Shown here in pieces: positions 1-64,000 of a DNA stretch of 64,000 nucleotides (its first letter is position 1; each line of letters opens with the position of its first letter). The stretch lies in assembly GCA_900291925.1 (NCBI GenBank), contig UWYS01000003.1, positions 1,054,001 through 1,118,000 on the forward strand, in the 5' to 3' direction. This DNA comes from Thecaphora thlaspeos (Eukaryota > Basidiomycota > Ustilaginomycetes > Urocystidales > Glomosporiaceae). The translations under genes and the position numbers were made by a program. Under the pieces are notes generated by a model, which ran no database searches, had not been told where the DNA came from, and was given only the letters and a program-made list of their open reading frames with translations.

Positions 1-2385
1 GCTTCCCTGAAGGTCTGCTTAGCCTTCTTCCTCACGCGCTCCGTATCAGGCTGGCGCGACGTTCTGAGCTTGCTCTTGTCGTCTTCGTCGCTGCTGACAA
101 GATCGATCACCTCCTCGTTGTCGTCGTCCGACTGCTCTCGCTTGAGCGGCCCGCTCTTGCCCTTGGAGCGCTGCGACATCGTCGACTGCTGCGAAGGCTG
201 GGACGGTGCTTTTGTCGATGGCGTGCCAGTGAGCAAGCTCTCATGATCGTCGTGGTACGGGTCGACAAAGTCGCCGTCCTCCTCCACCTCCTCCAGTCCG
301 CCATTGTCGGCGTCCAGGCCGCCATCCTCATACCTGTTGAGCATCGCGGCGGCCGTCTGCTCGTCGCTCGTCTCAAGCAATTTCGCGAAACTGATCAGCT
401 CCTTGACGTTCTCCCAGCGCGACTCGAAATCCGGCTCCTTCCTCAGGTGGCTCTCATAATCGATCCGCTTCAGCAGCGCCTCAATCAGGTCCGAGACCGG
501 CTTCCTCTGCTGCGCCATCTCGCGAAGCTCGACCACCGCGCCCACCAGCTCGCCAAGCCCCTTTTTCAGGACGGGCCCGATCCCGGGGATCTTGAGCCTG
601 CCGCTGACGACACGCTCGGCCACTTCCATCGGCTTGAGGCCGCGCGTGTGACCTTGGGAGCGCAGGTCGCCGATCTTGTTCTCGCCAATCCCGCGCTTGG
701 GAACGTTGACGACACGGACAAAGGCCGGGGTGAATCCCGGGTTATCGGCGAGTGAGAGGTAGCCGAGAATGTCCTTGACCTCCATTCGATCGAAGAACTT
801 GTGCCCGCCCACCATGCGGCTGAAGATGCCTTGCGCCTGAAACTCGGCCTCGATCGCTCGGCTGAGGGCGTTGAACCGGAGCAGCACGGCAAAATCGTTG
901 AAGTTCAGTAACCTGCCAGAATAGGCGATGATCCGCTTGATCTCCGAGGCGATGAACCACGCCTCGCGCTGCGCGGTGCTGTTCCACCTCAGCGTCACCG
1001 GCGGGCCGCGCGGGTGGGACGTGTGGAGGCCCTTTTCCACCCTAGCTCGATCTGCGAGATCGACAGCGAAGGCGACGGAGATGGCGACAAGGGAGGAAGA
1101 AGCGTAGAGCTCAGTGTCAGCGTGGCCTCGCCTCGCCTTTAGCAGCGCACGACCGATCATTTTCTGTCCGCTTGTCCGTCACTTCTCTCGGCTCACCCTG
1201 CTGGACGACCTTGAGGGAAGCCTCGAGGATGGCGCTGGTGCTGCGGTAGTTTTCCTCGAGCCTGACCTGCTCGGTCCCCTTGAAATCCTTGCACATCTTC
1301 TTGAGGTTGCCGACCTCTGCGCTGCGCCAGCCGTAGATGCTCTGGTCTGGGTCGCCGACGATGCTGATGGACCGGCAGTGGACGGCCATGAGGCTCATGA
1401 GCATGTACTGTGTCGTGTTGGTGTCCTGGAACTCGTCGACTAGAACATGCTCAATAGTGCGTGCAATGTCTGGGTGCTGGCGGAAGAGCTCGACGCCGTA
1501 GACAAGGAGGTCGTCAAAGTCGAGCGCGTTTGCTCTGCGCAGTTCCTCTTGGTAGCGGACGTAGACGTCGGCCATGACCATCTTGTAGCTGGAGCCGAAC
1601 TTGTTGAGGATGCCCTTGGCGGTCGACTGCTGCGACGACGAGGCTGACGACTTGAGCGCCTCGTGGCGATAGGCGACCGGGTCGATGTCCTTGGCCTTGG
1701 CCTTGGAGACCTCGGACATGGCCTGCTCCGGCTTGATCTGGAGATTGTCATCCTTGAGACGCTGCTCCATACTCTTGAGGATGACCTTGAACATCTTTTT
1801 GCTGTCGTCTGCGTCGACGATGGTGAAGTTGTTGGAGAGCTGGATGAGCTGGCCGTACTTGCGGAGGTACTTTGCGCAGGTAGCGTGGAAGGTGCCGATG
1901 ATGAGGTTGGCGGTGCGAACGGGACCGATGAGGGAGTTGAGGCGGGACTTCATCTCATTTGCGGCCTTGTTTGTGAATGTGACGACGACGATGTGGGCGG
2001 GGTTGATGTTGTTGTGCGGGTCGAGGATGAACCAGGCGACGCGCGAGGTGAGGACCCGCGTCTTGCCCGAACCTGGTCCGGCGAGGATCTGGAGGGAATG
2101 GGTGGGAGGGTGTGTGGTGGCCTTGAGCTGGGAGGGTGAGAGCGACGAGAGGTAGCTGGTGCGCTCAGGTTGCTTTTCGAAGAGGTTGACGGCGGGGGCA
2201 GCAGCATCTTTGCTCGAGACGGACGCGTTGCTAGTGCTCGAGCCAGCAGTAGCGTCTGCGACTGTGACGGGATTGGCAAGAGCGGGTTCCGCCCCAGGTT
2301 TGGACTCGGGTTCGGGGTCGGGGTCGGGCTCCGTGTCCGTCTCTGTGTCGATGCGTAGACTGTGAGCCTCTTCTGTCTTGACCAT
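1..2385 (-). CDS. SRS2: SRS2-like UvrD-family DNA helicase (3' end outside window)
   Basis: Superfamily 1A 3'-5' DNA helicase; in yeasts Srs2 removes Rad51 from single-stranded DNA and limits recombination. Exons (minus strand) 2385-1197 and 1051 to the window edge; the 145-bp intron 1196-1052 has donor GTGAGC and acceptor TCGCAG and rejoins the frame so that the conserved ENYRS block leads to KGLHTSHP. About 746 residues are visible. Walker A GPGSGKT lies near residues 103-109, followed by the motif with TFTNKAA, DEFQDTN (Walker B), GDPDQSIYGWR and EENYRS; exon 2 carries the UvrD C-terminal lobe and then an acidic serine-rich tail (around SSDEDD). The N-terminus is an Asp/Glu/Pro-rich extension of about 75 residues. 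The start is the first ATG after an upstream in-frame TAG. A UvrD/PcrA-type paralogue remains possible because the Srs2-specific C-terminus is missing. Confidence 0.88.
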
Positions 2386-3017
2386 GATGGACGGGGGGCC
2401 GTAGTAGTCGGTCGACTTGCCAAGATGGGGTGATCGGGGATAGACTGAGGTGGGGTCGAGTTGGATGAGCTACGTTGACATGGTATGCGGCGGAGATGTT
2501 TGGGTGACGTACGGCCTACGGATGGAGCGGGGGCGGGTGGTGGTGGTAGGCGGAGAAGTAGCGAGCAGCTGATGAAGGGCGTGAGGGGCCGAGGTTGTCG
2601 CTGCCTCGAAGAGCGGCGCGACACCTCCACATGTGCTCGTGTCCCTTTGCTCGCACGACAGACCAACACCAAATGCACGCTACCCGCAGCGCCGCGCTTC
2701 GATTCTTATTCCATTCAAGAGGAATTCCATTTTCACCATCATTTTCCGCGCCCATTTTGTGCGGTCGTCGCCTCATCGCCATCAATCGTCATCGTTTCAT
2801 CATAGCGAACTGATATCGTCCCCTTTTAGAGGCCATACTACGCTGATACGCTATCGCGCTGATGCCTCTCGAGCGCTGCGTCACCGAGAACCGAGCGGGC
2901 GCCGTGACGCAAGGAAAGCAGCGATATATGGCGATCGCCTCACTGCCGTCCTACTGCTGCTGCTGATGAAGCTCTGCCCAGTCGCGGCACTGTGCGGTCG
3001 TGATAGCCTTGACTGTT
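2386..3017. other. Intergenic: helicase upstream region and 3' flank of the secreted-protein gene
   Basis: No coding region is supported here. It must hold the helicase promoter and the terminator of the gene at 3018-3650. I see no RNA gene or mobile element. Confidence 0.5.
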
Positions 3018-3650
3018 CTAGTTGCCGTCCATCTCCTTCTCGTCTCCCTTGCTCTTCGTGTCCTCCTTGTTGTCCTGGTCTCGCTTGTCCTTCATGTCGC
3101 CTTTGCGTTCCTGCTTGCCCTTGCCCTTCTTTCCCTTGCTGCCCTTCTTGCCGTTCTTACCCTTCCGATGGTGCTTCTTTCCCTTCTTTTCCATCTTCTC
3201 ATCCTCATCCTGTCCCTTGTCACCGGCCAACTTGACCGGCTTCGGCTTGATGTCATTGGTCTTGACGTCGCCATTGTCGGTGAGCTTCTTGACGCGCGTC
3301 CTCTTTTCGTCCTTGGTGCTGACGTCGCTGTTCTCGATCGCGTCTCTGTCCTGCTCGTCCGACTTGACCTTTTCGTCCTTGAGATCGACCTTATTGTCTC
3401 CGTTCTCCTGCACCTTGAGGGTGTTGTACCTTGTGTTGGACGGCTCGACGCCATGCTCGCCCTTCTTATACTTGGCGTCCTGCTGCGCCTTCTTGAATCC
3501 TTGGGCAGCTTTGGCGAACGGGTCCTCGGAATCGTCCACCTTGGAAGTGGTGAGCATCGACTGGTCCAGAAGAGGATCCTGGGCTAGAACGTGGCTTGTA
3601 AACACGAGCGCGACCAGGATGATCGGCAGCAGGAGGGTGGAGGTGCGCAT
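3018..3650 (-). CDS. Secreted lysine-rich small protein
   Basis: Uninterrupted frame of 210 residues. Residues 1-23 form a clear signal peptide (hydrophobic LLLPIILVALVF, Ala-Gln cleavage site near VLAQ). The mature protein has no cysteine. It opens with an acidic and polar segment (about 24-60) and ends in a long Lys/Glu/Asp-rich tail with GKKG, GKKHH and KGKGK stretches that should be disordered and strongly charged. It resembles no family I recognise. Size, secretion signal and composition make it a candidate cell-wall-binding protein or effector, which is inference only. A TATA-like box sits 164 bp upstream of the ATG. It lies tail-to-head with the helicase and downstream of the Furry-family gene on the same strand. 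Confidence 0.75.
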   Translation of the reverse strand: MRTSTLLLPIILVALVFTSHVLAQDPLLDQSMLTTSKVDDSEDPFAKAAQGFKKAQQDAKYKKGEHGVEPSNTRYNTLKVQENGDNKVDLKDEKVKSDEQDRDAIENSDVSTKDEKRTRVKKLTDNGDVKTNDIKPKPVKLAGDKGQDEDEKMEKKGKKHHRKGKNGKKGSKGKKGKGKQERKGDMKDKRDQDNKEDTKSKGDEKEMDGN

Positions 3651-4855
3651 CTTGATTTTGGTCTGGAGGTTTGGGGGAGGTGGGAGAGTGCGGTAGTGAG
3701 AGTCAGTCGGTCAGAGGGGTCGGTGGTTTAAGTGTGGGGTATGAGAGGACACAATGGGACAGGATGCATCAATACGGTCTCGAGGTCCGTCGAGAGGGAA
3801 CATGGGACGACCGTATTTATATGAGAGAACACAGCGTGTGGCGGCCCAGAACAAGAGGAAGCAAAGAAAGACTGCATATCTCACTCAACGGCAATGTCTC
3901 TTCTCTTTTGCAACGACGCAGGGGCTCAAGGACTGCCAGCTCACGCTGGAACACGCTCTATCCGGCCCGAACGTGGGCATGCTAGCCGCACCGCTGTACA
4001 AAAAAAGGAAGCGGTCGACCACCCATCCCACCTCTGGCGGATATGAAACGACCGGCACAACCCACCATGACTCACGGTTGGGCCGAGGAGGGGGCGCGAG
4101 CCGGAAAGCATAGCCACTCGACATCGACCATGGGTGCAATCAGGTATGTGATCGCAGCGTCAGTCCACACATACAGGGCCAGTGGCAACTCGAGAGGAAG
4201 AACCTCGCCTGTATCTGAACCCATTGTCGTGTCGCCACTCGTTGCGCGATAGAGGGTGATGTGACAATGAAGGGGGGCTACCCACAAGTCAGGGTTTCTC
4301 ACTCTTCCCATTGTAGCCTCACCGCCATTCTGACGCCATGGCCACCCCCTGACGGACGGCAACCGATCCAGCAACATCTTCCGCCTCACCCAATCTTTCA
4401 CTTCGGCCTCACCTCCCGACCTTTGCTCTCCGGCGCGCGCACAGAATGATCGAGAAACTCCAACCTCGACCACCCCACATTCGGGCGTACCTCAGCTAGC
4501 AAGCGTCCTCGGAACTCCTCTTTTCTATCATCACCATCCGCCATTCAATGGCTTGGTCCCCGTCTCATCAGGTCGGATGGATTTCCGTGGCTCTGCATGC
4601 ACAGATGAAGGTTCCTGATCCGACGAGACCTACAGTTACCACCGGCCCGACACAACCACACAAGTTCGAAGGACCAGAGCGGTTGCGTTGCTCGGAACAA
4701 GGGTGTGTTGTTGCCGGTGGCCACGCAAGTCGCTATGGTACAGGAAGTAGTGTGAATTTGGGAAAGGGAGGCAAAAGAAGTCCAGCGAAGAGTTGTTCCT
4801 ATTTTGGTGTCATTTCGAGCGCTGTGCGCTCCTCTCGGAACTCGTCGCCGGGATG
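3651..4855. other. Intergenic, 1.2 kb
   Basis: It contains the promoter of the secreted-protein gene (TATA-like box at 3814-3821) and the 3' flank of the giant gene at 4856-14643. The frames here are short and have no recognisable protein features. Nothing else seen. Confidence 0.5.
3814..3821 (-). promoter_or_regulatory. TATA-like box for the lysine-rich secreted protein
   Basis: Minus-strand TATAAATA lies 164 bp upstream of the ATG at 3650. Spacing and orientation fit a core promoter with a 5' leader of roughly 100-130 bases. Confidence 0.45.
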
Positions 4856-7800
4856 TTAGGCGTTGCTGATCGCCGACTTGTTCGCCACCGAGTCGAACCG
4901 GCCGCCGCCGCCGCCGCCGATGTCTTCAAGCCCGGTCTGAGTCGGTCGTCGACTCTTTGCTCCTCCTGCGTATCCTCTACCCTGTCCCGCAAGGGCGGGC
5001 TTCTCGCCCCGGCCCTGTGCTGATCTGCCCTTCGGCGCCCCATCTGTCCCCGCCTGCTGCAGCGTCGTACCCGAGTAGGAGTCGTCGGTAGCGGCGCGTC
5101 GGAGCATCAGCGTCCTGGGACGTGTCGGCGAGCTTCTGACCCTTTGGCTGCTGTTGCCACCGTGGCTGGGAGACTCTTCGAACGGCGCGCCCAGCGCGGC
5201 GGCCGCCAACTTCTGAAGCGCCGCGTGCGCTCTGCGGAGAGAGGACGCGTCTGCCTTGCCCGGCTCGATGGCGGCGGCGGCGGCGGCGGCAGCAGCAGCA
5301 GCAGAGGCCAAGTAAGGGTCAGACGGGTAGTCGCCCGTCCGCACCGTGCTGGGCGAAGACTCGAAGCCGAACGAGAGCGAGCCGCTGTTAGTGCTCGATA
5401 GGCCGTGCGCTGCGTCGCTGTTGATCGTAACATCGTATGTCGTGTCTGCGCCATGGAGGCGCCTCCGGTCGTCGTCGTCGAAGACATCGATGCTGGCATC
5501 TCGGCGATACCGACCGGCGGCCCCCTCGTAGCGTTGCTCACCGTCATCGACAAAGTTTCCCACGTGTCGCCCGCCATACTCCTTTTCCGGCTGCTGCGGC
5601 TCGAAGGGCTCCTCCAGCATCTGTGTGAGCGCCTGGCTGGGGCCGTGGCGCGGCGCAGCCGTGTGCAGCCCCTGCGAAACGGACGATCCGGGCACGGGCT
5701 CGCTGATGCTCCGCATCGGCGCCACGTCGCCCTGGAAGATCGGCTGGTCTGCACCCGGGATATGCTCTTGGAGGTGGGCGTATTGCGCCGTCGAATCGCT
5801 CCGGCGGTACGTGGAGCCAGGCCGCCCTCCGTAGAAGCTCATCCTACCGCCAAAGGCCGACCGAGCGAGGATCTTGGCGATCTGGGCATGCGATCGGCTA
5901 GATGCCGGAGCGTTGTCGGCGCTCTGCACCTTTGTGCCATCCTGGCCGGCGCTCGCTTCCGAGTCCTGCGGCGTGTGTCGCTTGTACGGCAGGTTCCGCA
6001 AGCTCGACTGCCGCGAGAGCGACTGCGAGCCCCCCAGTCCCGAGACGATCGAGCCGAAGCGACCTCCTCCGCCTCCGCCCGCGCGGTGTATCGATCCACT
6101 GGAAGGACCGGAACCGGGACCGGAACGGCGGTTCTCCTCGACGAAGAATGTCGACAGGTCGTGCAACTGGTTGACGATCTCGCTGAGCCTTGGGCCAGCG
6201 GAGAGGTCCTCGACGCTCGGGTCGCTGACGCCGAGCGCTTCGTCCGGCAGCATGTACAAGTGGGCGTCGTGGCTAGCGACGAGATCGTAGCCGTCCTCGA
6301 CTACAAAATTGACGTTCGAGCTCATCGGCGCAATGTCGAGTGTGAGCTCGCACATCTTGAAGACGGCCTGAATGTTGATCCGCGTCCGCGTGGTGAGGTC
6401 CTGCGGCAGCGCGACGGCCCAGCCGCTGTCGGCGGGCGGCCCAAAAATCGACGCATCGCTGACCTGCTCACGCATGCGGCCCGGCTGGTTGCCCCACTGC
6501 AGGCTCATGCGGAGGATTTGGTTGGCGGCAGGCCCGCCGTTGATCGAGATTGGCTCGTCCAGCACCTCGAGCGCCTCGGCCGACAGCGGCGTCGAAAGGA
6601 GTCGCAGCAACGGCATCAGCAGCTCCGAGCCGAGGCTGCTGAAGGCAACGTCGTTGCGCGTGTCGACCACCTTGAAGAAGATTTTGAGCACCTGCATCGT
6701 CTGCCTTCGCAGCCAGTCGGCCTCGTTGAGCGTGATGCCGAGCAGCAGCACCGCCATGTCGGCGCTTGCGGCCGGCATATAGCGCGAGCGGATGCAGTTG
6801 ACCGCCTGGCGCACCAGGTCGTCCTTGGTGCGGAATCGCGTCTTGGAGATCGACGTCGCGACCCGCTCGAGATCCTTCATGCCGAGGCGATCGGCGATCG
6901 CAGCGAGGTCCGAGGCGAGCTCGAGCACCATCTGTCGCTCGATGATCGACAGCGGAGAGAGGGCGGTGAGCGAGGCGGCTGCATCAGCGGCAGCAGCGCT
7001 CGATCCACCGAGCCGGACCGGGGCTGCCGAGACGCCCGCCTGCTTCCGCTGGTCGTTCTTGGCCGCCATTGCCGCACCCGAAGTCTCCTGGAAGTGTTCG
7101 TCGGTCACCTGGAGGAACCACGGAAGCGCCGCCATAAAAAGGAAGCCGAGGCGCGAGGTGTCGTTGTAGTCGATCAGTGCCGGGTCGCGGCACTTTGCCA
7201 GCTTCGCCAGCAGACGGAACGACGCCTTTGAGGTGACAGATGACCGCAGGCCACGGAAGACGAGGCCCTGCGCGCCGCCTGCCTCGCCCTCCCATCCCTC
7301 GGGGCACTTGATCTTGAGCATCGCCACCACTTCGCTGCTGCCAATGTCAAGCTTATCCAGCAGGCTGTCGAGCATCGCGATCGACTCGGCAAACTCGCGC
7401 TCGTTGACCGTCGAGAGGCAGGCCAGCGTGGCCCACCAGCTCTGCGCTAGGAAGTCCTGCTGGATGACGTCCGACGTCCGGATGACGAGATTGAGAGTGT
7501 AAAGGATCTCGAGCGCGAACGCCTGGATGTCCGGGTTCGGGTCGGAAATGGTGTCCGACAGTCGCCCAAGCATGTCGGCCATCATGCTCGGCGTTACCTT
7601 GGGGCGGATGACGCGGAACGCCTGGAAGGAGCGGCACGCCATGTGACGCACGGGCCCGGAGATGGCCCACAGCAGCGCGACGGCGCCCCATTCTTCGCGA
7701 AACTCGGGCAGGAACGTCTCGAAGATCGAGAGCGCCGCCGCTGCTGTGGCAAGCAGGCTCCTGGGCATTTTGCAGTGATCAACCTGCTCGTTCTCGGCGT

Positions 7801-10800
7801 CGTCGAGCGACCACGTCGGCCGCTCCCTGTCCGACGAGAAGAGAGCTTCGACCTGGGCTCGACACGCAGCCTTGCCTGCAGCGCCACCTGCAGCACTGCC
7901 ATCGCCGACCGCCGGAAAGGTCGAGACCACGCAGCGTAGCAGCTGCTCGAAGGTCTGGCCCGCCTGCTGCTGGACAAAGGGCGAGAAACTGTCGACGTGC
8001 ATCAGGGCCGCGTGCAGCAGCGCCGGCAAGTAGACAGCGAGCTGGTCGCGCCCCTCGTAGGCCATCTCACCGACGAGGAAAAGTGCCAGCTGACCGGGCG
8101 AGAAGGTCAGCTTTCGCACTGGCTCGGGCAGCAGTCGGTCGAGCTCGACGCAATAGAGCCCGGCATACCGCTCGTCGGTGAGTGGGCGCCGCTCCTCGCG
8201 AGGGACGGGAATCATCCGCCCGGGTTCAACGAGGGCGCAGAGCTCATCAAACAAGTACCGCCTGATGCTGGTGTGCGAGAGGCAGGAGACGACGCGCTTT
8301 GCGTACACGACAAACTCCGGGTTGCGGAGGCGGAGGCCCTGGTCGATCAGGAAGCGAATCACCGCATCGACGTTCTGCTTGCGGTCGACGTCGACGTCGC
8401 CGGCCAGACTGCTCCAGGCGTCCTGCACCTCGAAGCTGTGACTGTCGCCGTACTCGACCGTGAGGAAGAGCAGGTTAGACAGGTCGACGTAGGTCCGGTA
8501 CGCGATGTTTGGCCGACGGACAATAACCTCAGGGGAGAGGGGTACCAGCTCGAGGCCTCGGAGCCATTCCGGCAGCAGGCCCAGCGTCGTCGCCCGTCGC
8601 GCAGCGTCGATGTGCGGCATCCGGTGGGCCAGCTCCGAGAGAACGGCCGACTTGAGGTCGAGGTAGTGCTCGGCCAGGTGTTCTGAAATGTCGCGCTGCG
8701 CTCGCAGGTAGATGGCCGGCAGCGGGCTGGTTGCACCCACCTCGAACGCCTCTAGCGATGTAGGAGCGGCTGCGGCCGTGGCCGTCGCCGCCTTCCCACT
8801 GTCACCGTCGACGCTGGTCGAGACATGGTGCAGCATCCGGAAAGCCTTTCGCCGGACGCTTCGATTGGCGTGGCCCAGCTTGATCAGGCCGAGGCAGAGG
8901 GTCTGGTGGAGCGGCATGGCAAACGCTGTGTCGCTCTCGACCACGACGTCGGCCACGACGCTGAAGAAAGATCGCCCCTCTGTCGATCGATCGGGCTCCG
9001 AGATACATCGTTCCAAGATGCTGTCGATCAATGCCGCGTTGGCCGCATTATGGACCAGCAGCGAGCCTAGGGCACGGCGGGCTACCTCATGGTTCTTCCG
9101 GTTTGCGGCCGAGAAGAGGTGGTTGAGCCAGGAGAGCAGCGATGACGCCTCGAGCGACGAGGCGCCGGTCGGCGAAGGATTGACGTTGGCACTGCCGCCA
9201 ACGTTGGCGATTGCGCCCTGGCAGAATGACGCCATCGCACGCCCGGCTTGGTACGAGAGCGCCTGGGTTTCGTTGCGCAGCTGTACGACGGCCTGCTCCT
9301 TGGTTTGGTCGTCGCGGTGCTGCTCGGCAGCGGCAGCGAGCATGTTGGCCAGCTTAGCCGGCCCCTCCTCACTGGTGTTGCTATACGAGTGCCACTCACG
9401 AAAGGCGCGAAACATGCGCAGCCGGACGTCGCGTGGGAAGTAGCGCTCTGCCTCGCCGAGCCGCGTCAGGCCGTCGAAGAACTCCTCGGCGACGCCGCAG
9501 AAGAAGCGCCGCAGCACGTGGAACTCCCAGTCCTGCCGGATCTCCCGGTCGTTGAGGAAGCTGAACGTCTCGCGGAGCCACGTCTGGATGGTGTGAATGA
9601 CCTTGGCGTCGCGCGCGCTCTCCTCGCGCCGCAGGTGGTGCGAGTTGAGCTGAAGCACCTGGCCCAGCGCGGTGCGCAGTCGGTCGAGCCGCCGGTTGCG
9701 CTTGAGGCCGCTGCGCGCGACCGAGCGGACCTTGAAGTCGTCGGTCAGCGTGCTGCTGACTGATTGGACCGTGTCGAGCAGCGTACCGAACAGGTTGTCG
9801 TTGATGTTGCCGAGCGCCGTCACCACGGCGTCGCGGAATCGCGCCTGGCTCGAGGCGAGGAAGGGGACCATCTTCTGGAAGAGGTCCTTGGCCGCAATTA
9901 CTCGCTCGCCTGACTCAGCGTCGCTCGACTGGCGGCGGTGTCCGCCGACCGAGGCGCCACCACGCGATCCCTCGGTCGAGTTGGTCGTCGTGCAAAGGGC
10001 CAGGATGTAGAAGCGCCAGTGCTCAGCCATCAGTGCCTGGTCCTGGCTGACGTCGTGGTCGTCCGAGGCGATGGCGCCGGTCGAGACAAAGCTCGACATC
10101 GTCGTTGTGTGAGCCAGCGACGACGATGACGACTGCACCGCCTTGCCCGCCCCGCTGCCGCCGATCGTGCCGACCTGCGGACGGGACACGATATCGGCGG
10201 CGACCAAGATTACGTGGTCCATCCCCAGAACACGTCGGGTGATGTAAGATCGGAACACGGCGATCGTCGTCGGGAATCGGTCGAGGCTCATCCGCAGCAG
10301 CGTCGGGAACGCGTTACGCCACAGCTGCTGCTCCGACGCCTTCTCGCTCTGGGCAATCGACTTGAGCGACTCGCCCGTCTGCGCGGCTTTCCAAGACGGC
10401 GGGCGCGGAAGGCCGCCGGAGGTGGCGCGGCTAGTGCTGCCGGGACCAGCGCTGGCGTATGGGTCCTCGAAAAAACGGCAATAGGGCAGGTTTAGCAGAT
10501 GGACGATGCGGCTTGGCTCTTCGTCCTCCGTGTCGCCGGCCGCTCGCGCCGCTTCTAGGGCGGCTCGCCTCGCCGGAGTGAGGAAGGCATCGTCGAGGAC
10601 TGAGACGAGCCCGAGCACCTCGACAGCGTATTTCCGCAGCAACCGCGACGCCGAGCAGAGCAGGAAAAGGGCATGGGCCTCGACCTCGTCGATGATGGCC
10701 CAGGCGCTCGTTCGTTCCATCTCGAAGCCCTTGGCGCCGGGCACCTTCTCGGAGGCGACGGCCGAGTTCTGCGCGTGCAGCTCGGCCAGCCAGATGTTGA

Positions 10801-13800
10801 GAAAGTCGATCCAGAGGCGGACCGCCCGCTCGACCTTAGGGATTAGGAGCGACTGCCTCGGGTGGATCTCCCAGAACGCAGACTCCTGCCGAAAGATCCA
10901 GCGCATGAAGCCGGAGACGACGGCGGTCGATCCGCCCCGGCGCTGTTGCGCTATTCGCTGCAGCGCCTCGGAAGACGCCTCGGCCAGCTCTGGGTCAGCG
11001 CTGAAGTGGGCGCGGAAGAGGATCCCGAGGATGCTGGAGAAGGCGATGTTGCTGGTGAGACAGCGCGGCCACGAGGCGAAGCAGGCTTTGAGCAGGTCGC
11101 AGTGCGACTGGTGCTCGCGCGGGTAGGCCGCCATCAATTTCGACGTGCCATGAACCTTCCAGATGAATCCGTCGCGCTCCAGCATGGCCCGGTCGCCCGA
11201 CGAGGCCGAGAGACCGCCGCCGCCGCCGTTGACTGAGCCGCGGAAGATCTGGGTCCGCTCGTCAAACACCGTCATGTCGCTCACTTGATGATCGCAGATC
11301 AAAGCGATCTTGCCGATGAGATCGTTGAACTTGCCCTGGGCCTCGGCCAGCTCGGGTCGTGGAAATGCGAAGCCATCTGGCAGCTCGTCGCCGCAGCCCT
11401 TGGGCAGCGTTTCGAACTGGTAGCGCGAAAAGTCAACGCCGGCAGGAAAGGCCGGGCTCTCTTCGCGGGCGTAGCCGTCGACCGTCAGCAGGATCGCGCG
11501 GATCGCCACCGTCATCCGGTGGCCCGAGAGGATGTCGGGCTGGAGAGACAGCGTCGAGCCGCCGAGCTCGGCGTGGCAGAGGAAGTTGAGGACGAGGTCG
11601 CGGCCAAAGTCAAAGTGCCGGTGCAGCACCAGGTGGACCATTCCGATCAGCGGCTCGAGCGAACATTCGGACGGGTGGACCGCCTTGCGGCTTGGCGGAA
11701 ACCAGATCTTGAAAAAAGCCTCGAGGCGCCGGGTGGTTGTGGAGCTGCTCTCATGGCAGCGGAACAGGTAGACCCACAGCAGCCGCAGCGCGGCATTCAG
11801 GACGATTGTCCGGCTGCCACGGTCCTTGAGCTTGGCGGCGCCCATTTCGATGCATGCGTACCAGTTGGTCAGAAACTTGTCGGGCGGCGAGACAGCCAGC
11901 AGTGCAACGGCAAGCGAGTAGGCGGCGGCCCAGTAGCGCGGCTTGGCCGTCATCGAGAGCGCCCGTGGCCAGATGTTGTCGATGCCCTTAGTCCAAGTCG
12001 GGTGATTCACCTCAGCCGTCGCCGACTGGGCCACCGGCAGCAAGAGGTGCAGGAACGCCTCGGCGTACGCCGTTTTGATCCGCGTCCCGTGGGCGACGGC
12101 GAAATGCCGCGCTAGGATCTCGACAAACTCGGCGCCTTCCTCGAACAGCTCCATCGGGTAGACCTGTCAGCGAATGACGCAGAGAAGGGGCCAAAGGTCG
12201 AAGAGTCAGCTGCGGCTCAACGCCGAGGAGCGACATCGCCAGCTGCTATATCGTAGGCGAACTCACCGTGACCTTGAGATGGCCCATGCTCTGGATCGCA
12301 GCCACCAGCATCTCCTCAACATTCTTGCCCGCCGGCGCCTCCTTGGAAGACTCGAGGATCGACACAAAGCGCTCGCTTATCGGCAAAAATCTGATGAGGG
12401 GGAAGTGAGAAGCAACGACGATCGTCGATCCCGTCTTGTTAGTGATGGACGTCCCTGCATTCAACGACGAGGCCATGGTTCACGCTTTTGCAGGCCCGAG
12501 CGAGAGCACAGGCGGCCCCTGCGCCCGGACAGACTCACCTCGTCCTCGAGATCTCACCGATCAGCACCGAGACCTTTTCGAAGCAGCTATACCGCATTGT
12601 CGAGACGGAGCGGGGCAAGTGCCTCTCGCGGTCGCTCTCGCGCGAGCAGCGAAGGAGCATGTCGAAGGCGCAGTCCTCCCAGAAGCCCGCCTGCGCCTCG
12701 GTCAGCGTGTTGCAGCCCATCTCCTTGGCGATTGCGATCATCGCCTTGGAGAGGAGGTAGAGCGTGATGAGCTCCTTCCTCCGTGCGAGCAGCGCCGCGA
12801 CGTCCTTCATCCCCGTCTCGGCGGCGTGGAGCTGGCGCGACTCGGCCAGGTGGCGGCGGACGGCGGAGGCGTGGAGCTGGCTCTCGATGTGCAGCTGCTT
12901 CCAGTTGACCAGGCTCTCGATCACGGGCCAAGGGTTCCGCTTGGCGACGTGCGAGAGCGAGTCGTAGAGCGACTCCAGGCTCTCGTCGACCTGCGGTCCG
13001 ACCGCACTCATGCGTTCCGGGTCGCCGTCGCCGAGCGAGTCGAGCGTCGCCTGGATTTTGAGCCCGGTCAGCGTGATGAACCGGCTCATCAGGATGTTGA
13101 CCGCGTACTCGGACGGCGCCTTGGGGTCGTTGGAGCCTATCCCCTGCGGCAGGTAGCCCAGTCCTTCGGCGCCGAGGCTGGCCGCCAGCGCGCTGCTGCT
13201 GCTCTCCTGCGGGCGACCGCTTTCGTTGGCGGCCGACGGCCTCCGCGACCGGGTCCCTGGGCCTTGCTGGCCGGGATCTCCGCCGCCGAGCTCACTAGGG
13301 GTCCCGTTCGACGGGTGGGGGTGAGGGTGGTGGTGGTGTTGCTGGCTACTATACTCGACGCTGGAAGCTTCGTCAGCGTCCTCCGCCACCGTCATCCAAG
13401 GCCTCTGCGGGTTGTCGTCACGCAGCCTGGCGGCGTTCCACTTGTGTGGGCTGCCCATATCCGAGTGTTCGAACGACGTGTTGCTGGCCATGGCGCGGGC
13501 GTCAAGAAAAGCTGGGTCGACCGGCTCTGTTCCCGGCGTGCTAGGCGCCGCGTTGTAGTCGTAGCCGAACAAAGGCAGCGGGGGAACCGGTGGGAGGTCG
13601 GCGCCGGACTGGCCCAAAGACTGCTGCGTCAGCATCAGGCTGCTGGCCGAGCTACTGGCGGCACCGTGGCTGTTGTGCGAGTCCGAGTAGTAGGAGCTGT
13701 GCTGGGCATGGTGATAGCGCGAAGAAGAGCGCGCCGCAAGGGCGGCAGCACCGCTGAAGCTGGCGCCGGTCCCTCCGCTGACTTGGGTCCGCGAGTGACC

Positions 13801-14643
13801 GGACAGCTGGCTATCCCGCCTCGCGTGGTGCGGCATCATCGGCTCCTGCGAGCCCGACATCGAAGGCAGTACGTCCGGATGCTGCTGCTGCTGCTCGAAA
13901 GGAAAAGGGCCGCTCGACGAGATTGCCATGCCGGGCTTCGGCGTCGGATAAGCCGTGCGCCTGCCCGCCGTGTTCTCGCCGGCATCTGATCCGGGTGCGT
14001 AGGGCACGTACCGGGCCGCCTCCTTTGGCGTCCGTGGGGGCCAGGCGTCAAAGGCATCGCGGTCGCGGTCGCGGTCCTTGGCGCCGTTGCTCTGGCTCTG
14101 GCCCTTGATGGCTGCCTTGAGCGAGGCAAAAGAGCTCTTTTTGACGGGAAAGGAAAAATTGCTCCCTGTCTGGTGCGAGGGCGAAGGTGGGAAGAAGCCG
14201 CCAGGGCTGGATTCGTAGCGGTTCGGCGGCAGTGGCTGCGGCTGGTGATACGGGGACGAGCCAGAGGTGCCGCTGGTGGGGAAACGGAAGGAGGCGCCAC
14301 CAGCGGACGAGTCGCTGGTGGCGCTTCCCGACCTCCCGTGCCATCCGAGGGCGGCGCCGCGGAAGGGTCCGCCCGCTGATGAGCCCGCGAGCGACGACGG
14401 CATAGTTAGCTTGCCGAGTGCTCTGGAGCCCGACGGGGCAGCCATGGTCGCTGAGTCATGGACAGCCTTAAAAGCTTTCTGGGCGGCAGCGGACATGGTG
14501 GCGCAGGGCGAGCTGCTGTCTTCTAGTGAAAGCCTGCCGCTGTCTACGGCCGAGGATGCGCTGGCCGATGCGACGGGCGAGTGGATCCTCGGAGGCGGAG
14601 CGAAAAGCTCGTCATCGTCGAGGTCGGGAATAACCACCTCCAT
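4856..14643 (-). CDS. TAO3: Furry/Tao3/Mor2-family cell morphogenesis scaffold (PAG1)
   Basis: Very large HEAT/armadillo-like scaffold that binds NDR kinases (Cbk1/Orb6) in the RAM/MOR polarity pathway and acts at sites of polarised growth. Three exons on the minus strand: 14643-12539, 12390-12267 and 12163-4856. Introns of 148 and 103 bp (GTGAGT donors, CAG acceptors) keep phase and give 3178 residues. Residues 1 to about 500 are low-complexity Ser/Gly/Pro/His-rich. The conserved Furry N-terminal domain follows, with FITLTGLKIQ, SRFI, and then GEIS joined across intron 1 to RTRFLPISERFV. The middle is HEAT-like, and the C-terminal 400 residues are disordered, with an alanine run of about 12 near 5280-5310. 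Length matches fungal Tao3/Mor2 (2100-3200). A long open frame on the other strand is only codon-bias shadow. Confidence 0.93.
5268..5310. repeat. GGC/GCA trinucleotide run coding poly-Ala
   Basis: Consecutive GGC and AGC units on the plus strand encode about 12 alanines in the C-terminal disordered part of the Furry-family protein. Such runs vary in length between strains. Confidence 0.6.
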
Positions 14644-16044
14644 CTCTATAGCAGCTCTGCGTCGACCCTGGTAGCCGTGAGGCGGATCAGAGGTCGCCTC
14701 AACGCTTCAAGGGCGCGTTGGGCGGCTGTGAGCTTGGTTGAGGCTCAAAATCCCCAGTGGCGACAAGGTGGCGGAGCGGCAGTGGGGTCAGAGGCGTACG
14801 AGGGGCGCTGCAAAGGTTATCGCGAGAGGTCGCAATGGCGTATGCTTGCGAGGAAGGGTGCAAGAGACGGAGCGAGCGAGACGAGGCGTGCGGAAGGATG
14901 GCCGGGCTGGTCGGTAGAATAGAAGTGCGTTCGTGAGAGGAGTCGTTAGCGGGGCGAGCTGGTGGAACCAGTGGAACCGGCCGATCGCGGTCGGTAAGGG
15001 GAGAGATGAGTGCGTCTGGCTACGTTGTCATGCTGAAAGGGAGAGAGGCGAAGGCAGCAATCCAAGGGAGCGGGAGGCGGGGGCGGTACGAGATGCAGGG
15101 CATGCAGCGAGCACGGCGAGGGTATATCGATGGGTAGACTGACTGACTGGGGACGGGATCCAGCCTCGACGACGGCGATAGGGGCGGACGCCGTGGCGGG
15201 AGAAGCGTGGCGGATCCGGGCCGATGGAAGGGAAGCCTAAGGTCGTGCGGAGGTTCGTTATGTGTGATGGATCGCCATGCGGCGGTGTCGTTTATAGTGA
15301 TGGCGATGGTGGTGGTGGTGGTGGTGGTGGTGGGGCGTAAAGGAGCGCAGCCAGGTGCCAACGCGGGAGAGAAGCAAGACGCGGCCGAGATCCGAAGCAG
15401 CGACGCTCGCACCTGTGCTGGTGGCTTGTGGAGGGCGTAGGCACATGTGGCTGAGCACGGCCAGAGGGGCCAGACACCAGCGTGCTCGCCCGCTTGACAG
15501 AAAAAGCAGAGCGAGGCAGGGCGGGGCGGGGCGGGGCGCGCTTGCTTTGCACGCAGAACGCCAGTCAAAGGTCGAGTCGAGCCGGGCCCTTTTTTTCTCT
15601 AGCCCCGCCCGGCCCTCCTTACCTTCCGACCGTCATCCACCCTCCGCCACCCTCATTCTCATCCTCATCCTCAGCCGCTCTCCGCACCTCCCCCTCTCCC
15701 TCCGCCATCGCCATAGCCACCGCCTTCGACCTCTCTGCGAGACGACGCATCGCTTGCGACTATCCCATTGCCCGCAGCTCGCTTGGGCTACTCCAGTCAT
15801 TCCCTCTCGCCTCCGCTTGCTTTGGCTCATTTCATCGCACACACCGAGTTTGAGACTCGCCTCTCAGCTGACAGAGCTCTTGCGATCTACTGTGCCACCG
15901 TAAAACGACCGCGCGTTATCCGATACGTGCTGCACTTGCTGCTCTCTCTCAGGGCTCCACGCGACGCAATCCGCCACCGAGAGCGCCTTTGCCGCCTACG
16001 GCTCCCGCCTCTGTGCTCATCATCTCCACCATACGCACGCAGCC
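14644..16044. other. Divergent promoter region between the Furry-family gene and MEX67
   Basis: A 1.4-kb gap between two genes transcribed away from each other. It includes a GGT-type tandem run at about 15307-15333 and pyrimidine-rich stretches near 15590-15720 typical of fungal 5' leaders. No coding region is supported. Confidence 0.5.
15307..15333. repeat. (GGT)n microsatellite, about 9 units
   Basis: Nine near-perfect GGT units in the intergenic space between the Furry-family gene and MEX67. Confidence 0.8.
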
Positions 16045-18983
16045 ATGTCGAGAAGGGGCGGAGCACGGGGCGGACACTCGATTTCCGGCACGGCGCTCCG
16101 TAACGCCGGCCTGATGTCGGACGGAGATGTCGGCATGAAGGACGGCGCAGGTCCAAGTCGGTCCAGGGGCGGAGGCCGCTCCGGAAGGGCTTCAGGCACC
16201 GGGCCTGCAAACGTAAGTCTCACCTTCATCCACATCTCTCTTCCCTCCGACGTCCTCACCAGTTTCGCCACCTAGCGCGGAGCGGAGCTCGGCTACGCAA
16301 CGGCCGGTTGTCAGTGAAGCGCGACGCACAACGCTCGCTGAGGAAGGCTATCGGTCCCCACCGTGTTGCTCGACCGCACGCACCCCGCTCGACAACCTGT
16401 CCCGGTCGGCATCTCTAGCTACCGGCAGACGAGGAGGGAACCACGTCAACGGCCCGACAACGAAACCCTTGATCCCGCATTCACACCGCTGCCCCCTCGA
16501 TTGCTCCTTCCATCCATGCAATGCTTCCGAACCGCCCCCTTTCTCTTTCTTCTATTTCCTGCATCAATGCCACCTCAGGATCAGTCCCAGAGCGATGGGC
16601 AGGGGGTTGCCTGCCGTCAGGGCAAGAACGCCACACGGCAGCGCGCCAACCCGCTCGGGACACGACCCAACGCCAGAAAGGGCCAACCCAACGCCGGCGA
16701 CGGCCTGCGACCTGGCAATACCGCTGCCATCCTCGGCAGCGTCCCAAACTCAAAGGCGCGCGGCGGCGTGCCGTTCATCAGCTCCGAGGGCCTTAGGTCT
16801 CACAACGTCGTCTCGATCGTCAAGCGCTTCCTCGAGTCGCGCTGGAACGCCGCGGCAAAGTTCCTCAATCTCGAGGTGAGTTTGCGCTAGCACGGCACGA
16901 TTTTGCCTTCGAGAAGCAGAGCAGCCGCGATGTCTCAACTTGGTTCTGACAGATCTAATTGCTGCCTTCTCTCGCTCCGCAATCGTGTCTACCGCATCAG
17001 AACATGAAAGCCGATCCGATCCTCGCCGCCGAAAACATCAAGCCGCCCGGCGTGGTCGGCTGCCCCAGGGAGCTGGCAAACGTCATGTGGAAGATCTGCT
17101 CCGAGATCTACCCAGATGTGAGTGATGCCGCTCCGCCTTTCGCGCGTTTCTCTGTGAATGGCTCAGCTGCAGCCGCTGACTCTCGTCTCCTGCATCAATG
17201 TATCGCATGGCTGCACAGGTCGTTACCATCTCACTGGCCAGCAATGAGCTCTCCAATCTCGGACCCGTCAACACATTGCCCAGCTTCCTGCCGAAGCTAC
17301 AGGTGAGTTTTGAGGGGTTGAGTCAAGCGCCCTCTTGATCAATCCTTGCCTCGGCGCCTGTTGCTCGGCGCTCAGCCTTCAACTGACAGCTCAACTCTGC
17401 CTCCCCTCCGACCCCCGCCTCCTTTGAATCCTCGCAGAATCTTTCCCTAGAGGGCAACGAGCTCCGATGGGCGAAGGACCTCGACACAATGGCCAACAAC
17501 AAGCGGGGCCGCTTCGAAGCGCTCAAGGAGCTCTTGCTTACGGGTAATCCGGTCCACTCGAACGCGGTGGCCGCCGGCAACGAGGAGGGGTACCGGCTCG
17601 AGATCCTCTCGAGATTCCCAAAACTTACGATGCTAGATCAGAAGCTAGTCACGCCGACCGAGTCCGGCTTTGCCAACCTACCGCGGTCGAGCAAATCGAA
17701 GAAGCTCGACGCTGACGCTGCCCAGGTGCCGTTGCGCAACTTCCCGATTCAGAACAAGTCCGGCTTCGTCGACAGCGACGCCGGCACCATCGTACCCACC
17801 TTTTTGTCCAAGTGAGTCTTGCCGATGAGTTGGGCCCATTCTTGAGAGCGTCTTGGTCTGGCGAAACCGCAGGCATCAATGCTGATGCCCATGCTGATGC
17901 TGACCCTGTCTCATTCTTCGTGCCCCACCTCGTTCATTCCGCACCGCTGCAGGTTTTTTGCTCTCTACGACGCCGACCGCGGCGCGCTCAAGGACGCTTA
18001 CGCGCCGTCCGCCCAGTTCTCCTTCTGCATCAACGTCAACCCGGCGCCGAGGGCCAAGGCGGCCGGCTACCTCCACACGATGCCACACCAGAAGGGGCTC
18101 AACTTTGAGCGGTGGACGACGTGCGGCAGCCGCAACCTGATGCGCCTTCACATGTCCAAATCGCGCAACACGGCGCTCCACCAGGGCAGCGCGCGGATCG
18201 TCGAGATGCTCGCCAAACTGCCGGGGACGACCCATCCGCTGACGGACGCCTCCAAGTTCGTCTTTGACGCCTGGGTGATGCCGAACGTTGTTCTCGGCGC
18301 GAGCATCCGGGCAGGCGAGAAGCCTGAGGCGGTCCTCTTCATCAGCGTTCACGGCGAGTTTGCCGAGCTCCCCTCGACCGGCGTGCGGTCATTCGACCGA
18401 ACTTTTGTTGTCGCGCCTGTCCCACCAGGCTCGGAGGCGGTCAACGCCGGGTGGCCCTGCGTCATCCTCTCGGACCAGATGACGGTCCGCCACTATTCCG
18501 GCACCGCAGCCTGGGCCCTCGACACGCTGCCGACCGGAGCGGTCGGCGCGGCTCCGATGCCAGCGATGCCCACACCGGCGGCAGCAGCTGCACCGGCTAA
18601 CGGCGCGACAGCCGCGATCCCCAGCCTCCCCACGCACCTACAGAACCAGGCGCCGGCGCCCGGGCTCAACGAGCAGCAGCACACCTTTTCGCTCCAGCTG
18701 GCCGCACAGACCGGCCTCATCTACCAGTTCGCGGTCCAGTGCCTCCAGGAGAACGGGTGGGACCCCAACCTCGCGATGACCAACTTCCAGGCTCTGAAGG
18801 TGAGTGAAGCACGCAGCGGTAAGCCCCGCGAGACCGGAGTGCGCAGCCTCTGTCATCCTGGCTGCTCAACAGCAAAGACTAACGCCAGCCTTGTCCATCG
18901 CTCTCGTGACAAAACTTTCTCGCCCCTTTTTTCATGGGCAGGCAAGCAACGCGATCCCCCCAGAGGCCTTTGCGCCGGCTTGA
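16045..18983 (+). CDS. MEX67: mRNA export receptor Mex67/NXF1
   Basis: Carries mRNPs through nuclear pores as a heterodimer with Mtr2. Seven exons: 16045-16212, 16579-16875, 17001-17117, 17219-17302, 17438-17811, 17953-18799 and 18942-18983. All phases agree and yield 642 residues. Residues 1-56 are Gly/Arg-rich. RFLESRWNAAAKFLNLE leads into the leucine-rich repeats (about 140-300; LASNELSNLG, LSLEGNELRW). The NTF2-like domain starts near 338 (FLSKFFALYDADRGALKDAY) and ends near 530. An Ala/Pro linker is followed by the UBA-like TAP-C domain (about 585-642; ALQFAVQCLQENGWD-type helix) that binds FG repeats. The last exon is only 13 codons (ASNAIPPEAFAPA). The first intron (366 bp) is the longest accepted here. 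NUP82, a docking nucleoporin, is also in this window, but far away. Confidence 0.93.
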
Positions 18984-19777
18984 TCTCCGTCCGTTTGAGT
19001 CCTCGAAGCTTTCCGCGCGGGACCGCAGCAATCTCGCCTGGACCTCGACCTCGGCCTTCCAAGTGAACCATAGAACATCCTCTTTACGCCCTAGCATCAC
19101 CCGGCATTCCGTCCTTGATGCGACTATTCCTACTACACAACGATCGGGTCCCCTCTCTTGACTTTTGTCTCTTAAACCTTCTGTACTGTACTACCATCCA
19201 AATCAACCGCAAAGCAACAAGGCAACGGAGCTGACGAACAGCTACAACTCCCCACCTTCTTGAGCCTGATTGAGAAGTGAGAGTCCGACGGCTGTTGACG
19301 CGGTGTACTTCGACCGTTGAGACAAGACGAAGCGAGGGTCGAAACGGACGATGCCATGACAAACGTTTTAGAAAGGTTGACGAGAAAGGGGCGTCGTATG
19401 GAGCTTGTCACCTTTTGGCGCAGTCACTGGATGAGGCTCTTGTTTTCGACGCCTTCAAAACGCCCCTCGAGTCGGGGCGTGATGACGAGGAGGGAAGTGG
19501 ACGATAGATCGACGTAAGGTTGTTCGAGGGCGGGGCGGAGGTCTGTGAGGTTGAGTAAAAAGAGAGAACGCGAGAGTGGTTCGTACCAGATAGGGGACGA
19601 GAAGCGAGGGGGGTCGACTCTCGGTCCGTCCCTCTTCTCTCACTGGACGATGGATGAATGGAAAAGGACGCCGACAGACCCATTCGCTCTTCCTCTTCAT
19701 ACCATCCATCACCTCTCCAATCCGCTGTACGACCATCAAGACAATCTCCCCCCTCTTTTTTCTTCTTCGACGTCGAC
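18984..19777. other. Intergenic after MEX67
   Basis: It holds the MEX67 3' end and the promoter of the small secreted gene. Two copies of the GTACT pentamer lie at 19183-19192. No coding region supported. Confidence 0.45.
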
Positions 19778-20352
19778 ATGCATATTACGTCTCTCCTCAT
19801 CATCTTGTTTTTTCCCATGATACTCTCCCAACCTCTGGGTCGACACACCCATCGATCTGATTTCATCCATCTCACTAAACGAGTAGTCGCTCAGTCGCCC
19901 AATTCAGCCGAAGTGGCTGGTCTGTTAGCTACTATCCTCGGTGCACCCGGTAGGTCCACCTGCCTTGTCCCCAATTTCCCTTTTCTATCCGTTCTTCTTT
20001 TCTTCTCGCTCACGTCCTTCGACTTCTCCGCCATGGTCCGGGTTACGGAAAAAATGATACAGGAGCAATCTTCGGACCATCACTGATATATTCCTACCTA
20101 AACATTCGAGGACACGATGAAGCTCTTATCCAGGCAGCGTATTATAAGAAACAGAGACAGATCATAGCGGCGCATGAGGAGAGGTTGAGGAGGCAACAGT
20201 TGGATAAGTTGAAAGGGGTCGGAGAACGAGGAGGTGCAGCAGGTGGAGGAGAAAGGGAAGGGAAGGGAGGTGTGATGGTAGGTGGAATGGAAGATGCTAA
20301 GGATGGTCGAACGCATGATGCTTCGACCGTGGTCACCGCGGCGGCCGTTTGA
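19778..20352 (+). CDS. Small secreted or membrane protein with Kex2-like site
   Basis: Two exons, 19778-19949 and 20063-20352, joined by a 113-bp intron (donor GTAGGT, acceptor ATACAG); phases match and give 153 residues. Residues 1-18 look like a signal peptide (SLLIILFFPMIL, then Ser-Gln). A dibasic K34-R35 preceded by Leu-Thr fits Kex2 processing. Residues about 44-70 are hydrophobic with small residues (GLLATILGAPGAIFGPSLIY) and could be a membrane segment. The rest is a charged helix (AAYYKKQRQIIAAHEERLRRQQ) followed by a Gly/Glu-rich tail. I do not recognise a family. A longer in-frame start upstream exists but would bury the signal peptide. It is convergent with MDP1. Confidence 0.6.
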
Positions 20353-20624
20353 CGCAACGCTGAAAGCGAGAGAGACGGGGAGGTAGAATCGGATGGATGC
20401 GTCAAAGGGTTATCGACGGAGCAAAAACGAGTCAGCACGATGTCGTTCTCATGTCCAAGTGCTCCCCTACCGTTCAATCAGAGGTACCACAATCACGGCA
20501 ACAGCTATCACTCCACAATACAAACTCCCTCTTTGTGCGCCTCTTATGTATATTCCACTCGGCTCTATACGCTCTATATCCCGATCGCAGGCCGACATCT
20601 ACTCTTGCTCTCTTTGACGAATCT

Positions 20625-21856
20625 CTACACCAACCCCGCCCCCCTCGCTACGTCCTCGCTCTCGTCCAACTCTCCACGTTCCTTCATCCTACTCAAGCTC
20701 TTTGCTCTCCACTCTCTGATCCCTCGCTCGAACGTCGCCAAATCCGTCCCGCTATGTCCGACCAGAACGAAATGAACACCGAGCTTCGTCGCTACTTCCG
20801 CTATCAGTTGCCCCAGAACGTGGCGTGCGGTCCGAGAGAGACAAGGGAGGGCGATCCACGGTGTCAGCGAAGATGTACGAGAGCGACAACAAGAGGGACA
20901 GTGATTTGGATGTACAGTTTCTTCCTTCGTCATCGAAGAATGCCATGTCTGCATAGTCGATCCCGGAATCTTGATGAAGCTGACGGAAGTGTGCGATCTT
21001 GGAGCCAGAGTAGATTTCGAGGTAGTCGAAGAGTGCTACGGGCCCGATGTTATCCGACGAACGACAAGAGGGTAAGGGACGCAATTCAGTCTCTTGGCCT
21101 CGCAATACAGCTTTGCTGCTCCGTAGGCGGAACTTACAGATGGCTTTGACGAGCCTTCTAGCGGGTGTAGCGCCCTTGTTGCCCCTTGCCTTTCCTCTCG
21201 TCGCGTGTTCCTCTTCCTCCTGCTCGTCTTTGTCGGAAGCCGACCTGGGTACGAACTCTGCATCATCGACGAGCATCAATCCGTTAAGAGCCTGTCTGGC
21301 CGCTGGAGGGGCACAGGTGCGTGAGGCGGCTGCAATCTCTACACCGTGTCGTTTCAGGTAGAAGAGGATCGACCTGTAGGTCGCGGATACGACGTGTGGT
21401 GTTGGGTCAGTGTCAGCAGGACGTGCGAGGAAGGAAGGAAGGAAGAAAGAGAGGAAGAGAGATGAAGCTGTACATACGAAACATGAGGAAAGAAGGCTAG
21501 CGGTTGGTTGTACCTATCGACGACCCTGTTCACTGCATTGCCCTTGCGCTTCAGAGGTGGATCGACGTGTGTATCTACCCACAGCTGCAGAGCCAATCCA
21601 CGTTTCTCCCACGTCAGCTAACGCGCACATCCACAGGGACATCGAACGTCAGAGAGTGGAGGGCACTTACGGGCCACAGCGTATAGTCGAGATCGAAGAC
21701 GACCATCTTGGGGAGAGGCTGGCCGAGTCGTTCGAGGGAAGCGACGACGCCCGGGATGGACTCGTCGAACTGGTAGGAGGCGGCTACTTGGTTATCGTCG
21801 GCGGCAGCGGCAGGAGAGGAAGTCGACGAGTTCTTTTGGTGGCGCTTCTTGACCAT
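20625..21856 (-). CDS. MDP1: Magnesium-dependent phosphatase 1-like HAD phosphatase
   Basis: HAD-superfamily phosphatase of the MDP-1 type, which acts on phosphotyrosine, sugar phosphates and glycation products in mammals. Five exons on the minus strand: 21856-21671, 21584-21478, 21373-21138, 21035-20916 and 20800-20625; all phases agree (274 residues). Motif I is FDLDYTLWP with both catalytic aspartates, followed by WVDTHVDPP. Motif II is AAASRT, the motif III lysine is in YSGSK, and motif IV is FFDDEGRN. The donor of intron 4 is the weaker GTACAT. The protein is about 100 residues longer than human MDP1. Part of this is an N-terminal extension and part is a charged insertion of about 45 residues (SASDKDEQEEEE onwards) between motifs II and III. 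Confidence 0.85.
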
Positions 21857-22100
21857 GTCTATGTAGAGAGGAGATGTGGGGCCGTAGTCGGGGTGGGCGG
21901 TGGTGGTGGTGGTGGCGGAGGTAGAGTAAAGAGGAGCGAGCACACAGACAGAAAAGGAACAAAACAAGAACAGAGCGGCGGAGAGAGACACGAGCGATGG
22001 AGGTCTGCTCCGCTGCGGCTCAGTTGGCATTTCGCGCATCGTGCATCCTGCCACAGTACACAGCGCCAACGTCCGCAGAAGCCAGAGCAACCACGGTCCG

Positions 22101-23929
22101 CTATGATGCCGCCACCTCTGCCTCGCCCCCACTGCCCTCGCCGTCATCGTCAACGTCCTCCTCACAATCTCGCTTCTCCTCCTCGTCGTCCTCTTCCGCC
22201 ACTTCAATGGCACGCTCCGCCTTGCGGACGCGCGTGCGGCACCTCAGGCACTCCCACCCGCCAGCATCCCCCAGCTCGTCCTCCATCTCCTCGTCCAGCA
22301 GCTTGCTCGCTATGCAGTAGTAGCAGTACCTGCAACCACATGGCTGCACGCTGTAAGGCGTGTGGATCAGCGCATCGGCATACGCGAGGCCGTCCGGGGA
22401 CACACCCAGGCTCTGGGACGAAGCCAGTGACCGTGTCCCAGCAGCCGCGCCCGTCGTTGGTGGCCGGTTGGGCGCCAGCAGGCCCGACGAAGGGTCAAGC
22501 GGATCGCTAGCCGGGATACCCATGCTCATACCGCCCGAGCCGACCTGCGTCGGATCGACGTTGACGCCAGCCGCCTTTTCCATCCTCTCGAAGCAGATGG
22601 CGCAGCACGGCTTCGGCAGCGCCCAGTAGCGGCCTCGGTTCTCGTCGGCCTCCGACTGCTTGCCATTCTCCGTCCTCGAGACGACGTTGCGCAGCAAGGG
22701 GAGCGAGACGGCCCTTCGGTCAAAGCGGGCCTTGCCCTGCGTGTCCCTCGTCAGACCGACCCGCGACGAGATGGCCATTGGCAGGACACGTAGCAGCACC
22801 GAGAGGAGGCGTGGATGCGTCGGTAGCCGGACGAGCCGCCTAAATAGCCGCCTTGGCCTCACGAGCGGCAAGAGGAAGAGCAGGAACTCCTGCAGATTTG
22901 AAAGGAGCGTCAGGAGTTCTAGGTCGTCAGCTTTCTCGAAGGCCGGGGCACGGATCTCGCTCATGAGGGCATCCACTCCTTCGAACTCACGGTAAAGGCG
23001 TGCCAGACGAGCTGTCGGTTAAGGAACTCGAACGAGACGTTGCGGTTCATTGTGCGTTGGGCGTAGGTGAGGCGCATGCCGAGCAGGCGGTCTGCCACTG
23101 AGCGGTACTTGCCGTTGTTGAGAAAAACGGAAAAGTTGACCAGCACCGCGGCCGCCCACAGGCGCTGTGCATAGTCGGTCAGCGACCACGCCCTCCGCCG
23201 GATGTCGTTGGATGGCATGTCGGAGAAGTTGAGCGACGTCATGCGGTCCTGGACCTTGGTCCCGAGATAAGGGAAGATGATGGTGAGCAAGGGGTAGAGG
23301 GAGAGCTGGAGCCTGCTGAGCGGCTGGTCGCGCGCCGTCGACTGAAGCCCGCCCTCGTGGGCCCACTCGTTGCGGAATTTGAGGTTCTGGAGCATTGAGC
23401 CATAGCTTGTGCCGCGATCCCAAACGCTGAACTTGAAGAGGATCAGCTTGAAGAAAAGGAGCAGTTCTGGCTCGAGGTCGGCCGGCAGCGTGGAGCGTAT
23501 TAGCCCAAGGGCCTTCATGACGGGGTCGAGGAGGAGTTCCGACAGCTCGCGGTCGAGGAGCTCGGCATCGAGCTGGTTGACACGCTGGATGCGGAGGATG
23601 GGCGTGGGGAAGCGGTGGAGCGACTTGCGGATGCTGTTGATCGAGTCTGAGGCGGCCTGGGCAGCGTCGTGGTAGAAGGTCGGCTGCTGAGGCGACACCG
23701 ACGAGGATGGGCCGGCGGTGTCCGAATGCTGTGCGTGGGCTGAAATAGAAGAGGAGGCAGCCTCTGCCGGTGTCGCTGCCGGTGCTGCCAGCGCGGCGGA
23801 GGTCGAGGGAGTCGGCCCTGCGATTTCGGAGGACGAAGAAGGCGGCAATGCGAGGTGGTCCTGTCCGCTGCCGGCCGCGACGCCCGTGGCTGCTAGGGGT
23901 ACCGATGGTGTGCCTCTGTCGTCGGTCAT
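22101..23929 (-). CDS. PEX2: Peroxisomal RING E3 ligase PEX2 with altered RING
   Basis: Integral peroxisomal membrane protein. With PEX10 and PEX12 it forms the ligase that ubiquitinates the receptor PEX5 for recycling. Exons on the minus strand are 23929-22991 and 22889-22101, with a 101-bp phase-0 intron (575 residues). The ATG at 23929 sits in a good context (AACAATGACC); the frame extends upstream only from a GTG. The Pex2/10/12 N-terminal region is clear: LRIQRVNQLDAELLDREL, SVWDRGTSYGSMLQNLKFRNEW, then NRQLVWHAFTEFLLFLLPLV across the splice. RING ligands are C409, C412, C497, C499, C502, C505, C527 and C530. The usual His (position 4) is Cys in PCGCRYC, and 84 residues separate ligands 2 and 3. 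The C-terminus is strongly acidic. Confidence 0.88.
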
Positions 23930-24865
23930 TGTTACTGGAATCTGCTGGCTGGTGAAAAAGGAGTGAGAGGAGGGCTGATGGCAGTCAGGAGGGAAGGAAG
24001 GAAGATGGCAGTCAGGGTCGAAAGCCTTGCCCGCACCCGACTTCACACACGGACAAGCGAATGCCTTTCAGCCGACGGGCGCGAGAGAAGCCGGTCCGAC
24101 CAAGCCGGAGAGACGCCAATCTGCTTCACTCGCACGATAGAATGTCGCTTGCGTCGGTCAGCGGGGCCGCCTCTCGGCTGAGCCTCCCACCTTGGTTCGC
24201 TCTCCACCATGACCCTCCCCGATGCCAATGCTCCCTGCCTGCTGCAGATGCCTATGACCACCTTGGCCGGCTTTTGAAGAGTTCTGCTCTAAAGCGCCGT
24301 AGTCACTGCGCCCCGAGAAGCCGCGCGACTCTCCCAGCATGGCAGGCAGATGGACCGGGAGGCCGTCACCACCGACTGAGCGCGCGCCTACGTCGCGACA
24401 CAAGCCGCTGCCGGGTGAGAAGGCTCTGACATCGTGTCCACGGTGGCGACTCTTTCGTGCTTGCCGTGGCCTCGAGGTTTTCTTCCTTTTCCTTGGTACC
24501 ATCGCGCGTATCGAGCTTTGGCAAAGCTCGACCGTTGCTACAGCAAGGCTGACTAGCCGGGCCGAGCCGGAAGTGGCTATAGACGCCGGAGCCGCGCCGA
24601 CTGATGCAGGGGCAAAACGAGAGATGCATGGCTGGAGCTGAGCACGCCAGCTGCCGCAGAAGCACCATTCGGGCCGGGCCGCTGACAGACATGGTCATCG
24701 TCGTCGTCGCCGTCGTCGCGACGCTTTGACTCTGCCACGGCATCGTCTTGCGTTGGTCCGTCGCTGACGGTTTGTCGCGACATCGCCCGAAGGCGTCAGT
24801 CCGCTCTCGCGCCGTCGACCCAGCTGCCGCCGTGTGTCGATAGAACACGATCCCGATGGCTACTG

Positions 24866-24903
24866 CATGCTGGCCTAAGACTAGGCCAGACCAGGCCAGC
24901 ATG
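24866..24903. repeat. Inverted repeat, 11-bp arms
   Basis: CATGCTGGCCT at 24866-24876 pairs with AGGCCAGCATG at 24893-24903 across a 16-base spacer. It could form a hairpin or be a paired binding site. Confidence 0.6.
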
Positions 24904-25560
24904 GCGTAGTCAAGGGGTGTGAACGGTAAGGCGTAGCGGCGGTTGGCCGAGTCTCGGATCGGCGGCGGTGTCTTTGGCTGGCTCCTGCCTGGCTGGGTCG
25001 CTGGCCTGCCTACCTCGCGCTGCCACCGTCCGGCAGGCAAGAGGAAGGTGGAAGGTGGGACGGCCGTCGCCTTGTGACCCGCCACACAGAGGGGCTACAG
25101 TAGAAAGCAGAGAGAGACAAAGGCGTGTCGCAAAGTTTCAAGAGTTGGTGCAGCTACAGTGGCCTCTGTACCGGGGCGTGCAGTACAAGGCGAGACAGGC
25201 GTAGTGCCCCTTTGCTCGGCCACCGAGCGCCTATGTCGGCATGAAAGGCAGCTTCAAGAGCCCGCGCGCCCCCTTTTGGCTCTGGCTCTGGCCTTGAGCT
25301 TGGCCTGCAGACGTCCCTCCCACCTCGGCCCTGCAGCTCATCTTCCGCTCTGGCTCGGCTGGCCTCTGCGGGGCGCGGCCGACGTGCTTGCTACATACAT
25401 ACATAACTAACGCCTCTTTTCCCCAAGGCCTCCCTCCTCCCTCCTCCCTCCTCCTTCCTCCCTTTCCACCACCACCATCCACCCCACTCTCCTCGCAACT
25501 CAACTCAGAACCTCTCTACTCGGACACGCTCCTACCGCTGCCCCAACACTCCCTTACACG

Positions 25561-25583
25561 CACACACACACACACACACACAC
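25561..25583. repeat. (CA)n run in the leader of the PEBP-like gene
   Basis: About eleven CA units end 11 bases before the ATG at 25594. Confidence 0.8.
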
Positions 25584-25593
25584 GCTCGCTACC

Positions 25594-26602
25594 ATGGTCT
25601 TCGCCCGCACCTCGCTCGCTCTCCTGGCCCTCGCCGCCGCCGCCGCCGCCCAGAGTGACGACGCCAGCTACGAGCAGGTCGCCCTCATCCAGGAAAACTT
25701 CCCCTCGGCCCTCATCACCCCCACCTACTTCCCCAACTCGTGGCTCGACATCCAGGGCGTTCTCAACGTCACCTTCGGAGCCGTCTCGGTCGGCAACATC
25801 GGCGACAGGCTCAACCTGGACCAGGTCCAGCCCATCCCCGCCTACCGCATCTCGCAGCAGACCAAGAAGGCCGACGACACCGACATCTTTGACGACAACA
25901 AGCTCTTCACCGTCGCTTTCATCGACACGGGCGTCGCCGGCAAGGAAAACGGCGGTCTCGTCAACATCCACGCGCTCGGCAACAACTACACCATCGGCGA
26001 CAACGGCAACCTCAAGAACCGCACCGCCAGCGCCGTTCCCTACGCCGCCCCCTTCCCGCCCAACAACGACGGCCCGCACCGCTACGTCTTCCTCGTCATG
26101 CAGCAGAACGACAACTTTACCGCCCCCATGCTCAGCTTCACCGGCTCGCCCGGCATCAACCAGTCATTCACTGACTACTACAACTCGGCCAACGGCGGAC
26201 TCGGCAAGGTCGTCGCCGCCAGCTACATCCAGGTCGAGGTCGGCTCGGCCCCCGCCCCCGCCACCACTTCGGCGCCCGCCCAGAGCGCCGTCGCCGCCCT
26301 CGCCGCCCAGAAGAGCGGAGCCGTGAGTACAACTCTGTCGCCTCGCGCGCAAACCAGCACTGCAGCGAAAGGTCTAGGTAGTAGCGATCCCGAACTGACT
26401 CTCTATCCCCTGCGTTGGCGCCCTTTGCACGCTCTTACAGGCTTCGGCTACCGGCACCAGCAGTGGCAACCAGCCCTCGGGCGCCGGCGCCGGCTCGGGC
26501 TCGGGCTCGGGCTCGAATGGCGCCATGTCGATTGGTGCCGCCCCCCTGACCGCCATCGCTGTTATGGGAGCGGCTGTTGCCTTCGGCGCCTTCCTCCTGT
26601 GA
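25594..26602 (+). CDS. GPI-anchored PEBP-like secreted protein
   Basis: Exons 25594-26322 and 26441-26602 (118-bp intron, GTGAGT...TTACAG, phase 0) give 296 residues. A signal peptide spans about 1-19 (Ala-rich, cut near Ala-Ala-Gln-Ser). The central domain resembles phosphatidylethanolamine-binding protein (PEBP/RKIP fold): LFTVAFIDTGVAG, LVNIHALGNNYTI, and GPHRYVFLVMQQ, which is the usual GPHRY signature. Several NxT/NxS sites are present (NVT, NYT, NRT, NFT, NQS). After an Ala/Pro/Ser-rich linker, exon 2 encodes a Gly/Ser stretch and a hydrophobic tail (about 274-296, ending GAAVAFGAFLL) typical of a GPI-attachment signal. The protein is probably at the cell wall or plasma membrane; the ligand is unknown. 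A CA repeat directly precedes the ATG. Confidence 0.82.
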
Positions 26603-27209
26603 GCGCTCGAGGATTTAATCGCATATCTTCTTATTCGAGACCGCCACCCCAACCCCAAAAACACTTATCTCTGTCGGCCTGGTCTCTTTACCATGGCACA
26701 GTCCCTGTCTATATATCATGCCCTTTGATCCGATCGCGAACGTCTAATTTGTAACCCAACACACACTCTAGCATCCCTCACCCCACAACTGTCCGCCTCG
26801 AATCGACGCGAAGTTACAAAGAAGATAGATAAAGCCGTTGGTCGTCCCGTCTGTATGAGTGCGGTTCTGAGCGTGTCGACCCTGGCCGAGGTCGACTTCC
26901 GCGAGCACGGCTGGATGAGAGGTGGCAGGATGGCTAGGGAGGAAAAAGTGGGTCTTACTGGGCCGATCGGGACGGGAGCGAAAAGTTCGGGACGTGGGCG
27001 CTACAGGCCTGGGCCTCGGGAGGAAAGCTGAGGCGCAAAAAGGTGCCAGCGCACCGTGCCAGGCGGGAAGGTGACACGAGCCACCCCCACCCCGCTCTGG
27101 TGCGGACCTTCAGCTTCTGCTTCTTTTTCTTCCCGTTCCTTTCCACCCCCCTCCACCATCCCCGTCTCCCTCCCTTCTCGCCTCGCGACTCCATCGCACC
27201 AACGTCACG
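26603..27209. other. Intergenic between the PEBP-like gene and the ER J-protein gene
   Basis: 3' flank of the PEBP-like gene and promoter of the J-protein gene; a CT-rich leader lies at 27115-27180. Nothing else seen. Confidence 0.5.
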
Positions 27210-28445
27210 ATGAAGCTATCCCGCCTCCTACCGCTCCTCTTCCTCCTCACCCTCGCATACTGCGCGCTGGGCGTGTCGGCCTCCTCCAACTGGGATAAGG
27301 ATGACTACGAGGTGCGTACCCTTCCCCCCTCGCTCCTCGCTGCCCGGTCGGTCTCTTGAAGAGGCGGAACATCACTGAAATGCTTACGACCAACGCTTCA
27401 CCCTTGATACGACGTGTGCTGGTGCAACAGATCTTTGAGCTGCAAAACGCTCTCGAAGAGTCCGAGGGAAAGGGAACGACCTTCTACTCACTCCTCAACG
27501 TGCCCAAGACGGCTTCACAGGCGGACATCAAGAGGGCCTACAGGAAAAAGAGTCTCGAGCTGCAGTACGTTCTGCATCAGGTTCGCCCCTTGCATCGACG
27601 CTACTTGATACTGACTCAACCCTTGCTCGCCACCGTCCGACAGTCCCGACAAAAACCTCGGCACACCCCACGCTCAGAAACGCTTCGAGCGTCTTGGACT
27701 GATCAACAAGATCCTGCGAGACTCTCGCAAGGACCGATACGACTTCTACCTCTCCAATGGTTTCCCAAAGTGGCGCAAGACGGGCTACTTCTACGAACGT
27801 TTCCGACCTGGTCTCGTATCTGTGCTGTTTGGACTGGTCCTAGCCTCGATGGGAGTTGAGGTTTTGATCAAGACGCTCAACGCTACAAAGGAAAAGAAAA
27901 AGGTGCTGAGTCTAAAGAGGAGCGCCATGTTGGTCGCTTGGGGACCTCGATTCGAAGAACACCTCTTCACCGACGAGCAAGCAGGCAAAAAGGGAATATT
28001 AGAGAAAAAGGTCCGAGTTCCCCTTTCTGGATTCGGAGACCTTCCCACCCTCCTTACCAAGGAAGACGTGAGCGCCGGCAAAGTGGATTGGGAAGAGAGG
28101 GAGAAGGAGTGGAAACGTACCATCCTATTCGCCTCCTCACCTTTGTCGTTGGGGGGTAGGACGGTGGATGTTTTGGTAAACAGACAAGAGGTTCTCGTCA
28201 ACGTCGATGGAGAGTGGTGGCCTCTTGACGAACAAGAGGTTGTCAAGCCTTCCTTCAACACCACGTGGCCTTTTAGGTTCGTAGAAGGTATCGTTGGTCG
28301 GAAGCCACAGGAGGAAACGCGAGAGCAGAGTCAAGAGGCAAATGAGTTGGAGACTGAGGCTAAGAACGTCATTGCTGCTGCTAACGCGAACGGCAATGCC
28401 AACGGATCGGAGGGGGCTAGGAAGAGAAAGGGAAAGAAGAAGTAG
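27210..28445 (+). CDS. ERJ5: ER membrane J-protein (ERJ5-like)
   Basis: DnaJ-type co-chaperone that would stimulate the ER-lumenal Hsp70 Kar2. Exons 27210-27311, 27431-27564 and 27644-28445, phases consistent, 345 residues. The N-terminus (1-25; LLPLLFLLTLAYCALGVSA) is a signal sequence. The J domain spans about 52-112 (YSLLNVPKTASQADIKRAYRKKSLEL). The catalytic HPD at 79-81 is assembled across intron 2, where CA joins T-CCC-GAC. A membrane segment follows near 127-150 (LVSVLFGLVLASMGVEVLI). The rest is charged, with a Lys/Arg-rich C-terminus (RKRKGKKK). The order signal, J domain, TM, cytosolic tail matches Erj5. It is convergent with RIX1. Confidence 0.87.
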
Positions 28446-28667
28446 CTGCCAGAAAGGGGAAGACGAGCATCGCCGGCGACGTGGTACGGCTGTAGAAAGC
28501 CCCTCGAGGCCCTGAAAGACAGTATTCGGCACGCAAAAGACACAGGAAGGCGAGGCCAAGGGGGATGAGCGTCTCTGGGGCAATCTCATTATCTCTGCCC
28601 TACAGCATTCCTGAGCGAGACGAAACCCCTAAGTATTGCACTGCTGCTCGATCGGCAAACCGTCGCT

Positions 28668-31664
28668 TCAGACGAGAATCCGCTCGCCGTCCTCATCGAT
28701 TGCCTTGTCCTCCTCTTCTGCTCCTCCATCCTCCGATCCAGAATCGCCCAGATCAATCTCAGGCATTTCTTCATCGTCGTCTCTTTCGTTGCCGTGTGAA
28801 ACGAGCGGTGCCTGCACCTGGATCTGGACCGCCTCTGTGACTGCGTTGTTCGCAGGGTCGACGGCTTCCGTCACTGTCGTCGTTGAGGTGACGACGACCG
28901 TCTCTTCGTCCTGCGCGGTCGGAGAGGCGGTGGCGGCGGTGGCGGGTGCATCTGATACAGCGGTGTCGACGTCGTCGGTGGTCGGCTGCAAGTCTTTGCC
29001 CTGGCTTGCTCCCGCCTCCGCAGCGGCAGTAGCGGCAGCTTCCTTCTGAGAGCCGCCAAAGTTGGCGCTCCTATCGAACGCCGACGGACTTCCGACGCGT
29101 GGTGTCGAAGGTCGGTGGGCAGATTTCACCGGATCGGGGCTAAAGACCCTTGTCTCCCTCAAGGACGAGGGACGAGGCGGTGAGTGGGTCGGTGGGATGG
29201 AAGAGTGGCGCGAGAGCGGCGAGGGAAGGCCCTTGCCCAGACCCGTCGACGCAAAGGGCGACGCTTCGGCGGCGGCGGGATGCGAAGACGCCGAGGCCGA
29301 AGCGGCGGAAGTGAGAGAGTCGGATTCGGCCGTGATGGCTTCTACGTTCATCCTCGCCTCGTCTCCGCCCGCAGCAGCCGCGCTGGCAGGCGCAGAGTCG
29401 AGGTTGAGGACACTTCGGATCGATTCGGTTTCGCGCACCTCAGGCTGCAGGTGGAGGGTGCGGTCGACGCCGGGCGCCAACTGGCTCCCTTCGGGCGTAG
29501 CGTCAAACTCGTTGTTGGTCTGGTTGGCGTCAGGATAGAAGCCGAGGCCGCGCGCAATGGGAACCATCTTTCCCTTGCGCGCCAGCGTCAGCGTCGAGAG
29601 CGCTTCGACTGCTGCAGCGCGAACAGAGGCATTGTCGACGACGGCAGAGAGCTCGACGAGGAGAGACGTCATGCGTGGCAGGGAGAGGGCTAGCATCGAA
29701 GACGGCGATGCCCTTAGCAGGTGGGCGAGCGTTGACAGCGAGGTGCAGAAGAGGTCCTGAACCGTCGGGGGACCGCCGGCGGACGACGGCGAGGCATGCG
29801 TGGGAGCAGCATTGCCGTTCTGCGATCCGGACAGTACCTCGACCAGCGCCAGCACCACCTGGGCCGATATGTGAGCGAGATCGTGGTGCTGCACGCTCAG
29901 GTCCGTCGCGAGATGCGGGAAGACGACCTCGAGCACCTCGAGTGCCGCCTGGGTCGCGGCAACCTCCTCAGGCTGCAGGTGCTGGATCGCATCACGCGGG
30001 TTGGAGGTGGAGCCAAAGACGGCGTCGCTCTCGTAGAGCCTCGCCTTGGCCTTCCTTGAGCTGCCCGAGCCGCCTTGCGTGTTGCCGTTGCTGAAACTAC
30101 CGCCAGCCTCGTTAGCGCCGGCGTTGGCGTCGGAAGCGCCCGGCGGGCTAAGCACGACGCCGGCGATCTGGGCCGAGCAGAGGCGTGCCGCACGCAGCGT
30201 CGTCCGTCCGCTCGGGTCCATCGCCAGCCTGGCGCCACGGTCGCTTGCGCCAACGAGCGAGACCAGCGTTCGGAACGCCGCCATCCTGAGGCGTGGGGCG
30301 TAGCCTTTAGCGCTGTTGTCGCCCTTGGCCGCCTCGGCAAGCCGACAGACCTCCGAGATGACCTCGGACGCTTGCAGGCTGACGGCTTGGGGCGAGAGGA
30401 GGGCGAGCTGCGAGATGAGGCCGAGCGCGGCGAGGTAGTGCTGCGGCAGGTGCGCCGCCTGCAGCGCGCAGAGGGCTGACTCGGTCGTGGCCCGCTGGGG
30501 CGTGTGCGTGCCAACGCGGAGGATCGAGAGGGCGAAGTCGAGCAGCGGACCGAACGGCACCGGGACTGGGCGGGGCGTGGGAGTCCTGAGGAGGAGCGGG
30601 ATCACGCCGGGACGTCCGCGGGCGCCGAGTAATAACTCCATGCGGCCCAGCGCGACCTGCGTCGCCACCAGAGGGTCCCTGGGAAGCGCCAGGAGGACGG
30701 TGGCCGAGGCGGTGTCCTGCTGCCCTTCGCCCCCCGCGGCCGCCGCCGTCGTCATCGGATCGCACGCTCCCGTATCGTAGCTGGAGACGCATGCAATCCA
30801 GGCCTCTTTGGCCGAGGCGAGCTCGCTGGCGACCGTCGATTGCCAGAGCTGCGCCTGGGTCGCCCTGCCGCCGTTGCCCTCGCCGCTCTTGGCCGCCAGC
30901 GCCCCGGTGAGGTGCAGGGATGAGAGCAGCCGCACCGCTGCGGTGAAGAGAGGAAGGGGAAGCTGGGGCGGTACCGAGCTCGGGGAGGCCGCGCGGAGAC
31001 GCTCCGACATATAGAGGAGCTTCCGGCCGATGGCATGGATGCGCGACGAAAGGGCGCGGCATGATGTCGAGTGCGCTCGCAGGTGGTGATCGATGGCCGA
31101 GACGAGGATGAAGAGCGCCCGGCCGTAGGCAAACACGTTGAGCTTGTCGAGCACGTTGTTGATCGCATCGACGAGCACGGTAGCGAACTTGGTGAGGTTG
31201 GGGGTGACAACCTGGCGGTGGAACTCCTGCCGCGAGGGCGAGGCTTCGCGAAGGATGTGGGTCCCAACGAGCAGGAGCGCGGCCTCAAGCAGCTCGGCGT
31301 TAGGCTTGTTATGGATAGCGGGCGAGGAGACGAGGTTGATGACGTGATTGAGCCAGGAGGCGGCGTGGTTGACGAGGTGAGCGTTCCAGATTGACGGCGA
31401 CTGAGCGAGCCAGAGAGAGGCGAGGCGGTATCCGACGACCTTCTGGGTTGCGATGAGCGAGTTGATGCGGACGGTGAGCTTGTGCTGACTTTGGTCGCCA
31501 GAGAGACGCTGCAGCAGGTTCGAGTTGGCGAGCGTCTGGAGCAGTCGCTGCAGCTGGACGGCGTCGGCCGTGTCGCAGGCGGCAAGCAGCGACTCGAGCT
31601 GGTTCGACGGCTCGGCCGACGCCGGCAGCTGCGAGGCGAGCAGGCCGCCAAAGAGCTGATCCAT
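28668..31664 (-). CDS. RIX1: Pre-rRNA-processing protein RIX1 (PELP1 family)
   Basis: Subunit of the nucleolar/nucleoplasmic Rix1-Ipi1-Ipi3 complex that acts in ITS2 processing and 60S maturation. Intronless frame of 998 residues. The N-terminal half is helical (RIX1 domain): LLQTLANSNLLQRLSGDQ, then VVGYRLASLWLAQS and AASWLNHVINLV. Residues about 740-930 are low-complexity Ser/Pro/Ala-rich. The last 80 residues are very acidic (DDDEEMPEIDLGDSGSEDGG), as in PELP1/Rix1 proteins. It is longer than yeast Rix1 (763). It shares a 490-bp divergent promoter region with SEC10. Confidence 0.85.
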   Translation of the reverse strand: MDQLFGGLLASQLPASAEPSNQLESLLAACDTADAVQLQRLLQTLANSNLLQRLSGDQSQHKLTVRINSLIATQKVVGYRLASLWLAQSPSIWNAHLVNHAASWLNHVINLVSSPAIHNKPNAELLEAALLLVGTHILREASPSRQEFHRQVVTPNLTKFATVLVDAINNVLDKLNVFAYGRALFILVSAIDHHLRAHSTSCRALSSRIHAIGRKLLYMSERLRAASPSSVPPQLPLPLFTAAVRLLSSLHLTGALAAKSGEGNGGRATQAQLWQSTVASELASAKEAWIACVSSYDTGACDPMTTAAAAGGEGQQDTASATVLLALPRDPLVATQVALGRMELLLGARGRPGVIPLLLRTPTPRPVPVPFGPLLDFALSILRVGTHTPQRATTESALCALQAAHLPQHYLAALGLISQLALLSPQAVSLQASEVISEVCRLAEAAKGDNSAKGYAPRLRMAAFRTLVSLVGASDRGARLAMDPSGRTTLRAARLCSAQIAGVVLSPPGASDANAGANEAGGSFSNGNTQGGSGSSRKAKARLYESDAVFGSTSNPRDAIQHLQPEEVAATQAALEVLEVVFPHLATDLSVQHHDLAHISAQVVLALVEVLSGSQNGNAAPTHASPSSAGGPPTVQDLFCTSLSTLAHLLRASPSSMLALSLPRMTSLLVELSAVVDNASVRAAAVEALSTLTLARKGKMVPIARGLGFYPDANQTNNEFDATPEGSQLAPGVDRTLHLQPEVRETESIRSVLNLDSAPASAAAAGGDEARMNVEAITAESDSLTSAASASASSHPAAAEASPFASTGLGKGLPSPLSRHSSIPPTHSPPRPSSLRETRVFSPDPVKSAHRPSTPRVGSPSAFDRSANFGGSQKEAAATAAAEAGASQGKDLQPTTDDVDTAVSDAPATAATASPTAQDEETVVVTSTTTVTEAVDPANNAVTEAVQIQVQAPLVSHGNERDDDEEMPEIDLGDSGSEDGGAEEEDKAIDEDGERILV

Positions 31665-32154
31665 GCCGGAGAGGGAGTGTGAGCGTGGTAGTAGATGGAA
31701 AGGCGACGGACGAGCCGAGTAACAGCAAATGGCTGGGCAGAAGGAGTCGTCGGTGATGTTGGCTCGGAGCCGACGAAAGAGGGCGAGCGGCGAAGGGTGA
31801 GTGCAAGGAGAATCTCCACCTTGCCGTCGCCCTTAATTTTGTGTCGGCCGGTTTTCTCTACCTTTTCCTCGTTCATTTTTTGCTGCCCCCGGCTTGCACG
31901 ATCGGCTAGAGGCCAGGGCCCGACTCCCGAGGAGGCTGACCGCACAGACCCTCAACAACACCCTCAACCTCAATCTCCTCTCTGTCAGCTGCCATCGCCG
32001 CCTCCTATTCTGACCTCGACACAAGAGTCCAGCTCACTTCCATCGATACACCGCGCCCTTCCATACCGCTCTTGCCTTCGCCTTCGGCCTTGCCTGCGCG
32101 TCTCTTGGTCGCTTGCTGCCGAGACTTGGCGGCGGCGGCGCTCCTTGGCAAGAG
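31665..32154. other. Divergent promoter region RIX1/SEC10
   Basis: 490 bp between head-to-head genes; pyrimidine-rich on the SEC10 side (31930-32060). No TATA-like box was noticed. Confidence 0.5.
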
Positions 32155-35100
32155 ATGGCTTACAACGCCAGCGGTCAGTTCTCGCCCAAGCAGAGATCAG
32201 CGAGGGCATCTCGTCCGCCACCGGCGGTACAGCCACAGCAGCCGTCCAGTTTAGTCACACCGAGCCGCAGCTCGCCGTCGTCCCACTCGCGCTCGCTCTC
32301 CTCCTCCTCGTCGGCTCGGCCCTTTCACGACCCGGCGATTCAGGAGCTATGCACCCTCGAAACCTTCCAGAGCTCGTTCAACACAAACGAGTTCATCGCA
32401 CAGCTCTCCACCAAGCTGGTCCAGCGCTCCAAGGCCGATCCGGGCCCGTTCAACCCGAGGCCGTTCATACGCACCTTCGAGTCGGCCCTGGAGCAGCTGA
32501 CACAGATCCGAGGACAGGTGACCGCACAGACGCAGGTTCTTTCTTCGTCAGTCCACGTCGCCGAATCGGCCTACGCAAAGAAGCTCGATGAGCTCTCCAA
32601 GAACTTCACTGCCGTCGGCAACTCGTTCAGCTCGCTCGAGGACCGCATCTCCGAGGTTGGCCGGACCGCAATTCGGATCGGCGAGCAGCTCGAGACAATC
32701 GACCGCCAACGCAACCGCGCCAGCGAGGCGCACGACCTGATCGAGTTCTACTACATGTTTACACGCGGTGATGTCTCGAAACTGGAGCGTGTACGCAAGG
32801 AGGGCGGCAAGGAGGGCCGGTTGAAGACGGCCGTTATTGCCCGGAGGCTGGCGGCCATCAGCCGCGAGGTCGACGTCCGCGGCAGCGAGCAGACGCGCGA
32901 AGCCATCGACCGCTACTGCGAGCGCTTCGAGCGTGACATGCTCAAGCTGTTCGACAAGTTCTACCGCAAGTCCGATCCGCGCATGATGAGCCACATTGCA
33001 AAGGTGCTGCAGGGGTTCAACGGTGGCGCCAGCTGCGTCCAGATCTATGTTAATCAGCACGACTTCTTTATTAGCAAGGACCGCGTCGGTGAGGCGAGCA
33101 CGATCGAGGTCAGCGACATCTGGAGGCACTTGGCCGATCCGGACCATCCGCCGCCCAAGACGGAGCCGGCGCTCAGCTCGCTTTTTGCTGAGATCCGGCA
33201 GACGGTCGAGGTCGAGGCGCAGATCATCTCGGCCGTATTCCCCAACCCGCTGGTGGTGATGCAGACCTTCCTGCAGCGCGTGTTTGCCCAATCGGTTCAG
33301 GCCTTTGTCGAAGTCATCATGGAAAAGGCCGGCCAGATCGCCACGCCCAGCTTCGTCTCGGCGCCCGGCATCGTCAACAGCTCGACCGGCGCCATGGAGC
33401 TCCAGACCGGGGCCGTGGCGCAGCCGCCAACATCCCACCTGGCCTTCCTTCGGGCGCTCCACCTCTCGCGCTCGAGCGCGCTGGCCCTCGTCAACGACCT
33501 CAAGCTCTACGACTTCCGCGGCGCCGGCATTGTCGGACCCACCTCGGCCCCCCTTTCGTCCGGAGGCGTCTCGGAGTCGGGGATCCTGTCGCTGCTTGGC
33601 GGAGACGCGGTCGCGGGCGGCCAGATGGCCCACGCCGGTGCCAGCCCACTCGCGACGATGCTGGACCAGGCGGTCGAGGAGCTCTTTGTCCCCTACATGG
33701 AGGGCATCCGCTATCTGGAGCGCGAGACGCGCAGCCTGACCGATCTCTACGCGGGCTACCTAGCAAAGTTCACCGCCTACCACGTGAGCTGCCGCAGCGG
33801 GCCGAGTCACAGTTCCCTGCCCGCACGCTGCGACATCGCTGACTTTCTTTCGTCTTCGTCCCTGCGTGCATGCCTTAGAGAACACCCAACAAGCCCAAGC
33901 CGGCGTCATCAAATACGATCTTCAATCGGATGAGGAACCAGATTTCTTCGTCGAACGACTCGAAGGACCAACCTTCGACGGTCGTCACGTCGACAAGCAC
34001 GGCGACCAGCGCCATGTCCGGGGCCAAGTCTTCATTCTTCAAGCTGTCCGGGCTGGCGGACCGCGTGCGCGGAGGCGGCTCCACGCAAGCTACTTCGCCT
34101 ACAACGACATTGCCTGCTGTGGTGCATTCCGCGTCTGGCGAAGCAGGCGGCGGTGCTGGCGACGCGGCGGACGCGGCGTTAGGGGGAGAGGAGGCAGACT
34201 TGGAGCGCGAAGGGGAACTGAGCCTGGATGTAGCGGAAAAGATGCTCAAGTGGCACGCCGAGGCGATCGGGCGCTGTGTCGACCTCAGCAGCTCCTCCGA
34301 AGTGTGAGTGGCCAGGTCTTCCCAGACTCGAATCTACAACGGCTCCGTTTCCTTTCGCTTGCTGACGACTAGCGCAAGCCTGGCTTTTCCTTCGTTTTCT
34401 TCATTGACTTCATCAGGCCCAAGACAACGTTCGCCCTGCTCAAGGTGCTGGCGTCGGCCTATATCAAGACGTACATCGAGACGGCGCTCGATTCCGCTCT
34501 CGCGATAGTGTCGCTGCACGACGTGCGGGGCTCGCAGCTGTCAGACCTCTCGCTGATTGGCGTCATCCGCAACGTCGAGATGCTTGTAGCGCTGTGGCAG
34601 CACTACGTCAATACGGCGCTCGTTCCTCTGGCCAGCACCAGCGTCACCGTACGCCGCGAGATGGTCATCTTCAACAACCACAATCTGCTGCGCGTCGAGG
34701 GCAAGTGCGATGCCCTGATGCAGAAGCTCGCCGACAGTGAGTCGACACGGTGCGAGAGAGAGGCGATCGTGTCCTTGGATGACGCCCCGTCGCTGACCAT
34801 GCCCTGCATCCCTCTCTTGGCGCTCTCGATTCTACCCCTCTAGACGTCGTCAACTACCTAACCAACCGGCTGGTGACGCAGAAGAAGAATGACTTCACCC
34901 CCAAGAACGATGAGCTCGCCTTCTCGCGTATGAACACGGAGCCGTGCGTCTCATGCTCTGAGGCGTTGGAGAAGGTCCAGCAAGTAGCGAGGATGAGCCT
35001 CAGTTCCATATCGATGGAGCTATACTCGCAGAGCGGCACGAACGGCGGCAGACCTGGATCCGCCAGCACGATGGCATCGCGGTCGGTCGCCCATGACGAC

Positions 35101-36005
35101 GAGGGCTCCGACTCGCTGGCGCACGGCTCCGCGGGCGGAACTGTGGCCGGCAAGACGAGCCTTAGCCGCAACGCCGAGAGCTTCCTGACCGAGGTGGGCG
35201 TTGTGTTCCACGGCCTTCTCCTTGAGCACCTGCGGAAGTTTACCGTCAGCCCGGCAGGCGGTTTGATGTTGACCAAGTGAGTCAGAGCAACGAGAAAGGC
35301 ACAGCGAACGCGACCTTAAAGAGGAAAACGATGCCGCCTCGAGGCTAGGCTGCTGACACTGATTTGATGCGATCTTCTATCTTTCGCTGGCTGATGCTCG
35401 CAGGGATCTGGCCATGTACCAAGACGCCATCGCCACGTTCGGGATACCTGCGCTGGCCGATCGGTTCGAGATGCTGCGGCAGCTCGGCAACCTCTTCATC
35501 GTCCAGGCTAGCGTGCTCAAGTCGTACATGCGCGAGTCGCACCTCGTAAGTTGACATCCCTGGATGCGCCTCGTCTGTTTCGTACCATCACCTATGCTGA
35601 TCCTTTTTCGAACCTCGTCACACGATTGTAGGCCAAAATTGACGAACGCCTCCTCCGGCCGTACCTGCTGCGACGAGCCGATTATGCTCGCGAAGTGCGC
35701 GACCTTGACTCTTCGACGCCGCCGCCTCGTCTCGGAGAGAGCGGCAGCGGCACATCGTCGACCGGCCTGGCGGGCAGCCCGGGAAGCGGGCGGGATCTGT
35801 TCGGACACTTGCCCAACCTGATCGCTGCCGGTGGGACGTCGACACCTGCCCACACCAGCGGCGGCAACAGCGGTGCAGGAGGATCGGGCGCCGAGGCGAT
35901 CAAGTCGCAGAGACTGGCAGAGATCCTCCGGGACTTGGAGAGTTTAAGCAACGCTGCGACGCGTGGAGGGACGGGCGAAGAGGACAAGGCGGACGAGGCG
36001 GACGA

Positions 36006-36039
<34 letters not shown>

Positions 36040-36042
36040 TAG
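32155..36042 (+). CDS. SEC10: Exocyst subunit Sec10
   Basis: Component of the eight-subunit exocyst that tethers secretory vesicles to the plasma membrane. Six exons: 32155-33783, 33879-34303, 34417-34736, 34844-35276, 35404-35545 and 35632-36042; all phases agree, 1119 residues. The N-terminal coiled region is about residues 105-200 (ESALEQLTQIRGQV, YAKKLDELSKNF, ISEVGRTAIRIGEQLETIDRQR), followed by HDLIEFYYMFTRGD. The C-terminal Sec10 core includes FLTEVGVVFHGLLLEHLRKF and AGGLMLTKDLAMYQDAI, the latter joined across intron 4. The protein ends in a Gly/Ser-rich acidic tail with ten GCG-coded alanines before the stop. The frame extends upstream only through TTG, so the ATG at 32155 was chosen. 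Confidence 0.92.
36007..36036. repeat. (GCG)10 run at the end of SEC10
   Basis: Ten GCG codons give the poly-Ala tail just before Pro-stop. A length change in multiples of three would keep the stop. Confidence 0.85.
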
Positions 36043-36588
36043 GGTAGGCAAACGTTGACTTCGGATTCTCTAGACCGTTGGAATGAGACCTGTCGACGAT
36101 GTTGCGTCGAATCGGCATGATGCTAGTGCAGCGGCATGGCTCCTGTCAGCAATCTGGCAGGTCGACGAAGCAGGTGATGCGTCGGGAAAAGCGCCAGCTG
36201 AGGAGCGTCGCGTCGATCATCCCGCACGCTGAGGGTCGGGGGTGTCACGATATTCGTCTACTGGCCCGGGGGTGCGCTGGTGGCAGGTGTGGGACAGAGG
36301 GTCGACGTGAGAGAAATCGAATATAATTGATAGTTCCATCTATGAGGTGTGAATGTACTGAACAAGTGTGTGCAGTCCAAGTAAAACCATTGCTCGTCGA
36401 GAATGGACGCCTCTCTTCCGGCAGGCGCGCCGCAGCTGCTGCCGCGTAAGTCACTTTGACATAGTGTAATCCGTCTGCACCCAGCGCGGTCTCTGCACCA
36501 ACACCGGGCCAGCGCAGCCCAGCGACATCCCAGACCTCGCCGCACCCTCGCACCCTCGCACCCCCGCATCGCAGCAGTAGCAACAACC
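36043..36588. other. Intergenic SEC10-PSF3
   Basis: 3' flank of SEC10 and promoter of PSF3. A GCACCCTCGCACCCTCGCAC direct repeat lies at 36541-36560. No gene seen. Confidence 0.5.
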
Positions 36589-37722
36589 ATGGACCAATCC
36601 TACTGGAGCATCGACTCCATCCTCGCCGACTCGTCCAAGCTCCCGTGCACCTTCAACATCCATGTCCACAACCTCGGCCACCTCCAGTCCACCGACGAGA
36701 CCCACATCCAGCAACACGCCCGTCTCGAGCTTCCTTTTTGGCTCGCCGAGCTCCTCGCACTCAAGTGAGTCCGGTCTCTTTCCTCCTCTCTCTCCGTTCT
36801 GCTCTGCCTGCACCTTTGCACACCGCAGGCTCACCTCTGCCTCACCTCTCCCACCCTACGCCAGCGATGTCGTTTCGCTCTCCATGCCCAAAGCCTACGG
36901 TCCCAGGGTCAGGGCCGCCCTCGATGCTAAGCCCACCAGCGTACAGCTCAGGAATCAGAACACCAACTGGTATGCCCTAGGTATGCGCCTCGCCAACCTG
37001 TACGTGCTGCCATCCTAGCCGCCCCATCTTCGCTTGATCCGCGTGTGCTGCTGCACCTTTGCTCAATCTCCCCCTGCCCACCTCTGCCCACGCCTTCCGC
37101 ATCTCGCAGCATCGAGTCTGAGGAACTTATCAACGTCCTCTCAAAGGTGAGCCCGTCCCTCTCATCCCCTCACCCCAACGCCTCCTCAGCTCATCAGCCA
37201 AATCCTTCCTGTTCCATTCCCCTCCCCCTCGCACAGGCATACACCGGCCGCCTCGCCCAGATCTACGAGCAAACGCAGCACCTCTCCACCGGTGGTGGCG
37301 GCAGTAGCACAGGAGGCGGCTCCACCTCCAAGGAACCGCCCACCTCCTCCTCCACCGAGCGCGACGGCCAGACGTCGGCGCAAGGGCAAGACGACTACAA
37401 CCCCTTGACGGCCTCTGCTGCCGCCATCGCCGCCATGGTCCACGATGGACCGGCACTCGGCAGCAGCGCCGGGAGCGGGATGAGCGCAGAGATGGCAGAG
37501 TTCCTCAACGGTCTGGACGATGCGGAACGTGCGCGTGAGTCTGGTCCCGGTCGGTCACGCTCTGCCTGGCTCATGAGGCTTGTGTGCGGGAAAAATCGTG
37601 GTCAACTGGCAGACTGACGGACGTTGAGAGCCCTTCTTTGCGCTGAATCGACAGTGCTCGCGAAAGGTCATCAAGCGGCAAGGATGATGAAAGAGTACCT
37701 GGCCGCTGCTGCCCAGCATTGA
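36589..37722 (+). CDS. PSF3: GINS complex subunit Psf3
   Basis: Subunit of the GINS tetramer (Sld5-Psf1-Psf2-Psf3) of the replicative CMG helicase. Five exons: 36589-36764, 36865-36999, 37110-37146, 37237-37534 and 37655-37722; phases agree, 237 residues. The start YWSIDSILADSSKLPCTFNI is the Psf3 N-terminal signature. LELPFWLAELLAL is followed by NWYALGMRLANLIESEEL, which is recovered only if intron 2 starts at GTACGT (37000) and not at an earlier GTATGC. A Gly/Ser/Thr-rich insert of about 40 residues interrupts the C-terminal part. The last exon encodes LLAKGHQAARMMKEYL. Length is slightly above the usual 180-220 because of the insert. Confidence 0.9.
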
Positions 37723-38111
37723 AGTGGCCTTGGCACCGTCGTGGTCCTCGTCGTCCGCCGCTGCTGCGGTTGCCTCGTCTGTTGTATTGCCTAGCCTCGT
37801 GGCTTGTACTTGTATTGCATCCATCGACTGTCTCTTCTCAGCTCGTCAGACTTGAATGTCAGCCTGTACATCAGGCGTGCGTAGCCTTCCCCTCCGTCCC
37901 ACGGCAAGTCATGTCAGGTCAGACTAGGCAAAGCAAAGCACTCTGCGCGACGCGCCATACAAGAAGGCGGCGGCGGCAGCGACGCTATTATTTCGTTTGC
38001 CTCGACTTGACTTGATCCCAGCCTCGCTTCCTTCGCTCCTGCCAACCAACACCCCCAACCCACCCTTCCTCATTCCATTCCTCCCCTCCTCGCCGTCATC
38101 AACACAGAAAC
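37723..38111. other. Intergenic PSF3 to the Ser-rich gene
   Basis: PSF3 3' flank and a pyrimidine-rich leader at 38020-38100 before the next ATG. Nothing else seen. Confidence 0.45.
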
Positions 38112-39443
38112 ATGACGCATCTACCCACTCTACACCACGTCCCACTCACCTCTCGCTACAGCAGCGAACACCTTGCCCTCCTACCTTCCGCCTCCCATAC
38201 CGCGCTCGCACCATCCCAACCGCCTTCACTGGAATGGCACCACTTCCATCCTCCGCGCGCTCCGCACCGAACCGGCTTGAAACGACGTCGTCTCTCCTCG
38301 TCCTCTTCCTCTTCATCCTCCTCTCGTTGCTCCTCACCTCGTGCAAAAACTATCCAGACCCACGTCCCACCTCGTCGCCTAACTTGGAAAGAACAACAAA
38401 CAATTTCCCGTCTTCTACCCATCTTCTCCCTCCCACCTTCTTCACCACGACCTGGACATGGTCATTCTGCACGTACACTTTACAATGTTGAGAAAGTCGT
38501 TGCTCTACTACCTGCCCTACTACCCGGTCCAAGGCGCGGAAACGTAGAAGGAGAAGAGGAAGAGTTTTTGAAAAACGTGATATTGCAGTGTAGATTGCAC
38601 GGTGGAGTCGTCGTTTGGCCGGATTGGGCGGTGCAGAAAGAAGAGCAAGAAACGAAGATCAAGGAAAAAAGGAGGAGTAGGAGGGGAGAGGTGGACGTTA
38701 AGTTCCCCATGCCGAGTTTTTGGATCAGTAAAGGAAGTGGGAAACGCAAGACGAACCAGACGGGAGAGGGACAAGGGGAGGGAGAGTCGTCGGTCGACGA
38801 AAGGGAAGAGCAAGGTCATCCAACCGTGGAGCAACAAGAACAAGTCGACAATGTGCAGACGTTGCGCTCCACTACGACATCGATACCTTTGATACCTTCT
38901 CGAACCAACGCCGAGGATACTGCATCAACGACGGGAGGAGCGACAGAAGCGGGACAATCCATCCGAACCCGCCTAACACGCTGGTTCCTCTCGAGTCGCA
39001 CCGTCGTCGAAGATGTGCCACTTTCCTCCTCTTCCTCTTCTTCTTCCGCTCGCCCTCCTTCTCCTCCTCCTCGTGCTGCTCCATCTTCGTCATCCATTCC
39101 TACCACTCTTCCATCAACCATCACCACCTCCTCGACCGCGACGTATAGAAAACCCAAGAGCGAGAGACCTCATCCTCAACCCGCATCCCAACCACATCGA
39201 AGCAAACCATCTGCCCCGTCCGCAACACTCGACCAAAAGCCAGTCGGAGAAAGCTCCTCCACGACCACCTCTTCCGTCACTCCACCGAACATCACGTCGC
39301 CAACGACGTCGACCTCATTGGTGGGCAAGATGCGTAGTCGTTCCAGCCGTCATTCCGCCAACGTCGCGCGCACGCTCGTAGCACGTTCCTATACACAGCC
39401 TTTCGATTCGGATAAGAGGATAGGTCGACGTTCATCTCGCTAG
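38112..39443 (+). CDS. Unknown Ser/Thr/Pro-rich protein
   Basis: Uninterrupted ATG-started frame of 443 residues preceded by a CT-rich leader. Composition is strongly biased: serine runs near 62-71 and 320-330, proline-rich and Thr/Ser-rich blocks, and a basic C-terminus (RRSSR). The only segment that looks folded is about 120-180 (YNVEKVVALLPALLPG, FLKNVILQCRLHGGVVVWP). No signal peptide or membrane segment is seen and I recognise no family. The stop is 85 bp from the end of the convergent TFIIIC gene. It may be a rapidly evolving regulatory protein. A non-coding low-complexity frame is the alternative, though 1.3 kb without a stop argues against it. Confidence 0.55.
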   Translation: MTHLPTLHHVPLTSRYSSEHLALLPSASHTALAPSQPPSLEWHHFHPPRAPHRTGLKRRRLSSSSSSSSSSRCSSPRAKTIQTHVPPRRLTWKEQQTISRLLPIFSLPPSSPRPGHGHSARTLYNVEKVVALLPALLPGPRRGNVEGEEEEFLKNVILQCRLHGGVVVWPDWAVQKEEQETKIKEKRRSRRGEVDVKFPMPSFWISKGSGKRKTNQTGEGQGEGESSVDEREEQGHPTVEQQEQVDNVQTLRSTTTSIPLIPSRTNAEDTASTTGGATEAGQSIRTRLTRWFLSSRTVVEDVPLSSSSSSSSARPPSPPPRAAPSSSSIPTTLPSTITTSSTATYRKPKSERPHPQPASQPHRSKPSAPSATLDQKPVGESSSTTTSSVTPPNITSPTTSTSLVGKMRSRSSRHSANVARTLVARSYTQPFDSDKRIGRRSSR

Positions 39444-39528
39444 ACATCCCTCCGCCGAAACAACAATACGTTACAAATACAGGATACAAACCCGCTCTTT
39501 GGCTTCGGCTCGTCCCGTTCCTGTCGAG

Positions 39529-42500
39529 TTACGCGACGACCAACCATTTCCTATACAGTCGTCTGGCCAGGTGTGGCGAACCGTTGAGCGTATAGATCAG
39601 GGAGAGGTTAAACGCTGCCTCTCTTTGCATCTTGAATCCTACCATCTTCTTTCCGCCTCCTCCGCCGGTCGAAGCAAGGCGCACTGCATCGGGAGTAGAG
39701 GCGAAAGAGAGGACACGTTCATAGTGCGGTACGGCGAGGTGGAGCAGGCCGAGGTGGTGTAACAGTCGGCCGTAGTTGTACTCGACCTCTTGACACGTCG
39801 CATCGTCGAATGTTAGACCGAGGTTGCGCTTGTACAGTTGTAGGAACGTCATGGCCTGCACGGTCCGGCAGTGTAGAAGCGTACGACGAGTATGCGCGCG
39901 TGGGTCAGAGGTTGGTTCGTGAGCGACGCTGAAAAACGCCGATTGGCACTTACCTGCAGCACCATGTGGTGTCGGTTATCCGCCTGGCGGTTCGTCGCTC
40001 GTCCTGCAAACGCCACGGCGGCGCACAGGCAAATCAGCGGGTCGTTTTGTTGGATCGCAAAGGCCCTCGCAAAAAAGGCTGTGTCGCGGCGTCACCAGAA
40101 GTCGGCGAAGTGAAGTCGGTCAGCGCTGGGGAGCCTAGCGGAGAGGGATAGAGAAGAGTAAAGGCCTGTTGCTAGACTCACCTCCTGGCGCTTGGTACCC
40201 GCCCGATGCTAGCAGCATGTATCCGTACGCTGCCTCGGCGATGGGACTGGGCTTGCTTGGTTTGGCGAGGCGGATTGCCGTTGCCCTGTCGGGCTCGCTG
40301 CCCTTGGGCACCGGAACGGCAGCGGCCACGGCCGTGGTGCTGTCGCCACCATCTGCAGGGTCGCCGCAGGCCTGGGAAAATCGAGCGTTGGCCGCCTCCT
40401 CCTCCTCTGTATCGTCCTCCTCGTCTTCGTCATCGTGGTCGCCGACCTCATTCTCCTCATCCGCCTCTCCATCGTCCTCGCCGGCTTCCGTCCCCGCTCT
40501 GCCGCCCGCTGGTCCGTCGCCGACGCTGTAGGTCGCGTCGAGGAAGATCTTGCTCGGGATGATAAAGTGGTGCGTCTTGTCACTAAAATAGCACGGCAGG
40601 CCGGCGACGATCGCCTCGATGTAGCGCATTCTGCGCTGGTAGAACTTGGCATCGCGGCTGGCGACGAATCGGTTGAGCGACTGGAGGCCCAGGGCGTTGG
40701 TCACCGAGACGAGCAGACGGAGAGGCTGGTCGTGGAACTGGTGCTCCTGGCAGAGCCAGCGGAGGCAGCGGAAGGCGGCGTCGTGGTCGCGCGCGTACAT
40801 GGCGCACGAGAGCCAGGCCAGCCGCACCGTCATCATGCGCCGGTGGTTGCCCCAGACGACATTGCACGTAAGGAGGATGTTGAACAACTCGTTGACCATC
40901 TCCTGGTCCTCGCCGATCTTGGTCAGCGCCATGGCGTAGCGCGCGAACAGGTCGATCCAGTCGTCGATGGCGATGCCGCGGAAGCGCTCCTGGTCCAGCG
41001 ATCGGCGGAACGAGACCTCCATTCCCGGGATATCGGCGTGCTCGGCGTCGAGGTCCTCCTCGATCATCGAGTCCTGCAAACGGTAGAGGAGGCTCTGCGC
41101 CTGCGAGCTGATCCCGCCCAGCCCGCCGCCGGCCGTCGGCCGCAGGGCCCGCTGTCGGGCGTGATAGAGCCTATGGTTCCTCTTCTTGCCCGGATGGAGC
41201 TTCTTGGTGGTGCGGAAGCTCTCGATCAGACTACCGGCCTCCTCGAGCCACTGCCGCGTGCAGCGGTACCTGGCATTGCGCTCGGCGCTGCTCTCGTGTG
41301 AGCCGTAGAGGCCGGCCGGCTCCTCGCCCGACTTTGTCAGAGGTACATCGGCCCTCCAGAAGCCTTCGACGAACACGTGTCCCTGCAGCAGCTCGAGCCG
41401 CCGCCAGCATAACAGCGTGTCCTGCTCGCGCTGCTCCTCGATCTTGAGCCGCTGCTCGCGGTCGTAGTTCATCCGGGCGCGCTTGCCCATGGACCGCTGC
41501 TTGACCTGCGACGAGAGCTCGTCGAAGAATGACATCTGCGTGTCGCCAACAAGGCCGGCCTTGGCCGCCATCGAAGCGTCGCCATCTTGATCCAGGTTGA
41601 GTTCGCGCGCCTGCCGGTCCGCCGCCTCAGCTTCCTTCTGCGCCTGGAGCACGCGCACCACGTTACGCAGCACCTCGAGCGACCGGTCTTTGTCGCCCAT
41701 CTCCTCGTAGACCTCGGCGAGGCCCATCTGCCACTCGAGGTTATCCGGCCGGCTCTCTACGACAGGCTCGTACAGTCGGGCTGCCTCCTTGAGGTCGCCC
41801 AGCGCGTGGTTGCACACGGCCATCTTGGCGTAGAGCGAGACGTCGCCGACCCAGTCGACAGAGGCAAGGTCGGAGAGGACGTCGAGCGCCTCGGCCCACA
41901 TCTTGTGTTCGAAGAAGCAGTCGCCGACCTCGCCAAAGATGAGCGTCGCCTCGGCCGGGTCGGTGTCGGTCAGCAGCTCAAAGTGGCGCTTCGCCTCGGC
42001 GATGTCCTTGATCATCATCCGCGCCTTGCCAAGCCGGAGGCGGATCTCGGGATCGAGCACGTGAGGCGGCGCCATCTCGACCATGCGGCCGTAGCCGCCC
42101 TGCTGGCGGCTGTGGGCGATGGCGTCGTCGCGGTCCTCGTCGAACTCGCGATCGTCCGAGACGGCGTCCCAGAACGTCTCACTCGCCCGGCCGTCGAGCC
42201 AGCGCGCCGTCAGTCGGATCATAGCAATCGTCTCGGCGGGCCGCCGCACCTCGAGCAGCAGATCGGCCAGCGTAACAAGCTCCGAGACGCCGAAGCTGTT
42301 GACGGGCGCGTCAGGGTCGTCGTCGATCGTCGTCGGGTCCGGGTGGGCGGCCATGCTGTGTTGGAGCCACTCGTCGAGGACGCCGATAGCACGTTCAAAA
42401 TCTTTGTCGGTCACGAGCATGGGAACAAGCTCGCGCACCACTGAGGCATCGTGCGGCTGCAGCTTGAGCAGGTCGAGGAAGCCGTTGATGGCAGTCTTGT

Positions 42501-43578
42501 GCTGGCCGAGGTCGCGCAGCATCAGCGCTCGATCCCAGATGCTGTCGACGTCGGTGCGGTCGAGCCGGATGGCTTGCGAGAGGCAGAAGATGGCCTGGTT
42601 GTAGAGGCCCTTGTCGACGGAACGATAGGCGAGGCGCTTCCACTCGTCCATGGCACGCGGCTGGAGGTGGGCGCCGACGATGCGGCACTGGATGGAGCGC
42701 TCCTCTTGTCCGAGCTCCTCATAGATGAGTCCGAGGGTGCGCCATGCGGTGAGGGCGGTGGGCTCGATCCGGATCACCTCGGTGAGCTTGGGTATGGCCT
42801 CCTCGAGGCGCTGCTCTACAAAGAGGAGGTTGGCATCGCTGAGTAACTGCCTGACCTCGAGCGAGAGGTTCTGCTCCTTGAAGGTGCGACGGACGCGCCT
42901 CCGCTTGTGGAAGCCGGCGGTGGCGCGGAGCTCGGCCTCGAACTCGAGCGTCTCTTGCTCGATGGACGTGTCCCAGGTCTTGCGCAGCGCGCCTGCCTGC
43001 CTTGAGGTGTCCTGAAGCGAGCTGACGAGGCGGTTGAACGACTCGCTCTCGAAATCGATATCCTCGTCGTCGGCCCTCCCTTTGCTGCTCGACGCCGAGC
43101 CCGATGCTCCGATCAGCGCTGGATCAATGCCGAAGGCGGCCTGGCTGTGCCGGGCGCCGCTGTTGGCTTCCTGGCCGTTGTCGTCATCATTGTCGCCGTC
43201 GTCCTCAGAGCCGTTTTCGAAACTGTCCGAATCTGAGTCCAGTTCCGAGTCCGAGTCCAAGTCGGAATCTGACGAGTCGTCGTCAGAAGCGGGCCGTGGG
43301 TCTTTTGCGACGGTGCGTCTGGCGGAGGGTTTCGGCGGCGGCCGGGCTGCGGCCTTACTTGAGTTGCCGCCGAGTTGCGGGGTGTACTCGTCTGCTGAAT
43401 CGTCATCGTCGTCATCGTCGTCGTCGTCGTCGCGGTACAATGTCTGGCCATAGCCGTAGCCGTAGCCGTCGCTGTCGCCGTCACCGTCACCGTCTTGATC
43501 GAGGCGGGAAGTGTGTGATGCTGGACGTTTGCAGGCCGAGGAGCGTGGTGGGCGCGAGCCGGGCGATGACGATGCCAT
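39529..43578 (-). CDS. TFC4: RNA polymerase III factor TFIIIC TPR subunit (TFC4/Sfc4)
   Basis: TPR subunit of the tauA part of TFIIIC, which bridges promoter-bound TFIIIC to TFIIIB at tRNA genes. Exons on the minus strand: 43578-40182, 40078-39954 and 39855-39529; introns of 103 and 98 bp, 1282 residues. The N-terminus is extremely acidic (an eleven-Asp run near 46-56, Ser-Asp repeats to about 130). TPR units begin near 245 (ANLLFVEQRLEEAIPKLTEV, AWRTLGLIYEELGQ, IFCLSQAIRLDRTDVDSIWDRA) and a second set lies near 560-680. The C-terminal exons carry ICLCAAVAFAGRATNRQADNRHH, the highly conserved Sfc4/GTF3C3 end (LAIAY...RQADNRH in relatives), and EVEYNYGRLLHHLGLLHLAVPHYERVL. Length is somewhat above yeast Tfc4 (1025). 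Confidence 0.92.
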
Positions 43579-44059
43579 GGCGAATGGCAGGGGCTTGTCT
43601 ATGTATTGTTTGAGCGTGTATGGAGGAGGGGCAGGCTAGGTGCTTGCGATGGCAGGCATGGCGGGCGCCGGGTTGGGATGGCAACAAGAGGAAGAGCCAG
43701 AGCAAGAGCACGGAGCACGGAGCACGGAGCCAAGTAGCCAGTTAGCCCAGGGTCCAGCCAGCATCCGTTGGTTTTCCAGGGCGGCCCTCCACACGCAGCG
43801 GCATGCCAGCCAAAAAAAAAAGCACCAGCCCAACAAGGAGGAGCCGCGTCGGATCCGCAGGCAGCAGGCGTGTGGAGAGAGCGGGAGGCGGGCGCGCCTT
43901 TGGTCTTTCCTTCGACTGCGCCTCGCCTCGCCTCCCCCTCCTTTCCCATCCCTCATCACCAACCCTCAAAAGCCCACAAAAGCCATCGGACCTTGTCATC
44001 TGTCCGTTGGAGCACAGCCACCACCACCTTGACGCACCCCCCGTGACATCACAGTCAGG
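43579..44059. other. Divergent promoter region TFC4/NUP82
   Basis: 481 bp between head-to-head genes, with a short run of imperfect GAGCACGGA repeats near 43706-43730 and an A-run at 43811-43821. No gene seen. Confidence 0.5.
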
Positions 44060-47000
44060 ATGAGCTTCGTCTCGGCGACCCAAGCCTCGGCCGGCCACCA
44101 CCCCTCTTTCCCGCAGTCGCCTGACCCCACCCTGCCAGACCCAAGCTGGCTCCAGGACCTCGAGTCGCACCCCATCTTCTCTGAAACCGTCGTTGCTACG
44201 AATACAGAGCCTCTCCGCACTGCACCCGAACCAGCAGTGCCCCAGTCGGCCCCCAATCCACACCTTATGGCCGTCCGAAACACCGACCTCATCCTCGCCG
44301 TCCACAACCAGATCCGCATCGCCTCGCTCCTCGACGCAAAGGCATCACTCAACAACCATCCAATGTCGCCCCATCCCTCTACCTCTAGTCCTAACCCCTC
44401 GCTCTCTTTCAAGGTGCTCGAGCCCACAGAAGCAGCACATGTCGACTTCGACGTCCGCCATCTCGTCGTCAACCCGACCGGAAAGCTCCTCGCCCTTGTC
44501 GGCGACTACACCGTCTCGCTCCTTGTTCTCCCCCGCTCCGGATACAACAAGCAGGTTGGCGCAAAAGTCTCGTCGCGATCCGTCCCCGTCGGCCCCTACT
44601 ACCACTCCCGCCACGGCTTCAGCCGGATCGCAAAGGTCCAATGGCACCCCTGGGGCGAGGCCGGTACCAGCCTCCTCGTCCTCACAGATGATGGCCTTCT
44701 GCGCGAGTATGACGTCTCAAGAGACACCGAGGAGCCGCAGCAGTGCGCCTCACTTGTCCCTCGAGCCCAGGCATCGAGCAGCAATGCTCACCTCCGCAAT
44801 CGATCCCGATCGGCCACGCCCACCGCAGCGTCGCTAGCTGCATCGATCTACTCTTCGCCCGCGCCCTATCAAGGAGGAGGCCGAGGCCGAGGCGGACATG
44901 GACATGGACACGAGCCCTCCTTTTCACCTTCGAGGAGCCGCGCGGATACGCCGGGTGCAGCCTCCGCCTTCGGCCTGACGGCAGACGACGACGATTCCCG
45001 CGTCGCTGTCGGCTTCACTCTCTGCATCTCTCAGGCTCCCGCGAGCGCGCTGACAACTTTCGACGACAAAGAGGACGAGGCTTGGGCGGCCAGCGTCAAG
45101 TTCTCGCAGCGCTCCGACGATTGGTCCGCCTTCACCGTGCTGGGCCTGATGAAAAACGGCGACGTCTGGGCCGTCTGCCCATTTATGCCGCGCAACTCGA
45201 TGATCCCGCCCTCCTACATACACGCGCTCTCCCGCCTGACCACGCTCAAGCTCTCTAGCGACGGCGGCAGCCACGACGAAAGCACCGAGACGGAGCTCGA
45301 GGCAGAAATGCAGCTGCGCTTCCTCAACGCGCTGCTCAAGCAAATTGGTGACAGGTCGGGCCAGCACGAGAGGTCGGGCAGCCGCGCTCGCTCCTCGGCG
45401 ACGCCCGGCCCGGACCGCTTCGGCCGCCACAGATCGACGTCGAGCATGGACCTCGACGACGTTCTGGACGCCAACCACGACGTCCCACTTCGCTTACACC
45501 CGCCCACGTGGACATTTGCGGAGGAGTTTGCGTCTTCTGACGGCAAGAATGCGCCGCGACCCCAAGGACCTTTCCTGCTGAGGCCGGCACCGCTCGAGCT
45601 CTGCGAAGAGAGGGAGAGCGCCGCCTGCGACATCGCCTGGACCTGGCTCGACAGGCAGGGCCGAGGCAGCAATGGTAGCGGCAGCAGCAGCAAGGCAGAA
45701 GCAGGCCGCATCTTTGGCCTCGGCATCGTCTCGATCGTGGGACACGATGGCCGCGTTGACATCGGCATCCTCCTCGACCCCCTTGAGCCGCGATGGGGCA
45801 GGGCCGAGACACGTTCGCGCGCAGCCGCCGGCGGCGTCAAGAGAAGCAGCGTCAGGCCGGCGCGCACCAATCGTTACGGCCTTTCAGACACCGAGGACGA
45901 AGGCGACGATAGCATTGCGCTCAACCTCGACAGTCTTACCATCAGCAGCAGCGTGACGCTGCCGACGCTGCTGGTCTACGAGACGATCGACCTAGGCCTG
46001 CTCGACTCGGTGATGGAGTCGAGCCAGTCGAAGCAGAGCGAGAGCTCCGACATCCTGTTGGACGAGTCAGCGCTCCACCGCCCCTGCTTTGTCGCAGACC
46101 CGCTCTATCGCGACACGCTTTACGTCTACCACGCTCTCGGCGCTCAGTGCCTCGGCTTCGCCAAGTGGACCGGCAAGCTGATCGACGTGCTCAATCTGCC
46201 CTCGGAGGAGGATCTGGAGACGGCGGCGGCCGCCGGTGGTGCCCCGGCAGCGACACAGCATCAGCAGCCAACGATGGGCCGCGACAAAGCTCTGACCAAG
46301 CTACTGCACCACGGCGAGACGACCGAGGTGGCCTGGATCGTCAAGACCGTCTCGTCGTCGGCGGGCGATTCGATGACCGCGTCGCTCTCCATGAACCCGG
46401 TCGTGGCGGTCTGCATCCTTTCGGACGTCTACCTTTCCTACTCGCTGCTGGCCGTGACGCAGGACTTGCAGCTGGTGGCGCTCGAGCTGAGCCTGAGGAT
46501 CGACGCCGACGGTCTCATCTCGCGCGGCCTCCGCGACACTGTCGAGCACGGCGCGCTGGGCGGTGCGGACGGTCCCGCGTCGACCACTTCGAACCGTCCA
46601 CGGGCGTATGTCTCCCTCCTCGGCGATGGCACGCCCTTCACGCCTCCGGCGCTGTTTAGCCAGAGCGGGACGCTGAAAGGCCTACCCTCCCAACCTCGCC
46701 GTGCGACAGCGAGCGGTGCAACCTCGACCTCGACCGAACTCAAGGTGACGCCGGATGCCCTGCGACAGCTCGGCAAGACGGTCGAGGGATTCCGTGTCGA
46801 GATCCGCGACATCGTCCAGGCCGGCAATGCGGTCCAGGCGCGCCTCGATCTGCAGGTGCGCGAGATGACGCGCATGCTCGAGAAGCTCGAGGCGATCCGA
46901 AAACGGTGTGAAAAGGTGTCGGGCGCCGGTGGACTGGAGGGTCGCCTGGCGAGGATCAAGGCGTGTCAGGATGAACTGACGACGAGGACGGACAAGGCGC

Positions 47001-47455
47001 TGCAGAGGCTGATGGATCGCCACCAACCCAGCCTCTCGGTGTACGAGAAGAGGTGGTTCGACGAGCTCGGTCGTATCGCGCGCGATGTCGGCATCACCAC
47101 GTCCTCCGGCAGTGGTGGTGGCGGTGTTAAAGGATTGGTGGCAAAGTCGGAACTGCTTCAACATCATCTCGACCTACTCCGACCGTCCTTGCAGGCTCTA
47201 TCGGCGCAGAAGCAGGCAGCCGACAAGCAGCAGCAACAGACGAGGGATACGTTCGGACAGGACGCCAACGTATCACAGAGGGGTATCGGAAGGGACCAGC
47301 TGAGGAGGGTAGAGACGATGCTGGGAAACGAGGCGAGGTTGCTCGCAGAGGCAAAGGACAAAGTCGTAGAGTTGAACGCGAGAATCGCGAGACAGGGTGC
47401 CGTCCCTGGTGGGGTGGTGGCTGGATCGGAGGGCAGGGGATGGGGTAGGGTGTAG
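44060..47455 (+). CDS. NUP82: Nucleoporin Nup82/Nup88
   Basis: Cytoplasmic-face nucleoporin that anchors Nup159 and Nsp1 (Nup214/Nup62) and helps mRNA export. Intronless frame of 1131 residues. The N-terminal two thirds is the beta-propeller: LMAVRNTDLILAVHNQIRIA, VDFDVRHLVVNPTGKLLALVG, FSRIAKVQWHPWGE, SLLVLTDDGLLREYDV, FTVLGLMKNGDVWAVCPFMP. Low-complexity loops interrupt it (about 235-300 with His/Gly repeats, and 430-460). From about 890 to the end it is coiled-coil (LRQLGKTVEGFRVEIRDIV, MTRMLEKLEAIRKRCEKV), the part that binds the Nup159-Nsp1 helical bundle. It is longer than yeast Nup82 (713), mainly through loops. Confidence 0.88.
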   Translation: MSFVSATQASAGHHPSFPQSPDPTLPDPSWLQDLESHPIFSETVVATNTEPLRTAPEPAVPQSAPNPHLMAVRNTDLILAVHNQIRIASLLDAKASLNNHPMSPHPSTSSPNPSLSFKVLEPTEAAHVDFDVRHLVVNPTGKLLALVGDYTVSLLVLPRSGYNKQVGAKVSSRSVPVGPYYHSRHGFSRIAKVQWHPWGEAGTSLLVLTDDGLLREYDVSRDTEEPQQCASLVPRAQASSSNAHLRNRSRSATPTAASLAASIYSSPAPYQGGGRGRGGHGHGHEPSFSPSRSRADTPGAASAFGLTADDDDSRVAVGFTLCISQAPASALTTFDDKEDEAWAASVKFSQRSDDWSAFTVLGLMKNGDVWAVCPFMPRNSMIPPSYIHALSRLTTLKLSSDGGSHDESTETELEAEMQLRFLNALLKQIGDRSGQHERSGSRARSSATPGPDRFGRHRSTSSMDLDDVLDANHDVPLRLHPPTWTFAEEFASSDGKNAPRPQGPFLLRPAPLELCEERESAACDIAWTWLDRQGRGSNGSGSSSKAEAGRIFGLGIVSIVGHDGRVDIGILLDPLEPRWGRAETRSRAAAGGVKRSSVRPARTNRYGLSDTEDEGDDSIALNLDSLTISSSVTLPTLLVYETIDLGLLDSVMESSQSKQSESSDILLDESALHRPCFVADPLYRDTLYVYHALGAQCLGFAKWTGKLIDVLNLPSEEDLETAAAAGGAPAATQHQQPTMGRDKALTKLLHHGETTEVAWIVKTVSSSAGDSMTASLSMNPVVAVCILSDVYLSYSLLAVTQDLQLVALELSLRIDADGLISRGLRDTVEHGALGGADGPASTTSNRPRAYVSLLGDGTPFTPPALFSQSGTLKGLPSQPRRATASGATSTSTELKVTPDALRQLGKTVEGFRVEIRDIVQAGNAVQARLDLQVREMTRMLEKLEAIRKRCEKVSGAGGLEGRLARIKACQDELTTRTDKALQRLMDRHQPSLSVYEKRWFDELGRIARDVGITTSSGSGGGGVKGLVAKSELLQHHLDLLRPSLQALSAQKQAADKQQQQTRDTFGQDANVSQRGIGRDQLRRVETMLGNEARLLAEAKDKVVELNARIARQGAVPGGVVAGSEGRGWGRV

Positions 47456-47854
47456 AGGCGCTATCGACCTGCACCAGACCTGGAGGGGCCGCAGGACTGT
47501 GGGCACAGTTGCGAGATACTCCTGCGTTGATGGCGTCGCACTGCGGATGTTAGCTGGACTCTTGAGAGTCGTCTGGGCGCACGAATGACGACCTGAAATT
47601 TACGGCCTAATTGTTGGACCGGGCCGGATCACCAATGCAGAGATCCCTTGAAGATCCATCTCAAATGTCTCAGACCACCCTGGTGTTGGGCTCAGACGAG
47701 GTCAAAGGGGGAAAGACGACGAGATGTAGCTATCACTCTGCAGCCTTCTGCAACGGCTTCGACGTACAAGGACAAGGGCTCAGGCGAACGTCATGTCCGC
47801 TCCGGCTCGTCGTCGCTCTCCACAGGTCTCCATCGCACTTTTACCGGATCACCC
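47456..47854. other. Convergent 3' flanks of NUP82 and the MOSC gene
   Basis: 399 bp holding two terminators; nothing else seen. Confidence 0.5.
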
Positions 47855-49291
47855 CTACATACGCTCCCAAATGTCTCCTCCTCCTTCCTCACCTTGCTCC
47901 AGGCCTTCCTCGTCGATGCAAGGTATCGGCACAGCATAGACACCGAAACACGGACCCTCTTTCACCTTTGCTCCGAGCTGACTGCCCATCGGCTTGTTTG
48001 TCTTACTGGTCCTCATCCTACTCATGAGAAACTTGAGTAGAACGCTGGAATCCTTCTCGGCCGTGATCGGGTCGACCGAGGTGAGGAGACATCGTTGACA
48101 TCTTGCTACCATTGCCAGTCGCGCCTTCTTTCGAGATAAAGAGGCCGGGGGTGAGACTACTGTGATTTGATCCCAGGAATCTTCTGAAAAAGGCCGAAAG
48201 GCCTCGGTCCCCGAGAGAGAGCGGAGGACGATGTTGGGTCGGAATCGGATCATGTTGAGCTGTCGAGATGAAGGCCAGAGGGTGGCATTGAGTGCGCCGA
48301 TTGGATGACCGCCACTTCCGTCGCCCCCTTCGCCGCCGGGGAGGGATGCTTGGACGGCATCGTGGATTTGCTCCTCGATCGCATGGAGAGACTCGACTGT
48401 CGATACGAGAAGAGGGTATTCGTCTGCAAACGCGATGCCCTGTGGCTTGATCAGGTCGCTTTTTGCCTTGCCGCTCCACGAGGCGATGTCGGACGGCGGT
48501 TTGTAGATGGGAAAAGCGGAACGATGGACGTCCGAGTGGTAGTCGAAGTATATGAGTTCGACTGGGTAGCCGAGGAATCGACTTAGCCAGTCGCTTGGTG
48601 ATGGCGACGACGACGAGGCCGATTGGACGATCCGACCATCTGCATGGTCTCCCCACATTTCTACCTTGGGGAGCAGCTTCCAGCTTTCCATCTGCTCTCG
48701 AGTAGGTCGAAGCGGCATTGCGATCGTACCGAAGTCATCGGCGCTTTGGGCGTGTGGTGAGATCGAGAGACGGAGGAGGTTGTCCTCCTCGTCGATGAAA
48801 GGTACGACAAGCGTGAGACGGGAGTCTTGGCGCAACGCTACCTTCTGCCAGCCCTTCTGTTGTTGCTCTTGGTAGCTACCGTCGGCCATGCGTTCATGCC
48901 GAGTGACAATCATCCACTTTCTATCCAGCTCCGAGCCCTTTCTGGTGAGTTGTGCGGCGTCTAGCTCTACAGCCGCACAACTCTTGATGGGATAGACGAG
49001 GATGGAGTGAACCTGTGCGATGTTCTCTTCCTTGAGGTCGTCGGCATGATGGTGGATGCTGCGCTTGGTGGTGTGCGGGCAGAGGTAGTGTCGGATGAGA
49101 CCGATGCTGAGTATGAGGAGGAAGACGAGCAGCTGCGCCTGGATGCGTTTGGGTGTGGTGGACTCGGCCAGCTTTTCCTGGAGCGAGGAAGAGGCCGCGA
49201 GAAAGGGGATCTTGGCCGGCACCGAGTGTGCTTGCTGCGCCGTCTCGGAGCGGTCCGATGTGAGGAAAGAGGCCCTGATGGCGGTCGACAT
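47855..49291 (-). CDS. Membrane-anchored MOSC-domain protein (mARC-like)
   Basis: Probable molybdenum-cofactor enzyme of the mARC (amidoxime-reducing component) group, or a related MOSC protein. Intronless, 478 residues. A single hydrophobic stretch at about 52-68 (AQLLVFLLILSIGLI) would anchor it, as in mARC proteins of the outer mitochondrial membrane or ER. The MOSC N-terminal beta-barrel follows: VHSILVYPIKSCAAVELDAAQLTRKG, LDRKWMIVT. The MOSC domain includes RFRPNIVLR, and CQRCLLTSVDPITAEKD matches the mARC molybdenum-binding Cys neighbourhood (C.LT..DP.T). The C-terminus GPCFGVYAVP is also family-like, then an acidic tail. It is head-to-head with the broken acyl-CoA synthetase. Confidence 0.85.
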   Translation of the reverse strand: MSTAIRASFLTSDRSETAQQAHSVPAKIPFLAASSSLQEKLAESTTPKRIQAQLLVFLLILSIGLIRHYLCPHTTKRSIHHHADDLKEENIAQVHSILVYPIKSCAAVELDAAQLTRKGSELDRKWMIVTRHERMADGSYQEQQQKGWQKVALRQDSRLTLVVPFIDEEDNLLRLSISPHAQSADDFGTIAMPLRPTREQMESWKLLPKVEMWGDHADGRIVQSASSSSPSPSDWLSRFLGYPVELIYFDYHSDVHRSAFPIYKPPSDIASWSGKAKSDLIKPQGIAFADEYPLLVSTVESLHAIEEQIHDAVQASLPGGEGGDGSGGHPIGALNATLWPSSRQLNMIRFRPNIVLRSLSGTEAFRPFSEDSWDQITVVSPPASLSRKKARLAMVARCQRCLLTSVDPITAEKDSSVLLKFLMSRMRTSKTNKPMGSQLGAKVKEGPCFGVYAVPIPCIDEEGLEQGEEGGGDIWERM

Positions 49292-49937
49292 CGGATGTGA
49301 CCCGCGAGAAGTTGTGATGCAATCAAGTCGGGTCCAGTCACGGTGGTGCGCTGCGGTGCGGCGCTCTCGCCAGGCCGTTCAGAGGTCTCGGAAATTCCGG
49401 ACATAAACGCAGCGTGCGGGCCCACAAGCGGCTTTAAGCGCACGGGCGAGGTGGAGGGGGCCGTGCATGGGCGAGGGCATGTCACTGCCGTCTCGTGCCT
49501 TGCGCTTTACCCCGCACCCGCCTCGCGCGGGGCAGAGCCAAGCAAGCTGAGGTCGACGGCCAATCCAGCTCAGCTGCTGCATCGGATGGTTATGGACTTA
49601 CCAGGTCGGTGTCGGCGTCTCTGCGCTTACCGCGCCCGAGGCGGAGCGAGCGAACAGGCCAACGGGCGAGGGATGGCTGACCTTCTGACCTCGTCTCCTC
49701 GTCGCCCGGCGCTTTGCCTGTTCGCTCCCAACTTCCCCTGCCTCTTCCTTCCTCCTCTCCTCTCGCTGCTCCGTCCGGATCATCCGCACCCAGAGCCTAT
49801 ATAAAGCCAAGGATCCGCTCGCTTGGATCATGTCGCGTCTCTATCCCCTCTCCCGCTCGCCTTCCTGAAGCACTTTCCCGCGGACTGTTCCTCAGAGCCA
49901 AACCTCCCTCGTTCCGCCCCTTCAACCTATCCCCGCC
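49292..49937. other. Divergent promoter region MOSC gene/acyl-CoA synthetase
   Basis: 646 bp. It contains the TATATAAA box at 49798-49805 and a CT-rich leader (49720-49760 and 49845-49930) for the plus-strand gene. No gene seen. Confidence 0.5.
49798..49805 (+). promoter_or_regulatory. TATA box of the acyl-CoA synthetase locus
   Basis: TATATAAA, 133 bp upstream of the ATG at 49938. The core promoter looks intact although the gene body is broken. Confidence 0.55.
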
Positions 49938-52578
49938 ATGTCGTCGTCATCCGACTTCGCCCGCTTCCATCCCCAGGTCCAGATCCACCATCAGTCGATT
50001 CACCACAAGAACGACTTCTGGCTGCGCGCTGCCTCAAAGATCCACTGGCACCAGCCCCCCATTGTCGCCTATGGCAAGTCAGCCAGCCAGACAGCCGCCT
50101 ACCTCGACCCAGAGGGCAAGACGTGGTTCCCCGGAGCGCAGCTCAACACCTGCTACAATGCCGTCGACCGACACGTCTACGCTCCGCAGCACGACGCATC
50201 GTCGCCCGTCACCGCATCCCCCCACACCCCACACCTCGCCCTCGCGCCCAGTGCCCACCGCACCGCCCTCCAGCACGTTTCGCCTCTCTCGTTCCAGTCG
50301 AGGCAGGCCCGCTCCATCTTTTACCTCGAGCTGCTCGAACAGGTCCAGATCGTCGCCGGCATCCTCCGCCACAAGGGTGTAGGCAAGGGCGACGCTGTCG
50401 TCATCTACATGCCCATGGTCCCCGAGACCTCGATCGCCATGCTCGCCTGCGCGCGCATCGGCGCCGTCCACTCGGTCGTCTTCGGCGGATTCGCTCCGCG
50501 CGAGCTGGCAAAGCGGATCGAAGACTCGCGCTGCAAGATCGTCATCGCCGCCAGCTGCGGACTCGAACCAAAGGGGCGGGTTGCCTATAAGCCTCTCGTC
50601 GATGAGGCGCTCCAGGTCTCGCAGCACAAGCCAGAGGCCGGCCTACTCTTCCTCCGCAGGCACACCATTAAAGGACATGCGCCGCCAAAGTGTGCGCGCA
50701 AGGGACCCGCCGGACTGCCGGAATGGGACTGGGAGCTTGAGAACGAGCTAATAGTCAACAACAAGGACGGACGGAGCCCGTGCTAGGAGTGCGTTCCCGT
50801 CGCAAGCGAGGATCCCGTCTACAGTGAGTTCCGAGGTGCAAGAAGGGACGGCGCTTAGAGCGTGGCAAATGGCTTGGAGAGAGCGACTACTGACTCGTAC
50901 GCTCGTGTCGTCTGCTTCCGCCCGACCTTGCCAGCCATCTACACGAGCGGCACCACGGGCGCGCCCAAGGGTGTCTGCCGGCTCTCGGGCGGCCACATCG
51001 TCGCGCTACGCTTTTCGATCGAGCACACCTTTGGCATGACGCCCAACGACGTGATGTTCTGCGCCTCGGACCTGGGCTGGGTTGTCGGCCATTCCTACAT
51101 CCACTACGGACCGCTGCTCCTCGGCGCGACGTCGATCGTGTATGAGGGCAAGCCTATCGTCCCGGATGCGAGCATCTGGTGGAGGATCTGCTCCCAGTAC
51201 AAGGTCACCCAGATGTTCTGCGCGCCCACAGCGCTCCGCGCCATCGTCGGCCTTGACCCGGACGCCAAGCTGATGCGAGGCCCGAATATTGACCTGCGCA
51301 GCCTGAGGACCCTCTTCCTGGCTGGCGAGCGATCCGAGCCGCAAATCGTCAGCCGCTTTGAGAAGCTGCTCAAGGAGTTGGCGGCGCCTGGCGCCCAAAC
51401 CAATGACAACTTCTGGTCGAGCGAGTCCGGATCACCCATTACGGGCCTAATGCTTTCGTCTGCCTTCGGGCCCCTGCCCGCCCGCCCGGGCTCCGCGGGT
51501 ATGCCAATGCCGGGCATGGACGTCGTTATCGTTGACGACGAGGGCAACGAGCTGCCACGTAGCAAGATGGGCAACCTTGTCCTGCGCACCCCGCTCGCGC
51601 CCAGCTTCCTCGGTGGCCTGTGGCGGAACCCGCAGCGATTACGGTCAAGCTACTTTGAGCGTTTTGAGGGAAAGGGAGGCTGGTTCGAGACCGGCGACCA
51701 GGGCGTCATCGATCCGGACGGCTACGTCAGCATCCTCTCGCGCTCGGACGACCTGATCAATGTCAGCGCCCATCGGCTCGGTACGGGCCTCATCGAGCAG
51801 GTCGTCACCTCGCACCCGGACGTCGTCGAGTGCGCCGTTGTGGGCGCGCCCGACCGGATGAAGGGCCAGTCGCCATTTGCCATCGTCGTCGCGCACAGCC
51901 GTGTCGCCGTCGCCTCGGACGGCAAGCCGCAAAACTCGATCCATCACGACTCAGCCAAGACGATGCTCAAGAGCATCAACGACCACGTAAGCGAACCGTG
52001 ACAGCTTCAGTTGAGATCATCACCAGTTGAGATCAGCGACCGCGGCCTACTCACCCTTCTTGCCAGCGGCGGCATTCTCCACCGCCTGGTGCAGGCTCCT
52101 CCTCAGCGTCTTGCCGCTCCTCGTCTTTGGGAGCTTCTGTGCCTCAACCAGCCCGGAGAGCTGGGCGATGGGGCCCATCTCCTTACGGACCACGTAACCT
52201 CGTCCGGATCGGCTTTCTGTTGATTGCCGGGACCGAAGACGCCCCCATCGAGTGAGTAGCCCTGTGCGGCCTTGAGCGAGTTCCGCTGCCGGCCAGGCTT
52301 TTCCGCGCCTCTCCCCGAGTGCCTGCTATCACTGGCCTCGGTCAACGGTCACGGACCTGACCACATTTCCTTCCCTCTTCCTCCACTCATCCACCCTCCT
52401 TTCCTCCTCCACAACCTCAATCGCCACCACCATCATCATCACCGTTTTCAGCTATCCTCCCACCATCGAGGACAAGGACGTCATCCAGATCGTCAAATCC
52501 GCCATCGACCAGTACTTCGACGCCCTCCACAGCTCCTCTGGCAACTCCAACTCTGCCTCGTTCGGTAACGATGCCACC
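49938..52578 (+). pseudogene. Disrupted AMP-forming acyl-CoA synthetase (acetyl/propionyl type)
   Basis: ANL-superfamily ligase of the ACS/ACSS3 type (acyl-AMP, then acyl-CoA). Readable pieces: 49938-50823 (FYLELLEQVQIVAGILRHKG, GAVHSVVFGGFAPRELAKRI), intron 50824-50934, then 50935-51986 (TIYTSGTTGAPKGV P-loop, WFETGDQGVIDPDGY, SRSDDLINVSAHRLGTGLIEQVV, ending KSINDH). Lesions: an in-frame TAG at 50784-50786, just before ECVPVASEDPVY, with the frame intact on both sides; and loss of the plus-strand continuation after NDH, because the A10 segment (VRKEMGPIAQLSGLVEAQ, then LPKTRSGKTLRRS with the catalytic Lys) is encoded on the minus strand at 52190-52055. A final exon from 52452 (YPPTIEDKDVIQIVKSAI) is again on the plus strand and runs into the MDR gene in frame. 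No single transcript can give a complete enzyme from this assembly. Confidence 0.75.
51987..52190 (-). other. Inverted block carrying the A10 exon of the acyl-CoA synthetase
   Basis: The minus strand of 52190-52055 encodes 45 codons plus one base of the expected A10 region and ends at a perfect donor (G|GTGAGT). Reversing about 51987-52190 would join GACCAC (codons for Asp-His, 51981-51986) directly to GTCCGTAAGG (Val-Arg-Lys), exactly on a codon boundary. The ends are approximate. GACCACGTAA occurs at both 51981-51990 and 52188-52197, and CAGTTGAGATCA is repeated at 52008-52019 and 52024-52035. Confidence 0.7.
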
Positions 52579-53889
52579 ATGTCCCCCTCCACCTCACTCC
52601 AGCTTCCCCCGGGCGTCAAGAGTAGCATGAAGGCCCTGCAGCTTGAGAAGCCTCCGGGCGAGCAGAAGAAGGGCCAGCGTAACCTCGCCATCGTCCGCGA
52701 CGTCCCCACGCCGATGCCGACGTCGGATCAGGTGCTGGTCAAGGTGATTGCAGCCGGCTTTAACCGGCGCGACGAGTGGTCGATGGTCGACGCGTACCCT
52801 GGCCTGATCTACAAGAACGCGACAATGGGCTGCGACGCCGCCGGTGTCGTGGTGGCGCCGTCTTCCGACTGGGAGATGGAGAACCACCATCCGCAGAAGC
52901 TCGTCCTCGTCGTCCCGACGCGGGGATGGGACTCTGACCCGGACGGTCCCGAGGCCGAGCTGCCCGGCGTCACCGATGCCCAGCGGACCAATGGGCTGGG
53001 CGGGAAAGGGTTCGGCATCCTCGGCGGAACCCGCCCGACCAACGGCATCGGCACGTTTGCAGAGTACATCGCCGTCGAAAAGGACCACATCGTTCCGGCG
53101 CCCAAGCATCTCACGGCCGAGCAGGCCAGCACACTGCCCTGTGCTGTCGTTACGGCTTATCGGTGAGTCATTTGCGCAGCGACGTGAGCCCTAAGGAGTC
53201 CACGTAGGGCGTGCTTTACTGACGGACCCCACTCCTTTTACTTAACCCCATCCTCGTATCTCGATGCGACCCGCAGCGCCCTGTTCACCAAAGGACGCGT
53301 CCAACGGGGCCACAACGTCCTGATCACGGGCATCGGCGGCGGCGTCGCCCTCCTCGCCCTGCACATGGCCGTCGCAGCGGGTGCCAACGTCCTCGTCACT
53401 GCGGGAAGCCAAGCCAAGCTGGATCGTGTCATCTCCCTTGGCGCCAAAGGTGGAGCAATCTACAAAGACGCCTCCTGGTCCTCGACCATCTCTTCCCAGC
53501 TGCCCCAGTCTCGACCCTTCCTAGACAGCGTCATTGACTCAGCCGGAGGCGAGATTGGCGCAGCGGCCGCCAAGATGAAAATGAAGCACGGAGGTAAGGT
53601 TGTGATTTTCGGTATGACGGCTGCCCCCAAAGTGACGGTGACGATGAGAGAGGTGTTGAAGAACGTCGAAATACTCGGATCGACCATGGGGAGCAGAGCC
53701 GAGTTTGTAGCGGCGGTCAAGTTTATCGAGGAAAAGAGGATCGTGCCCGTAGTGGATACCGTGTTGGACGGATTGAAGAAGGCGGAGAGGGGATTCGAGT
53801 TGCTCAGAGAGGCCGATGCAAGGAGTGGTGGCAAAGTTGTGATTCGCATCGACGCGAGCGGGAAGAATGGCGTCAAGAGCAAATTGTAG
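52579..53889 (+). CDS. MDR-family (zinc-type alcohol dehydrogenase-like) oxidoreductase
   Basis: Medium-chain dehydrogenase/reductase resembling quinone or enoyl reductases; it would use NAD(P)H. Exons 52579-53162 and 53277-53889 (114-bp intron, phase 2) give 398 residues. N-terminal GroES-like domain: MKALQLEKPPGE, DQVLVKVIAAGFNRRDEWSM, MGCDAAGVVV. The Rossmann fold has ITGIGGGVALLALHMAVAAGANVLVTAG and VIDSAGG; HGGKVVIFGMT follows. The Cys/His ligands of the catalytic zinc are not evident (FNRRDEW replaces the usual CGSD), so it is probably a zinc-free reductase. The ATG at 52579 has a strong CACCATG context; MKALQ at 52627 is an alternative. The same frame is open upstream to 52452 through the tail of the acyl-CoA synthetase. 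Confidence 0.85.
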
Positions 53890-54091
53890 CGAGGTCGCGT
53901 TTCTCACATCTGTTCCAGTCTAGCTGCTTTGGTCTTGGGTAGAGAGAAGTAGAATGTAGTTGCGCCTTTTCATTGAGTCGGATCGTGCAGTGCGTTCAAC
54001 GGAGTGGTATCGCGTTACATGGCTGGCGAGAAAGGGAAAGAAAAATGAATGAGGGGAGGGCGGGAAGAGAGACACGGGCAGGGCAATCGCA

Positions 54092-56190
54092 TCACTTCTT
54101 GGCCGATGGCGGAGGTGGCGGTCCCATGGAGCCGGGAAACTGCTTGAGCGTCGACGACTTGGTGCCGGGCAAGAGGGAAAACTGGCCTTCCTTGAACCAC
54201 TTGTCATTGGCCTGCTGCGCCTTTCGCTGCTGGGAGGGATCGATCAGTTCGAGGCCTGACGTGGACGGTAGATAGAGGGTGAAGAAAAGGGAAAAGGGGA
54301 AGAGCAGAGATCAATTCAGTAAGATGTGCTTGACGAAGCTATCAGAGATAGCCACATCGAATGGAGAGGCAAGAGTAGGGTCTCCGAGGCGACACGGCTT
54401 GGTCCACTCACCCTGCACCGGCGTGAAACTAAGACTGCTAGCCGTTCCGCTGCGCTCGAGCGCTGCCGAGCCCGCCGTCGGCCGCTGTTGCTGCTTGAGC
54501 GCGGCGATCCTGTTCTTGTTGGCCTTGCTCAGTCGCGCCTTGCTCCTATCCTCTCCGAGCTGGGCGCGAACCTTGCCCGTCGAGCTACCAATCATGCCGA
54601 GCCCAACGCTCTCGTCGTACCCGAATGCCTCCTCCTCCTGCTTGCCGAATTCGACACGGTTGGCCATCTTGCGCAGCTCCGTCATTCCGTACCGTTCCTT
54701 TGCGACGCGTGCCCTCCGTCCGCCGCGCTTCTTCTTGTGACTCCCCTCCTTCGGGATCGGCAGGACCTTGGAGAGCTTCTGTGGCGGTGGTTCTTGGATC
54801 TTTTCCAGCTTGCGCGATAGCTCAACATGGAGCTTCAGACCGTAGCTCCCGTCGCGCGCAGACGATTTGCCGGCGTCTATGCGCGCGGCGAGGAGTGCCT
54901 TGGCAGACACCATCCGCACCGCCTGGCGCTTGTAGTCGTCGGGCGTCGACTGGACCAGGTCGCTCTGGGCGATGAAGCCCGTCGAGCGCGCCGCCCCGCC
55001 GCCCTGGGCGAGCGACGAGAAGCCTACCGCCGCCTTGCGGTTGGCACCGAGAAGGTGGACGTTGCAAGCCGGGATCTTGCTCAGCCCCTCGAGGCCGCCC
55101 GCGACACCGAGTAGCTTGGTCGCCGTGCGCGTCCCCACAACTGCCGACAGGTTCGGCGCGATGAATGTCATCCGCGACTCGACGTAATTCAAAATTTTGC
55201 GCCGCACCGCTTCGAGCTCAAAGACGAGCTCGCACGCTTCTTGCACGCGCTCCCACGTTACACCGTCAAGCGGCCGGCCGTCAGTTGTCGAAGCCGTCAT
55301 GCTGATGACGACTACGCTTCCGTGCGGCAGTACGCCCTCGAGCGTGGCGCGTGAGAGGTCGTCGTCGTTGCCGAGCGCCTGGACTGCCTGAACAAATTCC
55401 CATGGGTTCAAGATCAGACTCTCGAGTTCTGGAAAGCGAGGCGAGTAGTGATCCCGAATGAACTTGTGCACCAGCATCACCTCGTTGTCGACGTCAACCG
55501 CGAGGTTGTTGGCCTTGACGATCAGCTGATACTCCGGCGACTCCTCCAGCACACCCGCGACGTCGGGCTCCGGCAGCGCCATGAAGTGATCGATTTGCTG
55601 TGGGTCGAAAGGAAAGAAGGACGACATATCAGTTCAGCTCGCTTGTAGACACAGCCATGGGCTCGGTCCGATTGTTATACAGGCTGACTCACCTTGACCA
55701 CGCCATCTATCCTGCCGCTGCTCATCAACTTGGCGACCTTGTGGACGTTGTTGAGCTTGGTCATGTCAAGTCCCTCAACTTCTCCTACGTCGAGCTCCTC
55801 TGCCGGCTTGACGGCATTCCTTCTGAGCTGCATGGTCGATGTGCTGCCAGTCTCTGCAAAGCCCTCCCCATTTTCATTTGCCTCTGCGTCTGCGTCCTCG
55901 TCGCCACTTTCGAGTTCTTCCAGGTCGTCGAGATCGGCATCGTCGATGTGGAAGCGCTTGTTGCCGTTTGTCTCTCCTTCGACCTCGGCGTCGTCTTTAT
56001 TATCGTCATGACCCTCACCATTTCCTGCCGACGAACGATTCCGCTTTTTGCCATTCAATTGCGAAGACGATTCGGGCTGGTCGTCGTTGTGCTGCTGCTG
56101 CTGTTCGTCATCCTGCCGGCGGTAATCCTGCTCGTCGCCGGACCCTTCTGAGCCGAGATCGGCGAGGAGCTCGTCGGCGAGACTGGCCAT
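54092..56190 (-). CDS. PRP31: U4/U6 snRNP splicing factor Prp31
   Basis: Binds the 15.5K/Snu13-U4 snRNA complex and stabilises the U4/U6.U5 tri-snRNP. Exons on the minus strand: 56190-55693, 55597-54412 and 54255-54092; introns of 95 and 156 bp, 615 residues. The first 110 residues are acidic and Gln/Asn-rich. VAKLMSSGRIDGVVK leads into the NOP region: ESPEYQLIVKANNLAVDVDNEV, HKFIRDHYSPRFPELESL, then the NOP core APNLSAVVGTRTATKLLGVAGGLEGLSKIPACNVHLLG. Exon 2 ends in the Lys/Arg-rich segment (KKKRGGRRARVAKERYGMTELRK). Exon 3 gives GLELIDPSQQRKAQQAN, matching the usual C-terminal GLEI.NP. It is slightly longer than human PRPF31 (499). Confidence 0.93.
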
Positions 56191-56560
56191 GCTGGACGAT
56201 CGGTCGGATGGTTTACGCAGATGAGACTCGTTGTGGTGATAAGCGTAGAGCTACGGTGATGGATGGTGGGTGGTAGCTGAGTTGTGGTGGTCGGAGCTCA
56301 GTCGGAAGAGCAACACTACACCACACACTCTCTTTCGACGCGTGCCGGGCCAGAGGGGACCCAAAAAGTGGAGTTACGGATGCGCGGATCCGAAGCATGA
56401 CAGGCGAGGTCCGAGCTCAGCCGCCTGCAGCTGGACCCTTTGTTCTTGCTGCGCCCGCTCCTCTCTCTTCAGCCTCCATGTTCATCAGTGTCGACCAGCA
56501 ATCATCTTGCGAGGCGAACGCTCGACAGCGCCATCACTGCACCGAAACACAATTGGCACC
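56191..56560. other. Divergent promoter region PRP31/small helical protein
   Basis: 370 bp between head-to-head genes. No TATA-like element or RNA gene seen. Confidence 0.5.
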
Positions 56561-57256
56561 ATGGCCCCGCTACCACCGTACCTCGTGCGCATAGCTGCAT
56601 CAATCCTCACACAGGCTCTGACGAGAAAGGTGAGGTGCCACGCTTTCGTCGGGCGAAGAGGACAAGGTGGATCAGGGTATCGTGTCGTGTTGGCTGATCC
56701 AACCGTACACCCTACGCATCATGCGCTCTCGCCTCGCAGTTGGCATCGTCGCCGCTCTTCTTCCGAATAGTGGACCGGATGATCCACGAGATCGACCACA
56801 TGCCACACAGGGTCCAGGGCCGCCAGGTGCCGACGTACCAGCCGCCATTAGGGACGCGCGAAAAGGAGTGGCGTAAGTGTCTGCCCTGCCTTCCGCCTCT
56901 GCACAGAGTAGGTTCTAGCATATCTGACTTGCATGTAATCCTCTGGCTATGCAGAGGAAGATATCGGAGAACTGCACGACCTGCCCAATCCATACGCTTC
57001 ACCAGCACAGCCGCAAGCCGGCGGCGACGGCAAGACCGACGGCTCGCAGCAGGCGACGACCGCCGCGCCGAGGTCGTTCGAAGAGGCACAGCGTATTCGG
57101 GCTCGCCAGTCGTACGCCCAGTCGCAGCGGATAGCGGAGCGAGAGAGGAAGAGGCGCGAAGAGCAAACAAAGAACCACCAGAACGACAAGGTCACGCAGG
57201 AGCTCCGCTCGCTACAGGACAAGCTGCGAGAGCTCCGCAACGAGGGGCGGCAGTGA
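56561..57256 (+). CDS. Small, possibly mitochondrial protein with C-terminal coiled coil
   Basis: Three exons, 56561-56629, 56740-56872 and 56955-57256, phases consistent, 167 residues. No single open frame covers it. The N-terminus is amphipathic (YLVRIAASILTQALTRKLASSPLFFRIVDRMIHEI), with basic residues and hydrophobic faces as in mitochondrial targeting or membrane-peripheral helices. The pattern of an N-terminal helix, then SPxFxRxVxxxHxxV, recalls the yeast MIOREX component Mrx7 family, a weak resemblance from memory. The C-terminal third (about 110-165) is a charged coiled coil (FEEAQRIRARQSYAQSQRIA, ELRSLQDKLRELRNEGRQ). Neither function nor localisation is certain. Confidence 0.6.
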
Positions 57257-58647
57257 GGCTTGGCCCCAAGGCCTCTCTTTAGTCCCGCTCCGGTGTGGTT
57301 TCGCAGGCTCTCCTTCGACCTGGGCGATGGCATGGTGGCTGACTGTCGGTCCTACAGCACCTGCTTGCCACTTCTGCCCTTCTCCTTGCTTCGCCAATGC
57401 CGGCAATACATATCGCTTACAACTACCCAGCATCTTCCTCCGCAGCTGTACACCACTCATCGTTTCGCGCAGACGTGTAATTGTATCCATGAAGCAGAAA
57501 GCGATGTTCTCCAGACTGGACTTGCTCGCTCCATGACAAGGTGACGTTCCTGCACGCCTGCGCACCTTGCCAAGGACATCAAGCGACACGAATCAAGTAG
57601 CTGTGCTCTGACACGGGTGTCAGTATCACATCTAAGGAGGTCCCGAGGAGGATTGCGGGGAAGCCACACTGGGAGGGTGATGTCAACTGTTACGGCGCAG
57701 CTGAACCGAAGGCGAACTCTCTTGTAAGTACAGGGACAGAGGTTCAACAAGACATCACCAAGCCGTGGTCAAGCGTTCTGCATCAAACCCATCGGTGACT
57801 GCCGTCGCTGTTGAGACCATGTCTCCTCACGCTACCAACGGCGAGCCACAGCAGGGTCACGATTCGGCAGGGTCATGGTAGAATGGAACACGCTCAGGGT
57901 CTCATATATAGGCCGGTTTTCAAAGGGAGGCGCTGTCCTCATGGTGTAAAACCCACCTTGCTCATGGTGCTATGCGTGGCAATGTTCCTGTATCTGTCCA
58001 TGAATGTGTTGCAGTGGTGACGACATGATTGAGTCGCTGAGCGGCGAGGCCACACCACGGAAAGGTCGAAGCTACTTACCTCATGGCCACGCGCTCGCAG
58101 ACAGCTCTTGCCGTTGGGGAGTGGTCGTGTGATTCTCGAAGGCTCGCAAGCGGGCAAGGAGCTGTACACTACTGTAAGAGTAGGTTGGACGAAGCCGAAC
58201 CAGAGCCCATCCGCGGATCGATCCGCTCTCGACGGTGCTCGGGCAGATGAATTGACCGACAACAAACATACTTCTCTACAGTACATGTAGGCATCTGCAG
58301 CAAAGAGGCATGCGGTGGGTTCGGTAGGCGCGGTGTCTTTGCAGTAGTTCTCCCTCGGTTCAACTCCATTTCGCTTTGAAATCGGCATTGGACGGAAAGT
58401 TGTACAGGTACAGTACGAGAGACACCTTCCGCCAGCATGATGACGATCTGTAAATTTGCCTGCAGTTCGCCTGATTCGCCATAAACAGGGAGACGGGACA
58501 AGCAGCGGTCAGCTAAAAACAAACCCCAAGTCACGCCAGTCGTCAGGTCAAGGTGGTGCCCCGCACTGGACTTGCTATTGCTGTCAGACGCGCTACCTCG
58601 CCCTATGAATACACCATTAGAACACAAACGTTGGACTATGTACACAA

Positions 58648-58662
58648 GTACTGTACTGTACT
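58648..58662. repeat. (GTACT)3 array
   Basis: Three perfect GTACT units; similar arrays at 59641-59659 and 19183-19192. Confidence 0.8.
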
Positions 58663-59640
58663 CAGGGATCGCGAGACGACCTCGACAAACGTACAAGCAT
58701 CTCTACGGTGACTACTGGCGCCACTCCGTCCGAGAAGGGGTCAGGCAGGGACGCCGTATGCGGGCAGCGGAGAACAGAGGTTCTCGGCAGGCCCTGAGAT
58801 GCATCTTGTCGGCTGGTTGCAGTGAGAGAGAAACAAAGGGAGAAAAGCAAGAGATCGCGCAAAAGGGTCGCCTGGAATGGCGCCCCCTACTGTAAGTTGG
58901 AAGCGAGGTCGAGGCATTTGAGCAAAGAAAAACCTCTCTTCCGAGCCGCGGGCATTTTCCTAGCCGTCGGGGCGGCATCACGGCGTCGCAACGGTCGGCG
59001 ACAACCGCTAGACACCTCAAGAGCGAGCGAGTGAACCGGAATTACGAGGGTCCCTGCCGCCCTTCGAAAACGAGCCTAAGAAGGTCAGGGGCGGCCCTCT
59101 GGCTCGCAACTATAAGCAAGGAAATAATGCTATGGATAGGAGGTCCTCGCTCGCTACCTTACCTTACTTACCTCGCCATACTCGAACTGGAGCACTTGGC
59201 TCGGGCGAACCGACCCGCGCTGGGAAGTTTTCAGCACCTTGTTGCGAGGTCCGGAGGATCCCGACCAGACAATGTCGCGGCACAAAAGCAGAGGCTTGAG
59301 CGTCTGTAAGTACACCGCCTGAGTGGCGGAACTGGATCGGGGGCGGCAACAAGGTAGGCGGTTGCTGTGCCCTCGTTGCCTTGTGTCATGTTTTTTTTTT
59401 TGGGGGCATTTTGTGCGGCGGTTTGGGGATTTAGGAAATTTCGGAAGGTCCGGCTATTTCTCCAAGTGCCGTCGGCAAGCCAAGCTGGGCAGGTCAAAGC
59501 GTAGGTTAGGCAGCCCTGACGGGGAGCGAGCGCGTGTATTTCGCTGAACCCTAGGCAGGCGATTGGCTCCCTTCCATCGCATGTGATCTAGGATGTGCGC
59601 GACCTCGTCTTGTTGTGCGTCCCGATGGCAGACCGTTGCA

Positions 59641-59659
59641 GTACTGTACTGTACTGTAC
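59641..59659. repeat. (GTACT)3-GTAC array
   Basis: Three full GTACT units plus GTAC, about 600 bp upstream of the sugar transporter start. Confidence 0.8.
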
Positions 59660-60090
59660 CTTGATGGAACACACTCTCCCCAAGGGGTCGAAGCTGCTCC
59701 GACGCACTCGCCACTGACGCCGGGGTCGGTCAGCAGTGTCGCGCACACTCGCCCACGCCCGCTCGCTCCGCGTTGCATGGCCGTCCGCTGCGTACTGCTT
59801 GGTTCGGGGCGGACAAGGAAGGGCGCCCCCCTCACAATACCGCCTTAAGCGAGAGTCAGGTGCGCTGATCTGGCGATGGGGCCGACGTCGAGACGACGCG
59901 GAACTCGTCCCAACGCCAAGGGCAGAACCTGGGCGGCAAGCACTGCACAAATTGCACACGTAAGTACACAAAGTCTGGTGTAGTGGTAAGGTGCGTGGTG
60001 ACCGCCATGGCATGGCCAAAGGGCGCCCGCCGATGAAGAGGCACAGATCTTTAATCAAACATGGCTTGCATCGCCGTGGGGGGACCACCA

Positions 60091-60096
60091 TATAAA
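60091..60096 (+). promoter_or_regulatory. TATA box of the sugar transporter
   Basis: TATAAA, 165 bp upstream of the ATG at 60261, followed by a CT-rich leader near 60120-60180. Confidence 0.55.
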
Positions 60097-60260
60097 CACG
60101 GCAAAACGCTCCTCAAATAAGTTTCCTTTCCCCCCTCACACCCTCTTTTTAACTCCTCGGTCCGGTCTCCCTTGCTCGCCGGTCCAGCAGCACTACACCT
60201 ACATCTCGTCCTTCCAATACTGACCCCTGACCTCGATAGGAGCTCAGATCACTTGTCACC

Positions 60261-62458
60261 ATGGTTTGGCAGCTCCCAGTGATGTTCGGCGGCAACCACC
60301 TCAAGGGCAACGTCTTGACCGCCGCCGTCGCAGCTGTCAGTGGCGTCGGCTTCCTCCTTTTCGGATACGACCAGGGCGTCATGTCCGGCCTCTTGACCGA
60401 GCCTGAGATGGCCAAGCAGTTTCCGCAAATCGCCCAGTACGGCGATATCGGCCACGAAGACTCGGCCGTTCAGGGCGCCGTCGTCGCCATCTACGAAATT
60501 GGCGCGCTGTTCGGCTCCCTCTTTGTGCTCTGGAAGGGCGACGCCCTGGGTCGACGCTTCTCCATCTTCCTCGGCTCGATCATCATGACCGTCGGCGCCA
60601 TCATCATGACCGCTTCGTACTCTCTCGGCCAATTCACCGCCGGCCGCATCATCACGGGCATCGGTAACGGAATGAACACCTCGACAATCCCTATGTGGCA
60701 GTCGGAGCTCTCCAAAGCTCACAACCGTGGCCTGCTTGTGCTCATTGAGGGAAGCCTCATCGCAGGAGGCATCATGATCTCCTACTGGGTCGGTGAGTAC
60801 TAGCTGGAGTCGTAAAGAGCCATCGAATCCGGGCATAGCAACAAGAGGGCTGACCCTTCACGACCATCCCTTCCTCCTCTCATCCCTCTCGTCCCTACCT
60901 TCCCAGACTATGGATTCTACCAGATTCGGGACAACTCCGTGCAGTGGAGGTTTCCTATTGCGTTCCAAGCCTTCTTTGCCATCATCCTTTTCTTCGGCGT
61001 GCTATCCTTGCCGGAATCGCCGCGATGGCTAATCAAGAAAGGCCACAAGGACCAGGCAGCCAAGATCATCGCCAATCTGGACAGCACGACCGTTGACGAC
61101 CCGCAAATTACATCGGTGGTGAAACAGCTCGAGGAATCCATCCGCGCCTTGGAGGAACTCATGGGAGAGTTCTCCTACAAGGAGCTCTTTACAAACGGTC
61201 CGGAACAGAACTTCTACCGCACCTGTGTTGCTTTCTCTGCGCAAGCATTCCAGCAGCTGTCCGGCATTAACCTCGTGAGTATCCATGAGGTCCTGCGAGG
61301 ACTCTGCAGTGGCAGAAAGTACTGGAGTAGGATCAGAGGAGATGGACTGATGGCAGTCCAGGGATGGCAGAGAGAAAGAGGTGATTTCGATGAGGACGAC
61401 CAGCGGTAAGCGGCTGACCGAGCCGAGCTGGTTGCGGTCATTCCTCTCGGCCGAGAATGCGTACATGAGAGGGACGAGCTCAGGACTACGCGTTTCTGGC
61501 ACCTGCCTGCACGAGCTGTCTCCCCTCTATCTCGACATCCTTCCAAGCCGTCAATCTCGCACCGCCGCTGACCCTCCCACGTACATCCTTGCCCCTCTGG
61601 CGCCTCGCCTCGTAGATCACATATTACGCCACGACGGTCTTCAAGTCGATCCAAGATGACGACACTACGGCGCGGCTGCTCGCCGCCGGCAACGGCACCG
61701 AGTACTTCATCGCCTCGATCTTTGCGCTCTTCATGATCGACACGCTCGGACGTAGGAATTTGATGATGAGCACGGCGTTCATGATGAGCGCGTCGATGGC
61801 CATCCTGGCAGGTACGGTGTACGTTGTCGACAAGCCGCACCAGGGCACTCCTGCCGAGGTGTACGTCGCCGCCGTCTTCCTCTACTTCTTCAACACAATG
61901 TTTGCCTTTGGCTGGCTCGGCATGACCTGGCTGTACCCGCCGGAGATCACGCCGATCCGCATTCGCGCGCCCGCTTCGGCGATCGCGACGTCGGCCAACT
62001 GGCTCTTCAATTTCCTTATCGTCATGATCACGCCGCCGTCGTTCAAGAGCATTGGATACCAGACCTACATCATCTTTGCCGTCCTCAACATGAGTTTCAT
62101 CCCGGTCATCTACACGTTTTACCCGGAGACGAAGCGACGCGGTCTAGAGGAGATGGACCTCATCTTCGCGGAGGCGCACGACGAGGGCTTCTGGAAGGCG
62201 TCGCGTTTCATGACGACGGCATGCTACCTCTCGCTGAACAAGAAGCACCTCACCTCAGAGGAGCTCGACAACGAACTGGCCTACCGCTTCGGCAGCGATC
62301 GCACGGACAAGAAGGTCACTGGCCTCACCGAAGGCGAGCAGGAAGACGCCGCAGCGACCGAAGAGAAGAGGGCGTCGGGAGCGCGGGCCGAGAGCAACGG
62401 TGACTTCACGCCGGAGCGCGACGCCGACCGTACCAGCTCCCACTCTGGCTCGTCGTAG
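60261..62458 (+). CDS. MFS sugar (hexose-type) transporter
   Basis: Plasma-membrane sugar/H+ symporter or facilitator of the major facilitator superfamily, sugar-porter family. Exons 60261-60792, 60907-61274 and 61616-62458; the second intron is long (341 bp) and ends in CGTAG; 580 residues. TM1 carries GFLLFGYDQGVMSGLL; the loop 2-3 motif is GDALGRRFS; TM5-6 ends in SYWVDYGF; PESPRWLIKKGH closes the first half. The second half has AFSAQAFQQLSGINL joined across the intron to ITYYATTVF, DTLGRRNLM, and the C-terminal PETKRRGLEEMD signature. Twelve TM segments are expected. The long acidic C-terminal tail (about 480-580) is typical of fungal transporters. The substrate cannot be read from sequence. 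The 3-kb gene-free region and TATA box upstream suggest regulated expression. Confidence 0.92.
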
Positions 62459-63489
62459 TCGCACCGGATCGATGACCCCCTATTCGGGTTCTGCAGCGAT
62501 GCTAGGCCGTGACGTTCCCCCCTTCCCTATACCTCACGTCACTTCTTGCCGAGTTCAATTTGTTCGCTATTCCTTCTCACACTCCGCGACGACGATGACG
62601 GCCGCTCCGTCTTTCCTACATGTTTTGCCGCCACGATGAGTTGGCGCCACACAACTTTATTTTGTTGCATGTTTAGTTGTGGAACAGTCTGTCGCCCCCT
62701 GATCGCAAAAGCAGTGTAGAATCATTTGCATTCTCGCACGATGTTGGTTCGGAAGAGGATTTGTGGACTAAACAAACACCTGGCATGGACCGACCGTGAA
62801 CATACTGTGAACACAATACCTTGTACAGTACAACATGACGTGACCGGGAGATGACCATCGGTTGTTACGGCGCATAGCCGCGATCCATGCAAAGGACGAA
62901 TACGTCACTCGGCTATGTCCTGTTGCTGCTCCTGGAAGGAAGTGACGTTGCCGTTACACAGAAGGGAAGTCCGACGACACAAAGGAGAAAAGTAGAGCGG
63001 ATTCCTGGAGAGGTGGATGCCAGGAGAGGCGCGACTGGTGTGTCTATCCGTGCTGCTTGTTTTCGCCGTCGTCAGGGGCTATGCGCGAGGACCAGGATAG
63101 AGCGGCGATACCACACCCGCATCGCTCGCTTCTCGCTTGCTCGATGAGCCGTCGGCGGCGGCGGTGACGTTCGTGGGGTTTTTGCGTGGAGTGTCAATTT
63201 GAGCATCACATGGGGGGGGGTGTGTCATGATGCCATGCGGAAGAAGGCTGTGTGCACCGCCATCGCATCGGTTGACAGTTGCGCTATCGACTCGCACGCG
63301 AATGACGGCTTAGGCGTTGTTCTGGACGACAGCCGATGGGGGGTTGTCATGGCCTCCTCGATTTCGACTCGTAGCCCCCGGTAACGGTAGGCAGAGAGAG
63401 GTTGGATCAGGAGGATACGTCATAATCCACCCCACCCACGGACCACCCTTTGTTCCCTCCACTTTTTGGCAATTCTTGACAGCCGCCCC

Positions 63490-63500
63490 GCCGTAACGGC
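63490..63500. promoter_or_regulatory. Near-palindromic GCCGTAACGGC element
   Basis: GCCGT-A-ACGGC is an inverted repeat with one central base. Related GTAACGG (63381-63387) and TTACGGC (63531-63537) copies lie in the same upstream region. It is a candidate binding site only. Confidence 0.3.
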
Positions 63501-63685
63501 AGACACCGGCGCAGCGCACCGCATTGCACTTTACGGCAGGCCAAAGAGGGTCCTATGAACTCATACACTTTGACGAGCAGGCAAACGGCCAACAAAGGGC
63601 GATGATGGAATGGCGTGCGTGGCGTCCCATCGTACCAGCTGCGTGCTACAAACACCTGTGATCTCTCTTCTCTCGCTCGAAGAGA

Positions 63686-63690
63686 TATAA
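63686..63690 (+). promoter_or_regulatory. TATA-like box upstream of the last gene
   Basis: TATAA in AGATATAAGACC, about 131 bp upstream of the ATG at 63821. Confidence 0.5.
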
Positions 63691-63761
63691 GACCTGCCCC
63701 CTTTCCCTCTTTCCATTTCCATTTTTTTTCCATCCACCACAGCATTATATTCCCAGCTACA

Positions 63762-63817
63762 CTCACACACTCACACACATAACAACACACACACACACAC
63801 AGCCACACACACACACG
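63762..63817. repeat. AC-rich leader with (AC)n runs
   Basis: Nearly pure AC dinucleotides with interruptions, ending directly before the ATG at 63821. Confidence 0.8.
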
Positions 63818-63820
63818 ACC

Positions 63821-64000
63821 ATGTCGTCTTTCATCAACAAGGTTAAGGACAAGGTTCAGGACAAGGTCCATGGAGACAGGCACAAAGAGTCCAACGACTA
63901 CACTTCCAACACCAACACTTCATCGAATGAGTACGGCTCCAACTCTTCCGAATACGGCCGGGACAACAACAACAACACGTCTGACCTTTCGTCGTCCAAC
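63821..64000 (+). CDS. Unknown hydrophilic protein (5' part, runs off window)
   Basis: ATG-started open frame to the window edge, 60 codons visible. It starts MSSFINKVKDKVQDKVHGDR, an amphipathic Lys/Val repeat, followed by an Asn/Ser/Thr-rich stretch (SNTNTSSNEYGSNSS). Short fungal stress or conidiation-type hydrophilic proteins can look like this, but no family can be assigned. The TATA-like box and AC-rich leader suggest strong or inducible expression. An intron or the stop may lie outside the window. Confidence 0.6.
   Translation, partial: MSSFINKVKDKVQDKVHGDRHKESNDYTSNTNTSSNEYGSNSSEYGRDNNNNTSDLSSSN

Follow-up and report, generated by a model that had tools for sequence, protein, structure and literature searches.

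An apparent 204-base in-place inversion and an in-frame stop in a predicted synthetase–dehydrogenase fusion gene of Thecaphora thlaspeos

RESULTS

Gene content of the locus

The window analyzed here is a stretch of 64,000 nucleotides of Thecaphora thlaspeos DNA, drawn from an assembly of 20.6 Mb in 32 contigs. From position 49938 the plus strand carries a gene encoding ACAS_N and AMP-binding domains, both of which score above their Pfam cut-offs. The top NCBIfam models for this gene are propionate--CoA ligase and acetate--CoA ligase, and both fall below their cut-offs; the better of the two, propionate--CoA ligase, reaches 505.2 bits where 955 is the cut-off, with a query that lacks the C-terminal part. 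The gene appears from its domains to be like those for propionyl or short-chain acyl-CoA synthetases.

Its nearest relative is PFL1_03597 of Pseudozyma flocculosa (P0002), to which the synthetase half is identical at 655 of 744 residues. Exon 1 contributes 253 identical residues out of 293 (49938-50816 against residues 2-294) and exon 2, aligned without gaps, 322 out of 349 (50940-51986 against residues 299-647). There are three other ACAS_N matches in the genome. A paralogue was considered as a possible replacement for this gene and rejected; apart from the gene itself, the strongest genomic match to exon 2 is 37% identical.

A MOSC gene adjoins the synthetase gene, and its best relative is PFL1_03596. 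The two P. flocculosa genes are consecutively numbered and share the same listed longest contig of 869508 bases, so that gene order is probably conserved. The MOSC neighbor supports orthology of the synthetase gene with PFL1_03597. The second-nearest species judged by the MOSC protein is Thecaphora frezii. The genome contains two Sec10-like loci (C3:1086824-1089548 and C4:478413-480733), one of them inside the window. A repeat or an RNA gene was considered as the cause of the rearrangement and rejected: no tandem arrays were found at 48-56 kb, and the whole window contains no Rfam match over gathering score and no tRNA.

Table 1. Features of the locus, in window coordinates
Feature	Position	Strand	Basis or remark
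MOSC gene	47855-49378	-	Best relative PFL1_03596
Exon 1 of synthetase	49938..50823	+	ACAS_N and start of AMP-binding; GTGAGT donor follows
In-frame TAG, codon 283	50784..50786	+	Trp in relatives
Exon 2 of synthetase, ending KSINDH	50935..51986	+	Likeness to P0002
10-base direct repeat GACCACGTAA, left junction	51981..51990	+	Perfect match to right copy
Inverted segment, 204 bases	51987-52190	-	Order in relatives; breakpoints uncertain by 2 bases
Reversed 5' part of intron, GTGAGT at its start	51987..52054	-	68 bases
Reversed coding piece, 45 residues, with A10 lysine motif PKTRSGKTLRR	52056..52190	-	42/45 identical to P0002 residues 648-692
10-base direct repeat GACCACGTAA, right junction	52188..52197	+	Perfect match to left copy
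3' part of intron, left in place	52191..52238	+	48 bases; putative acceptor AAG, from P0002 KKDAPID
Putative 13-base exon ACGCCCCCATCGA, coding for DAPI(D)	52239..52251	+	Compared with P0002 GKKDAPIDYPPT
Putative intron GTGAGT...TTTTCAG before YPPTIED	52252..52451	+	Phase as in P0002
Exon with synthetase C-terminus YPPTIEDKD, then ADH_N without a stop between	52452..53162	+	Pfam, P0002
Last exon, ADH_zinc_N, open to stop	53277..53889	+	Pfam, P0002

A segment in reversed orientation

The first-pass annotation had proposed that synthetase-like coding stops on the plus strand immediately after KSINDH (51986) and that its continuation lies on the opposite strand. Both statements hold. Beyond KSINDH the plus strand reads VSEP followed by a stop, while the minus strand translates from 52190 to 52056 as VRKEMGPIAQLSGLVEAQKLPKTRSGKTLRRSLHQAVENAAAGKK, which contains the lysine motif. 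In blastp searches with this reversed piece, 120 listed relatives gave 114 matches at E ≤ 1e-3, the best being 4e-24. Five of the six that do not match are shorter models (441-561 residues), ending before or outside the reversed stretch, and the remaining one (P0016) has a divergent end stretch. The AMP-binding_C profile is split by Pfam in the same region, with positions 2-37 on the plus strand and 50-76 on the minus strand, where the score of 22.2 bits is under the cut-off of 24.5. No complete AMP-binding_C domain carrying the A10 lysine is found in the reading direction of the gene. The splice donor that had been noted on the minus strand is also present, as GTGAGT at 52054-52049 following the reversed coding piece.

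Comparison with related proteins, akin to a check suggested in the same annotation, bears this out. The A10 stretch is in line in all 11 aligned smut-type proteins, and YPPTIED or FPPTIED comes next in the six that are modelled further. When the three plus-strand frames of 51987-52190 were compared with the relatives, the best E values were 0.033 and 6.9 for two of them, and the third gave nothing up to 10. No further copy of the region or of the segment was found, each giving one match in the assembly. We thus find a segment that is reversed between colinear flanks and present in single copy, as in an in-place microinversion. Inversion in place is supported by the relatives, by synteny and by copy number. 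Its length of 204 bases, on a codon boundary, is as originally estimated, with some latitude in the position of the ends. Two bases (GT/AC) are common to both breakpoints, and the segment could be 51987-52190 or 51989-52188, or could lie midway, one base from each.

To the right of the segment, the gene resumes on the plus strand with YPPTIEDKD at 52453, and P0002 continues beyond its 45-residue stretch with GKKDAPIDYPPTIEDKD. Comparison of the two suggests a putative 13-base exon, preceded by a putative AAG acceptor and followed by a further putative intron. The phases agree, with the G left over before the reversed donor combining with AC to encode D, and GA combining with C to encode D again. 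The reversed segment would therefore end inside an intron, 68 bases of which are reversed and 48 remain in place. Within the reversed intron part, CAGTTGAGATCA is present twice, 16 bases apart (52008-52035). The small exon and further intron are absent from the first-pass annotation, as are the in-frame TAG and the fused dehydrogenase described below.

The junctions

The two junctions carry perfect copies of a 10-base direct repeat. When inversions of random 204-base stretches of the window were imagined, one in 20,000 reached 10 bases, and among 20,000 random pairs of points 204 bases apart, with no inversion, 0.07% shared at least 10. The test was picked after the repeat had been seen, and the value of 1 in 20,000 comes from the more favorable of the two controls. 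There is no inverted-repeat pair of at least 9 bases with arms at both breakpoints. Between the two ends no ungapped inverted match is longer than 6 bases (CGTAAG). Among 5,000 random pairs 8.8% do as well, and inverted matches at the ends are thus at chance level. The direct repeat is not explained by a plain joining of two breaks. Serial template switching, in which some bases were copied from the first joint, could account for it; it could also be due to chance or to an older repeat in the intron.

A stop codon in exon 1, and the rate of change

Codon 283 of the synthetase is TAG, at a position occupied by tryptophan in 11 out of 11 aligned relatives and in two more distant ones. The inversion is thus accompanied by a further disabling lesion in the same gene, as in a pseudogene.

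Changes specific to each lineage were counted at columns invariant in outgroups, for which we used the full fusions besides P. flocculosa (P0006, P0008, P0009, P0010 and P0011), excluding the other five of the 11 aligned proteins. Of 543 such columns in the synthetase half, 15 have a change unique to the window and 14 a change unique to P. flocculosa. The corresponding numbers are 8 and 3 for exon 1, and 5 and 9 for exon 2. The dehydrogenase half has 10 against 5 in 232 columns, made up of 4 against 2 in 123 and 6 against 3 in 109. There is therefore no measurable relaxation of constraint in the synthetase half (15 against 14 of 543), and if this half is dead it died recently. The result counts against an old, fixed pseudogene. 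It fits a young pseudogene and, equally well, a gene that is intact but has an error in its consensus.

The dehydrogenase half

A single frame carries YPPTIEDKD, ADH_N and, past one intron, ADH_zinc_N, and it is open throughout. Its two exons are identical to P0002 at 193 of 234 residues (698-931) and 161 of 202 residues (934-1139). Six of the 11 aligned smut proteins are modelled as fusions of 1,089-1,139 residues (P0002, P0006, P0008, P0009, P0010 and P0011), the synthetase–dehydrogenase fusion in these relatives being that of predicted gene models. Other arrangements are found. Two standalone relatives (P0122 and P0123) begin with MKALQLE, and the dehydrogenase of Ustilago trichophora, modelled alone, has this N-terminus. 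Ceraceosorus guamensis has synthetase and dehydrogenase as separate proteins, on contigs of unequal size. In T. thlaspeos an internal start, for example the ATG at 52627, may allow separate production of the dehydrogenase half.

Three Malassezia proteins that consist of the dehydrogenase only (P0130, P0141 and P0155) are named propionate--CoA ligase in public records, a name possibly inherited from fused relatives. The T. thlaspeos genome has one MmgE/PrpD match, and propionate metabolism may persist.

DISCUSSION

We consider that the locus is best explained by a recent local inversion together with a stop codon, whereby the synthetase half has become a young pseudogene and the dehydrogenase half is still open; we would put the probability of this at about three in four. 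On this explanation the gene-breaking inversion is real and unusually clean, but it is a known kind of event. The first-pass annotation had left a choice between decay, polymorphism, a switchable segment and an assembly error. Decay is favored among these because the same gene has an in-frame TAG, and the switch is rejected for want of inverted repeats at the ends and of a second orientation in the assembly.

The chief rival, which we regard as unlikely, is a fault of assembly or consensus, with the chromosome carrying the segment in the usual direction. The absence of relaxed constraint in the synthetase gene would be expected on this basis, as would the conservation of the reversed piece itself (42/45 residues). 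However, another such fault would then be required in this gene to explain the TAG. The five pieces of Sec10 in the window are all on the plus strand, and of 12 AMP-binding_C matches elsewhere in the genome none was seen opposite to a neighboring synthetase match. Eleven are on the same strand as their synthetase neighbor, eight of these assigned by a nearby AMP-binding match (14 of 28 candidates scored) and three by a synthetase match; the twelfth, C14, which scores below cut-off, has no partner. The two breakpoints also do not carry the arms of any inverted repeat of at least 9 bases. We infer that the inversion is biological in origin rather than a fault of assembly.

There is also a small probability that the inversion is a young segregating variant that splits the fused enzyme, with the synthetase being lost, the dehydrogenase becoming a gene in its own right and some transcripts skipping the segment. 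Skipping is central to a further, quite improbable explanation in which the inversion is tolerated. A GTAAGC donor lies exactly at the left junction (51987), and if spliced to a CAG at 52296 the frame would be open into the dehydrogenase, generating a synthetase–dehydrogenase fusion that lacks the lysine. A scan gave two donor–acceptor pairs that keep the frame, one of them free of stops. The upstream TAG would still truncate the product at residue 282, however, the acceptor has no independent support, and the splice pair was picked after the data were seen.

Programmed flipping of the segment, turning the synthetase on and off, has very little in its favor. The left end of the segment is on a codon boundary and there are short repeats on the junctions, but the junction repeat is direct and not inverted, the longest ungapped inverted match of 6 bases is no better than chance, the assembly contains no second orientation, and the TAG would block the protein in either state. 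The idea that the minus strand carries separate genes or a chance similarity can be dismissed, given an E value of 4e-24 over 45 residues with colinear boundaries, no other copy found in the assembly, and the colinear order in the relatives.

Returning to recent inversion and decay, the course of events might have been as follows. Two nearby breaks rejoined backwards, or a short template switch during replication, would have inverted about 204 bases of a single-copy gene, running from the last part of exon 2 through the first half of the intron that follows. The sense strand would thereby have lost a splice donor and the motif with the catalytic lysine. With the TAG in exon 1, the synthetase half would be left as a young pseudogene, and the dehydrogenase half could be produced separately, for example from the internal ATG mentioned above. 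The mechanism of joining, the order of the two lesions and the expression of the dehydrogenase are the parts of this scheme that go beyond what is directly seen at the locus.

An apparently recent microinversion, with breakpoints placed within 2 bases, is a usable case for the origin of small inversions in fungi. In addition, one half of a fused enzyme may be dying while the other is open, and this makes gene fission by decay testable.

The locus may be compared with several known systems. Short-range template switches in great apes, as described in PMC7954356, make a reverse-complement stretch locally, within tens to hundreds of nucleotides, and in the majority of cases the outcome is a single inverted repeat. 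The T. thlaspeos segment is likewise a local reverse complement, but by that description it differs in being present once, with a direct repeat shared by its junctions. PFL1_03597 and the other smut fusions have the same order of pieces in their proteins, and PFL1_03597 has the MOSC neighbor too; they differ in having the A10 stretch in line and tryptophan in place of the stop. The small reversed segment resembles microinversions, a known category in which a small segment is reversed in place. Among literature titles and the openings of abstracts we recognized no report of such an inversion in a fungal gene, or of an inversion of this gene. Unitary pseudogenes are likewise a known category, and the locus resembles them in that the gene is present in one copy and carries more than one disabling lesion. 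It differs from them in the nature of one lesion, which is neither a base change nor an indel but a clean inversion in place.
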